Made by a program: the position numbers and the translations under genes
The notes under the pieces: model-generated
What the model was told of the DNA's origin: nothing
The model's database searches: none
Seen by the model: only the letters and a program-made list of their open reading frames with translations
Part shown: positions 1-50,572 of the stretch, in pieces
Layout of the letters: each line of letters opens with the position of its first letter
Position numbering within the stretch: position 1 is the stretch's first letter
Assembly: GCA_027024155.1 (NCBI GenBank)
Contig: JALVTE010000018.1
Coordinates: 1-50,572, forward strand
Origin: Campylobacteraceae bacterium
GTDB lineage: Bacteria; Campylobacterota; Campylobacteria; Campylobacterales; Sulfurovaceae
Length of the DNA: 50,572 bases
Reading direction: 5' to 3'

Positions 1-466
1 ATAGACCATTTTGTGTAATTAGTTTCTTGTTTTTTGGGATTGATAAGATAGAGAAAGCTACAAAAATAGATGCAATAGTTGGTATTGTATATATAAAAAC
101 TCTTATATTTGCATTTAGTAAAATTAGTAGTAAAAAGCTATAAACCCCAAGGCAGAATTTACAAACTTCTGGGTTTAGATTTAGTTGAGATGTTATTAAA
201 AGTGTCTCAAAAGCCACCATTGCTACAGCTACTACAACATATAGTGTTTCTGCCATTTTAGATTTTATAAGAGATAAAAGAACTAAAAATAGTGCCCCTG
301 CTATGCCTAAGTAGTTTAGGTATGTGCTGTTAAATTTAAGCAGTTGTCCTGCCATTTCGCACCCTGTGCTTGAGCAAAGTTCAATATTTTTTGCTTTTAA
401 AACTGTATCTACAATTATATATATCGCTAATAAAAGTGGTAGTATGCTTCTTAGTTTTGCTCTCAT
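1..466 (-). CDS. VKOR-like membrane protein (3' part cut by window edge)
   Basis: An open frame runs from an ATG at 466 (SD AAGGAG overlapping the purT stop) to the window edge, giving 155 residues without a stop. It has four or five hydrophobic segments and four cysteines: C31 and C36 in the loop after the first segment, then C102-K-F-C105 at the start of a later helix. Loop cysteines followed by a membrane-embedded C-x-x-C is the layout of vitamin K epoxide reductase (VKOR) family proteins, which reoxidise thiol-disulfide partners with quinones in the inner membrane. It starts 9 bp after purT and is probably co-transcribed with it. A C-terminal thioredoxin-like domain may follow outside the window. 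The family call rests on topology and cysteine spacing only. Confidence 0.55.
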   Translation of the reverse strand, partial: MRAKLRSILPLLLAIYIIVDTVLKAKNIELCSSTGCEMAGQLLKFNSTYLNYLGIAGALFLVLLSLIKSKMAETLYVVVAVAMVAFETLLITSQLNLNPEVCKFCLGVYSFLLLILLNANIRVFIYTIPTIASIFVAFSILSIPKNKKLITQNGL

Positions 467-475
467 TTATGCTCC

Positions 476-1642
476 TTATCTGTCGCTTATAGAGTTTGCT
501 ATCTCTTTTGCTTTTGCTTTTGCTACTTCTACATCGTCGTCGATTACTAATGAAACTGCTAAGCGTCTGCCCTTGTGGCTCTCTGGTTTGCCAAATATTC
601 TAACAAAAGAGTGTGCAGTGAATGCGGAATCTGGCACCTCTATAATTGGACTTGTAGATTCACTTTTTGCTTTATAAGCACCACTTGCACCTGGGCTAAA
701 GAATGTGTAGTTTAGCGGTAAGCCAAGTACGGCTCTTAAGTGCAGGGCAAATTCGCTTTGGCTTTGGGTTATGAGCGTAACCATTCCTGTGTCGTGTGGG
801 CGTGGGCTTAGTTCGCTAAAGTAAACTTCGTCGTCTTTAACAAAGAACTCTACGCCAAAGATTCCGCGACCGCCTAAGCCATCGGTTACTGCTTTTGCAA
901 TCTCTTGTGCCTTCTTTAGGGCTACATCGCTCATTGGCATTGGTTGCCACGAGAGTACATAGTCGCCATCTTGTTGAATGTGTCCGATAGGTTCGCAAAA
1001 GATTGTCTCTTTTTCGTTTCTTGCTGTTAGTAGTGTAATTTCGTAGTCGAATTTAATAAACTCTTCTACTATCAGCTCGCTTGCATCGCCACGGGCTTCT
1101 TGTGCAATTTCGAACGATTTTTCTATATCGTCGGCACTCTTTGCGATTGATTGCCCGTGTCCTGAGCTACTCATAACAGGCTTAATTACACACGGAAAGC
1201 CAATTTTATCGGCAGCCTCTTTAAGCTCGTCTAATGTTTTTACAAAGAAGTATTTGCTTGTTGTTAAGCCTAAATCTTCGGCAGCAAATTTACGGATATT
1301 TTTGCGGTTCATTGTCTTGTTTACCGCTTCGGAATTTGGAATTACATGAAAACCTAACTCTTCGGCATCGAAAAGTGCTTCGATACTGATTGCTTCTACC
1401 TCTGGGAGTATATAGTTTGGTTTATAGCGTTTAATAACTTCTAAAAGTGCCTTTCTATCTTGCATATCTACAACTACAGCTTCGTTTGCAACAAGTTGTG
1501 CTGGTGCGTATTCGTACTTATCTACAGCGATAACTTCTATACCAAGGCGTTGAGCCTCGATAGCAACCTCTTTACCTAACTCGCCTGAGCCTAGTAACAT
1601 TATAGATATTGAATTCTCTTTTAGTGGGGTTGTAAAAGTCAT
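476..1642 (-). CDS. purT: Formate-dependent phosphoribosylglycinamide formyltransferase (PurT, GAR transformylase 2)
   Basis: The 388-residue protein matches PurT along its whole length (E. coli PurT has 392). It is an ATP-grasp enzyme that makes formyl-GAR from GAR, formate and ATP in purine synthesis, so it bypasses 10-formyl-THF. Visible signatures are the N-terminal nucleotide fold [20 protein letters not shown], the ATP-grasp stretch [26 protein letters not shown] and [20 protein letters not shown]. The ATG at 1642 has an AAAGGA Shine-Dalgarno. The VKOR-like gene follows 9 bp downstream. The upstream region carries a 7-bp repeat fold-back (1655-1715). Confidence 0.97.
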
Positions 1643-1654
1643 AATAGTTCCTTT

Positions 1655-1715
1655 GTTATTGGTTATTGGTATATTTGTTATTGGTGTGATACTAATACAC
1701 TAATAACAAATATAC
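1655..1715. repeat. Heptamer-type fold-back upstream of purT
   Basis: Two GTTATTG heptamers (1655-1668) lead into an inverted repeat: 1669-1687 pairs with 1697-1715 over 19 bp with one mismatch, separated by 9 nt. It lies in the purT 5' leader or promoter, so it may form a hairpin in the transcript. It belongs to the 7-bp-period repeat class seen elsewhere in the window. Confidence 0.7.
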
Positions 1716-1794
1716 AAATTAACAAATTTTATTTTACCGAAAAAAGTTAATAAACGATTAAAAAATTGGATTAATAATAGATAAATGAAGTGTA

Positions 1795-1829
1795 GCCAAA
1801 AGCTTTAAGCTTTCTGCTTTTGGCTTTTT
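1795..1829. repeat. Five tandem degenerate heptamers, unit GCTTTTN, downstream of rpsU
   Basis: Five consecutive 7-mers each begin with G at 1795, 1802, 1809, 1816 and 1823. The outer parts also form a hairpin (AGCCAAAAGC at 1794-1803 with GCTTTTGGCT at 1816-1825). This could end rpsU transcription, but the T-tract lies on the plus-strand side, so a terminator for the minus strand is uncertain. Confidence 0.75.
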
Positions 1830-1836
1830 GCGTAAA

Positions 1837-2049
1837 TTACAGTCTTGATTCGTATCTTCTAAGCATATAAAGCTTTTTAAGAATTTTCTTTCTAGTTGCA
1901 ATTTTCTCTTTTTTGCGTCTTTCGGCAGGCTTTTCATAATGTTGTCTAGCTCTAGCCTCAGTAACGATTAGGTTTCTGTCGCATTGTCTTTTGAACTTGC
2001 GGTATGCATCGTCAAAGTTGTCTCTTGGACTTACTAAAATTCCTGGCAT
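1837..2049 (-). CDS. rpsU: 30S ribosomal protein bS21
   Basis: The 70-residue protein has the family's usual length. It begins MPGI, has the basic middle [20 protein letters not shown], and ends in the conserved [13 protein letters not shown]. bS21 sits on the small-subunit platform near the 3' end of 16S rRNA and helps initiation. The gene has an exceptionally strong Shine-Dalgarno, AAGGGGGTGA, about six bases before the ATG. A TGTATAAT sequence at 2122-2115 on the same strand is a good -10 candidate. The gene is monocistronic and divergent from the NAD(P)HX repair gene. Confidence 0.97.
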
Positions 2050-2114
2050 TAAAAATCACCCCCTTTCATCTCAATTTTATTGCTTTTTAAAACAATATGG
2101 AGAAATCGGTTGCA

Positions 2115-2122
2115 ATTATACA
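2115..2122 (-). promoter_or_regulatory. Candidate -10 element for rpsU
   Basis: TGTATAAT on the minus strand, about 65 bp upstream of the rpsU start. No clear -35 is visible, as is common for sigma-70 promoters in Campylobacterota. Confidence 0.5.
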
Positions 2123-2168
2123 AGATTTATATTAAAATAATAGAAACTTTTACCAAATGGGGCAAAAA

Positions 2169-3569
2169 ATGCAAAAACTTTTTAAGAGTTGCTATGATAT
2201 GGATAGAAAATGTTACGAAAAATATGGATTAAACGAAGATATATTAATGGAGCATGCTGCAAGCTCTATCGAGAGTTTTATAAGAGATAAATTTAATCTT
2301 GGTAGCACTATTTTAATAGTCTGCGGTGCAGGCAATAATGGGGCAGATGGTATAACGCTTGCTAGGCTTTTGCATCCGGATTATCGAATTAAGTTGTATA
2401 TTCCATTTGAGCTAAAGAGTAGTATGGCAAAGATACAGCTACAGAGAGCTAGCTTAGTTGAAGTAGAGTTAGTAGAAGAGATTAGTAGTTGCGATGTTTT
2501 GGTAGATGCCCTATTTGGAGCCGGACTAAACCGAGAGTTAAACAGCCAATCTGTGGCAATAATCGAGAGTATGAATAGTTTAGAATCGTACAAAATAGCT
2601 TGCGATATTCCAAGTGGAATAGATGAGCGTGGAAACCCAAGCCCAATTGCTTTTAAAGCCGATACAACTATAACAATGGGTGCACTGAAAGAGGCTCTGT
2701 ATAACGATTTGGCAAAAGATTTTGTAGGCGATGTAACTGTTGCAAATTTGGGAGTTGCTAGAGAGCTTTACGAAGATGCAAGCGATACATATCTACTTGA
2801 AGCTAGCGATTTTAAGCCACCAATTAGAGAGAGTAAAAATTGCCACAAAGGAAGTTTTGGGCACGCTTCTATTTTTTGCGGACAAAAAGAGGGTGCGGCA
2901 ATTATTAGTGCAACAGCAGCAGCAAGATTTGGAGCAGGGCTTACAACCTTGGTTGTGCACGAAAAAGTAACTTGCCCACCATTTTTAATGAGCTCAACTA
3001 CTACACCAAAAAATGCTACAGCTATTGCCATAGGTATGGGCTTGGGTAACTTTTTTGAAGAGGAGCTTTTAGATAAAGAGGTAATTAATAGAGATACTCC
3101 AATAGTTTTAGATGCCGATGCCCTCTATAAAAAAGAGCTTTTAAATATAATTAAACAAAATCGCGAAGTTGTAATTACCCCACACCCAAAAGAGTTTGTA
3201 TCGGTTTTGAAACTGCTTAAAAATATAGATATAACTATTAAACAGGTACAAGAGAACCGCTTTAAATTGGCACGAGAGTTTAGTGCCAAATTCCCAAATG
3301 TTACACTTTTGCTAAAAGGGGCAAACACAATTATCGCAAAAAATGGAGAGCTGTATGTAAACTCTTTAGGAAGCTCTGTTTTAGCCAAAGGTGGAAGTGG
3401 CGATGTGCTAAGTGGGCTTATAGTTTCGCTATTAGCACAAGGCTACACGGCAAAAGATGCAGCAATAAATGGCTCGCTAGCCCTAGCCCTTGCTTCGCAA
3501 AAGTTCGATAAACCTAACTACTATCTATTGCCAACAGATATTATAGATTTACTTGCAAAGATTGCTTAA
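2169..3569 (+). CDS. nnr: Bifunctional NAD(P)H-hydrate epimerase / ADP-dependent NAD(P)H-hydrate dehydratase
   Basis: This 466-residue fusion repairs hydrated NAD(P)H. The N-terminal YjeF/NAXE epimerase half carries VCGAGNNGADG near residue 55 and the ligand-binding region DIPSGIDERG. The C-terminal YjeF/NAXD half, a ribokinase-like kinase fold using ADP, carries TPHPKEF, LLKGANTIIA and KGGSGDVLSG. I chose the ATG at 2169 because ATGGGG lies 5-8 bases upstream and the homologous start MQKLFKSCY fits. The ATG at 2157 is in frame but lacks a ribosome binding site. The gene ends before a short hairpin (3577-3592) and probably stands alone. Confidence 0.93.
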   Translation: MQKLFKSCYDMDRKCYEKYGLNEDILMEHAASSIESFIRDKFNLGSTILIVCGAGNNGADGITLARLLHPDYRIKLYIPFELKSSMAKIQLQRASLVEVELVEEISSCDVLVDALFGAGLNRELNSQSVAIIESMNSLESYKIACDIPSGIDERGNPSPIAFKADTTITMGALKEALYNDLAKDFVGDVTVANLGVARELYEDASDTYLLEASDFKPPIRESKNCHKGSFGHASIFCGQKEGAAIISATAAARFGAGLTTLVVHEKVTCPPFLMSSTTTPKNATAIAIGMGLGNFFEEELLDKEVINRDTPIVLDADALYKKELLNIIKQNREVVITPHPKEFVSVLKLLKNIDITIKQVQENRFKLAREFSAKFPNVTLLLKGANTIIAKNGELYVNSLGSSVLAKGGSGDVLSGLIVSLLAQGYTAKDAAINGSLALALASQKFDKPNYYLLPTDIIDLLAKIA

Positions 3570-3653
3570 TGATTATGAAACATTTATGTTTCTCTTGCCA
3601 AAGGCAAAGCTTTCTCAAAAGAGAGTGCAAGCACAAGAGTGAGAGGAATTTTA

Positions 3654-3670
3654 AAGGAGCTTTGCTCCTT
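3654..3670 (+). other. Stem-loop in the addA leader
   Basis: AAGGAGC and GCTCCTT form a 7-bp stem with a TTT loop immediately upstream of the AAAAAGGAGA ribosome binding site of addA. The first arm itself contains an SD-like AAGGAG, so the hairpin may keep a decoy site closed. Its function is inferred only. Confidence 0.4.
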
Positions 3671-3686
3671 AAAAAGGAGACTAATA

Positions 3687-6404
3687 TTGAAGACTAAACA
3701 GTTTTTTGCCTACTCAGCATCGGCAGGTAGTGGTAAGACATATGCCCTAGCATTGCGTTATATTGCTTTGCTTTTTTTAGAACAAAACCCTAGCGAAATA
3801 TTAGCTGCTACCTTTACAAAAAAAGCAGCAAACGAGATGAAGCAAAGAGTTTTAAAGCTTATTAAAAATTTAGACAAAGAGCAAGGTTTTGTAGATAGCT
3901 TAGTTAGTGAATATGGGTTAGATAGAGAGTTTATACTAAAAAATCAGCCAAAAATACTGAGCCGATTTTTAAAGAGCCAAAACCATATTGTAACGCTAGA
4001 TAGCTTCTTTAGCTCTATCCTTCGTTCGTGTGCTTTGCATATTGGGCTAGAGCCAGACTTTAGTGTAAAAGATAGAGGGCAAAAGGCACTAAACGAAGAG
4101 TTTTTGATAAACTTAGAGCGATATGGCGAAATGCAGAGTTTAGTAAAGCTGTCTATAAATCTAAATAAGCGAAAAAGCGAAGATGTAGTTGAGCTTTTAA
4201 ATAGTTTGTATCAAATAGATGCTTTGCTTCCAGAAGCAGAGTATAGGGTCTATAACTTAGAGCCAATAGCAAAAGAGATAGAGGCTTTAAGAGTTAAACT
4301 TTTAGAGTTGGTGCAAAATGTAGGAGCAAGTGCAAGTGCTATTAAAAACTTTGAAGATAGCGACCTGAAAGAGTTTATAAAGAAGGGTGTATTTGATAAA
4401 GAGAGTTTAAGCGAGCATCGTTTTTATAAAAAATATATCGAAAAAGAGCCACAAATAGATAGCCTCTTTTTAGAGTTAAAAGATAAAATTGCAACTTACC
4501 ATAAGGAGTTAGAGGGTACGATACTGCATTATCTATTTAAGATATTTGACAGATACAAAAATGTAAGAATCGAGCAAATAAGAGCAAAGAGCGAGCTAAA
4601 CTTTAACGATATTTTATACTTTACCCACCGCCTGCTTAGTAGCGAAATTACTAAAGAGTTTTTGTACTTTAAACTAGATACAAAATTTAAACATATACTG
4701 CTAGATGAGTTTCAAGATACATCGGCACTGCAATACCTAATTTTAAAGCCACTGATAGATGAAATTTTTGCAGGAGTAGGGCAGAGTGACTTTAGAACAT
4801 TCTTCTATGTTGGCGATGTTAAGCAGTCGCTCTATCGCTTCCGTGGTGGGGTAGAGGAGCTGTTTGAGTATATTGCAAACGAGTATGGCATAGAGGTGGC
4901 AACACTCGATACCAACTATAGAAGTGCAAGGCTAATTGTAGAGAAAACTAACAGCTGGTTCTTGGGTAAAATTCCAAACTTTGTAGAGCAAAAAGCTAAG
5001 AGTGAAACAGCTGGTTTTGTGCAGGTTGTTAAGAGTGCCGAGCCAAAAGAGATGGCTAAAGATAAGGTTAAATTTTTACTAAATAGTGGCGTGGCATTAG
5101 AAGATATTGCAATTTTACTATTTGCAAACAAAGATGGAATTGCTATGCAAGAGTACCTAAAAAGCTTTGGTATAGAGTCGCAATTAAAAACCTCTAGCTC
5201 GCTTAGATTTAACCAAAAAATTGCTGCATTAGTTGGGGTTTTGGAGCATTTGCTTAGTGGAGAAGAGATTTATTTAGAGCCATTTAAACAAAAGCTAGGT
5301 TTAGAGAGTGTGGACTTTAGTTGGTTTAAAAACTACTTAAGCCCATTTGATGCCTTAGAGCAAATAGTAAAAGAGCACAACTACTTTGGAGGCGATTTAA
5401 ATATCTTAAAACTGCTAGATTTTGCAAAAGGCTTTAACACAATCGAGAGCTTTTTAGATGAGTTTAGCACATCTAATATAGAGCTAGCCAAAGAGTCAAA
5501 AGGAGGATTGCAAATTATGACAATCCACGGCTCTAAAGGCTTGGAGTTCAAGCATGTAATAGTAGCTGACCGCTTTGGTGGCAGACCGCCGAGTAGAGAT
5601 ATGCTACTATTTAAAAACACAACTCCAATCAAAATAGATAAAGTATTTTACAAACACTCTAAAAAAGAGAACTTTATACCACAATATGCAACCGCTTTGC
5701 AAAAAGAGAGAGAGTTACAAGAGAAAGATAAATTAAACTTGCTCTATGTAGCCCTAACACGAGCAGAGCTTAGCATGATAGTAGTGCAAAAAGATAAATC
5801 TTCAGAATTTAAAGTGCTAGAGCTAGAAGAGGCAACATACGGCACAATAGAGCCTGAAGATAAAGAGCCACAAGTAGAGCTAGAGCCACTATCTACAACA
5901 ATCAGCAGTTACGGACGCCAAGAGGTGGAGAGTGTAGAGAGCGAAGAGAGTGAGCTTATGGACTACAACGCACTAAATTTCGGTGAAGCTCTGCACTACT
6001 GCCTAGAGATGCTAGATTTTAAAAACCCAGCAAGCGTAAATGTAGCCATACAAGCCGTAACCAACCGCTACGGCTCTAAGCTAGAGACATGGCAGATAAA
6101 AAGCATAGAAAAAAGAGCCAAAAATCTACTTACAAATCGAGAATTTTACGCATTAATAGAGGGCACTAAACTACTAAAAGAGCAACCAATAGTATATAAA
6201 GAAAAATTCTACCAACTAGACTTATTGGCAAAAGGCGATAGCATAAACAGAATATTCGACTACAAAAGCTCCAAAAACTTCGCCAAAAAACATACAGAAC
6301 AAGTTACTAATTATGTAGAAGCTTTAAAAAGTATTGAATGCAAAGAGTGTGAAGGGTATATTTTATATATGCTAGAGAGTGGGGTGGAGATAGAGAAGGT
6401 GTAA
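3687..6404 (+). CDS. addA: RecB-like UvrD helicase/exonuclease (AddA)
   Basis: This is a superfamily 1A helicase with a C-terminal nuclease, involved in double-strand-break end processing before RecA loading. In order it shows Walker A ASAGSGKT (about residues 11-18), motif Ia ATFTKKAANEM, Walker B LLDEFQDTS, motif III VGDVKQSLYRFRGG, LDTNYRSARLIV, IMTIHGSKGLEFKHVIV and LNLLYVALTRAE. The C terminus carries a PD-(D/E)xK-like nuclease signature (GEALHYCLEM, then QLDLLAKG and FDYKSSKN). The chosen TTG start at 3687 has AAGGAG seven bases upstream and yields about 905 residues; a longer in-frame start at 3639 lacks an SD. The AddB partner, often adjacent in this phylum, is not in this window. Confidence 0.9.
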   Translation: MKTKQFFAYSASAGSGKTYALALRYIALLFLEQNPSEILAATFTKKAANEMKQRVLKLIKNLDKEQGFVDSLVSEYGLDREFILKNQPKILSRFLKSQNHIVTLDSFFSSILRSCALHIGLEPDFSVKDRGQKALNEEFLINLERYGEMQSLVKLSINLNKRKSEDVVELLNSLYQIDALLPEAEYRVYNLEPIAKEIEALRVKLLELVQNVGASASAIKNFEDSDLKEFIKKGVFDKESLSEHRFYKKYIEKEPQIDSLFLELKDKIATYHKELEGTILHYLFKIFDRYKNVRIEQIRAKSELNFNDILYFTHRLLSSEITKEFLYFKLDTKFKHILLDEFQDTSALQYLILKPLIDEIFAGVGQSDFRTFFYVGDVKQSLYRFRGGVEELFEYIANEYGIEVATLDTNYRSARLIVEKTNSWFLGKIPNFVEQKAKSETAGFVQVVKSAEPKEMAKDKVKFLLNSGVALEDIAILLFANKDGIAMQEYLKSFGIESQLKTSSSLRFNQKIAALVGVLEHLLSGEEIYLEPFKQKLGLESVDFSWFKNYLSPFDALEQIVKEHNYFGGDLNILKLLDFAKGFNTIESFLDEFSTSNIELAKESKGGLQIMTIHGSKGLEFKHVIVADRFGGRPPSRDMLLFKNTTPIKIDKVFYKHSKKENFIPQYATALQKERELQEKDKLNLLYVALTRAELSMIVVQKDKSSEFKVLELEEATYGTIEPEDKEPQVELEPLSTTISSYGRQEVESVESEESELMDYNALNFGEALHYCLEMLDFKNPASVNVAIQAVTNRYGSKLETWQIKSIEKRAKNLLTNREFYALIEGTKLLKEQPIVYKEKFYQLDLLAKGDSINRIFDYKSSKNFAKKHTEQVTNYVEALKSIECKECEGYILYMLESGVEIEKV

Positions 6405-6567
6405 TTTTTTGACATCTGTATCAAAAAATAGCATATAAAATTTGACTTGTATATCTAAAAATAGTATCTAAAATTAGAGTTATAAGTCTAATTTTACCTT
6501 TTTAATCCTATTATTTACTCAGTAGCAGTTAATTTGTTATGGTTATATATGTTACTAAATGCAGAGT

Positions 6568-6688
6568 CTGTGAGAAAACTTGTAACTTCTTGGAAGTGAG
6601 ACTTTAGTCTCATAAAATACTATTAATAAACGGTAATAAGAAGATGAGACTAAGTATCATTTCCATTATAGGCTATGTTTTTTCACAG
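6568..6688. mobile_element. Degenerate fold-back (MITE-like) element, about 121 bp
   Basis: The ends CTGTGAGAAAAC (6568-6579) and GTTTTTTCACAG (6677-6688) are inverted repeats matching at 11 of 12 positions. Inner parts also pair: a TGAGACT-TT-AGTCTCA hairpin at 6597-6612 faces a related GATGAGACTAAGTATCA at 6643-6659. There is no open frame inside and no clear target duplication. The ends resemble those of transposase-dependent miniature elements, but no parent element is present here. Confidence 0.5.
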
Positions 6689-6720
6689 TTTATAGATAGA
6701 GGTTTTTAGCCCTAGTTTAA

Positions 6721-6794
6721 GTGTAAATGTATATAAGCATTTACACTTTAAGAAAAAATGGGTTATAATTGTAAATGTATATAAACATTTACAA
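6721..6794 (+). promoter_or_regulatory. Promoter bracketed by two perfect 9-bp palindromes (operator pair)
   Basis: GTGTAAATG (6721-6729) and CATTTACAC (6738-6746) form a perfect 9-bp inverted repeat with 8-bp spacing. TTGTAAATG (6769-6777) and CATTTACAA (6786-6794) form a second with the same spacing and a nearly identical centre. The two centres lie 48 bp apart. Between them is TATAAT (6764-6769), with TTACAC (6741-6746) 17 bp upstream as a weak -35. The first palindrome therefore overlaps the -35, and the second covers the predicted start of transcription. This is a typical repressor arrangement. The regulator is unknown. Confidence 0.75.
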
Positions 6795-6804
6795 AAGGTA
6801 TGAG

Positions 6805-7992
6805 ATGCTGCAAGCAATAGAAAAATATCAAGATAGATTGATTAACAAATTTAATATAAAATATAAACGTTATCTGTTTAAAGAAATAGACTTTAACGAT
6901 AAAATGATAGCTATTTTTGGTGCAAGAGGAGTTGGAAAGACTACAATATTGCTACAACGCTTGCAAGAACTACGCTCTCAAGGTAAAAATGCACTCTACA
7001 TCTCTTTAGATTATCCATTCTTAGCAGGTAGCGATTTGCTAGAATTAGTAGAAGAGATAGTAAATAAAGAGTATGAGTATCTACTTTTAGATGAAGTGCA
7101 TAGGTTTACAAATTTTAGCCTATATCTAAAGAGTATTTATGACATATACGATATTAAAATACTCTTTACAAGCTCTAGTGCTACATCTATTTTAAATGCT
7201 AAAAGTGATTTAAGTAGAAGAGTTACGCTCTACAATTTAAAAGGATTTTCGTTTAGAGAGTTTTTAGAGTATAAAAATAATACTTCGCTAAAAGCTTATA
7301 TGTTAAAAGATGTGTTAGATAATCATCTAAATATTTCTAAGAATATAGATATCAATAATATTTTAGAAGAGTTTAAAGAGTATTTAGAAGTTGGATATTA
7401 TCCATTTTACTTTGATAAAAGTAGCTCTTTTTATCAAAATCTTACCAATACAATTAATTTAACAATAGATATAGATTTACCATCTTTAGGACTAATAGAG
7501 CAAAAATATAGCTATAAATTAAAAAAATTATTAGAAGTAATTTGTGAAAGTGAACCTTTTGAAGTAAACTATACAAAAATTGCACAAATGGCAGAGATTA
7601 GTAGGGTTAAGCTTTATGATTATATTAGCTATTTAGCAGATGCAGAGTTAATACTTTTAATAAACCAAGCAACTAAAGGCTTAAAAAAGATTAACAAGCC
7701 AGCAAAAATATATTTAAATAATCCGAACCTAATTTATGCCTATTGCCAGAGTCAAAAAATAGGTACTATTAGAGAGAGCTTTTTTGCAAACCAAGTCTCT
7801 GTAAAAAATGATATTAAAGTTTCTAACATCGGAGACTTCTTAGTAAATAATAGATTTATTTTTGAAATCGGCGGTAAAAATAAAGGTTTTAATCAGATAA
7901 AAGATACGCCTAACTCTTATATTGTGGCTGATGATATTGAGATAGGAAGTGGCAATAAAATCCCACTTTGGCTGTTTGGGTTTTTGTATTGA
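6805..7992 (+). CDS. AAA+-type ATPase of the AAA_14/DUF4143 family
   Basis: The 395-residue P-loop ATPase has Walker A GARGVGKTT (39-47), Walker B YLLLDEVHR with D96 and E97, and a sensor-like ILFTSSSATSI. A C-terminal DUF4143-like region ends in a restriction-endonuclease-like fold signature (NRFIFEIGGKNKG). Such proteins are common in archaea and bacteria, and their cellular role is mostly unknown. I start at the ATG at 6805, which has AAAAGG nine bases upstream. The in-frame ATG at 6775 lies inside the operator palindrome and lacks an SD. Expression is probably repressed through the palindrome pair. The convergent neighbour is a small EVE-like protein. Confidence 0.8.
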   Translation: MLQAIEKYQDRLINKFNIKYKRYLFKEIDFNDKMIAIFGARGVGKTTILLQRLQELRSQGKNALYISLDYPFLAGSDLLELVEEIVNKEYEYLLLDEVHRFTNFSLYLKSIYDIYDIKILFTSSSATSILNAKSDLSRRVTLYNLKGFSFREFLEYKNNTSLKAYMLKDVLDNHLNISKNIDINNILEEFKEYLEVGYYPFYFDKSSSFYQNLTNTINLTIDIDLPSLGLIEQKYSYKLKKLLEVICESEPFEVNYTKIAQMAEISRVKLYDYISYLADAELILLINQATKGLKKINKPAKIYLNNPNLIYAYCQSQKIGTIRESFFANQVSVKNDIKVSNIGDFLVNNRFIFEIGGKNKGFNQIKDTPNSYIVADDIEIGSGNKIPLWLFGFLY

Positions 7993-8068
7993 GGCTAGAG
8001 GCTTGTGTTGGTAGGTAGGTCACCAAATTTAATTTGGTGACCAGAGAAAAACTTTATAGTATTTCCTT

Positions 8069-8422
8069 TTATAGTCTAAATGCCTCATTTATCCAAATTT
8101 CATCTGTTGCTTTATGTATAGTACCAAAATAATTTTTAGAAGGCACATGTCTGTTGGTTAAATTTGTTAATATCCATTCAACATATACTTTACCGTTATG
8201 AATATCTTTTACAATTCCAATTGCTTTTATTGAAATTGTTTTAGCTCCTTGACCATCCATAGCTTTTATTGCAATTCTATCTTTTTCCTGTATTTGATCT
8301 CGAAGTTTTGCATAATTAGGTTTGGAGTTATCATTATACCCCATTTCCCAATAACCTCTTTTATAGAAATCATCTGCTAAATTATCATTTTTCCATGTTG
8401 CACCAACTACCCAATAATTCAT
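8069..8422 (-). CDS. Small EVE/PUA-like domain protein
   Basis: This 117-residue protein consists of one domain. It begins MNYWVVGATW, then has YKRGYWEMGYND, KDRIAIKAMDGQGAKTISIKAIGIV and a C-terminal VYVEWILTNL. Aromatic-rich starts of the MxYWxV type followed by a G-W/Y strand and a basic DRIAIK strand are typical of EVE/PUA-like modules, which bind modified bases or nucleic acids and often occur in defence loci. The SD AAAGGAG precedes the ATG. It has no signal peptide or membrane segment. The fold assignment is by eye and moderately sure; the function is unknown. Confidence 0.6.
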   Translation of the reverse strand: MNYWVVGATWKNDNLADDFYKRGYWEMGYNDNSKPNYAKLRDQIQEKDRIAIKAMDGQGAKTISIKAIGIVKDIHNGKVYVEWILTNLTNRHVPSKNYFGTIHKATDEIWINEAFRL

Positions 8423-8687
8423 ATTTTATTACTCCTTTTGCATAACTTTGTATTGAATATTATATCTTAAAGAGTCTAATTTTACAATTCTTTAAAGGAA
8501 TAATTATAATGTTTTGTCTATTTCATTTTAAATAGACTTTTTGCTTTGTTTGAAGTTGTGAAACAGACAACTTCTAGTAGTAAAAATCAAAATCAGACCT
8601 TTAAACTTAAAAATAACTTAAATTAAGAGCTGTTTAAGGTTAAGAGGATATACTTTCGCCACTGCTTTGAAAAAAGTAAAAAATAAA
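8423..8687. other. Gene-free stretch upstream of the rplM-proximal fold-back
   Basis: Together with the element at 8688-8848 this makes a 439-bp gap. It holds TATAAT-like sequences readable on both strands (8503-8510) and the hairpin at 8516-8542. The rest shows no credible reading frame. The frame opposite 8623-8811 has no SD and lies across the fold-back arm, so I do not call it. Confidence 0.6.
8516..8542 (+). terminator. Intrinsic terminator-like hairpin
   Basis: GTCTATTT (8516-8523) pairs perfectly with AAATAGAC (8530-8537) and is followed by TTTTT. The nearest plus-strand gene ends 524 bp upstream, so it may end a short unannotated transcript or insulate the rplM operon. Confidence 0.5.
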
Positions 8688-8848
8688 GGGCATCTCTAAT
8701 AATAGGTTTTGCATAAAATAAGTTTTGTAGGTGTGAGATTTTGCTAGAGATTTTTAAAGCGTAGCCAAAGCTACGGTGAAGAGAATATCTAGCGAAAGAT
8801 TGCACCTGCAAAGTTTATTGTAAGTAAGACCTATTGTTAGAGATGCCC
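8688..8848. mobile_element. MITE-like fold-back element of 161 bp next to the rplM ribosome binding site
   Basis: The ends form a 19-bp inverted repeat with one mismatch (8688-8706 with 8830-8848, beginning GGGCATCTCTAA). The arms stay similar almost to the centre, where CGTAGC-CAAA-GCTACG forms a tight hairpin. The element is flanked by TAAA on both sides (8684-8687 and 8849-8852), a likely 4-bp target duplication. It has no transposase gene. The right-hand TAAA is part of the TAAAGGA ribosome binding site of rplM, so the insertion lies 13 bp before the start codon. Confidence 0.8.
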
Positions 8849-8861
8849 TAAAGGAACTTAA

Positions 8862-9287
8862 ATGAAATTTACAAAAGCACTTAAGCCTAGCGAAGTAAAA
8901 CGCGAATGGATTTTGATAGATGCAGAGGGTAAAACTTTTGGTCGTATTTTAACAGAGGCTGCTACTTTTTTAAGAGGTAAGCATAAGCCATCTTTTACGC
9001 CAAATGTTGATTGTGGTGATTATGTTGTTATTATTAATGCTAAAAAAGCTAAATTTAGTGGTAACAAGTTAGATGACAAAGAGTATTTTAGACATAGTGG
9101 TTACTTTGGTAGTACAAAGAGCAACAAACTTAGCGATATGCTAGAAAACCACACTGAAAAACTTTATAAGTTAGCAGTAAGAGGTATGCTTCCTAAGACT
9201 AATCTTGGTAGAGCGATGCTTAAAAAGTTAAAAGTATATGAAGGCGAAGAGCACCCTCATACAGCACAAATAAGTAAAGGAAACTAA
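8862..9287 (+). CDS. rplM: 50S ribosomal protein uL13
   Basis: The 141-residue protein has the usual length and the family signatures [32 protein letters not shown] and the L13 signature around [15 protein letters not shown]. It is an early assembly protein of the large subunit. The SD AAGGA lies six bases before the ATG, directly after the fold-back element at 8688-8848, so the promoter must be inside or upstream of that element. rpsI follows after 1 nt in the standard rplM-rpsI pair. Confidence 0.98.
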
Positions 9288-9288
9288 G

Positions 9289-9678
9289 ATGGCAAAAGTT
9301 TACGCAACTGGTAAAAGAAAAGCAGCGATAGCTAAAGTTTGGCTAGAGTCTGGTAAAGGTGAAATGACGATTAATGGTAAAACATTAGATGAGTGGTTAG
9401 GTGGTAGAGAGACTTTAAAAATGAAAGTTAACTTACCATTAAATGCAACTAAGCAATTAGAAGCTGTAAATATTAAAGCTACTACATTAGGTGGTGGTAT
9501 TGCTGCACAAGCAGACGCACTAAAGCATGGTATTACTAAAGCATTAGTAGCTTATGAGCCATCATTTAGAACTGTTTTAAAACCTATGGGTCTTTTAACA
9601 AGAGATGCAAGAGTTGTAGAGAGAAAGAAATACGGAAGAAGAAAAGCGAGAAGAAGCCCACAGTTCTCAAAAAGATAA
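9289..9678 (+). CDS. rpsI: 30S ribosomal protein uS9
   Basis: The 129-residue protein carries [15 protein letters not shown] at the start, [15 protein letters not shown] in the middle and the basic tail [17 protein letters not shown]. That tail reaches the decoding centre and contacts P-site tRNA. It is translationally coupled to rplM, with a 1-nt gap. A hairpin at 9694-9713 follows the stop. Confidence 0.98.
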
Positions 9679-9693
9679 TTGTTACCTTCTCTT

Positions 9694-9713
9694 CAAAAGG
9701 CATTTGCCTTTTG
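9694..9713 (+). terminator. Hairpin after rpsI
   Basis: CAAAAGGCA and TGCCTTTTG form a 9-bp perfect stem with a 2-nt loop, 16 bp after the rpsI stop. A poly-T tract lies further on (about 9735-9742) rather than immediately after the stem, so termination here is likely but not textbook. Confidence 0.55.
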
Positions 9714-9830
9714 GAATCTTCGATTTATTCCCCCCTTTTTTTTCTACTCTATTTTTTACAATTTACACTATTTATTACTACTGTTGATTATACTTCTGTA
9801 TATAGGAGATTACTGTTTATTGTTTAGTAA

Positions 9831-9908
9831 GGTAGAAGGCAGAAGGCAGAAGGTAGAAGGGAGTTATTGATATAAAACCCTTCTACCTTCTACCTTCATC
9901 CTTCTCCC
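9831..9908. repeat. Inverted pair of heptamer arrays, unit GGTAGAA
   Basis: Four 7-mers of the GG(T/C)AGAA type plus a partial one occupy 9831-9863. After a 14-nt spacer, four 7-mers of the complementary TTCTACC type occupy 9881-9908. The two arms can form one long hairpin between rpsI and the MFS gene. No open reading frame with an SD overlaps it. Confidence 0.85.
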
Positions 9909-9933
9909 TTTTACATATCTAAAGAGAAAAATT

Positions 9934-11088
9934 ATGAGAAGGATAGAGAGAAATATAAGTTTAGTTAAGTGGATATACATAACTCAGGGATTGGTATTTA
10001 TTGCACCAGTTTTTATGTTATATTTTGGAAGTAGAGGTTTAGAGCTTTCGCAAATATTGATGTTGCAGTTTATTTTTTCTGCCTCATCAATGCTGTTAGA
10101 GTTTCCATCTGGCTATATTAGCGATAAGTTGGGGCGTAAAAGAACACTTGTTGTAGCTTACGCTTCGTTAGTTTTGGCGGTGTACCTGTTTTTAAATGGC
10201 GTTAGTTTTAAAACTTTTGCTTTTGCAGAGTTTGCTTTTGCATTTGGTTATTCATTGGTTTCTGGAACGCTTAGCTCTTTGCTTTTTGAGTCCTTAAGAG
10301 TTGTTAGCAAAGAGGGTGATTATAGTAAAGTTTTTGGAGATATTATACATAAGCAACTTATGACAATAGCATTTGCTGGTATTGTTGGTGGGCTTATAGC
10401 AAAATTTATAAGCTTAGATGCAACAGTTGTAGCGACACTATTCGGATTTTTAGCATCTTTTGTGCTGTCGCTATTTTTAAAAGAGCTTAGCGTTGTAAAT
10501 GCACGAGGGATAAAAGAGGATATTAAAGATTTTAAATTAGTTTTTAGCAACAAGGAGCTAATCTCTATTACTATTTTTGTTGCTCTTATATTTGCATTTA
10601 ACCAAGTTAGTTTTTGGTATTACCAACCATACTTTCAGGCTATAGATGTAGATTTAGCATACTTTGGTATTCTTTTTGCCTCGTTTCAAATAGTTGCATC
10701 TATTGGCTCTAAATATGCAAATGCTGTAATGCAAAAATTTACAAGAGAGCAGATATTTATAATAGTATCTATTGCAACACTAACAAGTTTTGTAGGTATG
10801 TGGTGGTTCTTCTCGTATGCAGGGTTAATATTTATCTACCTGCAACAGTTAGTAAGAGGGCTATTTACAATACTATCTAGCGAATACGCCCACAAACACG
10901 CTAGCGATGAGCTTAGAGCAACTACAATATCATTTATGGCGTTAGCCAAAAAGCTCCTATTTGCAGGCAACCTATACTTTTTTGCCCAAATCAGCAAGGG
11001 CGTAGGAATGGAGCATATCTATTTAATAATGGCAGGAGTGCTAGCTATTTTACTTGTATTGTTTTTTGTGTTAAAAAGGCTCTTTTGA
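9934..11088 (+). CDS. Major facilitator superfamily transporter
   Basis: The 384-residue integral membrane protein shows about 12 hydrophobic segments. The MFS motif A equivalent, GYISDKLGRKRT, lies in the loop between segments 2 and 3. It starts MRRIERNISLVKWIYITQG, a cytoplasmic basic N terminus. The substrate cannot be read from the sequence; drug or sugar-efflux-type MFS proteins look alike. It stands alone, preceded by the heptamer fold-back and followed by the SDR gene after 44 bp. Confidence 0.85.
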   Translation: MRRIERNISLVKWIYITQGLVFIAPVFMLYFGSRGLELSQILMLQFIFSASSMLLEFPSGYISDKLGRKRTLVVAYASLVLAVYLFLNGVSFKTFAFAEFAFAFGYSLVSGTLSSLLFESLRVVSKEGDYSKVFGDIIHKQLMTIAFAGIVGGLIAKFISLDATVVATLFGFLASFVLSLFLKELSVVNARGIKEDIKDFKLVFSNKELISITIFVALIFAFNQVSFWYYQPYFQAIDVDLAYFGILFASFQIVASIGSKYANAVMQKFTREQIFIIVSIATLTSFVGMWWFFSYAGLIFIYLQQLVRGLFTILSSEYAHKHASDELRATTISFMALAKKLLFAGNLYFFAQISKGVGMEHIYLIMAGVLAILLVLFFVLKRLF

Positions 11089-11132
11089 TTTGTATCATTA
11101 AAATATATGAGTAATCTTGATATAGTAGTACT

Positions 11133-11948
11133 ATGAGTAGAAAAGTTGTATTAATAACGGGCAGTAGCAGTGGAATGGGTCGTGCTACTGCTTTATATCT
11201 TGCCAACCGTGGGTTTAAAGTTTATGCTGGAAGTCGAGAGCCAGATAAACTAAAAGAGATAGAGAGCCCTAATTTACTGCCAATAAAATTAGATATAACC
11301 GATATTAAAAGTGTGCAAAAGGCTTTGCAAGATATTAAACAAATCGATATTTTAATAAATAATGCAGGCTATGGGCTTGTTGGGAGTGTAGAAGAGGTTA
11401 GCGAAGAGGAGATGTTTGCACAGTTTAATGTAAATGTATTCGGAGTCTTTAGGGTTTGTAAAGTTGCAATTCCTAAAATGCGAGAAAATGGAGGAGTAAT
11501 TATTAATATTAGCTCTTTTCTTGGTAAAATTGGCTTGCCACTTCTTACTTTTTATAACTCTAGTAAATATGCACTAGAGGGAATTACCGATTCATTAAGG
11601 CATGAATTAAAACCCTTTAATATTCGTGTACACTCAATTTTACCCGGTTTTTTCGATACAAACTTTGCACGAGATAATTTAGTAACTAATCAGCTAACAT
11701 TTAGTGATAACTCACCTTACAGAGATATGGTATCTACACTTGCACCAACTATAATAGAGCAGATAAATGGTGGTAACGATAAAATAGAGGTAGCAAAACT
11801 TATTTTAGAGATTATAGAAGATAAAAATTACAAAGCACGCGTAGCAGTTGGGCAAAAGGCAAAAAAGTTTATACCAATGCGACAAATTTTAAGCGACGAA
11901 GAGTTTGAAGATAGAGTAGAGAGCTCTTATAATTTAAATAGGTTATAG
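11133..11948 (+). CDS. Classical short-chain dehydrogenase/reductase
   Basis: The 271-residue Rossmann-fold oxidoreductase has the cofactor loop TGSSSGMGR (9-17) and the NNAG motif (76-79). The catalytic Ser lies in NISSFLG (around 127-128), and the active-site Y141-x-x-x-K145 in YNSSKYALEG. The absence of an acidic residue after the second strand (AGSREPDKL instead) suggests NADP(H) preference, which is an inference. The substrate is unknown. The ribosome binding site is weak. The AraC-type regulator begins 2 nt after its stop, so the two are probably one transcript. Confidence 0.9.
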   Translation: MSRKVVLITGSSSGMGRATALYLANRGFKVYAGSREPDKLKEIESPNLLPIKLDITDIKSVQKALQDIKQIDILINNAGYGLVGSVEEVSEEEMFAQFNVNVFGVFRVCKVAIPKMRENGGVIINISSFLGKIGLPLLTFYNSSKYALEGITDSLRHELKPFNIRVHSILPGFFDTNFARDNLVTNQLTFSDNSPYRDMVSTLAPTIIEQINGGNDKIEVAKLILEIIEDKNYKARVAVGQKAKKFIPMRQILSDEEFEDRVESSYNLNRL

Positions 11949-11950
11949 TA

Positions 11951-12859
11951 GTGGAGAGTCTATTTTTTAATTTAAATGACACAAAGTATAAAAAAAGTCG
12001 TGCTGGCTGTGGAATAACAAGAGTAGACATATCACAAGGTTTACTCTATTTTGATGTAAAACCTTTAAAAAAAGATACAATTTATAACTTAGATTTTGTT
12101 GATAAAATGGCTATAGCTTTTGTAATTAAAAGCGGAAGTGTATCTCTAAAGTTAGCTGATAAAGAGTTGTTGTTAAAAAAAGATTCTATTTATATCTATT
12201 CTCTAAAAGGAGAAAAATTAGATATTACTTTTAATGCAAATAGTGAAGTTTTTGTACTATTTATTGCAGACTTCTTTTTAAAAAACTATATGACGAATAA
12301 TGAAAATAGTCCTGCAAATATACTATACAAAAAATTACAAAACAATTTAGGTTTAGAAGAGTTATGCTGTTGCTATTTAGATGAAGTTAGTAACTATCTT
12401 GTTTATAGTCTTTTAAATTTAAACGAGAATATAAGCTTAATAAGTTTAAAAGCAGAGCTTCTATCTTTAGAGGTGCTAATGAATTTTTTACAAATGTTAA
12501 AGTTTAATATAGATGGTTTTGAGCCAAAAGAGTTAGAACTTGCAAATAGAGCAAAAGAGTTACTTATAAAAGATTTTGTAAACCCAGCAACAATAAAAGA
12601 GTTGGCAAAACAGTGCCAAACAAACGAAACAAAACTAAAAAAGGTATTTAAAAAAGTTTGCAATAGTACTATTTATGAATTTGTTCAAGATTTGCGATTA
12701 AGCAGAGCCTACTATCTATTAAAAAACGAAGGCTATAGAGTAGGAGAAGCGAGTAGAGCGGTTGGATATTCTCATCAAGGTAATTTTGCAAAACTCTTTA
12801 AAGAGAAGTATAAAGTAGAACCATCCTTGATAAATAAAATACCTTTTGTAGCTAAATAG
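11951..12859 (+). CDS. AraC-family transcriptional regulator
   Basis: The 302-residue protein has a C-terminal double helix-turn-helix domain (about 200-302). The first helix pair is around TIKELAKQCQTNETKLKKVFKK and the second around RVGEASRAVGYSHQGNFAKLFKEKY, which is the AraC/XylS signature. The N-terminal 180 residues form a cupin-like sensor region of unknown ligand. Translation starts at GTG 11951, directly after the SDR stop. It probably regulates the SDR or the adjacent peroxidase gene, a context inference. Confidence 0.88.
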   Translation: MESLFFNLNDTKYKKSRAGCGITRVDISQGLLYFDVKPLKKDTIYNLDFVDKMAIAFVIKSGSVSLKLADKELLLKKDSIYIYSLKGEKLDITFNANSEVFVLFIADFFLKNYMTNNENSPANILYKKLQNNLGLEELCCCYLDEVSNYLVYSLLNLNENISLISLKAELLSLEVLMNFLQMLKFNIDGFEPKELELANRAKELLIKDFVNPATIKELAKQCQTNETKLKKVFKKVCNSTIYEFVQDLRLSRAYYLLKNEGYRVGEASRAVGYSHQGNFAKLFKEKYKVEPSLINKIPFVAK

Positions 12860-12918
12860 TATTGATTCTTCCTCTTTAATTTATATATACTATATAGATG
12901 ACTTACAAGGAGAGGATT

Positions 12919-13998
12919 ATGAAAAAATTTCTACTACATCCAGTTACTATTACTGCTATAGTAAGCACATTTATATTGCTTTTACCATATATGGTACCAA
13001 CAAAAGCTGCACCAGTATGGAGTGATAAAGAGCTTAGGGCAAAAGCTCTAAGTGTGAATTTGCGACCAAACCCTAAAACATACAAAGAGTTGTTAAAGGC
13101 TGTAGATAATCCGCAAAATAGACTAAGTAGAGAGAAAATAGCACTTGGTAAAAAGCTATTTTTTGATACTAGACTATCAAGAGATAAAACTCTTAACTGT
13201 GCATCATGCCATATTTTAAACGAAGGTGGCGACGATAACAGACCAACCGCAATAGGTTTTCATGGTCGGATAAATCCGCACCATTTAAATTCGCCAACTG
13301 TATTAAATTCTGCACTTGCAAAATATGAATTTTGGGATGGGCGTGCAAAAGATGTGGAAGAGCAAGCAGGTGGCCCAGTGCAAGCACCGTTTGAGATGAA
13401 TATGACACCAAAAGAGGTGGAGGCTAGACTAAATAAAGATAGTGCCCTAAAAGCTGAATTTAATAAAGTATTTGGAAAAGATAAAATAGTATTTGGCGAT
13501 GTGCAAAAGGCTATCGGTGCATATGAAAGAACTTTGCTTACAAGAGGGGCTTATGATGAGTTTTTAGATGGCAATAATAGTGCAATAAGTGCAAGTGCCA
13601 AGCGAGGAATGACACTATTTATAAGTAAAGGTTGCATAGGTTGTCATGTCGGTATGGGTGTAGGTGGCTTATCTATACAGAAGTTTCCATTAAGATACTA
13701 TTTTTCTGACTATCTTGGCTTGGTTTTAAATCCGAAACTATCTATAAAAGATAGTCCCTATCCGTTTAAAAACTTAGGGCATTTTTACGGTAAAGGAGAT
13801 ATGCAACTATTTCGTGTACCAATATTAAGAAACATAACTAAAACAGCCCCATACTTCCATAATGGCTCGGTTAAAGACATAAAAGAGGTAGTAAGGATTA
13901 TGAGTAAATACCAACTAGGTGACGAGTTTAATAAAGAGCAAATAAAAGATGTAGTAGAGTTTTTGAAGACACTTGAAGGTAAGATAGTAGAGTATTAG
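12919..13998 (+). CDS. Di-heme cytochrome c peroxidase
   Basis: The 359-residue periplasmic peroxidase reduces H2O2 with electrons from c-type cytochromes. It has an N-terminal signal/anchor (residues about 10-30), the first heme site CASCH (94-98) and the second CIGCH (239-243). Family landmarks are LGKKLFFDTRLSRD, GHFYGKGDMQLFRVPILRN and APYFHNGSV. I use the ATG at 12919 because AAGGAGAGG sits directly upstream; an in-frame ATG at 12898 has no SD. The AraC gene lies just upstream on the same strand. Confidence 0.94.
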   Translation: MKKFLLHPVTITAIVSTFILLLPYMVPTKAAPVWSDKELRAKALSVNLRPNPKTYKELLKAVDNPQNRLSREKIALGKKLFFDTRLSRDKTLNCASCHILNEGGDDNRPTAIGFHGRINPHHLNSPTVLNSALAKYEFWDGRAKDVEEQAGGPVQAPFEMNMTPKEVEARLNKDSALKAEFNKVFGKDKIVFGDVQKAIGAYERTLLTRGAYDEFLDGNNSAISASAKRGMTLFISKGCIGCHVGMGVGGLSIQKFPLRYYFSDYLGLVLNPKLSIKDSPYPFKNLGHFYGKGDMQLFRVPILRNITKTAPYFHNGSVKDIKEVVRIMSKYQLGDEFNKEQIKDVVEFLKTLEGKIVEY

Positions 13999-14044
13999 AA
14001 TTAATTTGATATACTTTCTAATATTATACAATTAAGGATTGTTG

Positions 14045-14608
14045 ATGGCAAATATAGATAAAGAAAGTTTAGAGAATGCTTATCGACTCTTTGATAGTGG
14101 AGATATTGATAAAATAGAAGTAGGTACAACAAAAGGATTGCAACAGATACACCGCTATCTTTTTAATAAATTATACGATTTTGCAGGAGAGATTAGAGAG
14201 CTAAATATCTCTAAAGGAAATTTTAGATTTGCTAATAGTCTCTATCTTAAAGATATTTTAGCAAAAATAGAGACAATGAACGAAGATAGTTTTGAAGATA
14301 TAATTGCTAAATATGTAGAGATGAATATTGCCCACCCATTTATGGAAGGCAATGGGCGTAGTATGAGAATTTGGCTCGATATGATGCTAAAAAAACAGTT
14401 AAAAAGGGTTGTTAATTGGCAAAATGTCGATAAAACTCTATATCTTCAAGCTATGGAGAGAAGTCCAATTAACGATTTGGAACTTAGAGTACTTTTGAAA
14501 GATAACTTAACAGATGAAATTGATAATAGAGAAGTTATATTTAAAGGAATTGAGCAATCTTACTATTATGAAGGCTATGAAAAAAATGATCCAAAAAAGA
14601 GCTTTTGA
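14045..14608 (+). CDS. Class III Fic protein (AMP-transferase type) with C-terminal inhibitory helix
   Basis: The 187-residue protein has the full Fic motif HPFMEGNGR at 97-105, with catalytic H97 and the ATP-phosphate-binding ENGR stretch, so it should transfer AMP or another nucleotide to a protein side chain. Near its end, S172-Y-Y-Y-E176-G matches the (S/T)xxxE(G/N) inhibitory motif. That position defines class III Fic enzymes such as the Neisseria meningitidis type, which are self-inhibited and released by dilution and autoAMPylation. The ATG at 14045 has AAGGA six bases upstream. mogA begins 89 bp after its stop. The target is unknown. Confidence 0.92.
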
Positions 14609-14697
14609 TAAGTTTGTTGGTATTTTGGATAAAAATTTTGAAACAGATGATAAAAGATATAATAAAATAATAGAGAAAAAACTTAATAAGGATAAAA

Positions 14698-15231
14698 ATG
14701 GATAAAATTAAAATTGGCGTAGTAACAACAAGTGATAGAGCGAGTGCTGGGATTTATGAGGATATTTCGGGTAAGGCTATTATGGATACATTTGGCGATT
14801 ACCTTTTAAATGAGACTGAGTATGTTTATAGATGTATTCCTGATGAGCAGAGTATTATAGAAGAGACGCTTTTGGAGCTTGCAAAAGAGGAGAAATGCGA
14901 TATAATTGTAACTACTGGTGGTACAGGTCCTGCACTTCGTGATGTTACTACCGAGGCTACAGAGGCAGTTTGTTCTAAGCTGTTACCTGGCTTTGGGGAG
15001 CAGATGAGAGCGGTTAGTTTGCAGTATGTGCCTACAGCTATTTTGTCTCGACAGACGGCTGGGATTTGTGAAGAGAGTTTGATTGTAAATCTACCAGGGA
15101 AGCCAAAGTCTATTAGAGAGTGTTTAGATGCAGTTTTTCCTGCGATTCCATACTGTATAGATTTAATTGGTGGCAGTTACATGGTGGCTAATGAAGAGGT
15201 TATAACTGTTTTTCGTCCGAAAAACAGTTAA
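14698..15231 (+). CDS. mogA: Molybdopterin adenylyltransferase (MogA)
   Basis: The 177-residue protein matches MogA along its length. It activates molybdopterin with ATP to adenylyl-molybdopterin before metal insertion. Signatures are IGVVTTSDRASAGIYED, TTGGTGPALRDVTTEAT, PGFGEQMRAVSLQYVPTAILSRQ and NLPGKPKSIRECLDAV. The order and length fit MogA rather than MoaB. The SD AAGGA precedes the ATG. A molybdopterin enzyme is encoded at 36275-38062. A heptamer fold-back begins immediately after the stop codon. Confidence 0.94.
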   Translation: MDKIKIGVVTTSDRASAGIYEDISGKAIMDTFGDYLLNETEYVYRCIPDEQSIIEETLLELAKEEKCDIIVTTGGTGPALRDVTTEATEAVCSKLLPGFGEQMRAVSLQYVPTAILSRQTAGICEESLIVNLPGKPKSIRECLDAVFPAIPYCIDLIGGSYMVANEEVITVFRPKNS

Positions 15232-15364
15232 GCTGAGAGCTTAGGGCTTAGAGCCAAGAGCTAACAAGGTAGCTTCGCTTTTTTTAAGTGGCGAAGCCAC
15301 AAATATTAAAATGCGACGAAGTCGCACCATTAGCTCTAAGCTCTCGGCTCTTCGCTCTAAGCTT
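15232..15364. repeat. Inverted pair of five-heptamer arrays, unit GAGCTTA, around a 63-bp core
   Basis: Five 7-mers (15232-15266) start right after the mogA stop, and five complementary 7-mers lie at 15330-15364. The 63-bp core contains further hairpins (GCTTCGC with GCGAAGC; GCGAC-GAA-GTCGC). The whole can fold as one long stem. It resembles the pair flanking the four-helix-bundle gene at 18286 but carries no gene. Confidence 0.88.
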
Positions 15365-15403
15365 TTTTTAGCCATTAGGCTAAAAAAATAAAAAGGAGTA
15401 GAA

Positions 15404-15616
15404 ATGAATATAGAATTTATAGAAGAGAAATTTAACGAGATTATTGCGGAGTTAGAGAAAGAGGTTATGGAAGTTTTAGGCGACCAGAGTTTAGATAAAA
15501 AGCAGACAAATTTGCGTATGAAGCCTTTAACCTCTACAAAGACTATTTTGATGAATGCTTTAGATAGCATTAAGATGGTTGAAAAATTGGGTGCTGAGGC
15601 GATAGATAAGGGTTAA
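15404..15616 (+). CDS. Small acidic/helical protein, function unknown
   Basis: This is a 70-residue soluble protein with no cysteine, signal or membrane segment. The first 30 residues (FIEEKFNEIIAELEKEV) look like an amphipathic helix. A strong AAAAAGGAG lies before the ATG and the codon use resembles its neighbours, so I regard it as a real gene. It lies between mogA and a Nudix gene in the same direction. I do not recognise the family. Confidence 0.7.
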   Translation: MNIEFIEEKFNEIIAELEKEVMEVLGDQSLDKKQTNLRMKPLTSTKTILMNALDSIKMVEKLGAEAIDKG

Positions 15617-15654
15617 TAGTTTATAGTTAATAGTTTAGAGTTAAGAGTTGTTGG
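15613..15654. repeat. Tandem heptamer array, unit TTAATAG/TTAAGAG
   Basis: Five clear 7-mers and one diverged copy run from the stop codon of the small protein gene towards the Nudix ribosome binding site. No inverted partner is visible nearby. The array supplies the stop codon TAA of the upstream gene. Confidence 0.75.
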
Positions 15655-15674
15655 TTTTTTTGAAGGAGGGGATT

Positions 15675-16229
15675 ATGAAGGATAAGATAACAGATATTGT
15701 AGTTACTAAGGTAGAAGAGCCGAGAAGCTATGAAATTTATGAGGTGAGTTATACGCAGAGTGGCAACCGATACACTAAAGAGGTTAAAAAATCTTTAGAT
15801 GTTGTAAAAGTTTTGCTTTATCATACGCAAAAAGATGCTTTTGTATTGGTTAAGCAGTTTCGTGCATTAACTTATATTAATCATCCAGAGTTAGCTATAC
15901 GGTATGAGCTTTGTGGTGGTAGAGAGGATAAAGAGGGGCTAAGTAGCGAAGAGATTGCTAAAGAGGAGGTGCTAGAAGAGTGTGGTTATAAAGTTGATAA
16001 GTTAGAAAAGATTACAACTTTAACAACAGGTGGTAAGATGACGCTTTTTTATGCTGAAGTTGATGACAGTATGATAGTTAATAGTGGTGGTGGGCTTGAA
16101 GATGAAAATATAGAGTTGGTCTATTTGCCTGTTAGTAAGGCTAAAGAGTTTATGTTTGATGAGAGTAAACCAAAAAGACCTGCTTTAATGTTTAGTTTCT
16201 GTTGGTTCTTTAGCAATAGGTGTAAGTAG
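15675..16229 (+). CDS. Nudix hydrolase, UDP-sugar/ADP-ribose pyrophosphatase type (NUDT14-like)
   Basis: The 184-residue protein cleaves a nucleoside diphosphate linked to another group. The Nudix box region is YELCGGREDKEGLSSEEI followed by AKEEVLEECGY. The usual Arg of the REUxEExGU core is replaced by Glu, but the metal-binding EE pair is kept. Further matches to the NUDT14/NDP-sugar group are TTGGKMTLFYAEV and FMFDESKPKRPALMF. The ATG at 15675 has AAGGAGGGG upstream. The substrate is inferred from similarity to NUDT14-type boxes. Confidence 0.87.
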   Translation: MKDKITDIVVTKVEEPRSYEIYEVSYTQSGNRYTKEVKKSLDVVKVLLYHTQKDAFVLVKQFRALTYINHPELAIRYELCGGREDKEGLSSEEIAKEEVLEECGYKVDKLEKITTLTTGGKMTLFYAEVDDSMIVNSGGGLEDENIELVYLPVSKAKEFMFDESKPKRPALMFSFCWFFSNRCK

Positions 16230-16374
16230 TTTTTTGGTAGGGGACGACTTGTGTGTCGTCCTGCAAGTTATAACTGCGTGAAAATATTTTTATCTAATAT
16301 TTTAGGGTTCCTCCATTGCCATCAAGTTAAGGATTTTAACTCCATAAAATGAGATAATACAAAGTTAGTAATCA

Positions 16375-16478
16375 CCGTCATTTTGAGTGGAGCGAAAAAT
16401 CTAACTTAATCTGCCAAGATAAACTCTTAGCTTTACAACCGTTTAAACTAGATTCTTCGCAAACGTTTGGAATGACGG
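16375..16478. repeat. REP-like fold-back with CCGTCATT ends
   Basis: 16375-16402 (starting CCGTCATTTTGAG) pairs imperfectly with 16450-16478 (ending GGAATGACGG). This resembles the widespread GTCATTC...GAATCT class of bacterial intergenic repeats. A short hairpin GCGATG/CATCGC (16478-16500) follows. Confidence 0.65.
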
Positions 16479-16484
16479 CGATGG

Positions 16485-16505
16485 TAAATATTTTCATCGC
16501 TTCAG
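16485..16505. repeat. Dispersed 21-bp repeat, copy 1
   Basis: TAAATATTTTCATCGCTTCA plus one G recurs at 28809-28829 with a single T/C difference, after the ApbE gene. Both copies are in gene-free DNA and followed by degenerate GGTG(T/C)GG sequences, suggesting remnants of one larger intergenic element. Confidence 0.6.
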
Positions 16506-16544
16506 GCTTTAAGCTTACAGTAAATTTTACTCTTGCAGTAATAA

Positions 16545-16566
16545 GGTGTGGTGAGGGCACCACACC
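16545..16566. repeat. Intergenic hairpin GGTGTGGTG-AGGG-CACCACACC
   Basis: A 9-bp perfect stem with a 4-nt loop, followed by CTACAG. A related hairpin with the same trailing CCCTAC lies at 19574-19595, so this is a small dispersed repeat family. Confidence 0.65.
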
Positions 16567-16607
16567 CTACAGATCCATAAACTATTATATGTAACTTAAA
16601 GTAACAA

Positions 16608-16892
16608 TTAAGCCTCTTCGCACTTGTGAATATCTAATTTATGTAAAACTTTTTCTACAAATTCGCCTGGAACTCTTGAGTGAATGTAAACCTCTTCTGA
16701 AAATTCTACATTGAATGTACCGCCATTTTCGTTTCTTTTGTGGTTTACCTCTGGATATACATCTAACTCGTGTTCTACATCTCCGATTGCATCACATATT
16801 ACTGCTCTATCTGATTTATCTGTATAGTCGATACTTAGGCTCATGTAGCCCTCTTCCATTCTAACGGTAGCTTTACGATTACTTTTTGACAC
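16608..16892 (-). CDS. Small conserved-looking protein, function unknown
   Basis: This 94-residue protein is soluble and mixed-charge, with one cysteine in CDAIGDVEHE and one in KCEEA near the end. The start is GTG at 16892 with AAAGGT about seven bases upstream; translation from the internal ATG would lose the basic MSKSNRKATVR start. It is divergent from sucC. I do not recognise the family, but the SD and neighbour-like codon use support a real gene. Confidence 0.65.
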   Translation of the reverse strand: MSKSNRKATVRMEEGYMSLSIDYTDKSDRAVICDAIGDVEHELDVYPEVNHKRNENGGTFNVEFSEEVYIHSRVPGEFVEKVLHKLDIHKCEEA

Positions 16893-17027
16893 TGTTTGAC
16901 CTTTTTTGTTTGCATTTTACCAAATAAAAGAGATATATTTTACTTAATATCGTGTAGTTTCTTAACATTCTATTTTTTTATTTTAAATATGGGTAGAAAT
17001 TATACAATTCTTATAGGTAAAAGCAAC

Positions 17028-17033
17028 TATAAT
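17028..17033 (+). promoter_or_regulatory. Candidate -10 element for sucC
   Basis: TATAAT lies 30 bp before the GTG start of sucC and 18 bp before its AAGGAGA ribosome binding site. No convincing -35 is visible. Confidence 0.55.
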
Positions 17034-17063
17034 AATCTTACTTTTAATTTAAGGAGAGCCAAA

Positions 17064-18239
17064 GTGAATGTACATGAGTATCAAGCTAAGCAGATTTTTG
17101 CTGAATATGGTGTACCAACACCAAAAGGTAAAGTTGCACATAGCGTAGAAGAGGCTGTAGAGAATGCTAAAGAGCTAGGAGGACCTATTTGGGTTGTTAA
17201 AGCACAAATCCATGCAGGTGGGCGTGGACTTGGTGGTGGCGTTAAGCTAGCTAAGAGTTTAGATGAGGTTAAAGAGTTAGCAGAAGAGATTTTAGGAATG
17301 ACTTTGGTAACTCACCAAACAGGACCAGAGGGTAAACTTGTTCAGAAAATTTACATCGAAGATGGTGCAGATATTCAAGATGAGTACTACTTAGGAATTG
17401 TTTTAGATAGAGCTAAAGAGATGCCAGTTATTATGGCTTCTACAGAGGGTGGTATGGAGATTGAGAAAGTTGCAGAAGAGACTCCAGAGAAGATTGTAAA
17501 AGTTGCAGTTGATCCAACTATTGGTTTCCAAGGTTTCCACGGTAGAGAGCTTGTGTTTGGTCTTGGTATCACAGATAAGCAAGAGCAGAGAAAGTTTATC
17601 GACTTTGCTAGCAAACTATTTAAAATCTATATGGATAAAGATGTAGAGTTAATCGAAATTAACCCATTAATTAGAACTAGTAGCGGAGACTTTATCGCAC
17701 TAGATGGTAAAATGGGCTTTGATGATAGTGCACTTTATAGACACCCAGAAATCGAAGCTATGAGAGACATTAGCGAAGAGGACCCAGATGAGAGAGAAGC
17801 TAGTGAGTATGGTTTAAGTTATATCTCTTTAGATGGTGAAATTGGTTGTATGGTAAATGGTGCTGGTCTTGCGATGGGTACTATGGATACAATTAACTAT
17901 GTTGGCGGAACTCCTGCAAACTTCCTAGATGTTGGTGGGAAAGCAAATGCAGAAACTGTTGCAAAAGGTTTTGAAATAATTTTAAGAAACCCTAAAGTAA
18001 AATCTATCTTTGTTAATATCTTTGGTGGTATTGTAAGATGTGATAGAATTGCAAACGGTATCTTAGAAGCTACTAAATTGGTAGATGTACATGTACCAGT
18101 TGTAGTAAGATTAGATGGAACAAATGCAGCAGAAGCAGCAGAAATTTTAAAGAATGCAAATATTGATAATGTTATACCTGCAACAGACCTTTTAGATGGT
18201 GCTAAAAAAGCAGTTGCAGCAGCTAAGGGTGAACTTTAA
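17064..18239 (+). CDS. sucC: Succinate-CoA ligase, beta subunit
   Basis: The 391-residue ATP-grasp subunit interconverts succinyl-CoA and succinate with nucleotide. It starts VNVHEYQAKQIFAEYGVP and has KAQIHAGGRGLGGGV, a metal/nucleotide region IEINPLI, and GGIVRCDRIANGI near the end. I place the start at GTG 17064, six bases after AAGGAGA, which gives the usual family length. The open frame extends 56 codons further upstream, but that part is hydrophobic and lacks an SD. sucD is not adjacent: a heptamer-flanked four-helix-bundle gene separates the pair. Confidence 0.96.
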   Translation: MNVHEYQAKQIFAEYGVPTPKGKVAHSVEEAVENAKELGGPIWVVKAQIHAGGRGLGGGVKLAKSLDEVKELAEEILGMTLVTHQTGPEGKLVQKIYIEDGADIQDEYYLGIVLDRAKEMPVIMASTEGGMEIEKVAEETPEKIVKVAVDPTIGFQGFHGRELVFGLGITDKQEQRKFIDFASKLFKIYMDKDVELIEINPLIRTSSGDFIALDGKMGFDDSALYRHPEIEAMRDISEEDPDEREASEYGLSYISLDGEIGCMVNGAGLAMGTMDTINYVGGTPANFLDVGGKANAETVAKGFEIILRNPKVKSIFVNIFGGIVRCDRIANGILEATKLVDVHVPVVVRLDGTNAAEAAEILKNANIDNVIPATDLLDGAKKAVAAAKGEL

Positions 18240-18272
18240 AAGCAAAAAGCATAAAGCGAAAAGCTAAAAGCA
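18238..18272. repeat. Left heptamer array (five units AAAAGCN) after sucC
   Basis: Five exact 7-bp steps, each with an AAGC core, begin inside the sucC stop codon. They are the inverted partner of the array at 18612-18646. Together the two bracket the gene at 18286-18621. Confidence 0.88.
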
Positions 18273-18285
18273 GATAGATTTTTAA

Positions 18286-18621
18286 GTGTTTACTAAATTA
18301 AAGGTGTGGGAAGACTCAATGGAGTTGGTAGAGTTAGTTTATAAATTAACTCAAACTTTTCCAGATGTTGAAAAGTTTAATTTAGTAACTCAAATAAATC
18401 GCTCTGCTGTCTCTATACCTAGTAATATTGCAGAAGGTAAGGGTCGTAATTCAGATAAAGAGTTTAAACAATTTTTATATATCGCTAGAGGTTCACTATG
18501 TGAATTAAGAACACAGTTAGAGCTGGCTAGGCGTTTAAGATATATAAAAAGTGATAGACAAATTAAAGATAAGATAATTGAAGTAGAGAGTATGTTGAAT
18601 ACTCTTATTAAAAAGCTTTAG
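18286..18621 (+). CDS. Four-helix-bundle protein of the 23S rRNA intervening-sequence (S23/TIGR02436) family
   Basis: The 111-residue protein shows the family pattern: LKVWEDSMELVELVY at the start, INRSAVSIPSNIAEGKGR in the middle, then FLYIARGSLCELRTQLELA and a C-terminal helix. Relatives are encoded in intervening sequences of 23S rRNA genes and include the Avd accessory protein of diversity-generating retroelements, which binds nucleic acid. Here it sits between sucC and sucD. The start is GTG 18286 with no good SD, so translation may be weak or coupled. Its stop codon lies inside the right heptamer array. Confidence 0.88.
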   Translation: MFTKLKVWEDSMELVELVYKLTQTFPDVEKFNLVTQINRSAVSIPSNIAEGKGRNSDKEFKQFLYIARGSLCELRTQLELARRLRYIKSDRQIKDKIIEVESMLNTLIKKL

Positions 18622-18646
18622 GCTTTAGGCTTTTAGCTTATAGCTT
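18612..18646. repeat. Right heptamer array (five units of TAGGCTT type) before sucD
   Basis: Five 7-mers with a GCTT core overlap the last codons of the four-helix-bundle gene and end 21 bp before the sucD start. They are the reverse complement class of the array at 18238-18272. Confidence 0.88.
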
Positions 18647-18667
18647 CCAAAAAAGGAGAAAATAAAA

Positions 18668-19540
18668 ATGAGTATTTTAGTAAATAAAGATACAAAAGTA
18701 ATTGTTCAAGGTTTTACTGGTGGTGAGGGTACATTCCATGCCGAGCAGTGTATGGATTATGGTACTAATATTGTTGGTGGTGTTACACCAAATAAGGGTG
18801 GTCAAGAGCATTTAGGTAAGCCTGTATTTAATACAGTTGCAGAGGCTGTAGATGCTACTGGTGCTACAGTTTCTATGGTATTTGTTCCACCTGCATTTGT
18901 TGCAGATGCTGTAATGGAAGCTGCTGATGCTGGTATTGAACTTGCTGTAATTATTACAGAGGGTGCTCCTGTTAAAGATATGATGTATGCTAAAATGTAT
19001 GCAACTAAAAAGGGAATGAAGACAATAGGACCAAACTGCCCAGGTATTATTACAGCAGAAGAGTGTAAAATTGGTATTATGCCTGGTAACATCTTTAAAA
19101 AAGGAAATGTAGGGCTTATCTCTAAGTCTGGTACATTAACTTATGAGGGTGCTAACCAAGTATGTACTGAAGGTTTTGGTATATCTACAGCAGTAGGTAT
19201 TGGTGGAGACCCAATTATTGGTTTAAGTTACCTACAGTTACTCCCAATGTTCGAAGCAGATCCAGAGACTGAAGCAATCGTTATGATTGGTGAAATCGGA
19301 GGAGATTTAGAGATTCAAGCTGCTAAGTATATTAAAGAGAATATCACTAAGCCAGTTGTTGCATTTATTGCAGGGCAAACTGCTCCTAAGGGTAAAAGAA
19401 TGGGACATGCTGGTGCTATTGTAAGTGGTAGTGCTGGTACTGCAAAAGAGAAGATGGAAGCACTAGAAGCTGCTGGTGTTAAAGTTGTTGTATCTCCTGC
19501 AGAGATTGGTAAAGCTGTTAAAGAGGTTTTGAGTAAATAA
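18668..19540 (+). CDS. sucD: Succinate-CoA ligase, alpha subunit
   Basis: The 290-residue CoA-binding subunit carries the phosphohistidine in [12 protein letters not shown]. It begins [24 protein letters not shown] and contains [20 protein letters not shown] and [13 protein letters not shown]. It pairs with SucC to make the active ligase. The SD AAAAAAGGAG is strong. It is followed, after a gap, by oorDABC, which produces or consumes the same succinyl-CoA. Confidence 0.97.
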
Positions 19541-19876
19541 TTACTTTATAAACATAAGGCTTTATAACTTTATGGTGCGGGAAGGATACCGCACCCTACG
19601 ATTGGATAAAATTTGAACTCTAACTTCTTAAACTGTTACAAATTTCTACAATTTATTTTTTTCTAATCTACTGTTTTGATAAGATATAATCTACTAAACT
19701 TCTCTATTTAGCGGGGAATTTCTATATAATATATATTAACTGCTTCATTAGGTAACAAACTCTTATCTATTAGATTTAATTTCATAATATTCATTTTATC
19801 ATTATTGAAAGTTTGATATTCTCTATCTTAGTGATAGTGTCACTATAAATCAAAACTTTTAAATAAAGGGGAACAG
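19541..19876. other. Gene-free stretch between sucD and oorD
   Basis: 336 bp. It holds the GGTGCGG hairpin at 19574-19595, a TATAAT at 19685-19690 that could start the oor transcript, and a short AGTGA/TCACT hairpin near 19830-19844. The remaining A+T-rich sequence shows nothing I can assign. Confidence 0.65.
19574..19595. repeat. Intergenic hairpin GGTGCGG / CCGCACC
   Basis: A 7-bp stem with an 8-nt loop, followed by CTACG, 33 bp after sucD. It is related to the hairpin at 16545-16566 and might act as a weak terminator, although no T-tract follows. Confidence 0.6.
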
Positions 19877-20194
19877 ATGTCAGTAATGAAAGCTCCTGAG
19901 AATACTCCTGTATGGACAAACGAAGATAGATGTAAAGCGTGTGATTTATGCGTTTCTGTATGTCCAGCAGGCGTTTTAGCAATGCGATATGAGCCTACTT
20001 CAGTATTAGGTGCAATGATTACAGTTTCTAATCCAGAAAGCTGTATTGGTTGTCAAGAGTGTGAGTTGGCGTGTCCAGATTTCGCAATTTATGTTGCAGA
20101 TAGAAAAGAGTTTAAATTTGCAAAATTAACAGACCAAGCAAAAGAGAGACAGCAAAAAGTTGTTGAAAATAACTATATGGTACTTGGTGCATAA
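19877..20194 (+). CDS. oorD: 2-oxoglutarate:acceptor oxidoreductase, ferredoxin-like delta subunit
   Basis: The 105-residue protein has two [4Fe-4S] cluster motifs, CKACDLCVSVCPAGV and CIGCQECELACPDFAI. It passes electrons between the OorB active site and the acceptor. It is the first gene of oorDABC; the order D-A-B-C is typical of Campylobacterota. AAAGGGG precedes the ATG. Beside sucCD it links 2-oxoglutarate and succinyl-CoA in either direction of the TCA cycle. Confidence 0.95.
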   Translation: MSVMKAPENTPVWTNEDRCKACDLCVSVCPAGVLAMRYEPTSVLGAMITVSNPESCIGCQECELACPDFAIYVADRKEFKFAKLTDQAKERQQKVVENNYMVLGA

Positions 20195-20206
20195 GGAGGA
20201 GAGTAT

Positions 20207-21346
20207 ATGAGTGAAGTAAGAGAAGTAATTTCAAGCGGTAATGACTTGGCAGCAAGAGCAGCGGTAGATGCTGGTTGTACATTTTTTGCAGGGTATCCGC
20301 TAACACCTTCTAGTGAAGTAATGCATACTGTATCTGATTTACTGCCAGCAATCGGTGGAACAGCAATTCAGATGGAAGATGAAATTGCAGGTGTGGCAGC
20401 AGCTATTGGTGCAGGTATGAGTGGTGTAAGAAGTCTTACAGCTACAAGTGGACCAGGTATGTCACTTAAAGCTGAAAACTTAGGTTTGGCACAAATGGCA
20501 GAAGTGCCTGTAGTTGTAGTAAATGTTATGCGTGGTGGTCCATCTACTGGTCTTCCAACTCGTGTTGCACAAGGTGATGTTGCACAAGCTAAAAACCCTA
20601 GTCATGGTGACTATAAATCTATTACACTATGTGCAGGAACACTTGCGGAGTGCTACACTGAAACTGTAAGAGCATTTAACCTTGCAGATAGATTTATGCA
20701 GCCTGTAATTGTGCTTTTAGATGAGACTTTAGGTCATATGCACGGTAAAGCAATTCTTCCAACTGTAGAAGAGGTAAAAGCTGGTATAGTTCCTAGAAAA
20801 ACATTTGATGGTCCAGCAGAAGAGTATAAGCCTTATGGCGTTGCACAAGATGAGCCAGCAGTACTTAACCCAATGTTTACAGGTTATAGATATAACTTTA
20901 CTGGTCTTCACCACGATGCAGATGGTTTCCCAACAGAAGAGATAGAGACTTGTAGAAAACTAATTGATAGACTGTTTGCAAAAGTAGATGAGCACAAAGA
21001 TGAAATTGAGCTTAACGAAGAGTATATGTTAGATGATGCAGATATTTTAATTATTGGTTACGGTTCTGCTTCTTTGGCAATTAAAGAGGCTGTTAATGAA
21101 TTAAGAGAGGCAGGTATTAAAGCTGGACTATTTAGACCAATCACTCTATGGCCAAGTCCAGAAGAGAGACTTTATGAATTAGGTCAAAAATTTGACAAAG
21201 TTCTTTCAGTTGAGCTTAACCAAGGTCAATATTTAGAAGAGATTCAAAGATGTATGGGTAGAAGAGACATTCAAAAGCTTGTTAAAACTAATGGGCGTCC
21301 ATTCTCACCAGCAGATATTATAGAGAAAGTTAAGGAGGTATTTTAA
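20207..21346 (+). CDS. oorA: 2-oxoglutarate:acceptor oxidoreductase, alpha subunit
   Basis: The 379-residue protein is the pyrimidine-binding and domain II part of the 2-oxoacid:ferredoxin oxidoreductase. It begins REVISSGNDLAARAAVDAGC, continues FFAGYPLTPSSEVMH, and contains the thiamine-interaction stretch QMEDEIAGVAAAIGAG and TSGPGMSLKAENLGLAQ. It lies 12 bp after oorD, with AAGGAGGAGAG before the ATG, and 2 bp before oorB. Confidence 0.96.
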   Translation: MSEVREVISSGNDLAARAAVDAGCTFFAGYPLTPSSEVMHTVSDLLPAIGGTAIQMEDEIAGVAAAIGAGMSGVRSLTATSGPGMSLKAENLGLAQMAEVPVVVVNVMRGGPSTGLPTRVAQGDVAQAKNPSHGDYKSITLCAGTLAECYTETVRAFNLADRFMQPVIVLLDETLGHMHGKAILPTVEEVKAGIVPRKTFDGPAEEYKPYGVAQDEPAVLNPMFTGYRYNFTGLHHDADGFPTEEIETCRKLIDRLFAKVDEHKDEIELNEEYMLDDADILIIGYGSASLAIKEAVNELREAGIKAGLFRPITLWPSPEERLYELGQKFDKVLSVELNQGQYLEEIQRCMGRRDIQKLVKTNGRPFSPADIIEKVKEVF

Positions 21347-21348
21347 CC

Positions 21349-22206
21349 ATGGCTTTTAATTACGACGAATATTTAAGAACGAATAAGATGCCAACGCTAT
21401 GGTGTTGGGGTTGTGGTGATGGTGTTATATTAAAAGCTTTTGTTAGAGCTATTGATAAACTAGGTATTAAAAAAGATGACCTTTGTGTTGTTTCTGGTAT
21501 TGGATGTAGTGGTCGTTTCGGCTCTTATTTAGATGCTAACACTGTACATACAACTCACGGTAGAACTATTGCATTTGCAACTGGTATTAAGCTTGCAAAT
21601 CCAGACAAAACTGTTGTTTGTGTTGCTGGTGATGGTGATGCACTTGCTATTGGTGGTAACCACACAATTCATGGTTGTAGAAGAAATATCGATTTAACTT
21701 TGATTTTAATTAACAACTTTATTTACGGTTTAACTAACTCTCAAACTTCTCCTACAACTCCACAAGGTTTCTGGACAGTTTCTCAAAAAGTTGGTAACAT
21801 CGACCCAACATTTAACGGTTGTAAATTAGCAGAAGCAGCGGGTGCTAGTTTTGTTGCAAGAGAGAAAGTAACAGAGCCTAAGAAGTTAGAAAAAGTAATT
21901 CGTGAAGCGATTGCACATAAAGGTTTCTCATTTGTAGAGGCACTATCTAACTGTCATATTAACCTTGGTAGAAAGAATAAAATGGCAAATGCTATGGAAA
22001 ACTTAGATTGGATTGACTCTATCACTATGCCTAAGAAAAAATGGGAAGCACTTAGTGATGAAGAGAAAGAGAATTATCTTCCAACAGGTATTTTAAAGCA
22101 AGATATAGAAGCACGCGAGTATTGCGAAAGTTACAAGATGGTACAAGATGCACATCAGGGTAAACGAGGCAAAATTACTCAAGATGACTTTAAGAAAAAA
22201 ATATAA
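21349..22206 (+). CDS. oorB: 2-oxoglutarate:acceptor oxidoreductase, beta subunit (thiamine diphosphate-binding)
   Basis: The 285-residue subunit carries the thiamine diphosphate/Mg site CVAGDGDALAIGGNH with INNFIYGLTNSQTSPTT downstream. Near the start are the CWGCGDG cysteines that bind a cluster in this family, and GIGCSGRFGSYLDANTVHT. It catalyses decarboxylation of 2-oxoglutarate, or carboxylation of succinyl-CoA in the reverse direction. It overlaps the SD of oorC by operon spacing. Confidence 0.96.
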   Translation: MAFNYDEYLRTNKMPTLWCWGCGDGVILKAFVRAIDKLGIKKDDLCVVSGIGCSGRFGSYLDANTVHTTHGRTIAFATGIKLANPDKTVVCVAGDGDALAIGGNHTIHGCRRNIDLTLILINNFIYGLTNSQTSPTTPQGFWTVSQKVGNIDPTFNGCKLAEAAGASFVAREKVTEPKKLEKVIREAIAHKGFSFVEALSNCHINLGRKNKMANAMENLDWIDSITMPKKKWEALSDEEKENYLPTGILKQDIEAREYCESYKMVQDAHQGKRGKITQDDFKKKI

Positions 22207-22216
22207 AGGCTGAGCA

Positions 22217-22771
22217 ATGAGTAGAATAGTTATGCGTTTTACGGGTGTTGGTGGTCAAGGTGTTTTACTTGCTGGAGAGATTTTTGCAGCAGCTAAAATT
22301 AAAGATGGTGGTTATGGTGTAAAAACTGCAACATATACATCTCAAGTTCGTGGTGGACCAACTGTTGTTGATATTCAGTTAGATGATAAAGAGATATGGT
22401 ACCCATACGCGATTGATGGACAAATTGACTTTATGCTTTCTGTTGCTGACAAAAGTTACCAACTATTTAAAAGTGGAGTTAAAGAGGGTGGCACAATAGT
22501 AATTGAGCCAAACCTTGTTCACCCAACTGACGAAGATAGAAAAAAGTGGAATATTGTAGAGATACCTATTATTACAATCGCAAAAGAAGAGGTTGGTAAT
22601 GTTATTACTCAATCTGTTGTTGCACTAGCGATTGCAAACACTTATACAAAAGCTTTAGATGAAAAAGTATTAGTAGATACAATGCTATCTAAGGTACCAC
22701 CAAAAGTTCACGAGCTTAACTTAAAAGCTTACGAGCTTGGTAAAAAATATGCTCTTGAGAGTATGAAATAA
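22217..22771 (+). CDS. oorC: 2-oxoglutarate:acceptor oxidoreductase, gamma subunit
   Basis: The 184-residue gamma domain subunit begins RIVMRFTGVGGQGVLLAGEI, the family hallmark, and has TYTSQVRGGPTVVDIQL. It completes the four-subunit OOR complex. It follows oorB by 10 bp and is followed by a clear terminator at 22782-22802, so the operon ends here. Confidence 0.96.
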   Translation: MSRIVMRFTGVGGQGVLLAGEIFAAAKIKDGGYGVKTATYTSQVRGGPTVVDIQLDDKEIWYPYAIDGQIDFMLSVADKSYQLFKSGVKEGGTIVIEPNLVHPTDEDRKKWNIVEIPIITIAKEEVGNVITQSVVALAIANTYTKALDEKVLVDTMLSKVPPKVHELNLKAYELGKKYALESMK

Positions 22772-22781
22772 TTTTCTCTCG

Positions 22782-22802
22782 CTCCCAAATTCTATTTGGG
22801 AG
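22782..22802 (+). terminator. Terminator hairpin of the oor operon
   Basis: CTCCCAAAT and ATTTGGGAG form a perfect 9-bp stem with a TCT loop, 10 bp after the oorC stop. The downstream sequence is only moderately T-rich. Confidence 0.7.
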
Positions 22803-22954
22803 TGTATAGGGTATATCTACCAAATTAGGCTTTTAATTTATTGGTATAAAACCTACTACTTTCTATATATAAAATCCTCAATCCTAACTTTCTATTAATA
22901 TAAAATTAACAATTCTTTATTATAATATTCTGATTAAATTTATAAGGAGAAGTG

Positions 22955-23656
22955 ATGAAGAAGGCTTTAGTTTTTTTAATGGTTGTGGTTTCGTTTTTGT
23001 TTGGTCAGATGAATGGTATGCCTGCGATGAAAAAGGGTATGAAGATGCACAATTTCCGTGCTGTGCCGTTTAAAAAGGCTCAGATTTTGCAAGATGGAAA
23101 AGCAAAAATGTTTTGTCCAAAGTGTGGAATGACTCTGCCTATGTTTTATCGAACAAACCACGCTGCAAAAGTAGATGGCAAAATGCAGCAGTTTTGCTCT
23201 ATGCACTGTTTGGTAGAAACTATGAAAAGTGGTGCCAAAGTTACTGATATTCAAGTTGTAGATAACAGTACATTAAAATTTATCCCTGTAGATAAAGCTT
23301 GGTATGTTGTTGGTAGTAATAAGCCAGCTACAATGTCAAAGGTTAGTAAATACGCTTTTGGAACAAAAGAGGCAGCCGAGAAGTTTGCTAAAGCAAATGG
23401 TGGTAAGGTTATGAAGTTTAATGAAGTTTTAGCAATGGCAAAAAAAGCTTTTGATAAAGAGGCTAAAATGATTAAAATGAAACAAGCTAAAATGGCTAAA
23501 ATGGGAGAGATGGTTTATAAAAAGAAGTGTAAAGAGATTGCTCAAAAGTTTAATACTGCTGCCGAAGCAAAAGCTTATATTAAAGCAAACAATAGTTGTG
23601 GTGGCTTAAAAGGTAAACCTCTACAAGCTGTTGGGCTTTACTTAAAAAGTAGATAA
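22955..23656 (+). CDS. NosL-like copper-binding protein with Met-rich and degenerate C-terminal parts
   Basis: The 233-residue exported protein has an N-terminal signal (KKALVFLMVVVSFLFG) and then a methionine-rich segment GQMNGMPAMKKGMKM. A NosL-like domain follows: MFCPKCGMTLPMF, QQFCSMHC, then AWYVVGSNKPATMSKVSKYA and FAKANGGKVMKFNEV. NosL-type proteins deliver Cu(I) in the periplasm. The last 70 residues (KKCKEIAQKFN ... NNSCGGLKGKPLQAVGLYL) look like a cytochrome-c-related segment without a CxxCH. The ATG at 22955 has AAGGAG. It lies just upstream of the redox operon and near an OprC-like copper receptor. Confidence 0.85.
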   Translation: MKKALVFLMVVVSFLFGQMNGMPAMKKGMKMHNFRAVPFKKAQILQDGKAKMFCPKCGMTLPMFYRTNHAAKVDGKMQQFCSMHCLVETMKSGAKVTDIQVVDNSTLKFIPVDKAWYVVGSNKPATMSKVSKYAFGTKEAAEKFAKANGGKVMKFNEVLAMAKKAFDKEAKMIKMKQAKMAKMGEMVYKKKCKEIAQKFNTAAEAKAYIKANNSCGGLKGKPLQAVGLYLKSR

Positions 23657-23670
23657 TTTTATATATTATC

Positions 23671-23693
23671 AATAAGGGCTATTTGCCTTTATT
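23671..23693 (+). terminator. Terminator-like hairpin after the NosL-like gene
   Basis: AATAAGGGC pairs with GCCTTTATT (one G-U) with a short loop, 14 bp after the stop, and is followed by GTTTATTGTTTTG. Confidence 0.5.
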
Positions 23694-23720
23694 GTTTATT
23701 GTTTTGTACTTTTATTAGTT

Positions 23721-23942
23721 TTAATTTGACGAAGTTTACAGAGTAACGCTTTCCTAAAATAGACTTATTGCAAAATTATATATTTTGCAGTTATTGTTTA
23801 GTATTTATTAGATTTTGCTAATCAGGATTGAAGTCCTAGCATTGCTAAGTCAAAATCCTAGTTAGTAAAATATGATGAATAATAGACAATAGATGCATTT
23901 ATATAGTTTTGCAATAAGTCTAATAAATCTTCGTCAAATTAA
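23721..23942. repeat. Outer 14-bp inverted repeat surrounding the fold-back element
   Basis: TTAATTTGACGAAG (23721-23734) and CTTCGTCAAATTAA (23929-23942) are perfect inverted repeats. They enclose the inner element asymmetrically, with 25 bp on the left and 6 bp on the right. They may be an older palindrome into which the inner element inserted, or the true ends of a larger element. Confidence 0.65.
23760..23922. mobile_element. MITE-like fold-back element with TAGACTTATTGCAAAA ends
   Basis: The 16-bp ends are perfect inverted repeats (23760-23775 with 23907-23922). The arms stay similar for about 70 bp each, leaving a short centre around 23830-23855. The element begins and ends with TA, which could be a 2-bp target duplication. 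No coding sequence lies inside. It differs in sequence from the elements at 6568 and 8688. Confidence 0.75.
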
Positions 23943-24191
23943 TACTGTTAAAAACAGTATTCTCTATACAATTCTAACAAATTACCCTTATTTTATTAAC
24001 TTCAGTTATTTGTTTTAGCATTAAATAATTATTTTTAAATAAAACCATTTTATTTGATTTGTTTTGATTACATAAAGTTATAATTTAAAACGAATATATG
24101 ATAGATATAATCAATATTAATAATAACTATTATAAAAAATAATTAATATTTTTTTAATAAAGTGTAGATACTATATTGTGTCAGGTTTTAA

Positions 24192-24252
24192 GCACCTTGC
24201 TCTTGAACGACCAAATTAAAGATACAAGGTGCCTTGGCGCTGTGAGCACCAA
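24192..24252 (+). promoter_or_regulatory. Structured leader with two hairpins upstream of the redox operon
   Basis: GCACCTTG (24192-24199) pairs perfectly with CAAGGTGC (24225-24232). Two bases later TTGGCGC (24234-24240) pairs with GCACCAA (24246-24252). The GGTGC of the first stem could pair instead with the GCACC of the second, so the two structures can be alternatives. It lies 58 bp before the lipoprotein start. It does not match any riboswitch class I know, so its function is open. Confidence 0.5.
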
Positions 24253-24310
24253 AATGATTATACCATATTTTTAATTTTTTTGGTCTCTTTTATTAAAGGA
24301 AGGAGAAGAG

Positions 24311-26191
24311 ATGAAAAAAACAGTAATCTATTTAGCGGTTACTGCAGGTGCAGTTATCGCTCTTAGTGGATGTGGTGGAAGTAGTGCAGGTGATTACCAG
24401 GGTGATGATACAAAAAGTAATTTTTACACTTTAAATAAACAAGGTGGAACTAACAGTCACCTTTTTTATGGTGAGGTAAATGAAAAATCTCTTGGTAGTT
24501 TAAAAAATGTCATTGTTGCTTCAGATATAAACACAACTCTTGATGTTAGATACCCAGTTGTAGATAGTTCATATGAAAAAATAGAAAATGGGTATAAAAA
24601 TCTTTATGTTAAAACTTTACATTATGTATCTGCTGGTACCGCTTATAGTGTTGATATGAATAAAAGTGCTACTCTTAATGCACAAGTAATAGAGAGTGGT
24701 TTGTCAAATCCGAGTTATACAGATGTTGATTATTTAGGAGTTAAGTGGTATTTGACTGCTCAAAAAGATGGTAATACTACCCTGATTACACCCCAAAATA
24801 GTAAAGTGCTTTTTGGTAATAGAAAGTTGTTGAGTGTAACATATTCAAGTTTTGGTGAAGCTATTGATGGCTATCTTGTATATAACAACGATTCTAATAA
24901 AATAGAGAAGTGCTCTTTGGATATGAGTTGCACAGATATTATGAGTGCAGGAAGTAGAGATTTTGAGGGAGATATTCTAGGTACAACTTACAGTGTAGTA
25001 TATAGTAATGACAAACTTTATAAAATAGATAAAAAAGATGGAAGTGCAACAGAGATTTCATTAGGTGGAGTAAGTGTAGCAAGCGGGCATGGAACTACAA
25101 GTTTGCAAGGGAATAGCTTCTATTTTATAGGGAGTGATAAAAATCTTTATAGAGTAAACATAGTAGATGAGAGCGTTAGAAAAATTACACCAAATTCGGA
25201 TGATAATTTAGAGGGAATCAGAGCATTTACTGATAGTTATGTAATTTACGGAAGCGATACTATACTAAAAGCAGCAAAAAAAGATGGTAGCACAACTAAG
25301 CCTTTTACTTTAATAGAGACAGGATTAACTAAAGGGTACAAATATGTTACAAATTATGGAGTTGGCGAAGATTTTCTTTTTGTTAAGTATTCGGTTAATA
25401 GGCAAACAGGGCATACAACTTATCAAGCGTGTATTTTTAATGATGGAAAAGTTGAATGTAAAGATAATAGTTTCTGGGCAGCAGTTACTATTAAAAAAGA
25501 TGGTAAGCGGGATTATGAATCAAGTTTTACATATACACCTTATGCATATGTTAGAGTAGATAATACCGATGATTTTGGTGGAGGAGATTTAAAAGCTATC
25601 GATCCAAAACACCCTATGGATGATGGTATTAAAATGGGTAATGTTAAAAACTATAATTTTCAAACATTTATTACAAATTATAGATATAAAGATACTTTAG
25701 TCGATAGTGATGGCGAAGTGATTCTTTATGCAAAAAATGATAATAATTTTCATGTAGATGCATTTAAAATGAATCTGCTTAAGAGAGACTCTTTAATGCA
25801 ACTAACAAATACCAATCCGGTAAATGTGGCAAAAGGTCGAGACCATTGCCATGGAAGAGTTTGTATGATTTGTCATAATTTAGCAGGTGGAAAGATTTAT
25901 ACTGATGTAAATGGAACAAAATCTGCATATAAACATAGAGTAAAACTTGAATTTGAAAATGGAGATACTGTTTTAACTGATATAGCAAAAGGTAAAGGAG
26001 AAAACTTTAGTACACTTTTGACAAATTTGACAAAGGGTAATTTTAAAGCTTATGTTTTAGATGAAAATAATACTGTAGTTAAACACTCTTTAGGGTACAA
26101 TCATAAAGGTGTAGAAGCGGCAAATTGTAACTATTGTCATGCCAGAGGAACTACAAGAAATGATGCACCAGGCACTATAAGTATTAAATAA
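24311..26191 (+). CDS. Di-heme c-type cytochrome lipoprotein with N-terminal propeller-like region
   Basis: The 626-residue precursor has a lipobox ALSGC with lipidated C21. About 450 residues of beta-rich sequence follow, with repeated units such as NDKLYKIDKKDGSATEIS and DKNLYRVNIVDESVRKI that recall TolB-type propeller blades. Two heme c sites are at the C terminus, CMICH (518-522) and CNYCH (606-610), with a beta-sandwich-like segment between them. It should be a membrane-anchored electron carrier outside the cytoplasm. The SD AAGGAAGGAGAAG is strong. It heads an operon with thioredoxin, DUF4266, DUF3570 and ApbE genes. No close named family is recognised. Confidence 0.85.
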   Translation: MKKTVIYLAVTAGAVIALSGCGGSSAGDYQGDDTKSNFYTLNKQGGTNSHLFYGEVNEKSLGSLKNVIVASDINTTLDVRYPVVDSSYEKIENGYKNLYVKTLHYVSAGTAYSVDMNKSATLNAQVIESGLSNPSYTDVDYLGVKWYLTAQKDGNTTLITPQNSKVLFGNRKLLSVTYSSFGEAIDGYLVYNNDSNKIEKCSLDMSCTDIMSAGSRDFEGDILGTTYSVVYSNDKLYKIDKKDGSATEISLGGVSVASGHGTTSLQGNSFYFIGSDKNLYRVNIVDESVRKITPNSDDNLEGIRAFTDSYVIYGSDTILKAAKKDGSTTKPFTLIETGLTKGYKYVTNYGVGEDFLFVKYSVNRQTGHTTYQACIFNDGKVECKDNSFWAAVTIKKDGKRDYESSFTYTPYAYVRVDNTDDFGGGDLKAIDPKHPMDDGIKMGNVKNYNFQTFITNYRYKDTLVDSDGEVILYAKNDNNFHVDAFKMNLLKRDSLMQLTNTNPVNVAKGRDHCHGRVCMICHNLAGGKIYTDVNGTKSAYKHRVKLEFENGDTVLTDIAKGKGENFSTLLTNLTKGNFKAYVLDENNTVVKHSLGYNHKGVEAANCNYCHARGTTRNDAPGTISIK

Positions 26192-26200
26192 GGATTGGTA

Positions 26201-26620
26201 ATGAAGAGAGTGATTTTATATATTTTATTTAGTACAATGCTTTTTGCTTACCAAAAAGGAGATAGCGTTAATGTTACTAATTTGGGTATTAGTTCAAACG
26301 GCGTTTATTTGGTTGATTTTTTTGCCTCCTGGTGTAACTCTTGCCAAAAAGAGTTACCACTAATTAAAAAGTTAAGTGCTAAAGGGGTTAATGTAATTGG
26401 TATTGATGTAGATGAGAATATAGATGATGCCAATAGGTTTTTGCAAGATATGAAGTTGAATTTTAGAGTTATTAAAGACCCAAAAGGAGATATTATTAAA
26501 ACTTTTAATCCTCCTGGTATGCCTGCAATTTATATTGTAAAAGATGGTAAAGTTATAGATACAATTTTTGGTGCTCACGATAACATTGATAGATATATTT
26601 TATCTAAAATAGGTGCTTAG
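26201..26620 (+). CDS. Exported thioredoxin-like protein (TlpA/ResA type)
   Basis: The 139-residue protein has a signal sequence (MKRVILYILFSTMLFA) and a thioredoxin fold. The active site is FFASWCNSCQKELPLI, followed by the cis-proline region PGMPAIYIVKDGKVID. It would reduce or exchange disulfides in the periplasm. AAGGA six bases before the ATG at 26201 fixes the start, 9 bp after the cytochrome stop. Plausible partners in the same operon are the cysteines of the DUF4266 protein and the heme-binding cysteines of the lipoprotein. Confidence 0.9.
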   Translation: MKRVILYILFSTMLFAYQKGDSVNVTNLGISSNGVYLVDFFASWCNSCQKELPLIKKLSAKGVNVIGIDVDENIDDANRFLQDMKLNFRVIKDPKGDIIKTFNPPGMPAIYIVKDGKVIDTIFGAHDNIDRYILSKIGA

Positions 26621-26621
26621 T

Positions 26622-26837
26622 ATGAGAGTAATGTTTTTAATTATTGTAGCACTTTTCTTTAGCGGATGTTCAATAAAAGAGGTAAAGCCATGGCAGAAAG
26701 AAATTTTGGCAAAAGAGTCTATGCAGTTTAGCGGAGGAGATGGTAATTTACGTAAATTTGTAAATCATATCTATTTTTCTAAAGAGGCAAGCAAAGGTGG
26801 AAGTGGCGTTGCAGGAGGAGGATGCGGATGCAATTAA
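26622..26837 (+). CDS. DUF4266 small lipoprotein
   Basis: The 71-residue precursor has the lipobox LFFSGC. The rest matches the DUF4266 pattern: VKPWQKEILAKESMQF, then a short linker, VNHIYFSKEASKGG and the terminal GGGCGCN. Two cysteines spaced by one glycine at the extreme C terminus could bind metal or form a redox pair. It starts 1 nt after the thioredoxin stop. Its last glycine codons also form the GGAGGAGG ribosome binding site of the DUF3570 gene, so the two are tightly coupled. The molecular function of the family is unknown. Confidence 0.88.
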   Translation: MRVMFLIIVALFFSGCSIKEVKPWQKEILAKESMQFSGGDGNLRKFVNHIYFSKEASKGGSGVAGGGCGCN

Positions 26838-27976
26838 GATACTCAATAATAGCTATATCTGCATTAGTTAGCTTTGCTAATGCTCAAAATTATGTTAGTG
26901 TGCAGTATATGGATTATGATGAAGATAGTGTTAGAACAACTGTTCACTCGCCACATCTTGAATTAAATTTAGATTTTGGAGCAGATTATACTTTAAATAT
27001 TAGTGGTGTAATAGATAGTTTAAGTGGTGCTAGTCCTACATATTACGATAGTTCAAGTGGTGCATCAGCAAAAATACCAAAAGGTTCTATTTTAAGTAGT
27101 GATATTGCTTATGGTGATATTCCATATTCTGATAGACGCAAAGATTTAAGCGTTGCTTTAACAAAGCGTTTGAAATCTCGTGATGAGTTGAGTGTTGGGT
27201 ATAACTATTCAACAGAGAGTGATTATATATCCAATGAACTATCTTTGGGCTATTTGCACTATTTAGATAAAAGTAAAAATCGCTCTATAGATTTTGGCTT
27301 ATCATATCAAAAAAACAAAATCAAAATTGGATGTTACTTAGGTAACAGTGAGTGTGATGGAGTTAGTGGGGCAAGTTCAAAAGTTGTAAATGAGTACTCT
27401 TATGTATTGAATACCCAAATTGGTTTTACGCAAATATTGGATAAAAACTCTTTAATTAAAGCTTCGCTTTTTTATATAAATGAGCATGGCTACTTAAGCA
27501 ATCCATATATGAGAATTGTAAGAGATTATAATACAAATCCTAGAATAACAGAAGAGAGAAAACCAGATACACGTCACTCTTACGGTTTAGGTTTAGAGTA
27601 TGACAGAGCAATCAATAGTAAGTTTACTACACTGTTTTCGTATAGGTTGTTTCATGATAGTTGGGATATAACTTCTCATACTTTTGAGACGCAACTATTT
27701 TACGATTTTAATAGTAAGTTGAGGTTAGGAGTTAATTTAAGGGCGTATCATCAAAGTAAAGCTAAGTTTTTCTCTGGCAAAAAAGATTACTTTACAAACG
27801 AGAAGTATGCCTCTAGTGACAGAAGAGTTGGAAAACTAAGCTCCTATAGTGCAAATTTGAGTGCAGAGTATAAAATTAACTCTAAATTTAGTATAAATGG
27901 TGCAGTTGGGTATTATAAACAGGTAGATTATTTTCATAGTAACTTTTATAATATTGGATTTAAGTACAGGTTTTAA
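26828..27976 (+). CDS. DUF3570 outer-membrane beta-barrel with three putative FMN-attachment motifs
   Basis: The 382-residue precursor has a signal peptide ending ANA and then many alternating amphipathic strands; the C-terminal residue is Phe, as in outer-membrane barrels. The start is the ATG at 26828, seven bases after GGAGGAGG; the ATG at 26822 is too close to that SD. The striking feature is three D-x-x-S-G-A-S sequences, at D63-S69, D74-S80 and D177-S183. These match the Dxx(S/T)GA(S/T) motif used by ApbE for covalent FMN attachment. Two cysteines (C169, C176) sit just before the third. The gene overlaps DUF4266, and the apbE start follows its stop. Confidence 0.87.
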   Translation: MQLRYSIIAISALVSFANAQNYVSVQYMDYDEDSVRTTVHSPHLELNLDFGADYTLNISGVIDSLSGASPTYYDSSSGASAKIPKGSILSSDIAYGDIPYSDRRKDLSVALTKRLKSRDELSVGYNYSTESDYISNELSLGYLHYLDKSKNRSIDFGLSYQKNKIKIGCYLGNSECDGVSGASSKVVNEYSYVLNTQIGFTQILDKNSLIKASLFYINEHGYLSNPYMRIVRDYNTNPRITEERKPDTRHSYGLGLEYDRAINSKFTTLFSYRLFHDSWDITSHTFETQLFYDFNSKLRLGVNLRAYHQSKAKFFSGKKDYFTNEKYASSDRRVGKLSSYSANLSAEYKINSKFSINGAVGYYKQVDYFHSNFYNIGFKYRF

Positions 27977-27977
27977 G

Positions 27978-28799
27978 ATGCAGTTTATCTATCGCTTTGA
28001 AGCTATGAGTACACCTTGTGAAGTGCAACTTTTTTCTGATTCTAAAGCAAAAGCAGATATGGTAGCTTCTAAAATTTTAAAAGAGGCGAAGAGATTGGAG
28101 TTAAAGTATAACTACTTTAATTCCAATTCGTTTCTTGCTAAAATTAACTTAAGAGTAGAGCAAAATTTAGATTTAGAGACAGTAACTTTAATAAAACGAG
28201 CAATCAAGTATTATCAAAATACAAATGGAATTTTTGATATTACTATTGCAACTATTAAAGATATATACAAAAGTAGCAAAAGTTTAGAGGAGTTAGAGCA
28301 GAAACGAAAAGAGCTTTTAGATTATGTAGGTTGTAAACATATATCTATTAAAAAGAGAAAGATATATTTTGACAACCATTATACAAAAATAGATTTAGGT
28401 GGTTTTGTCAAAGAGTATGCTGTAGATAGAGCAACTATTATTACTAAAAAAGCTGGAATTAAGAGTGCTCTAATAAATTTTGGAGGCGATATTTTTGCTC
28501 TTGGCAAAAGAGTAGATGGCTCAAAATTCAAAATAGGCATAAAAGACCCAAATAAGCCAACAAAAATAGTTAAATTTGCTGAGATAGAAGATGAAGCACT
28601 TACAACTTCTGCCTCTTATGAACGCTATGAAGTTATAGAGAATAAAAAATTTTCACATATAATAGCTAAAAAAAGAAGTAGTAGATATAAATCTGTAACA
28701 GTTGTATCAAATAGTTGTGTAGAGAGTGGGGTTTACTCTACGGCTTTAATGATAGATGATAATATAGAAACTTCAAATAAGTTGATTGTTTTTGAATGA
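27978..28799 (+). CDS. apbE: FAD:protein FMN transferase (ApbE)
   Basis: The 273-residue protein uses FAD to attach FMN to Ser/Thr of target proteins. Motifs in order are YRFEAMSTPCEVQLF, GIFDITIA, KIDLGGFVKEYAVDRA, ALINFGGDIFALG, TTSASYERY and SHIIAKKRSS. The start at ATG 27978 lies 1 nt after the DUF3570 stop, so the two are coupled. No signal peptide or lipobox is visible, unlike most ApbE proteins, which work outside the cytoplasm. The likely substrate is the neighbouring DUF3570 barrel, an inference from context and motif. Confidence 0.92.
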   Translation: MQFIYRFEAMSTPCEVQLFSDSKAKADMVASKILKEAKRLELKYNYFNSNSFLAKINLRVEQNLDLETVTLIKRAIKYYQNTNGIFDITIATIKDIYKSSKSLEELEQKRKELLDYVGCKHISIKKRKIYFDNHYTKIDLGGFVKEYAVDRATIITKKAGIKSALINFGGDIFALGKRVDGSKFKIGIKDPNKPTKIVKFAEIEDEALTTSASYERYEVIENKKFSHIIAKKRSSRYKSVTVVSNSCVESGVYSTALMIDDNIETSNKLIVFE

Positions 28800-28808
28800 A
28801 GCTGCCCT

Positions 28809-28829
28809 TAAATATTTTCATTGCTTCAG
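28809..28829. repeat. Dispersed 21-bp repeat, copy 2
   Basis: This matches 16485-16505 with one difference. It lies 9 bp after the apbE stop and is followed by degenerate GGTGCGG and GGCACC remnants before the convergent tonB gene. Confidence 0.6.
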
Positions 28830-28901
28830 ATTTTTATTTTGGTATCGTTTATAGTTACTTGGTGCGGTAATAATATAATGGATTTAAATGGCACCTGTAA
28901 A

Positions 28902-29906
28902 TTAATCTAAAGTAAAAGTTATTGTTAAGCAAATATGCATAGGATTTGGAATATTTGGAAAAGAGTATTTTGCTCTGTTTATTGTTTCTCTTGCACCTCT
29001 TTGTAAAAGGGTATGAGCTCCGGAAGTGCTTATATTGCTGACGCTTCCAGATGGGCTTATGTTAAAACAGGTATATACACTTCCTTGCAAGTTCATCTTT
29101 TTTGCAAGGCGAGGGTATACTTTTGCTTCGTTTATTGCTTGGTAAATTTGTGCTTTTATGTTTAGGGAGTTAGTGATTGGTGATTGGTGATTTGTAATTG
29201 GTGATTTGTAATTGGTGATTTGTAACGATTTTTTTGAATGTACTCTACTCTTTGAGCCTTTAGTTTTTTTTCTACTACTCTTGGCTCTAAGTTTTCGGCT
29301 TTTAACTTTAAACTTTAAACTTTGAGCTTTATACTTCTTTCTTTTAACTTTAAACTTCGAACTTTGAGTTTTGAGTTTTTTCTTTATGTTCTTAGCTTTT
29401 TTTCGGCTTTGAACTTTTGGCTTTACAATTTTAACTTTACGCTTATGGCTCTTAGTTTTCTTTTTTACCACTTTTCTTTTCTGCACTGTTTTTAGTGTTG
29501 GAGTTTTTAGAGTTTGTGTTTTGGGCGTTTGTTCTTTTTGAATTTCTCTTTTTGCTTCTACTTTTGGCTCTTTTTTTGTTTGTAGTGTTTGCTCCTCTTT
29601 TGGTTTTGTATCCTCTATTTTCTCTTTAGGCTTTAAATTTTCAACTCTCTTCTCGCTCTCAGCTTTTGGCTTTAAGCTTTCAGCTTTCAGCTTATGGCTT
29701 TCAGCTTTCTTCTCGCTCTTAGCTCTTAGCTCTTGGCTCTTGGCTCTTAGCTGGCGTTTAGCCTTATGCTTTTCTATCTTAATCGAGTTAAGTGAAATTT
29801 TTTTAATATTTGAGTCTGTAGAAAAACTATTGTGTTTGAAAAAAGAGAAAACAAGTGCAACTGCAAGGCTATGAAGCAGTAGTGATATAAAAAATGCTCT
29901 ACTCAT
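28902..29906 (-). CDS. tonB: TonB energy transducer with heptamer-built Lys-rich linker
   Basis: The 334-residue protein has one N-terminal membrane helix (about 4-22) and a C-terminal TonB domain (about 245-334: VYPRLAKKMNLQGSVY, GSVSNISTSGAH, CLTITFTLD). Both ends are normal, but the periplasmic linker is long, rich in Lys and Ser and poor in the usual Pro. It is written in heptapeptide-like steps such as ELRAKSE and KLKAESL. The DNA beneath consists of three arrays of degenerate 7-bp repeats (29170-29225, 29281-29378, 29659-29756). The start overlaps exbD by 8 nt. It forms one operon with the copper receptor, exbB and exbD. Confidence 0.9.
   Translation of the reverse strand: MSRAFFISLLLHSLAVALVFSFFKHNSFSTDSNIKKISLNSIKIEKHKAKRQLRAKSQELRAKSEKKAESHKLKAESLKPKAESEKRVENLKPKEKIEDTKPKEEQTLQTKKEPKVEAKREIQKEQTPKTQTLKTPTLKTVQKRKVVKKKTKSHKRKVKIVKPKVQSRKKAKNIKKKLKTQSSKFKVKRKKYKAQSLKFKVKSRKLRAKSSRKKTKGSKSRVHSKKSLQITNYKSPITNHQSPITNSLNIKAQIYQAINEAKVYPRLAKKMNLQGSVYTCFNISPSGSVSNISTSGAHTLLQRGARETINRAKYSFPNIPNPMHICLTITFTLD
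29170..29225. repeat. Eight tandem heptamers (TTGGTGA / TTTGTAA) inside tonB
   Basis: Eight exact 7-bp steps alternate between TTGGTGA and TTTGTAA types. They encode the I-T-N-x-x-S-P steps before the TonB domain. Similar ATTGG words occur in the purT leader at 1655-1690. Confidence 0.9.
29281..29378. repeat. Fourteen tandem heptamers (TAAACTT type) inside tonB
   Basis: Fourteen 7-bp steps, most ending in CTT or TTT, run through the Lys-rich linker. The frame stays open because three heptamers equal seven codons. Confidence 0.9.
29659..29756. repeat. Fourteen tandem heptamers (TCAGCTT then GCTCTTA types) inside tonB
   Basis: Seven units of TCAGCTT type, one diverged unit, five of GCTCTT(A/G) type and one last diverged unit. 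The same unit families occur in the intergenic fold-backs at 15232-15364 and 18238-18646. Confidence 0.9.
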
Positions 29907-30282
29907 TTTCTTTACTGACTATTGCAATATTGTTAAAGTTATTGGATTTAAGAGTATCTAAAACTTTTACAAAATTGTTAAAAGATGCATTTTTATCGCA
30001 ATTTATCAAAAGAGAGTCATTTTTATCGAAACTTTTAATTTTTGTTTTAAAGTCATCGAATGCAAGTTCTCTGTTCTCTACAAAGAGTTTTCCATCTTTT
30101 GTAATAGTTATTGCAATATTTTTATCTCTTAATTGCTCTTTTGCACTTTTTGCTTTTGGTAAATTTACGGGAATCAATTTTTTTTCGATTAAAGTTGAAG
30201 TAGTAAGCACTATAGCTAAAAGCACAAGCATAATATCTACTAAAGGGATAACATTTAAAGAGTCAAACTTTTTAAGAGCCAT
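29899..30282 (-). CDS. exbD: ExbD proton channel subunit
   Basis: The 127-residue protein has one N-terminal membrane helix containing the conserved Asp in NVIPLVDIMLVLLAIVL, and a periplasmic domain. With ExbB it uses the proton gradient to drive TonB. The ATG at 30282 overlaps the end of exbB by 11 nt, so the genes are translationally coupled. An upstream TTG at 30291 is less likely. tonB overlaps its end. Confidence 0.93.
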   Translation of the reverse strand: MALKKFDSLNVIPLVDIMLVLLAIVLTTSTLIEKKLIPVNLPKAKSAKEQLRDKNIAITITKDGKLFVENRELAFDDFKTKIKSFDKNDSLLINCDKNASFNNFVKVLDTLKSNNFNNIAIVSKENE

Positions 30283-30682
30283 ATTCAACAAGCTTTGTTT
30301 CGATTTTTCTAACTAAAATATTATAAAGCACAGTTGCAATAATTGCAACTATTAAACCAGCGGCAGTAGTTTTTAATGCAAGAGCTAGAGATTCCATAAT
30401 TTTATTTGCTGCCAAATTGCTTTGAGCCATAGTAATAAAGGTTTGCATAATAGCTAAAACTGTTCCAAGTAAACCAATATATGGTGCATTAGAAGCAATA
30501 GTCGCAATCGTAGTAAGATTATTGCTTAAGTGATTCTCTAAGAGTTCTTTTGTTTTAAACTCTTGCAAATTTACTTTTTTAAAATAAAAGATACGCTCAA
30601 AAAAGAGAGCCACGGCAATTATGCTCATTAGTAAAAGCAAGCCGATAATGCCGTAGTCTATAAACTCTTTAAGGTAGTGCAT
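30272..30682 (-). CDS. exbB: ExbB proton channel subunit
   Basis: This 136-residue MotA/TolQ/ExbB-family protein has three membrane helices: about residues 12-28, and two after the cytoplasmic loop with APYIGLLGTVLAIMQTF and ALALKTTAAGLIVAIIATVLYN. It is short, as is usual for Campylobacterota ExbB. AAGGAG precedes the ATG, 8 bp after the receptor stop. It forms the channel with ExbD for TonB. Confidence 0.93.
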   Translation of the reverse strand: MHYLKEFIDYGIIGLLLLMSIIAVALFFERIFYFKKVNLQEFKTKELLENHLSNNLTTIATIASNAPYIGLLGTVLAIMQTFITMAQSNLAANKIMESLALALKTTAAGLIVAIIATVLYNILVRKIETKLVEYGS

Positions 30683-30690
30683 ACTGCTCC

Positions 30691-32682
30691 TTAGAAACTA
30701 TATTTAACATTTGCATAGATATATCTACCTGGATTGTTTAGTCCAAGTTTTCTCTTTGCCCCTGTTGCTAAAAGTGTTAAGTCATTATAAGTATTTGAAC
30801 TTTGATATGTCTTATCTAAAATATTATCTACTCCGAAAGTAAAGGTTAAATTAGGAGTCATAACTTTTTGGAATTTAAAGTTTGCAGTAACAAATCCTGG
30901 AAGATGCTCTTCGCCATTGTCTCCATCAAAGTCGTTCCAACTCTTTTGCCCTATGAATTCAAGACTTAATTTTGTGCTATCTGTTGGTAGATAATTTAGT
31001 GTTAATAAGCCTCTTAATGGGGTAATATCTGCTAAATCTTTATCTGTTTGATTTGGAAGAGGATGCTCTTTTTTGCCTTTAAGATAGTTTACCCCAAAAT
31101 CTATATTGAATTTATCGTTAAAGATGTAGCTTCCGCTTAATTTAATACCGTAGACTTTTGCATCGATATTTACAAATTTATTTTTTGTTAGCTGATTGTC
31201 AAAGTATATATAGTTATCTAACTTACTATAGAAAACTTTTCCTTCGATATAGCCATTTTCAAAGCTCTTTTTGAGCCCTAAATCTATTTCTGTATTTCGA
31301 GTTTGTTTAAGCGTTGGTGTACCATATAGTACTCCTTTCTTTTTAAAATAGAGTTCTCGACCATCTGGTACTCTGTGTGATACTCCAATACCTGCTAAGA
31401 GCTCTAAGCTTGGTGTAATGGTGATATTATCGTAAATATAACCGCTTATAGCATTATAGTTTGGATTGTTAAGTTTATCATCGCTAGAAATTTTTGTATT
31501 ATCGTAACGAAGAGCTGTTTCGATAGAGTGGTTACCGATTTTTCTATTGGCTTTTACAAAAAGAGCACTGTTTTTTGTGACAGCATTATTGATACTATCA
31601 CCATTTGGAATATCGTGTTTTTTATAGTAGCGCCCATCCCAAGTTCTACGGCTATAATCTGCACCGAGCTCAATTTCGGTAGAGCCAATATCGAAACTAT
31701 TTGTAATTTTTGCTCCATAAATTTTGCTATGCATATGGTTTACAACTTCGCCCATTTTTCCGTTGGAAGCATTACGATATTTGGTACTCATTGGATGGTC
31801 TACTTTAGAGTAGTAGTAGAGCATTTGAAGCTTTTTAGAGTAATCTCCTAAATTTTTAACTGTATATTTTACATTATATAGGTCGCTGTCGTCTTTAATG
31901 GCATCCATTGGCGTATTTGGATAAAGTATATTGCTACTTCTGTTAGCTGTGTAGCTAAGTGCTAACTCTTGATTTTTTGTTGGGTAAAAATAGAGTTTTG
32001 AAAGTAGAGAAAATTTATCGTATGCATCCATATTTTCATACTTTTTTTGATATAGATTCATCTTCTGTGCACCGGCTTTTTTCATTTGGGCATTGAATTT
32101 GTCGCCATTACCATCTTTGTACTGCTGGCTATTCTCTCTTGAAATTGTTAAAAGAGCTCGTACTTTATCATTACCACCTTGAATTGTAAGCGACTCTTTA
32201 TTTTGTCCAAAGCTTCCGTAATTAAAGTTTAACTCACCACTAAAGCCCTTTTGTGAAGCTTTTGTAACTGCTTTAACAATACCGCTTAATGTACCGAAAT
32301 TCTCTACATCATACGGACCTTCGATTACTTTAATTGATTTAATATTGCTTGTAACAATATGCGAAATAGGCGGGTCCATTCTGTTTGGGCATCCACCGTA
32401 TATTTTACCACCATCTATTGTTACATTTACATTATCTCGCTTCTGCCCACGCACAATAATATCGTTTGCAATACCACTTCTTCTGCTTATAACAATATCT
32501 GGGTCTTTATTGCTTAAAGCCTCTCCTAAATCTGCCGATTTTAACTCTTCTCCTCTAATATCGTTAATATCAATACTGTTTAAATGCTCAACAACATTAA
32601 CTCCTTTAAGCTCAATACTCTGTGCTTGTAGGGTTAAAACCGTAATAGCACTGATTAAAATTATTTTTCTCCTCGCAATAAT
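30691..32682 (-). CDS. TonB-dependent copper receptor (OprC/NosA type) without a canonical start codon
   Basis: The coding frame is about 663 codons. It has a signal-like start (ARRKIILISAITVLTLQAQS), a plug domain and a 22-strand-type barrel ending in Phe. DGGKIYGGCPNRMDPPISHI is the signature of the OprC/NosA copper receptor group. C98-x3-M102 and H296-P-M298 match the CxxxM and HxM copper ligand pairs described for OprC. No ATG, GTG or TTG lies in frame between the upstream stop codon and the signal peptide. AUU at 32682 or 32679, or AUA at 32664, would have to serve, or the A5 run (about 32667-32663) is a 1-nt frameshift from a TTG at 32678. The operon continues with exbB, exbD and tonB. 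Confidence 0.85.
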   Translation of the reverse strand: MIARRKIILISAITVLTLQAQSIELKGVNVVEHLNSIDINDIRGEELKSADLGEALSNKDPDIVISRRSGIANDIIVRGQKRDNVNVTIDGGKIYGGCPNRMDPPISHIVTSNIKSIKVIEGPYDVENFGTLSGIVKAVTKASQKGFSGELNFNYGSFGQNKESLTIQGGNDKVRALLTISRENSQQYKDGNGDKFNAQMKKAGAQKMNLYQKKYENMDAYDKFSLLSKLYFYPTKNQELALSYTANRSSNILYPNTPMDAIKDDSDLYNVKYTVKNLGDYSKKLQMLYYYSKVDHPMSTKYRNASNGKMGEVVNHMHSKIYGAKITNSFDIGSTEIELGADYSRRTWDGRYYKKHDIPNGDSINNAVTKNSALFVKANRKIGNHSIETALRYDNTKISSDDKLNNPNYNAISGYIYDNITITPSLELLAGIGVSHRVPDGRELYFKKKGVLYGTPTLKQTRNTEIDLGLKKSFENGYIEGKVFYSKLDNYIYFDNQLTKNKFVNIDAKVYGIKLSGSYIFNDKFNIDFGVNYLKGKKEHPLPNQTDKDLADITPLRGLLTLNYLPTDSTKLSLEFIGQKSWNDFDGDNGEEHLPGFVTANFKFQKVMTPNLTFTFGVDNILDKTYQSSNTYNDLTLLATGAKRKLGLNNPGRYIYANVKYSF

Positions 32683-32890
32683 CCTTTAAAATAGAAATGA
32701 GTAAAATTATAAAATAAGATTGTTAATTTCATATTAATAATAAAATTTAATATTAAATTTAACTTTTACTTATATATTATATATTTTAGATGGGGAATTA
32801 ATTGTTTTTTATAAATAATTTTTGCTTTAGACATAAATCAATAGATTTTATTCTATTTTTAGTATAATAGCTACAAAAAAGGAAACTTAA

Positions 32891-33634
32891 ATGGAGTTGC
32901 TTTTAATTGGTGCTGGTAATATGGGCTCAGCTATGCTTAAAGGATTTAGTGAGTTTAATGTAACTGTTGTAGAGAAGAGTGAAACTAGAGCAAAAGAGTT
33001 AAAAGAGCAGTTTAAAGGGGTAGAAGTATTAAGCGAAATACCAAATGTCTCTGGAAAAGTTGTAGTTTTGGCAGTTAAGCCACAAACTCTGCCTTTGTTA
33101 GAAGTTAGCGGAGAAGCAGAAGCGCTTGTTTCTATTTTGGCAGGAACGCCTATTGCTAAATTAAAAGAGAAGATTGATGCAAAATATTACATCCGTGCAA
33201 TGCCAAATATTGCGGCACTTAATCTGAAATCGGTTACATCTGTTGTTGGAGATGTAGAGTTTAAAGAGCAAGCTTTAGAGATTTTATCTACAATAGGTAA
33301 AGCAATTTGGTTAAATAGTGAAAAAGAGTTAGACATTGCAACAGGGCTTGGAGGCTCTGCACCTGCATGGCTTGCTATTGTAGCCGAAGCTTTAGCGGAT
33401 GGTGCTGTTAATTTAGGATTGCCTAGAGATAAAGCTCAAGAGTATTTAGGAGCACTCTTTGAAGGAGTTGGCTCAGTCTTAGAAGATACTCACCCTGCAA
33501 CTTTTAAAGATATTGTAACCTCTCCAGGTGGAACAACCGCTGCTGGATTATATACACTTGAAGAGAAAGCTGTTAGAAGTGCATTTATAAAGGCTATGGA
33601 GAGTTGTTATAGTAGAGCAAAAGATTTAAGCTAA
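32891..33634 (+). CDS. proC: Pyrroline-5-carboxylate reductase
   Basis: The 247-residue NAD(P)H enzyme makes the last step of proline synthesis. The Rossmann start is LLIGAGNMGSAMLKGF, then VVLAVKPQT, RAMPNIAA and the signature DIVTSPGGTTAAGLYTLE. It is slightly shorter than the typical 260-280 residues. AAAGGAAAC precedes the ATG. The Sel1-repeat gene follows closely. Confidence 0.95.
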   Translation: MELLLIGAGNMGSAMLKGFSEFNVTVVEKSETRAKELKEQFKGVEVLSEIPNVSGKVVVLAVKPQTLPLLEVSGEAEALVSILAGTPIAKLKEKIDAKYYIRAMPNIAALNLKSVTSVVGDVEFKEQALEILSTIGKAIWLNSEKELDIATGLGGSAPAWLAIVAEALADGAVNLGLPRDKAQEYLGALFEGVGSVLEDTHPATFKDIVTSPGGTTAAGLYTLEEKAVRSAFIKAMESCYSRAKDLS

Positions 33635-33647
33635 GTTGGAGTTTTAT

Positions 33648-34166
33648 ATGAATAAATTAGTTACACTTATGCTAATAATACCCTTATTCCTATTTGCAAA
33701 AATAGATATAGCTAAGTTAGTAAAAGAGGGTAAAGCAGGTGATAAGCAAGCTCTATATCAGCTTGGCTTTATGTATGAAAATGGTATGGAAGTTAATCAA
33801 GATTTGCAAAAGGCTAAAAGATATTATAGGCAAGCTGCTGAGTTAGGTAGTGAAGATGCCAAACTCTCGTTAGCTTTAATGGATTTAATTAATAAATTAG
33901 ATAAAAGAAAAGTTAGTCTTAGTAACAGTGTTACAGTTAAAGCTTTAAAAGGTTTGGATTATAAGCTATCAGTATCTGATTTAAAAGCTGTTGTTCAAAG
34001 AGCTAAAGATAGAGATAAAGATGCTCTTTTTACATTGGCAACAATATATGATAATGGCTATGGAGATATTAAAGCAGATAAAGAAAGAGCAATGGCTCTT
34101 TACCAAAAAGCTGCCTCTCTTGGTAGTGAAAAAGCAAAAAATATTCTACTATTAAAAGCTAAGTAA
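33648..34166 (+). CDS. Exported Sel1-repeat protein
   Basis: The 172-residue protein has a signal peptide (MNKLVTLMLIIPLFLFA) and two Sel1-like repeats, KQALYQLGFMYENGMEV...AKRYYRQAAELGSEDAKL and DALFTLATIYDNGYGD...AMALYQKAASLGSEKAKN. Such repeats form alpha-solenoids for protein contacts. I take the ATG at 33648, preceded by GGAG; an in-frame TTG at 33636 lies too close to the proC stop. The function is unknown. Confidence 0.85.
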   Translation: MNKLVTLMLIIPLFLFAKIDIAKLVKEGKAGDKQALYQLGFMYENGMEVNQDLQKAKRYYRQAAELGSEDAKLSLALMDLINKLDKRKVSLSNSVTVKALKGLDYKLSVSDLKAVVQRAKDRDKDALFTLATIYDNGYGDIKADKERAMALYQKAASLGSEKAKNILLLKAK

Positions 34167-34170
34167 GCCC

Positions 34171-34890
34171 TTAGATACAAGGGTTTACTGCTTTTGATGG
34201 GTCGTTATAAAGGTATATTTCTACACGACGGTTAAGTGCTCTTTGTGCATCTGTTTTATTTGGTACTAATGGCTTATTATAAGAGCACCCTTTTACATAA
34301 ATTCTATTACGCAAACCTTGGCTTTTTAGTAGATTTGCTACACTTTGTGCTCTGCTTAATGATAATTTTTGGTTATATTCAAAACTACCCTTGTCATCTG
34401 TGAATCCAGCTACTTGAGCTACTGTTTGTGGATATTTCTTAAGTAATGCAGCAACTTTTAAAACTTTGTTTTCTGCACTTGGTTGTAGTTGGCTAGAGTT
34501 GAATGGGAACATCATAGAGTCTCTAAACATTATCTTAACATAATCTTGCCCTTTAGATACAACAATAGTTTTATTTGGGTCAAGAGCTGCTAGTGGGTCA
34601 TTACTAACACCTGTGCCTAATGCATTAGCAATTTCATTAGCTTGTTGGTCTAAAAGATAACCAACCCCTCCACCAACTGCTGCACCTGCTAAACCACCTA
34701 TAATTGCACCATTTAATTTGTGATGTTTAGAGCTACCAGCACCAATAAATGCACCAGTTAAAGCACCTATTAGTGAACCAGTTTTTGCTCTATCGTTACT
34801 ATTATCAGGTACTAAAGTTCCTTGTGTTAATGCACATCCACTAAATAGTATTGCTACTGCTGATGATAAAGCTATAATTTTTAACTTCAT
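34171..34890 (-). CDS. OmpA-family lipoprotein with glycine-zipper domain
   Basis: The 239-residue precursor has lipobox LFSGC. A glycine-zipper segment follows (GSLIGALTGAFIGAG and GAIIGGLAGAAVGGGVGYLL). The C-terminal OmpA peptidoglycan-binding domain contains FPFNSSQLQPSAENKVL, VAGFTDDKGS, LSLSRAQSVANLL and NRRVEIYL. It probably links the outer membrane to peptidoglycan, like Pal-type or YiaD-type proteins. AAGGAG precedes the ATG. It ends 4 bp from the convergent Sel1 gene. Confidence 0.92.
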   Translation of the reverse strand: MKLKIIALSSAVAILFSGCALTQGTLVPDNSNDRAKTGSLIGALTGAFIGAGSSKHHKLNGAIIGGLAGAAVGGGVGYLLDQQANEIANALGTGVSNDPLAALDPNKTIVVSKGQDYVKIMFRDSMMFPFNSSQLQPSAENKVLKVAALLKKYPQTVAQVAGFTDDKGSFEYNQKLSLSRAQSVANLLKSQGLRNRIYVKGCSYNKPLVPNKTDAQRALNRRVEIYLYNDPSKAVNPCI

Positions 34891-34950
34891 TTTATTCTCC
34901 TTAAATAAGTCTATTTTTAATAATTATATCCAACTTTTCTAAAAATGTGA

Positions 34951-34956
34951 TATAAT
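34951..34956 (+). promoter_or_regulatory. -10 element of rnpB
   Basis: TATAAT lies 8 bp before the predicted 5' end of the RNase P RNA (TGGGTATAGC, about 34964). The spacing fits a direct sigma-70 start. Confidence 0.7.
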
Positions 34957-34963
34957 TCTGCTT

Positions 34964-35350
34964 TGGGTATAGCTGATAGTTGCCTGTTTTTTAACAGGAG
35001 GAAAGTCCGGGCTGCAGTGAGGCAGGATTCCATCTAACGGATGGCTGGGGTAACCCAAGGGCAAGTGCAACAGAGAGTAGACCGCTGAGAAGTAGGGTCA
35101 GACACGCAAAAGTTTCATTGCAATGCATTAAAACTTTTGATGTCAGACCCTACTTCTTTAGTAAGGGTGAAAGGGTGGTGTAAGAGACCACCAGTGCCTA
35201 TAGCGATATAGGTAGCTAGGTAAACCCAATCCGCAGCAAGAAGCACCAGGTAAGAGCCTCGCAATTAGCGTGCTTCGCTAGAGCTAGTTAGTAATAGCTA
35301 GAGTAGATAAATAACTATCTAATACAGAACTCGGCTTATGCTATGCCCAA
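34964..35350 (+). ncRNA. rnpB: RNase P RNA, bacterial type A
   Basis: The catalytic RNA that removes tRNA 5' leaders. The conserved parts read in order: AACAGGAGGAAAGTCCGGGC, CAACAGAGAGTAGACCGC, AGTAAGGGTGAAAGGGTGG, GGTAAACCC, and the 3' CAGAACTCGGCTTATG. The ends pair as helix P1 (GGGTATAGC with GCTATGCCC). The P12 region (about 35088-35160) is unusually long: AGAAGTAGGGTC pairs with GACCCTACTTCT, extended by GACA/TGTC and AAAAGTTT/AAACTTTT. Confidence 0.96.
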
Positions 35351-35363
35351 TTTTAAAATATAT

Positions 35364-35419
35364 AGCCAAAAGCTAAGAGCGTAGAGCAGTTTTAATATAG
35401 AGCTTTTAATTTTTGGCTT
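35364..35419. repeat. Inverted heptamer arrays downstream of rnpB
   Basis: Four 7-mers of AGC(C/T/G)NAN type (35364-35391) face three complementary 7-mers (35399-35419). They can form a hairpin 14 bp after the RNase P RNA and might contribute to its 3' end. Confidence 0.65.
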
Positions 35420-35486
35420 ACTTCCATATTTCTTGCAACTTTTAAAAAATTTGGGTATATTATATTTAAAATTTTTAGGTGAATAG

Positions 35487-36278
35487 ATGATTAAATATAT
35501 AGTAGTCTTTGTTTTAAGTACAGTGATAGCTATGGCAGATGTTCATTTTGCCAAGTTAGAGCCGTATAATACAATTAATATAAAATCTGAAGTAAATGGC
35601 AGAGTTGTTTTAGCAAGAGAAGATTTAGAAGGAAAAATTGCTAACTCTTTAATTGTTAAAATAGATGACAAATTGGATAAAACAGATTTAAAAAACTCTA
35701 AACTCTCTTTGCAACTTTTATCTAAAATGATAACACTCAATAAAGGTATGCTAGATAATCTTAAAAAAAATGTAGTAAAAAAGTATTCTTTATATAAGAA
35801 ATTGGCACCATTAGCAAGTAGTTCTGTTAGTCAAAAAGACTCTCTCTTCTCTGCGTATGTATCGGCAAAGAGTCAATATAATGCAACACAAGAGAAAGTT
35901 TTAAATTTAGAGAACCAAAAGGTAACACTAAGTCAAAAAATCGCACTTTTAGAGGATAGATTATCTAAAAAGAGTATATATATTAAAAATAAGTATATAT
36001 ATGCTTTAAATGTAAAAAAGGGCGAATTTGTTACAGTTGGTATGCCTATAGCAACTATTAGTGACATATCAAAAGCAAAGCTTACACTCTATTTAAGCAA
36101 AGATGAATTATCTAATCTTGATAGTAAAAAAATCTATATAAATGGTAATAAAACTAATTTAAAATTTAGTAAAATATGGAAAATTGCAGATAAAAAGTAT
36201 ATATCTTCTTATAGAGCAGAGATTATTTTAAAGCCAATAGATAGATTCTCTTCTCTAATAAAGGTTGAAGTAAAATGA
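35487..36278 (+). CDS. HlyD-like periplasmic adaptor protein
   Basis: The 263-residue protein has a cleavable signal (MIKYIVVFVLSTVIAMA), a barrel-sandwich half (PYNTINIKSEVNGRVVLARE), a long coiled coil (about 60-165) and the second lipoyl half (YIYALNVKKGEFVTVGMPIATI). This is the membrane-fusion/adaptor layout of RND, ABC and MacA-type pumps. No pump or outer-membrane channel gene is adjacent. Instead its stop overlaps the start of the molybdopterin enzyme by 4 nt (ATGA). The partner is unknown. Confidence 0.8.
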   Translation: MIKYIVVFVLSTVIAMADVHFAKLEPYNTINIKSEVNGRVVLAREDLEGKIANSLIVKIDDKLDKTDLKNSKLSLQLLSKMITLNKGMLDNLKKNVVKKYSLYKKLAPLASSSVSQKDSLFSAYVSAKSQYNATQEKVLNLENQKVTLSQKIALLEDRLSKKSIYIKNKYIYALNVKKGEFVTVGMPIATISDISKAKLTLYLSKDELSNLDSKKIYINGNKTNLKFSKIWKIADKKYISSYRAEIILKPIDRFSSLIKVEVK

Positions 36279-38062
36279 TACAGACAGCTTGCCCTTTAGA
36301 TTGTTTTGATGGATGTAGTGTAGTATGTGACTCTAGTTACCCAAATAAGTTAGTTGCAGGTAGTGGTGTACCATATACAAATGGTGTGTTATGTGCACAT
36401 CTGTATAAACATATGCATGAGAGCGATAGGCTTACAAAACCTATGGTAAATGGTAAAGAGGTTAGCCTAAGCGAAGCTCTCGATGCAGTTGCCAAAGCGT
36501 TAGAAGATAAACCATGGTTACTTTGGAGAGGTTCTGGAAACTTAGGTGCGATGCAGAGAGTTACTAACTTGTTAGCAAAAAGTGCAAATGGAGTTTTGAC
36601 CAAAGGAACACTTTGCGATGGTGCTGGAGATGCTGGAATTGTAGAGGGTAGGGGAGTTAATAGACTCTTGCCAATAGAGCAAGTTGCAAAGAGTGAAGTT
36701 GTAGTCTTTTGGGGTAGAAATGCTACAGTTACAAACTCTCACATAATGCCATATGTAGAGGGTAAAGAGATAGTAGTAATCGACCCTGTAAAGACAAAAC
36801 TTGCTAAGATGGCTAATTTACACTTGCAGGTAAAGCCTCGAAGTGATTTCTATTTAGCAATTTTACTATCTCGCTTTTTAATGATGGAAGCGGCAGAAGA
36901 TAGAGAATGGCTAGAGAAAAATGCAAGTGAGTACGATGAGTTTTATGAGTTTACAAGAAGTTTCAGAATTAAAGCGGTACTAGAGCATATTGGACTTAGT
37001 TTAAATGATATAGGCGATTTTTTACTGATGATTCAAAATAAAAAGGTTGTCTTTTTGGTTGGTGCAGGTTTACAGAGATTTGATATTGGCGACTCGACAC
37101 TAAGGGCAATCGACTCATTTGCAGCACTTTTAGGGCTATTTGGAAAAGAGGGTTGTGGCGTTGGTTTTTTAGCTAACTCTAAATTAGGCTTCAGTGACTG
37201 CTTTGATGTAAATGTAAAAAGAGAGCCAATAGCTACTACCCCATTTTCTAAATATAGTGCTGTAATTGTACAGGGTGGAAACCCAGCAGAGTCTATGCCT
37301 TGTAGCAATAAGGTGCAAGAAGAGCTTAGAGGGGTAGATAATTTAATCTATTTTGGGCTTTATGAGAATGAGACAAGCAAATTGGCAAATATTATAATTC
37401 CTGCAAAAAGCTTTTTGGAAAAAGATGATGTCAAGCTATCGTATGGGCATCAATATATCCAAAAGATGAATAAAGCTTACGATAGTGATGTAGGTATTAG
37501 TGAGTATGACTTTACACAAGAGATTTTAAAGAGATTAAACAAAGAGCCAATAGAGAGCTTAGAGTACTATTTAGACTTTTGGCTAAAACAGGCTGTTGAA
37601 ATTGATGGTAAATTAATAAGTCCAGCTTTTGAAGAGGTACCATATGCTAACGGTTTTGGAGAAGATGGTGGAGATGAGTTTGAATTTATAGATGATTTTT
37701 ATGATGATTTTGAAGATATAAAAGCCTTAAGAAGATTTAGAAAAAAACTTAAAGATAAAAACAAGGGTCTTTGGTTATTAACGCCAAAAACACATAAAAG
37801 TCTTAATTCTCAATTTAATAGACCAAAATCTGTTGTTAAAATTAGTCCAGATTTAGGTATAGAATCTGGAAAGTTAGTACTTGTGAAATCTTTATGGGGA
37901 GAATTAGAACTAGAAGTTGAACTTAGTAGCGATGTAAGAGATGATACTGCCGTAATATATTATGGAACAGAGGGGGTAAATAGATTAACTCCACCAATAT
38001 CAAGTTGCGAGGGAGATATGGCTTGTTATGGAGATGTTAAAATTAATATAGAAGAGATATAA
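36275..38062 (+). CDS. Molybdopterin oxidoreductase with N-terminal [4Fe-4S] site
   Basis: The 595-residue DMSO-reductase-superfamily protein has an iron-sulfur motif C6-x3-C10-x3-C14...C40 at the N terminus. VVFWGRNATVTNSH, IVVIDPVKTK, VIVQGGNPAESMP and a C-terminal molybdopterin dinucleotide-binding domain with VNRLTPP follow. It is short compared with 700-900-residue relatives and has an acidic insert (about 465-490). C114 in KGTLCDGAG may be the metal ligand, a guess. No twin-arginine signal is present, so it should be cytoplasmic. It is coupled by ATGA to the adaptor gene. The substrate is unknown. Confidence 0.85.
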   Translation: MIQTACPLDCFDGCSVVCDSSYPNKLVAGSGVPYTNGVLCAHLYKHMHESDRLTKPMVNGKEVSLSEALDAVAKALEDKPWLLWRGSGNLGAMQRVTNLLAKSANGVLTKGTLCDGAGDAGIVEGRGVNRLLPIEQVAKSEVVVFWGRNATVTNSHIMPYVEGKEIVVIDPVKTKLAKMANLHLQVKPRSDFYLAILLSRFLMMEAAEDREWLEKNASEYDEFYEFTRSFRIKAVLEHIGLSLNDIGDFLLMIQNKKVVFLVGAGLQRFDIGDSTLRAIDSFAALLGLFGKEGCGVGFLANSKLGFSDCFDVNVKREPIATTPFSKYSAVIVQGGNPAESMPCSNKVQEELRGVDNLIYFGLYENETSKLANIIIPAKSFLEKDDVKLSYGHQYIQKMNKAYDSDVGISEYDFTQEILKRLNKEPIESLEYYLDFWLKQAVEIDGKLISPAFEEVPYANGFGEDGGDEFEFIDDFYDDFEDIKALRRFRKKLKDKNKGLWLLTPKTHKSLNSQFNRPKSVVKISPDLGIESGKLVLVKSLWGELELEVELSSDVRDDTAVIYYGTEGVNRLTPPISSCEGDMACYGDVKINIEEI

Positions 38063-38202
38063 AGTTTACCTAGTAGTTTTAACCAGTTTTTGACATAAGA
38101 ATACTAAACTTTCTATGAAATATGTAAAAATGTTATAAAAAATCGACTTTTTATAAAAAAAAGGGTAATATAATATAAATATTACTTTTAAAAGGTTAAA
38201 AG

Positions 38203-40245
38203 ATGTTAAAAAAAGTGGCGTTTATATCTTTGGTTACAGCTTCTGCACTATTTGCAAACTTACCCAATTTGTCAGGAAAGATTGTTAAGTTAAATGTTAG
38301 TGGTTTTGATGAATCTAAAGTTGAATCTATTACTGGTATTCACGAAGGAGACCAATACTCTATAAGTGCATTACAAGCAGCTAAGAGTAATTTAGAATCT
38401 GCACTAAAACAGGCAGGATATGTTGATGCTAAAGTCTCACTTGATGCAAAAATGAAAGATAAAGGGGTAAAAGTTACTTTTAATGTAGATAAAGGTGACC
38501 CAATCAAAGTTAAAAAAGTTACATTTATCGGTAATCATGCATTGAGCTCTAAAATTTTAGAAGAGTCTATAGTTAATAAGCCTGGGGGAATGTTCTCTTG
38601 GCTAACAGGTGGTGGTGAAGCCGTTCCTGCAATGTTAGATTATGACCAAGCTAAGGTTAGAGATGAATATTTAAAAAGAGGTTATCTTGATGTTCAAGTA
38701 GATAAACCACTTATGAAAACAGATTTTGCTTCTAAGAGTGCAAATGTTACCTTTACTATTAGACATGAGGGGCAGCCTTATAAAGTATCTAGTGTAACTG
38801 TTGCTCCAATTCCTGGTGTAGATATGAGTGAAGTTCAAAAAGAACTTGATTTAAAGCAGGGTAAAGTATTTAATGTAGACAATTTAAGACACGATTTAAA
38901 TATGTTAATAGAAAAAGCTGGAGACAAGGGTTATGCTTTTGCAAATGCTCAACCTAGATTTAAAAAGAATGATGCAACTCATACTATAGATGTTGAGTAT
39001 GTTGTTAATCCTGGTCAAAAAATTAGAATTAATGATGTTAAAATATCTGGTAATACAAAAACTAAAGACCATGTTGTTAGAAGATATGTATATTTAGCAC
39101 CAGGTGACCAATTTAATTTAACAGATTTAAAAGATAGTAAAGATGAACTGCAAAGAACAGGTTATTTTGATAGTGTAGAGATTGTACCTAAAAGAGTAAG
39201 CAGTGACGCTGTAGATTTAGATGTAAATGTAAAAGAGGCACAAACTGGTAGTATTACTGCTGGTTTAAGCTATGGAAGTTATGATGGTTTCGGTATTAAT
39301 ACTTCACTATCTGATAAAAATATATTTGGAACAGGTATTGGATATAGCTTAACATTAGAGAAAACTAAAAAGTCTCACAATTATGGATTATCTTTAATAG
39401 ACCCTAGAGTGTTTGACTCTTTATATAGTCTATCTGTGGGGGTATTCCATCAAAGTTATGAATTTATTGATTATACTAAAAAAGAGAAAGGTGCTTATAT
39501 TAGTGTAGGTAGAAAACTTACTAGAGACATAAGTGCTTCAATTGGATATACATTCTCTGATGTATCATATAGTGATTATATAAAAAATACGGATAGTTCA
39601 AAATATAATATAGATTATGAATCATATAAAAAATCAGCAATAACAAGTTCTATTACATTTGATAATACAGATGACTACTATACACCAAGAAGAGGTTACT
39701 ATGCAGATTTAGATTTAGAATATGCAGGCTTTGGTGATAAGAGAAAATATGCAAGGTATTTAAAAACTCAATTAAAACTTGCTGCGTATTATGGTATGAA
39801 AGATGTTCTTGATTATGACTTAATTTTAAGAGCAAAGTTAAGAGCTGGATATATTGCTAACAAAGGAAATACTCCAAGAGCAGAGAGACTATTCTTAGGT
39901 GGTTCTAGTTGGGGTATAAGAGGTTATTCACCAGCTTCTATCGCACCTATTATAAAAGAGGGTAAAGATGAAGGTGTAAGATTAGGTGGAGATAAAAGTG
40001 CTGTATTGTCACTAGAAGCTAGTATTCCATTAGATATGATTACTAAAAAGATGCGTCTTACAGGTTTTGTAGATTATGGTATGATTAAAGGTTATGGACA
40101 AACAGTAAAGCGTGGTTCAGTTGGTGCTCAAATAGAGTGGCGTTCACCATTTGGTCCAGTTAATTTAATTTTTGCGAAAGCAGTTAATAAAAAAGTAGGT
40201 GATAGAACAGCTACTTTCGAATTTACTATTGGTAGTAAATTCTAA
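38203..40245 (+). CDS. bamA: Outer-membrane protein assembly factor BamA
   Basis: The 680-residue precursor has a signal peptide (MLKKVAFISLVTASALFA), at least four POTRA domains (for example IKVKKVTFIGNHALSSKILEES and KIRINDVKISGNTKTKDHVVRR) and an Omp85 barrel. The barrel includes the conserved GIRGY loop motif and a C-terminal Phe. It inserts beta-barrels into the outer membrane. It is somewhat shorter than many BamA proteins of 750-800 residues, consistent with one POTRA fewer. AAAAGG precedes the ATG. It lies alone after a 140-bp A+T-rich gap. Confidence 0.95.
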   Translation: MLKKVAFISLVTASALFANLPNLSGKIVKLNVSGFDESKVESITGIHEGDQYSISALQAAKSNLESALKQAGYVDAKVSLDAKMKDKGVKVTFNVDKGDPIKVKKVTFIGNHALSSKILEESIVNKPGGMFSWLTGGGEAVPAMLDYDQAKVRDEYLKRGYLDVQVDKPLMKTDFASKSANVTFTIRHEGQPYKVSSVTVAPIPGVDMSEVQKELDLKQGKVFNVDNLRHDLNMLIEKAGDKGYAFANAQPRFKKNDATHTIDVEYVVNPGQKIRINDVKISGNTKTKDHVVRRYVYLAPGDQFNLTDLKDSKDELQRTGYFDSVEIVPKRVSSDAVDLDVNVKEAQTGSITAGLSYGSYDGFGINTSLSDKNIFGTGIGYSLTLEKTKKSHNYGLSLIDPRVFDSLYSLSVGVFHQSYEFIDYTKKEKGAYISVGRKLTRDISASIGYTFSDVSYSDYIKNTDSSKYNIDYESYKKSAITSSITFDNTDDYYTPRRGYYADLDLEYAGFGDKRKYARYLKTQLKLAAYYGMKDVLDYDLILRAKLRAGYIANKGNTPRAERLFLGGSSWGIRGYSPASIAPIIKEGKDEGVRLGGDKSAVLSLEASIPLDMITKKMRLTGFVDYGMIKGYGQTVKRGSVGAQIEWRSPFGPVNLIFAKAVNKKVGDRTATFEFTIGSKF

Positions 40246-40255
40246 AAGTTTAGAG

Positions 40256-40480
40256 TAGGGTTTTGTACCCTGCAATTCAGTAGTTTTGGCTACTTTTACT
40301 TACCTTTTTCCTCTTATTATCTTTATTATCATTAAGTTGTTTAATTTTTTTTAGTTTAGGCTATAGACTCATAAATATTAGATTTATATTATATAAAATT
40401 GGCATTAGTTATTATTGGAGCTACCCTTCAATACCATTAAGCTAAGATTTTTAACTTGATGGTGTAGGAGCTACCTTTTG
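40256..40480. repeat. Intergenic hairpins after bamA
   Basis: A TAGGGT-TTTG-TACCCT-type hairpin lies just after bamA (about 40256-40271). A second structure with CCATTAAG and CTTGATGG arms (about 40431-40462) is flanked on both sides by GGAGCTACC. Its CCATCAAGTTAA core on the reverse strand recurs near 16318. The rest of this 285-bp gap shows nothing assignable. Confidence 0.55.
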
Positions 40481-40530
40481 AATATTTATGTCAAATCCAA
40501 AGAGTAGCTATATAAATTCTACTTTTATCT

Positions 40531-42012
40531 CTATGTATTTTTTGTTTTAACGACTATTTTAAAATCTTTTAATAGTTTTAAATTCTCTATCTCTGAATTA
40601 AATAGAGGTAGTTCTATATCAGAATAAATAATTAAATGACCATTTTCGCATGCAAATGTACACTTATTAGTTGATGAGTAGCTAAAAATTATATTTATTA
40701 TTGTATATATAAATCCAAGCCATTTTATAGTTTTTTTAGAAGGCAGTAATTTAGTATGCTCTTTTTTTAGAGGTTTATATATTAACTTATCTCCTTTTGA
40801 ACGAAGAATGGTAGCTATTAAAAGCATATCTTTATGTCTATATTTCCAATTTAATTCTGCACTTGCAATATAGTAAGCATGTTTGTGTTCATTATAAATA
40901 GTTAATGTTTTACCTACATTTGATATTTTAATTGCATCTATTAAATGTTTTAAATGTTTCTCTTTTTCATCAAATTCATTTTTAAGTAAATAATAGAGTT
41001 TTTTTGCAGCAATAATTTTATTTTTATAAGATAGCTCTAGCATATCTAATCTATCCGTAATGCTAACTATACTTGGATTAATCTCTCTAGGAAAGTTTCC
41101 ATTAGAACCTCTTAGCATATCGTGCAAGAATAACCCCTCTCTGATTCCAACACCACTTGTAATAACTTTATCTATGTTCAATGTCTCTAGTAGAATTTTA
41201 AATATTAATACACCCTCTTTTATTGTGTCGTATCTACTCTCTTTAATATTTAAATCATTTAATCTTTTATTACTACTTGCATCTAAAATATCATCTATAT
41301 GGTTAATATGTTCAGATATTTTGTACTCAAATGCATGTATTTTGTTAAAGCTATAGTCACTACTATCTATAATTGATTTACTAAGCGCTCTAAGCACTCC
41401 ACCTATTGCTACTGCTTGTTCAACTTTAAAGTTTTGAGGTATTTTATTAAACTCTTTTTTAATAAAATCTCCTGCTTCTTCAAGTTTTAGATTTTTATCA
41501 AAAAATAGCTCTTTTATTTTTATTGTACCAATATCAATAGATATAGCATCTATAATTTTAGAATTTTGTATTAATGCAATATCAGTTGAGCCTCCACCAA
41601 TATCTATACTTATTGAATTAATATTTAATGGTAATAGGTTTTTGGCAGCTACTGCACCATAATATGCCTCTTTTGTGCCATCAATTACTTTTATATTTAG
41701 TTTTGTTTCTTCTCTAACTCTTTTTAGGAAGTACTCTTTATTTGGAGCATTTCTAACTGCAGCTGTTGCAACTATTAGTGTTTTTCTTGCTTTGTAGTCT
41801 TGTATAATATTTTTGAAACTTTTAAGAGCAGCTATCGTTCTATTGATAGCTTCCTCTTGAAGATAACCACCATTGCTATAGCTTCCTTCAGATACTCTAA
41901 CTGCTGCTTTTTTTTGGGCAATTAAATGAAAACCATATCTACTTGTTCTCTGAAATATTACAACTCTAGCAGAGTTTGAGCCGATATCTACAATAGCAAT
42001 GCGTTTAGGCAT
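40531..42012 (-). CDS. Exopolyphosphatase / guanosine pentaphosphatase (Ppx/GppA)
   Basis: The 493-residue protein belongs to the actin-like ASKHA phosphatase family. RIAIVDIGSNSARVVIF and SIDIGGGSTDIALI are the two phosphate-binding loops, followed by GGVLRALSKSI and SGVGIREGLFLH. The C-terminal part holds an HD-like region. It degrades polyphosphate or pppGpp. Its ATG follows the ferredoxin stop with no gap, so the two genes form one transcript. Confidence 0.93.
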   Translation of the reverse strand: MPKRIAIVDIGSNSARVVIFQRTSRYGFHLIAQKKAAVRVSEGSYSNGGYLQEEAINRTIAALKSFKNIIQDYKARKTLIVATAAVRNAPNKEYFLKRVREETKLNIKVIDGTKEAYYGAVAAKNLLPLNINSISIDIGGGSTDIALIQNSKIIDAISIDIGTIKIKELFFDKNLKLEEAGDFIKKEFNKIPQNFKVEQAVAIGGVLRALSKSIIDSSDYSFNKIHAFEYKISEHINHIDDILDASSNKRLNDLNIKESRYDTIKEGVLIFKILLETLNIDKVITSGVGIREGLFLHDMLRGSNGNFPREINPSIVSITDRLDMLELSYKNKIIAAKKLYYLLKNEFDEKEKHLKHLIDAIKISNVGKTLTIYNEHKHAYYIASAELNWKYRHKDMLLIATILRSKGDKLIYKPLKKEHTKLLPSKKTIKWLGFIYTIINIIFSYSSTNKCTFACENGHLIIYSDIELPLFNSEIENLKLLKDFKIVVKTKNT

Positions 42013-42270
42013 TTAAACAATGCCTTCAGTTTCAAGTTGAGATAGTTTATATTTTAACTCTTCTATACTCTCTGTATTATCTGGGTCTGTAATAATGCAG
42101 TCTACTGGACATACAGAGATACATTGTGGTTCATCGAAAAAACCTACACACTCTGTGCATCTATCCCCATCTATTATATATATTGGATCATTCTCTTCTA
42201 TTGAACCTGTTGGACACTCTTCTCTACAAGCATCACAGGCTATACATTCATCTTTTATCATTAATGCCAT
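42013..42270 (-). CDS. [4Fe-4S] ferredoxin (FdxA/YfhL type)
   Basis: The 85-residue protein has two cluster motifs, CIACDACREECPTGSI and CTECVGFFDEPQCISVCPVDCI. The second carries the extended loop between its first cysteines that is typical of YfhL/Allochromatium-type 2[4Fe-4S] ferredoxins. AAGGGTG precedes the ATG at 42270; an in-frame GTG at 42276 lies inside that SD. It is followed directly by ppx/gppA. It is a low-potential electron carrier that could serve OOR. Confidence 0.92.
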   Translation of the reverse strand: MALMIKDECIACDACREECPTGSIEENDPIYIIDGDRCTECVGFFDEPQCISVCPVDCIITDPDNTESIEELKYKLSQLETEGIV

Positions 42271-42369
42271 AAGCACCCTTTAAATTTATATTTTACAATG
42301 CTTTATAACTTATTTAATCTTAAACAGACTTTAAAAAAATATTTTTACTTAATATTATAGATTTAATAT

Positions 42370-43668
42370 TTAAATATGTGAAGTTATGGGTATTATAATT
42401 GACGCAACTGCACCACTCTTTTTAGCTCTATTTTCTAATTTTAGTTTAGCCCCTAATGAATCAGCCGCACTTTTTGCTAAAAATAGTCCTAAACCTGTTC
42501 CTTTTGATGTTTTAGTTCTTTTAAATGGTGCAAAAACATCAAAATTATCTGGTAACCCAACGCCACTGTCTTTTACTCTAACTATAAATTGTTTCTTATA
42601 TATATAAGATTTTACATATATTTTACTACCCTCTGGTGCAAACCTAATTGCATTTTGCATTATATTTTGCATAATGTGTCTAAATAGCATCGGTCTAATA
42701 GAGAGCTTTAACGATTTTGGAGATATATCTGTAACTATATATTTTCTCTCTTTAATGGCTATGATTTCAAACTCTTCTATCATTGTATTTAAATACTCTA
42801 TAATATCTATCTCTTTAGACTCTTCAAATTGTGCTCCTTCAGCTCTACCAAATGCAAGAATAGACTCTACGATTTCGTTTAAATCATTTATAGATTTAAT
42901 ATTTTGCTCTATTGCCGATTTTAAACTCTCAATACTCTTATTCTTTTTTAAGAGTGTAACTTGAGATTTTGTTTTCATAACAGCAAGAGGAGTTTTTAAT
43001 TCATGAGCTGCTCCAATAAAAAGCTCTTTTTTGTAGTATATAAAATTCTCTATTTTTGCAATAAGTTGATTTATAGAGTTCGCTAATGGCTCAAACTCTT
43101 TTGGTAAAGATTTAGTATCTAGTTTACTTAATCTATTTTCATTCATTTTTGCTATTTTATTACTAAAAAATGTTATCGGCTTAATTAACATTTTAGAGAG
43201 AACAAAAGCATAAATAATAATTACAATTAAAGAGACAATATTTGCAAAAATAACTCCTCTATAAACAATTTTTTCTAATTTAATTTGACTTGTAATATTT
43301 TTTGTTAAAAGCAGATAATCTTGACTTCTAAATTTATAGGGGAAAAAACCTTGAATATAGTAATTCTTATCTATTTTAATTGTTCTAAAAAACTTAGGTT
43401 TATAGTGAATATATGGTGCATGCTCAATTTTAGCTTCTATATCAACACTATTTTTTAATAAATCTTTTTTATCAAGAAGAGCTTGTTCTAAATTTGGATA
43501 ATTTTCTAAAAGATAATTTGCCTGTTTTGTTAAAGTGCTCTCAATTTGTTGATTAGAGTTATATCTGATATAAATATATAGAGAAAAAGATGTTATTAAA
43601 ACTAATGTTGCCATAGTGACAATTAGTTTTAATAAAAAATTAACTCTTATGCTTCGCCCGAAAAGCAA
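42370..43668 (-). CDS. Sensor histidine kinase
   Basis: The 432-residue kinase has two membrane helices (about 13-33 and 138-158) around a 100-residue periplasmic sensor. A HAMP-like linker and the H box GAAHELKTPLAVM (H222) follow, then the N box NIMQNAIRFAP and the G boxes DSGVGLP and GTGLGLFLAKS. The start is TTG 43668, overlapping the regulator gene by 22 nt; the first in-frame ATG would cut the first helix. It pairs with the response regulator. The signal is unknown. Confidence 0.9.
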   Translation of the reverse strand: MLFGRSIRVNFLLKLIVTMATLVLITSFSLYIYIRYNSNQQIESTLTKQANYLLENYPNLEQALLDKKDLLKNSVDIEAKIEHAPYIHYKPKFFRTIKIDKNYYIQGFFPYKFRSQDYLLLTKNITSQIKLEKIVYRGVIFANIVSLIVIIIYAFVLSKMLIKPITFFSNKIAKMNENRLSKLDTKSLPKEFEPLANSINQLIAKIENFIYYKKELFIGAAHELKTPLAVMKTKSQVTLLKKNKSIESLKSAIEQNIKSINDLNEIVESILAFGRAEGAQFEESKEIDIIEYLNTMIEEFEIIAIKERKYIVTDISPKSLKLSIRPMLFRHIMQNIMQNAIRFAPEGSKIYVKSYIYKKQFIVRVKDSGVGLPDNFDVFAPFKRTKTSKGTGLGLFLAKSAADSLGAKLKLENRAKKSGAVASIIIPITSHI

Positions 43669-44318
43669 AAGCGGTATCCTCTTCTTCTTACTGTTTCAAC
43701 AGTTGTAATATTTAGTGGTTTATCTAGTTTCTGTCTAATTTGGTTAATTGCTACCTCTATTACATTAGGAGTTACAAGTTCTGGCTCTTCCCAAATTGCA
43801 TCTAGTAGTTGCTCTTTAGAGACAATTTGGTCGTTTCTCATTGCTAAGTGTGTTAAAACTTCAAAAGGTTTACCCTTTAACTCTACACTTTCACCTTGAT
43901 AGATTATTTTCTCCTCTTCTGGGTTAATTACTAAATCTCCTATTTCAATAATATTGCTACCACCAAATCTAAGTTTTGCCTCGATTCTCATCTGTAGTAT
44001 TTCAAAATCAAAAGGCTTTTTTATGTAGTCATCGGCACCAATTCTTAGTGCTGCAATTTCACTCTCTTTGTCATCTCTTGCAGATAAAACAATTACAGCA
44101 GTTTTATGACTTTTAGATTTTATTTCTGGGATAAGATCTATGCCATTGCCATCAGGTAGCATCCAATCTAAAAGAATTAAGTCATAATTTCTTATATCTA
44201 TCATATATCTTGCATCATTTATATTCTCTGCAATATCACTTTGATACCCAAACTCTTTTAATCCATCACTCAATGTTTGATTTAGCGTAACTTCATCTTC
44301 TATTATTAAAATTCTCAT
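43647..44318 (-). CDS. OmpR/PhoB-type response regulator
   Basis: The 223-residue protein has a receiver domain with acidic pocket EDE (7-9), phospho-acceptor D51 in LLDWMLPDGNG, T/S switch IVLSARDD and K101 in YIKKPF. The C-terminal winged helix (about 125-223) includes VTPNVIEVAINQIRQKL and VRRRGYRF. It is translated just before its kinase partner and overlaps it. The neighbouring divergent L,D-transpeptidase could be a target, which is an inference. Confidence 0.94.
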   Translation of the reverse strand: MRILIIEDEVTLNQTLSDGLKEFGYQSDIAENINDARYMIDIRNYDLILLDWMLPDGNGIDLIPEIKSKSHKTAVIVLSARDDKESEIAALRIGADDYIKKPFDFEILQMRIEAKLRFGGSNIIEIGDLVINPEEEKIIYQGESVELKGKPFEVLTHLAMRNDQIVSKEQLLDAIWEEPELVTPNVIEVAINQIRQKLDKPLNITTVETVRRRGYRFCFSGEA

Positions 44319-44575
44319 TATCTAATCCCGTTAAATTAAAATTTTCTTAAATTATATCATAAATTAAGGAATATCCTATGTTTTAATGAAATTTTTTAAG
44401 TTAAATTTGATTTTTTGTATATTTTTAACTTCAGTAGATATATTTATCGCATATTTATTACTATTTTAAGAATTTCATAATAAGACTAATTATACTAAAA
44501 TATAGATAAAATGATGATATTATTATATATATTTATTTCAAATGGGTATAATATTTCAAAAAGGTATTTTATATT

Positions 44576-45142
44576 ATGAAAAAAATTATATATCTTATTT
44601 TTATCTTTTTCTTTGTTAATTTATATGCTAGTAAATCTTTAGAGATAAATTTAAGTAAACAAAAAATTTATGCAAAAGAGAATGGTAAAGTTCTATTTAG
44701 CGCTCCCGTCTCTACTGGTAAAAGTGGACATAGCACACCAAATGGCAATTTTAAAATATTAGATAAAGAGAAGTTTCATATATCTAATAAATATCCAGAA
44801 CCTAATGGTGGTGCTAAAATGCCATATATGCTTCGTTTAACAAATAGTGGCATAGCTATTCATCAAGGGTATTTACCAGGATATCCTGCATCTCATGGTT
44901 GTATTAGGGTTTCTAAATCTACAGCAAAAAAATTATGGTATTGGAGTAAACTAGGAGTACCTGTTAAAATATATGGTGATGCCCGTAATTTTAAATATAA
45001 AAAATATCATAAACGGTATAAAAAATTGGCAAATAAATTTAGAAAAACAAAACACTTATCTTATAAAAATAAGAGAAAAAATAAAAAGCTTTATGCAAGT
45101 AAAGAGCGCTATGAGGTTATTGAAGTTATTGATAGTTGGTAG
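44576..45142 (+). CDS. L,D-transpeptidase (YkuD domain), exported
   Basis: The 188-residue protein has a signal peptide (MKKIIYLIFIFFFVNLYA) and a YkuD catalytic domain: the start SLEINLSKQKIY, then STGKSGHSTPNGNF and the active site H-x-G-C109-I-R-V-S in YPASHGCIRVS. It crosslinks or edits peptidoglycan stems. The basic, Lys/Tyr-rich tail of about 55 residues after the domain (KYKKYHKRYKKLANK onwards) is unusual and may bind the cell wall. AAAAAGG precedes the ATG. Confidence 0.93.
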   Translation: MKKIIYLIFIFFFVNLYASKSLEINLSKQKIYAKENGKVLFSAPVSTGKSGHSTPNGNFKILDKEKFHISNKYPEPNGGAKMPYMLRLTNSGIAIHQGYLPGYPASHGCIRVSKSTAKKLWYWSKLGVPVKIYGDARNFKYKKYHKRYKKLANKFRKTKHLSYKNKRKNKKLYASKERYEVIEVIDSW

Positions 45143-45155
45143 CTGCTAAGTTAAA

Positions 45156-45485
45156 TTATTCAAATTCCCAACTATCACTAAGTGAGACTATACAGTCATC
45201 TAATATTTCTGGTTTTGCAATTTTTATATAGAGCTTTTTAATATTATTAAACTCTTTAAAGATTGTCTCTTTTGTAGATATTAGTGCATCTTCTAATAAT
45301 TTAAATTGTTTTTGTGTAATGTTTTGTTTTGTAATATTTGCAACTTCTGCATAATTTATAAAATTATCTTTTGTGTAACGGTATTCAATACTAATATTTA
45401 CTACGACTTTTTGCTCTTTTATTCGCTCGAAATCTAAAAGTCCTATAATACAATTAAAGGTTAAATTTTCTATTTCGATTTTCAA
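45156..45485 (-). CDS. folB: Dihydroneopterin aldolase
   Basis: The 109-residue protein is a FolB-type T-fold enzyme of folate synthesis. IEIENLTFNCIIGLLDFERIKEQ is the family start (V/I-x-G-x-x-x-x-E-R), with INYAEVAN and KLYIKIAKPEI further on. The sequence is diverged but the length is right. It overlaps the end of plsY by 4 nt, the usual plsY-folB pair of this phylum. Confidence 0.85.
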   Translation of the reverse strand: MKIEIENLTFNCIIGLLDFERIKEQKVVVNISIEYRYTKDNFINYAEVANITKQNITQKQFKLLEDALISTKETIFKEFNNIKKLYIKIAKPEILDDCIVSLSDSWEFE

Positions 45486-46138
45486 ATTACCTTGCCCTCT
45501 TCTTTTTTTACTATTCTAATGATATTTGGAATATGCTTATAAAAAATTATAAATGCTATTACATATAGTGGCATATATGTATATATTCCTGCTAAACCTT
45601 TAGGGTATAAAATATAGCTACTGATTAATATTGAGAGTAGGGCAAGCAGTGATGATAAAGAAGATATTTTAATTACTTTAGCAGCTAAAAACCAGACTAC
45701 AAGTGCGATTAATGTAGGTATAGGAATTAATACCATCAAAACACCAAAACCAGTTGCGACACCTTTACCCCCTTCGAAGTGTAAAAATGGAGTATAGCAG
45801 TGACCAATTACAGCAAATACAGCGATAGACCAGAGTGTAAAGTCGTTTGCTCCCATATATTTAGCAATTAAAATTACAACTGCACCTTTTAAGGCATCTA
45901 AAAGTAGAGTAAGGGCTCCTAACTTTTTTGCTAATTTAGGGTCTTTGGCTTTTAAAACACGCAGTACATTGGTTGCACCTATATTTCCACTACCTTCCTC
46001 TTTTACATTGACACCACCGATATATTTAGCAAGTAGATAACCAAAAGGAATACCTCCTACCAAATAAGCGATTATATAAAATGAGCCATTAAAGCTTGTA
46101 ATAAAATTTAGTATGCCTTGCATTATTGCTGATAACAT
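45482..46138 (-). CDS. plsY: Acyl-phosphate:glycerol-3-phosphate acyltransferase PlsY
   Basis: The 218-residue polytopic membrane protein has the three PlsY motifs: GGIPFGYLLAKYIGGVNVKEEGSGNIGATNVLR, FLHFEGGKGVATGFG (glycine-rich) and YKHIPNIIR-type ends. It starts phosphatidic acid synthesis by acylating glycerol-3-phosphate. GGAGAAACTTA precedes the ATG. folB overlaps its end. Confidence 0.95.
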   Translation of the reverse strand: MLSAIMQGILNFITSFNGSFYIIAYLVGGIPFGYLLAKYIGGVNVKEEGSGNIGATNVLRVLKAKDPKLAKKLGALTLLLDALKGAVVILIAKYMGANDFTLWSIAVFAVIGHCYTPFLHFEGGKGVATGFGVLMVLIPIPTLIALVVWFLAAKVIKISSLSSLLALLSILISSYILYPKGLAGIYTYMPLYVIAFIIFYKHIPNIIRIVKKEEGKVI

Positions 46139-46255
46139 TAAGTTTCTCCGATTAAAAATTGATGTTATTTTACTATAAATAAACTTTCTTTGCTATAATA
46201 ATGCAAATATAAACCTAGATTAGGCAAATTAATAATCTTGGTAAACGGAGTAGCA

Positions 46256-47245
46256 ATGGATTACAAAGCAGAAATTTTAAGATTAAAAGAGAAGTTACCG
46301 GTAACAATAGTTGGGCATTTCTACCAAAGAGACGAAGTTTTTGAATTAGCAGATATTACAGGTGATAGCTTAGAGCTTGCCAGAAAGTGCCAAGTAGACG
46401 AAAACCCATGGGTTGTATTTTGTGGTGTTGGCTTTATGGGGCAGAGTGTTAAAGTAATTGCTCCCGAAAAACGCGTACTAATGCCAAAAGTTGCATGTTG
46501 TGCAATGGCTAGAATGATAGATGCTAGTTATTTTGATGATAGCGTAAACTATATGGTAGAGCGTGGGGTTGCCAAAGAGGATATTTTGCCAATTACATAC
46601 ATAAATTCAGATGCAGCCGTAAAGGCAAAAGTTGGAGAGATGGGCGGAATGGTATGTACCAGTTCTAATGCGTATAAAATTATCGAAAAAGGTTTAGAGA
46701 GTGGCAAAAAGATTCTGTTTGTGCCAGACAGATGCCTTGGGCAAAACTTTGCAAATGAGATGGGGCTAAAAAGTTGTGTAATAGGCGAGGGCGAGTGTGA
46801 CCCTAAAGAGGCAGATATTATCTGTTTTAACGGTTTCTGCTCGGTTCACCAACTATTTACGGTAGACGATATTAAATTTTTCCGCCAAAAGTATCCAGAT
46901 ATTTTAATAGCAGTACATCCAGAGTGCGACCCAGCAGTTGTACAAGAAGCTGACTTTGCAGGCTCTACTTCGCAACTTATTAAATATATAAAAGAGTTAC
47001 CAGAAGAGCAAAAAGTAGCTGTAGGAACAGAGTATAACTTAGTAAACAGATTAAGAGATAAAAATACATATGTACTATCTGCTACAAAACCAGAGTGCCC
47101 AACAATGAATGAGACAACATTGGAAGATTTGTATAGAGTGTTAAAGTCTATCGAAGATGAACAACCAATTAACGAAATTTTTGTAGAGCCAACTGTTGCA
47201 AAGTATGCTAAACTAGCACTTGATAGAATGTTGGAGATTAAGTAG
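46256..47245 (+). CDS. nadA: Quinolinate synthase NadA
   Basis: The 329-residue [4Fe-4S] enzyme condenses iminoaspartate and dihydroxyacetone phosphate. Signatures are VTIVGHFYQRDEVFELAD, VVFCGVGFMGQSVK, VCTSSNAYKI, LFVPDRCLGQNF, HPECDP and the C-terminal KPECPTMNETTLEDLY. The cluster cysteines are likely those in FCGVGF, VCTSS and PECPTM. ATG 46256 follows CGGAG; a TTG 18 bp upstream is in frame but has no SD. nadC follows with overlapping stop and start. Confidence 0.96.
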   Translation: MDYKAEILRLKEKLPVTIVGHFYQRDEVFELADITGDSLELARKCQVDENPWVVFCGVGFMGQSVKVIAPEKRVLMPKVACCAMARMIDASYFDDSVNYMVERGVAKEDILPITYINSDAAVKAKVGEMGGMVCTSSNAYKIIEKGLESGKKILFVPDRCLGQNFANEMGLKSCVIGEGECDPKEADIICFNGFCSVHQLFTVDDIKFFRQKYPDILIAVHPECDPAVVQEADFAGSTSQLIKYIKELPEEQKVAVGTEYNLVNRLRDKNTYVLSATKPECPTMNETTLEDLYRVLKSIEDEQPINEIFVEPTVAKYAKLALDRMLEIK

Positions 47246-48072
47246 TGTTGTTAAGCCAAGAGGAGTTTGTAAAGCAGGCTCTGAAAGAGGATATTGGAAG
47301 AGGCGACCTTTTTGTTCGTGTAACTAAGCCAAAAGAGGTAAGTGGCTACATATTAGCAAAAAGTGATGGCATATTTGCAGGGCAAGAGTATCTACTTGCT
47401 ATGCAAAACCTTTTTGATGTAAAGTTTACCTTTAATGTTAACGATGGTGAAAGTTTTAAGAAGGGCGATAAGTTAGTGCTTATTAAAGGCAACTCTAAAT
47501 CGCTTCTGAGCTTAGAGAGAACAATACTTAATATGACGCTTCATGCTAGCTCTATTGCTACACTTACAAACCAGTATGTGCAAAAGATTAGCAAGTATGG
47601 TGTTAAGCTATTAGATACTAGAAAAACACGCCCGCTACTTCGTGAGTTCGAAAAGTATGCAGTAAGATGTGGCGGAGGAATAAACCACCGCATGGGCTTA
47701 GATGACTGCCTAATGCTAAAAGATACCCACCTAAAGACAATAGATAACTTAAAAGAGTTTATGCAAGAGGTTAGAGCTAAAATCCCATTTACCTCTAAAG
47801 TAGAGATAGAGTGCGAAGATTTAGTAGGTGTAAAAGCAGCAATGGAAGCAGGAGCTGATATTGTAATGTGCGATAATATGACTCCCCAGCAGATAAAAGA
47901 GGTGGTAGCCTTTAGAGATGAAAACTATCCACACATTCTACTAGAAGCTAGTGGAAATGTAACGCTAGAGACTATTGAAGAGATAGCAAAAACAGGTGTA
48001 GACGCTATTAGTAGCGGAAGCACAATCCACCAATCTAGCTGGATAGATTTATCAATGAAACTAGATAGTTAA
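47245..48072 (+). CDS. nadC: Nicotinate-nucleotide pyrophosphorylase (carboxylating)
   Basis: The 275-residue quinolinate phosphoribosyltransferase works next to NadA in NAD synthesis. It shows LKEDIGRGDLFV, LDTRKTRPLLREFEKYAVRCGGGINHRMGLDD, VEIECEDL, IVMCDNM and EASGNVTLETI. Translation starts at GTG 47245, which shares its first base with the nadA stop, and GGAG lies eight bases upstream. Confidence 0.96.
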   Translation: MLLSQEEFVKQALKEDIGRGDLFVRVTKPKEVSGYILAKSDGIFAGQEYLLAMQNLFDVKFTFNVNDGESFKKGDKLVLIKGNSKSLLSLERTILNMTLHASSIATLTNQYVQKISKYGVKLLDTRKTRPLLREFEKYAVRCGGGINHRMGLDDCLMLKDTHLKTIDNLKEFMQEVRAKIPFTSKVEIECEDLVGVKAAMEAGADIVMCDNMTPQQIKEVVAFRDENYPHILLEASGNVTLETIEEIAKTGVDAISSGSTIHQSSWIDLSMKLDS

Positions 48073-48153
48073 TATTTATTGATGGTGCTTATAAATCATA
48101 AATTAAGTTTTATTATGTAAAATAGCTAAAATATAGAAACTGGAGAGATAAAA

Positions 48154-48930
48154 ATGAGCAATATTTTAAAAATTGGGAATTATGAATTTGATAGTCGCTT
48201 AATTGTTGGTAGTGGTAAATACCCGGACTTTAAAACAACATATGATGCAACTATAGCTAGTGGTGCAGAGATGATTACAGTTGCTGTTCGTCGTGTAAAT
48301 ATTACAAACCCAGACGAAGAGAATTTAATGGATTACTTTAAAGATAGCAATGTTAAATTTTTACCAAATTCAGCTGGATGTACAACTGCTGAAGAGGCGA
48401 TTACTCTGTTTAGATTAACAAGAGAAGCAACAGGCATAGACTTAATTAAGCTAGAGGTTATCGGTGATACCGCAAAGACACTTTATCCAGATGTTTTAGA
48501 AACAATTAAAGCGTGCGAAGTATTAGCAAAAGATGGCTTTACAATTATGGCATACACAAGCGACGACCCAATTATGGCAAAACGATTAGAAGATGCAGGA
48601 GCACATGCAATTATGCCTTTAGCTTCACCAATAGGTAGTGGATTGGGAATTCAGAATCGTTATAATGTTGTATTCATTAGAGAGGCAGTAAGTGTACCTG
48701 TAGTTGTAGATGCAGGTATAGGAACTGCAAGCGATGCAGCAATCGCAATGGAGCTAGGAGCAGACGCAGTACTAACAAACACTGCTATTGCACAAGCTAA
48801 AAACCCGATTTTAATGGCAGAAGCTATGAAAAATGCGGTAATAGCTGGTAGAATGGCGTACGAAGCAGGAAGAATCCCGAAAAAACCATTTGCAACTGCA
48901 AGTAGCCCAATAGATGGTATGATATTTTAG
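48154..48930 (+). CDS. thiG: Thiazole synthase ThiG
   Basis: The 258-residue TIM-barrel enzyme makes the thiazole phosphate of thiamine. It has [33 protein letters not shown], the Schiff-base lysine K99 in [10 protein letters not shown], and [33 protein letters not shown] precedes the ATG. No thiS, thiH/thiO or thiF gene is visible nearby. A good terminator follows at 48946. Confidence 0.96.
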
Positions 48931-48945
48931 TATTATTTCAAAAAG

Positions 48946-48978
48946 CTACCGAATTAAATCGGTAGTTTTATTTTTTAG
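48946..48978 (+). terminator. Intrinsic terminator of thiG (probably bidirectional)
   Basis: CTACCGA (48946-48952) pairs with TCGGTAG (48959-48965), followed by TTTTATTTTTT. An A-run precedes the stem, so it can also serve the convergent NifX-like gene. Confidence 0.85.
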
Positions 48979-48980
48979 AA

Positions 48981-49328
48981 TTAATGGTACTGTTCGAAGT
49001 TTTGTGCAGTAATTTTTGGGCATTTACCCTCTTGAAACTCTTTAACTGCTTCTAAAAGTAGTTTTCTATCATCTCCACAGTAATATAGTCCTATTCCAAA
49101 CTTCATAGATGCATTTACTGCACCAGGTCCAGCGTGTGGTGTTAGTATAACATCTACATTTTCAGCCTTTAATTGATTAAAAAATGCAGGTCCGCTTGGG
49201 TCTTGATTCTTTATAACTTTTATCTCATTAGTAGCATCATCATAAATACCAAAATATTTTGCTTTGCCTAAAACTTTTGTAATTGCACTGTCAAGTTTAT
49301 TCATCTTTAATGGTGCAGCATATATCAT
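48981..49328 (-). CDS. NifX/NifB-like (dinitrogenase iron-molybdenum cofactor domain) protein
   Basis: This 115-residue single-domain protein starts MIYAAPLKMNKLDSAITKVLGKAKYF and contains VDVILTPHAGPGAVNASMKFGIGLYYC, the Nitro_FeMo-Co fold pattern. Members without nif genes around them are common and probably handle Fe-S or metal clusters. No nif gene is seen here. GGAG precedes the ATG. The precise role is unknown. Confidence 0.85.
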   Translation of the reverse strand: MIYAAPLKMNKLDSAITKVLGKAKYFGIYDDATNEIKVIKNQDPSGPAFFNQLKAENVDVILTPHAGPGAVNASMKFGIGLYYCGDDRKLLLEAVKEFQEGKCPKITAQNFEQYH

Positions 49329-49503
49329 ATTAGCTCCTATTATATATCTTATTTTAATGAATTATACTTAGTTTTACTAAAAATTTCAAGGTTTCAAGAT
49401 TTTATCTTGAATAATAGATAAATAATAAAAATTATTATATAATTAATTTTATTTTAAGTTTAAAGCTGTATAATTCTGCCATCCAAAACGAAAAGGATGC
49501 AAA

Positions 49504-50202
49504 ATGGCTTGCGATAGCAAAACAGTTGAAGCACGAGAGACAACAGAGCTTGTTGAAGAAGAAAATATTAAAACAGAGGAGAAAAAGATGAGTAGTTCAA
49601 TGGTTTTACAAAAAGTACCAGAGTTTAAAATGGATGCATACGATGCAAAGAGTGGGCACTACACAACAGTAGAGAGTAAAGATTATGAGGGTAAATGGTT
49701 TGTTGTTTGTTTCTATCCAGCAGACTTTACATTTGTATGCCCAACAGAGATTGCAGCAATGAATGCAAAATATGATGAGTTCCAAGAGTTAGGTGTAGAG
49801 ATTTTAGCAGTATCTACAGATACTAAATTCTCACATAAAAGATTTGTAGAGACTGAACCTCTATTAAAAGATTTAAAATTAACAATCGGTGCAGACCCTA
49901 CAGGTAAAGTAAGTAGAGCATTTGGTGTTATGATAGAAGAGGAGGGAATCGCTCTTAGAGGTAGATTCTTAATAGATCCAAACGGTGTATGTGTAGCACA
50001 AGAGGTGCAAGCACCATCAGTTGGTAGAAATGTAAATGAGTTCTTAAGACAAGTAAAAGCTTGGAAACATGCAGAAGCAACAGGTGAAGTTTGTCCGGCA
50101 AACTGGAGACCAGGTAAAAAAACACTACCAGTAAATACAGACGTAGAGCAGATGACTGGTCGCGTTGGTGACTACATAACAATAGAAGAGATTCTATCTT
50201 AA
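49504..50202 (+). CDS. 2-Cys peroxiredoxin (AhpC/Prx1 type) with N-terminal extension
   Basis: The 232-residue protein reduces H2O2 and organic peroxides. The peroxidatic cysteine C79 lies in ADFTFVCPTEIAAMN and the resolving C197 in GEVCPANW. The first 28 residues (MACDSKTVEARETTELVEEE...) are acidic, unlike the family. An in-frame ATG at 49588 (MSSSMVLQKVPEF) has a strong GAGGAGAAAAAG upstream, and the ATG at 49504 has AAGGA, so both starts could be used. The core of 204 residues fits the usual family length. A hairpin terminator follows. Confidence 0.94.
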   Translation: MACDSKTVEARETTELVEEENIKTEEKKMSSSMVLQKVPEFKMDAYDAKSGHYTTVESKDYEGKWFVVCFYPADFTFVCPTEIAAMNAKYDEFQELGVEILAVSTDTKFSHKRFVETEPLLKDLKLTIGADPTGKVSRAFGVMIEEEGIALRGRFLIDPNGVCVAQEVQAPSVGRNVNEFLRQVKAWKHAEATGEVCPANWRPGKKTLPVNTDVEQMTGRVGDYITIEEILS

Positions 50203-50213
50203 TGCAATTAAAA

Positions 50214-50235
50214 AGTAGTGCATTTTTGCACTACT
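50214..50235 (+). terminator. Terminator hairpin after the peroxiredoxin gene
   Basis: AGTAGTGCA and TGCACTACT form a perfect 9-bp stem with a TTTT loop. The following ATAATTTA is only weakly T-rich. Confidence 0.65.
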
Positions 50236-50290
50236 ATAATTTACTACTAAATTCTTCTCTTAATTTAACATCATTTTAAGCAAATTTGAG

Positions 50291-50296
50291 TATAAT
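50291..50296 (+). promoter_or_regulatory. Candidate -10 element of the rpsL operon
   Basis: TATAAT lies about 111 bp before rpsL, leaving a leader with small hairpins (for example GTGGTG/CACCA and CTC/GAG). This is typical of a ribosomal operon leader. No clear -35 is seen. Confidence 0.55.
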
Positions 50297-50406
50297 ATCG
50301 CCTATTTCTAGGTTATAGCATAAAGTACGCAAAAAATATTTTGTGGTGTAACCCACCAGATTCAACTCTCGTAAAGAGAAAAACATAAAATTCGAAAGGA
50401 AATAAG

Positions 50407-50572
50407 TTGCCAACTATTAACCAACTTATACGCAAAGAGCGTAAAAAAGTGATTAAAAAATCAAAATCACCAGCATTAGTAAGCTGTCCTCAAAGAAGAG
50501 GTGTATGTACAAGAGTTTATACAACAACTCCTAAAAAGCCTAACTCAGCACTTAGAAAAGTAGCAAAAGTTA
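50407..50572 (+). CDS. rpsL: 30S ribosomal protein uS12 (5' part, runs off the window)
   Basis: The first 55 residues are visible: [40 protein letters not shown] and SALRKVAKV. uS12 is a decoding-centre protein and the site of streptomycin-resistance changes. The lysine at position 43 of the conserved [10 protein letters not shown] is wild type. Translation begins at TTG 50407 with AAAGGAAAT upstream; no ATG is in frame before it. It is probably the first gene of rpsL-rpsG-fusA. Confidence 0.96.

Follow-up and report, generated by a model that had tools for sequence, protein, structure and literature searches.

A predicted flavin-bearing outer-membrane barrel with a signal-less ApbE as a putative electron outlet of Campylobacterota

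The operon at positions 24311 to 28799 of a Campylobacteraceae contig probably encodes a surface-exposed flavin electron outlet that is fed by DsbD, a thioredoxin, a CxC lipoprotein and a di-heme lipoprotein; the one element of this assignment that has been shown, in a homologue, is the role of its DUF3570 protein as a substrate of ApbE. We studied the operon within a stretch of 50,572 nucleotides from a member of the Sulfurovaceae (GenBank assembly GCA_027024155.1, contig JALVTE010000018.1, positions 1 to 50,572), here called the window. The DUF3570 protein is very probably a barrel with two or three covalently bound flavins on its outward face. In the working that we propose, a signal-less ApbE would place FMN from cytosolic FAD onto Ser71, Ser82 and Ser185 of the unfolded DUF3570 chain; Sec would then export this chain and BAM would fold it into a 16-strand barrel with the three flavin sites at the extracellular end, a step that we derive from the signal peptide of DUF3570 and its predicted fold. 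Electrons would pass from cytosolic thioredoxin to a DsbD encoded elsewhere, and on by way of the periplasmic thioredoxin and DUF4266 with its CGC tail to the flavins, with a parallel branch through the di-heme lipoprotein. The flavins would finally reduce an outside acceptor, at a guess Fe(III) or a different metal in the first place and otherwise sulfur. That FMN loading in the cytosol, three surface flavins and a wiring through CxC and di-heme lipoproteins together make up a conduit unlike the multiheme ones is a tentative proposal.

All five genes of the operon lie on the plus strand: a di-heme lipoprotein of 626 aa with the lipobox LSGC (24311-26191), a periplasmic thioredoxin-like protein with a signal peptide and a CNSC motif (26201-26620), a DUF4266 lipoprotein with the lipobox FSGC and the C-terminal end CGCN (26622-26837), the DUF3570 outer-membrane barrel with a signal peptide and 16 predicted strands (26828-27976), and ApbE, an FAD:protein FMN transferase of 273 aa lacking a signal peptide (27978-28799). 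Pfam matches support the assignments of thioredoxin/AhpC-TSA (E = 6e-12), DUF4266 (1e-19), DUF3570 (1e-57) and ApbE (1.5e-53). With the likely starts that we read from the sequence (ATG 26201 for the thioredoxin, 26622 for DUF4266, 26828 for DUF3570 and 27978 for ApbE), all gaps or overlaps between the genes measure 10 bp or less, and the tight co-directional arrangement given in a preliminary description of this DNA is thereby confirmed. The DUF3570 reading frame is also open from ATG 26822; the residue encoded by ATG 26828 corresponds to M3 in this longer frame and is invariant in 49 homologues. Residue numbers are counted from ATG 26822 throughout. Upstream of the operon no Rfam elements were found, and the frequency of promoter-like matches did not exceed that in shuffled sequence. 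A set of genes for ExbB, ExbD, TonB and a TonB-dependent receptor adjoins the operon; it is convergent to it and lies outside of it.

The DUF3570 protein matches PF12094 with 196 bits (E = 1.1e-57) against a cut-off of 25 and contains exactly three D-x-x-[ST]-G-A-[ST] motifs, the sequence recognized by ApbE. They are DSLSGAS at residues 65-71 (site 1, predicted acceptor S71, 27014-27034), DSSSGAS at residues 76-82 (site 2, predicted acceptor S82, 27047-27067) and DGVSGAS at residues 179-185 (site 3, predicted acceptor S185), the latter being preceded by the only two cysteines of the protein, C171 and C178 (27332-27376 for the pair and the motif); a CxxCH sequence is absent. The preliminary description had counted the three motifs correctly and placed each of them two residues too low (63-69, 74-80 and 177-183), as fits a numbering from ATG 26828. 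When we shuffled the protein sequence 20,000 times, one motif arose in 46 cases and two motifs in none.

That the barrel is the substrate of the adjacent ApbE had been proposed from the motifs, and this role is supported by analogy with a homologue: a genome survey showed that the DUF3570 protein of Chlorobium luteolum receives flavin from its cognate ApbE and that flavinylation was lost only when the serines of both SGAS motifs were replaced (Meheust et al., 2021, eLife; PMC8238504). The window's ApbE is a sound member of its family (PF02424, 182 bits) and aligns with the solved structures 1vrm and 7esa through the conserved DLGG, GGD and HII segments. It is the only ApbE of the source genome (G000), in which no FMN_bind and no DUF2271 proteins were found, so that the earlier remark that no FMN-bind substrate is encoded nearby holds genome-wide. 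Among 397 genomes of the class, 56 encode ApbE; it is found in 10/10 genomes with a DUF3570 protein above the cut-off and in 46 of the 387 others (Fisher p ~1e-9, with related genomes that are not independent of each other), and the co-occurrence that was to be checked is thus borne out, as it is by the linked loci. One further genome (G210) was excluded from these counts, its DUF3570 match (E = 2e-4) staying below the curated cut-off and the neighbouring genes being absent. In a phylogenetic tree, the ApbEs linked to the two DUF3570 subtypes described below fall into separate groups, each matching its own subtype, and those of type A cluster with the Vibrio enzyme and with ApbEs that lack a signal and occur beside EF-hand genes.

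For the comparison of DUF3570 loci, we collected 50 DUF3570 genes with their flanks from Campylobacterota, counting that of the window, plus one gene of a Vibrio plasmid. The breadth of the comparison comes from whole-genome searches in Campylobacterota and a few plasmid loci (Vibrio, Hymenobacter); a protein scan of contigs gave one close relative only. Wherever the contig allows, the order thioredoxin-DUF4266-DUF3570-ApbE is nearly universal. The DUF3570 proteins form two subtypes that are about 25% identical, type A (n = 25, with that of the window) and type B (n = 25). In type A, site 1 reads DxxSGAS in 25/25 proteins (one as TGAT), and the motif is kept at site 2 in about 23 and at site 3 in 22 of the 25; 20 of these proteins carry exactly three strict motifs. 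In type B, site 1 is DxxSAAS-like in all 25 proteins, site 2 is mostly DxVTGAS and site 3 is absent. Among the homologues, hardly any variation is seen in the aspartate and the final serine of sites 1 and 2. Strict SGAS is accordingly not conserved throughout, as site 1 of type B is degenerate; the third motif is a feature of type A. Since a Gly-to-Ala change in the motif about halves the flavinylation of a model protein (PMC12052999), the degenerate site 1 of type B may still be in use. The site-3 loop carries a cysteine pair in at least 19 of the 25 type A proteins; five lack cysteines there, and four of these have a run of aspartates instead. The type B barrels encoded beside thioredoxin and DUF4266 are free of cysteine.

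An AlphaFold model of DUF3570, built on 49 sequences with the Vibrio plasmid row left out, has a mean pLDDT of 85.9 and shows 16 barrel strands with both termini on one side. Together with its signal peptide, the even number of strands and the short turns on one side give the protein the features of an outer-membrane β-barrel. Solved barrels match the model over nearly its full length (PelB, BamA, BcsC and porins, Z 16-21, with PelB and BamA best at Z 21), and no solved sequence relative of DUF3570 was found. In the model, the predicted flavin sites sit at the ends of the upward strands 3 and 7, with site 1 at the outward end of strand 3, site 2 in the loop 77-94 and site 3 in the loop 168-191. 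In outer-membrane proteins, the chain ends and the short turns usually face the periplasm. By this rule the loops 77-94 and 168-191 would be extracellular, and strand count predicts all three sites at the outward end of the barrel. Hydrophobic residues alternate on the even positions 58-64 of strand 3, and D65 and S71 should consequently face the lumen. Placing the motifs by structure prediction, as had been suggested, gave a barrel and a predicted extracellular end for the sites; the loops with sites 2 and 3 fall partly below a pLDDT of 50, and the model gives no flavin positions or spacing.

The direction of electron flow in our proposal follows from DsbD. DsbD normally moves electrons outward from the cytosolic side, so that the flavins would be expected to reduce an acceptor outside the cell. 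Iron as this acceptor is weakly favoured by published links to the iron transporter VIT1 and by the aspartate-rich loops. As to a link with S8 activation, neither ApbE nor FMN transferase nor DsbD is mentioned in a Sulfurovum transcriptome paper. The same anatomy could serve another use, in which the barrel takes up a nutrient such as iron complexes and its flavins reduce the metal locally and so release it. This is the alternative that we take most seriously, though we think it unlikely: VIT1 is present in 25 published DUF3570 clusters (PMC8238504), runs of aspartates mark some type A site-3 loops, and the TonB gene set lies next to the operon; but this set is convergent rather than part of the operon, and among the relatives we saw such a neighbour in L036 alone, the closest of them.

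How many flavins the outlet carries depends on site 3. Only sites 1 and 2 might bear FMN, as in C. luteolum, and the motif logo published for DUF3570 contains two conserved [S/T]GA[S/T] motifs (PMC8238504); moreover, site 3 lies in a low-confidence loop of the model and is missing from type B and the Vibrio homologue. We nevertheless regard an unflavinylated site 3 as rather improbable, given that DxxSGAS is kept there in most type A proteins, although the surrounding loop is variable in both length and composition.

The preliminary description had the di-heme lipoprotein, the thioredoxin and the CGC lipoprotein feed electrons to the barrel; gene linkage speaks for these partners and is their one line of support. 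The thioredoxin, with its CNSC motif at residue 47, is ResA/DsbE-like, every NCBIfam match falling below the cut-off. DUF4266 ends in a CGC sequence (residues 71-73), and a C-terminal CxC is present in 50/50 homologues. In the Vibrio locus and at several loci of type B, apbE has a DsbD gene as its neighbour, and genome G000 encodes one full DsbD on another contig (L102).

The di-heme lipoprotein matched no Pfam or NCBIfam family. It consists of a β-propeller-like middle part (about residues 150-500) and a C-terminal di-heme domain (500-626) with the two motifs CMICH (518-522) and CNYCH (606-610). Its model (pLDDT 63.8) is too weak for placing the hemes; Foldseek relates it to assorted β-propellers, and a profile search for a solved relative of the di-heme domain found none (best E 0.027, to unrelated proteins). 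Full-length relatives were found only directly upstream of DUF3570 operons (the window, L023, L028, L036, L067, L073 and L074). A profile search links the C-terminal 127 residues to heme lipoproteins that precede the type B operons; the larger of these reach E-values down to 3e-17, the small ones about 1e-5 or weaker. Residues invariant across both groups include the histidines of the two CxxCH motifs as well as H512 and H598, which makes H512 and H598 candidate distal ligands and is consistent with bis-His electron-transfer hemes. A multi-CxxCH protein is encoded upstream on the same strand within 2.5 kb in 23/24 type B loci, 7/19 type A loci and 3/50 background windows. Linkage thus argues strongly for a heme partner of DUF3570; since such a protein is missing beside 12 of the 19 type A loci, it cannot be obligatory in that subtype.

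Instead of carrying electrons to the flavins, the thioredoxin and DUF4266 might serve assembly, acting on the C171/C178 pair or on the cytochrome cysteines and leaving the di-heme protein alone to exchange electrons with the flavins. The nearest relatives of the thioredoxin, the ResA/DsbE types, do act in cytochrome c maturation, and the cysteine pair beside site 3 would offer a target in 19 of the type A barrels. Such a division of labour is unlikely in our judgment, because both genes are also linked to DUF3570 in type A loci that lack a cytochrome and beside cysteine-free type B barrels, and because DsbD occurs in clusters with both genes, in our loci as in the published ones (PMC8238504).

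The extracytosolic ApbEs are marked by a signal peptide or a lipidation site, and the window's ApbE has neither; its 290-aa open frame leaves at most about nine residues ahead of the called start. We judged ApbE signal peptides by hydrophobicity and by reading. None of the 43 linked ApbEs from Campylobacterota and Vibrio, which span two ApbE clades, has a credible signal peptide, whereas a hydrophobic export-type N-terminus is found in 13/13 unlinked Campylobacterota ApbEs used for comparison. The hydrophobicity threshold was passed by three of the 43; two are artefacts of long reading frames with an internal start common to their relatives, and the third start falls inside the ApbE domain. 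Two Bacteroidota loci (Hymenobacter) have a linked ApbE with a signal peptide. Two separate losses of the signal are likely from the tree, which was rooted at its midpoint and in which some long branches are unsure. The contrast between linked and unlinked enzymes suggests that flavinylation takes place in the cytosol and precedes export. Most ApbEs studied are periplasmic lipoproteins, and a cytosolic ApbE is known from Klebsiella pneumoniae, where its target is a soluble fumarate reductase (reviewed in PMC12052999); for the window's enzyme, which is likewise signal-less, an exported barrel is the one candidate target known. The FMN-bearing chain would then have to pass Sec and BAM.

We know of no precedent for an FMN-bearing chain crossing SecYEG and BAM, and to our knowledge no cytosolic ApbE has so far been described whose substrate is an exported barrel. 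We consider it very doubtful that flavinylation of DUF3570 is instead confined to the periplasm or the periplasmic side, through an ApbE exported along a route invisible to signal-peptide inspection and with flavins relaying electrons within the periplasm, for although the periplasmic location of most studied ApbEs (PMC12052999) and the Hymenobacter signal peptides favour it, the signal-less linked ApbEs set against their 13 unlinked counterparts, the cytosolic enzyme of K. pneumoniae and the extracellular position of the sites by strand count all oppose it.

The preliminary description knew of no established function for DUF3570 and DUF4266, a statement that is out of date, as flavinylation and gene clusters have been published (PMC8238504, the only literature on the two families that we found). 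Its 'DsbD system' comprises the same four families, a thioredoxin-like protein, DUF4266 with CxC, DUF3570 with SGAS and ApbE, and the window likewise has a CxC-bearing DUF4266, a thioredoxin-like gene and an ApbE gene beside DUF3570. DsbD is not part of the cluster here; by the survey's counts, 285 such clusters with DsbD and 316 without it, not every gene being present in each, this linkage is not obligatory (PMC8238504). The core system being published, we regard the operon as a variant of it, distinguished from those clusters by the third motif with its cysteine pair, the signal-less ApbE and a di-heme lipoprotein family as partner, and by the predicted outward sites, since the available text of the survey neither describes DUF3570 as an outer-membrane barrel nor puts its sites outside the cell (PMC8238504).

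The cytochrome-porin Cyc2 is similar in being a 16-strand outer-membrane barrel with a redox cofactor and an extracellular electron partner; it differs in that its single heme resides in a periplasmic domain joined to the N-terminal end of the barrel (PMC8406198), whereas DUF3570 has no heme motif in the barrel polypeptide, its predicted covalent FMNs would lie at the outward end and the hemes are on a separate lipoprotein. MtrCAB-type conduits also combine an outer-membrane barrel with c-type cytochromes, and Foldseek matches DUF3570 to the Mtr barrel 6r2q_B along with many unrelated barrels. MtrCAB, however, has a 26-strand barrel with an inserted decaheme cytochrome; the system described here departs from MtrCAB and PioAB with 16 strands, two CxxCH motifs in the partner protein and flavin sites on the barrel itself.

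The 2021 survey dropped ApbE genes that lack a signal peptide (PMC8238504), and our data suggest that a survey confined to secreted ApbEs can overlook enzymes that serve exported substrates. The signal-less ApbEs, present in the two clades studied here and not in Bacteroidota, pose the question whether export and barrel folding are possible for a chain that already bears FMN. The di-heme domain, a cytochrome domain outside any Pfam family, accompanies both DUF3570 subtypes and offers a concrete candidate for the partner. If our reading is true, Campylobacterota, which are important in sulfur and nitrogen cycling, would possess an outer-membrane electron outlet built on covalently bound flavin.

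The operon of the window is preceded by an AT-rich gap of 654 bp, in which a strong hairpin (window positions 24160-24315; folding z of -2.4) lies immediately before the gene for the di-heme lipoprotein; an Rfam search of this gap gave no match. The gene immediately upstream of the operon (window 22952-23656) encodes a NosL-like protein. A NosL-like gene, together with further genes resembling a nos cluster, is likewise found upstream of the DUF3570 locus L023, which is present in another genome (G358).

The further surroundings of the operon comprise the gene for a class A RNase P RNA (window 34964-35353) and, on the reverse strand, that for a TonB-dependent receptor (window 30691-32690). In the closest relative, L036, the receptor gene starts with a GTG codon followed by RRK. 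Since the window carries an alanine codon at this position, and its signal sequence nevertheless remains open in frame, the start codon of the window receptor may have changed. OmpR-like response regulators were counted at DUF3570 loci only, and they are encoded within 5 kb of DUF3570 at 9 of 25 type A and 12 of 25 type B loci.

G358 possesses two DUF3570 loci. The first (L023:7405-10751) contains the di-heme protein and lacks thioredoxin and ApbE; the second (L024:8104-10842) contains thioredoxin and ApbE and lacks the di-heme protein. Both may be served by a single ApbE devoid of an export signal peptide. The DUF3570 protein of L024 is also one of five (with those of L064, L065, L066 and L072) in which an aspartate run, mostly of 7-9 residues, lies ahead of the predicted flavinylation site 3; in four of these loops the run replaces the cysteine pair.

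In five other Campylobacterota (L113:2298-3619; L114:2987-4290; L115:2692-3800; L116:2868-4234; L117:2329-3701), the gene for a signal-less ApbE immediately follows that for a small protein likewise lacking a signal peptide; these ApbE proteins cluster with those of type A DUF3570 loci. The small proteins possess an SQS[GS]AS motif near their N-terminus, and both of those tested (L113, L116) were identified as EF-hand proteins. We consider them candidates for a previously unreported ApbE substrate.
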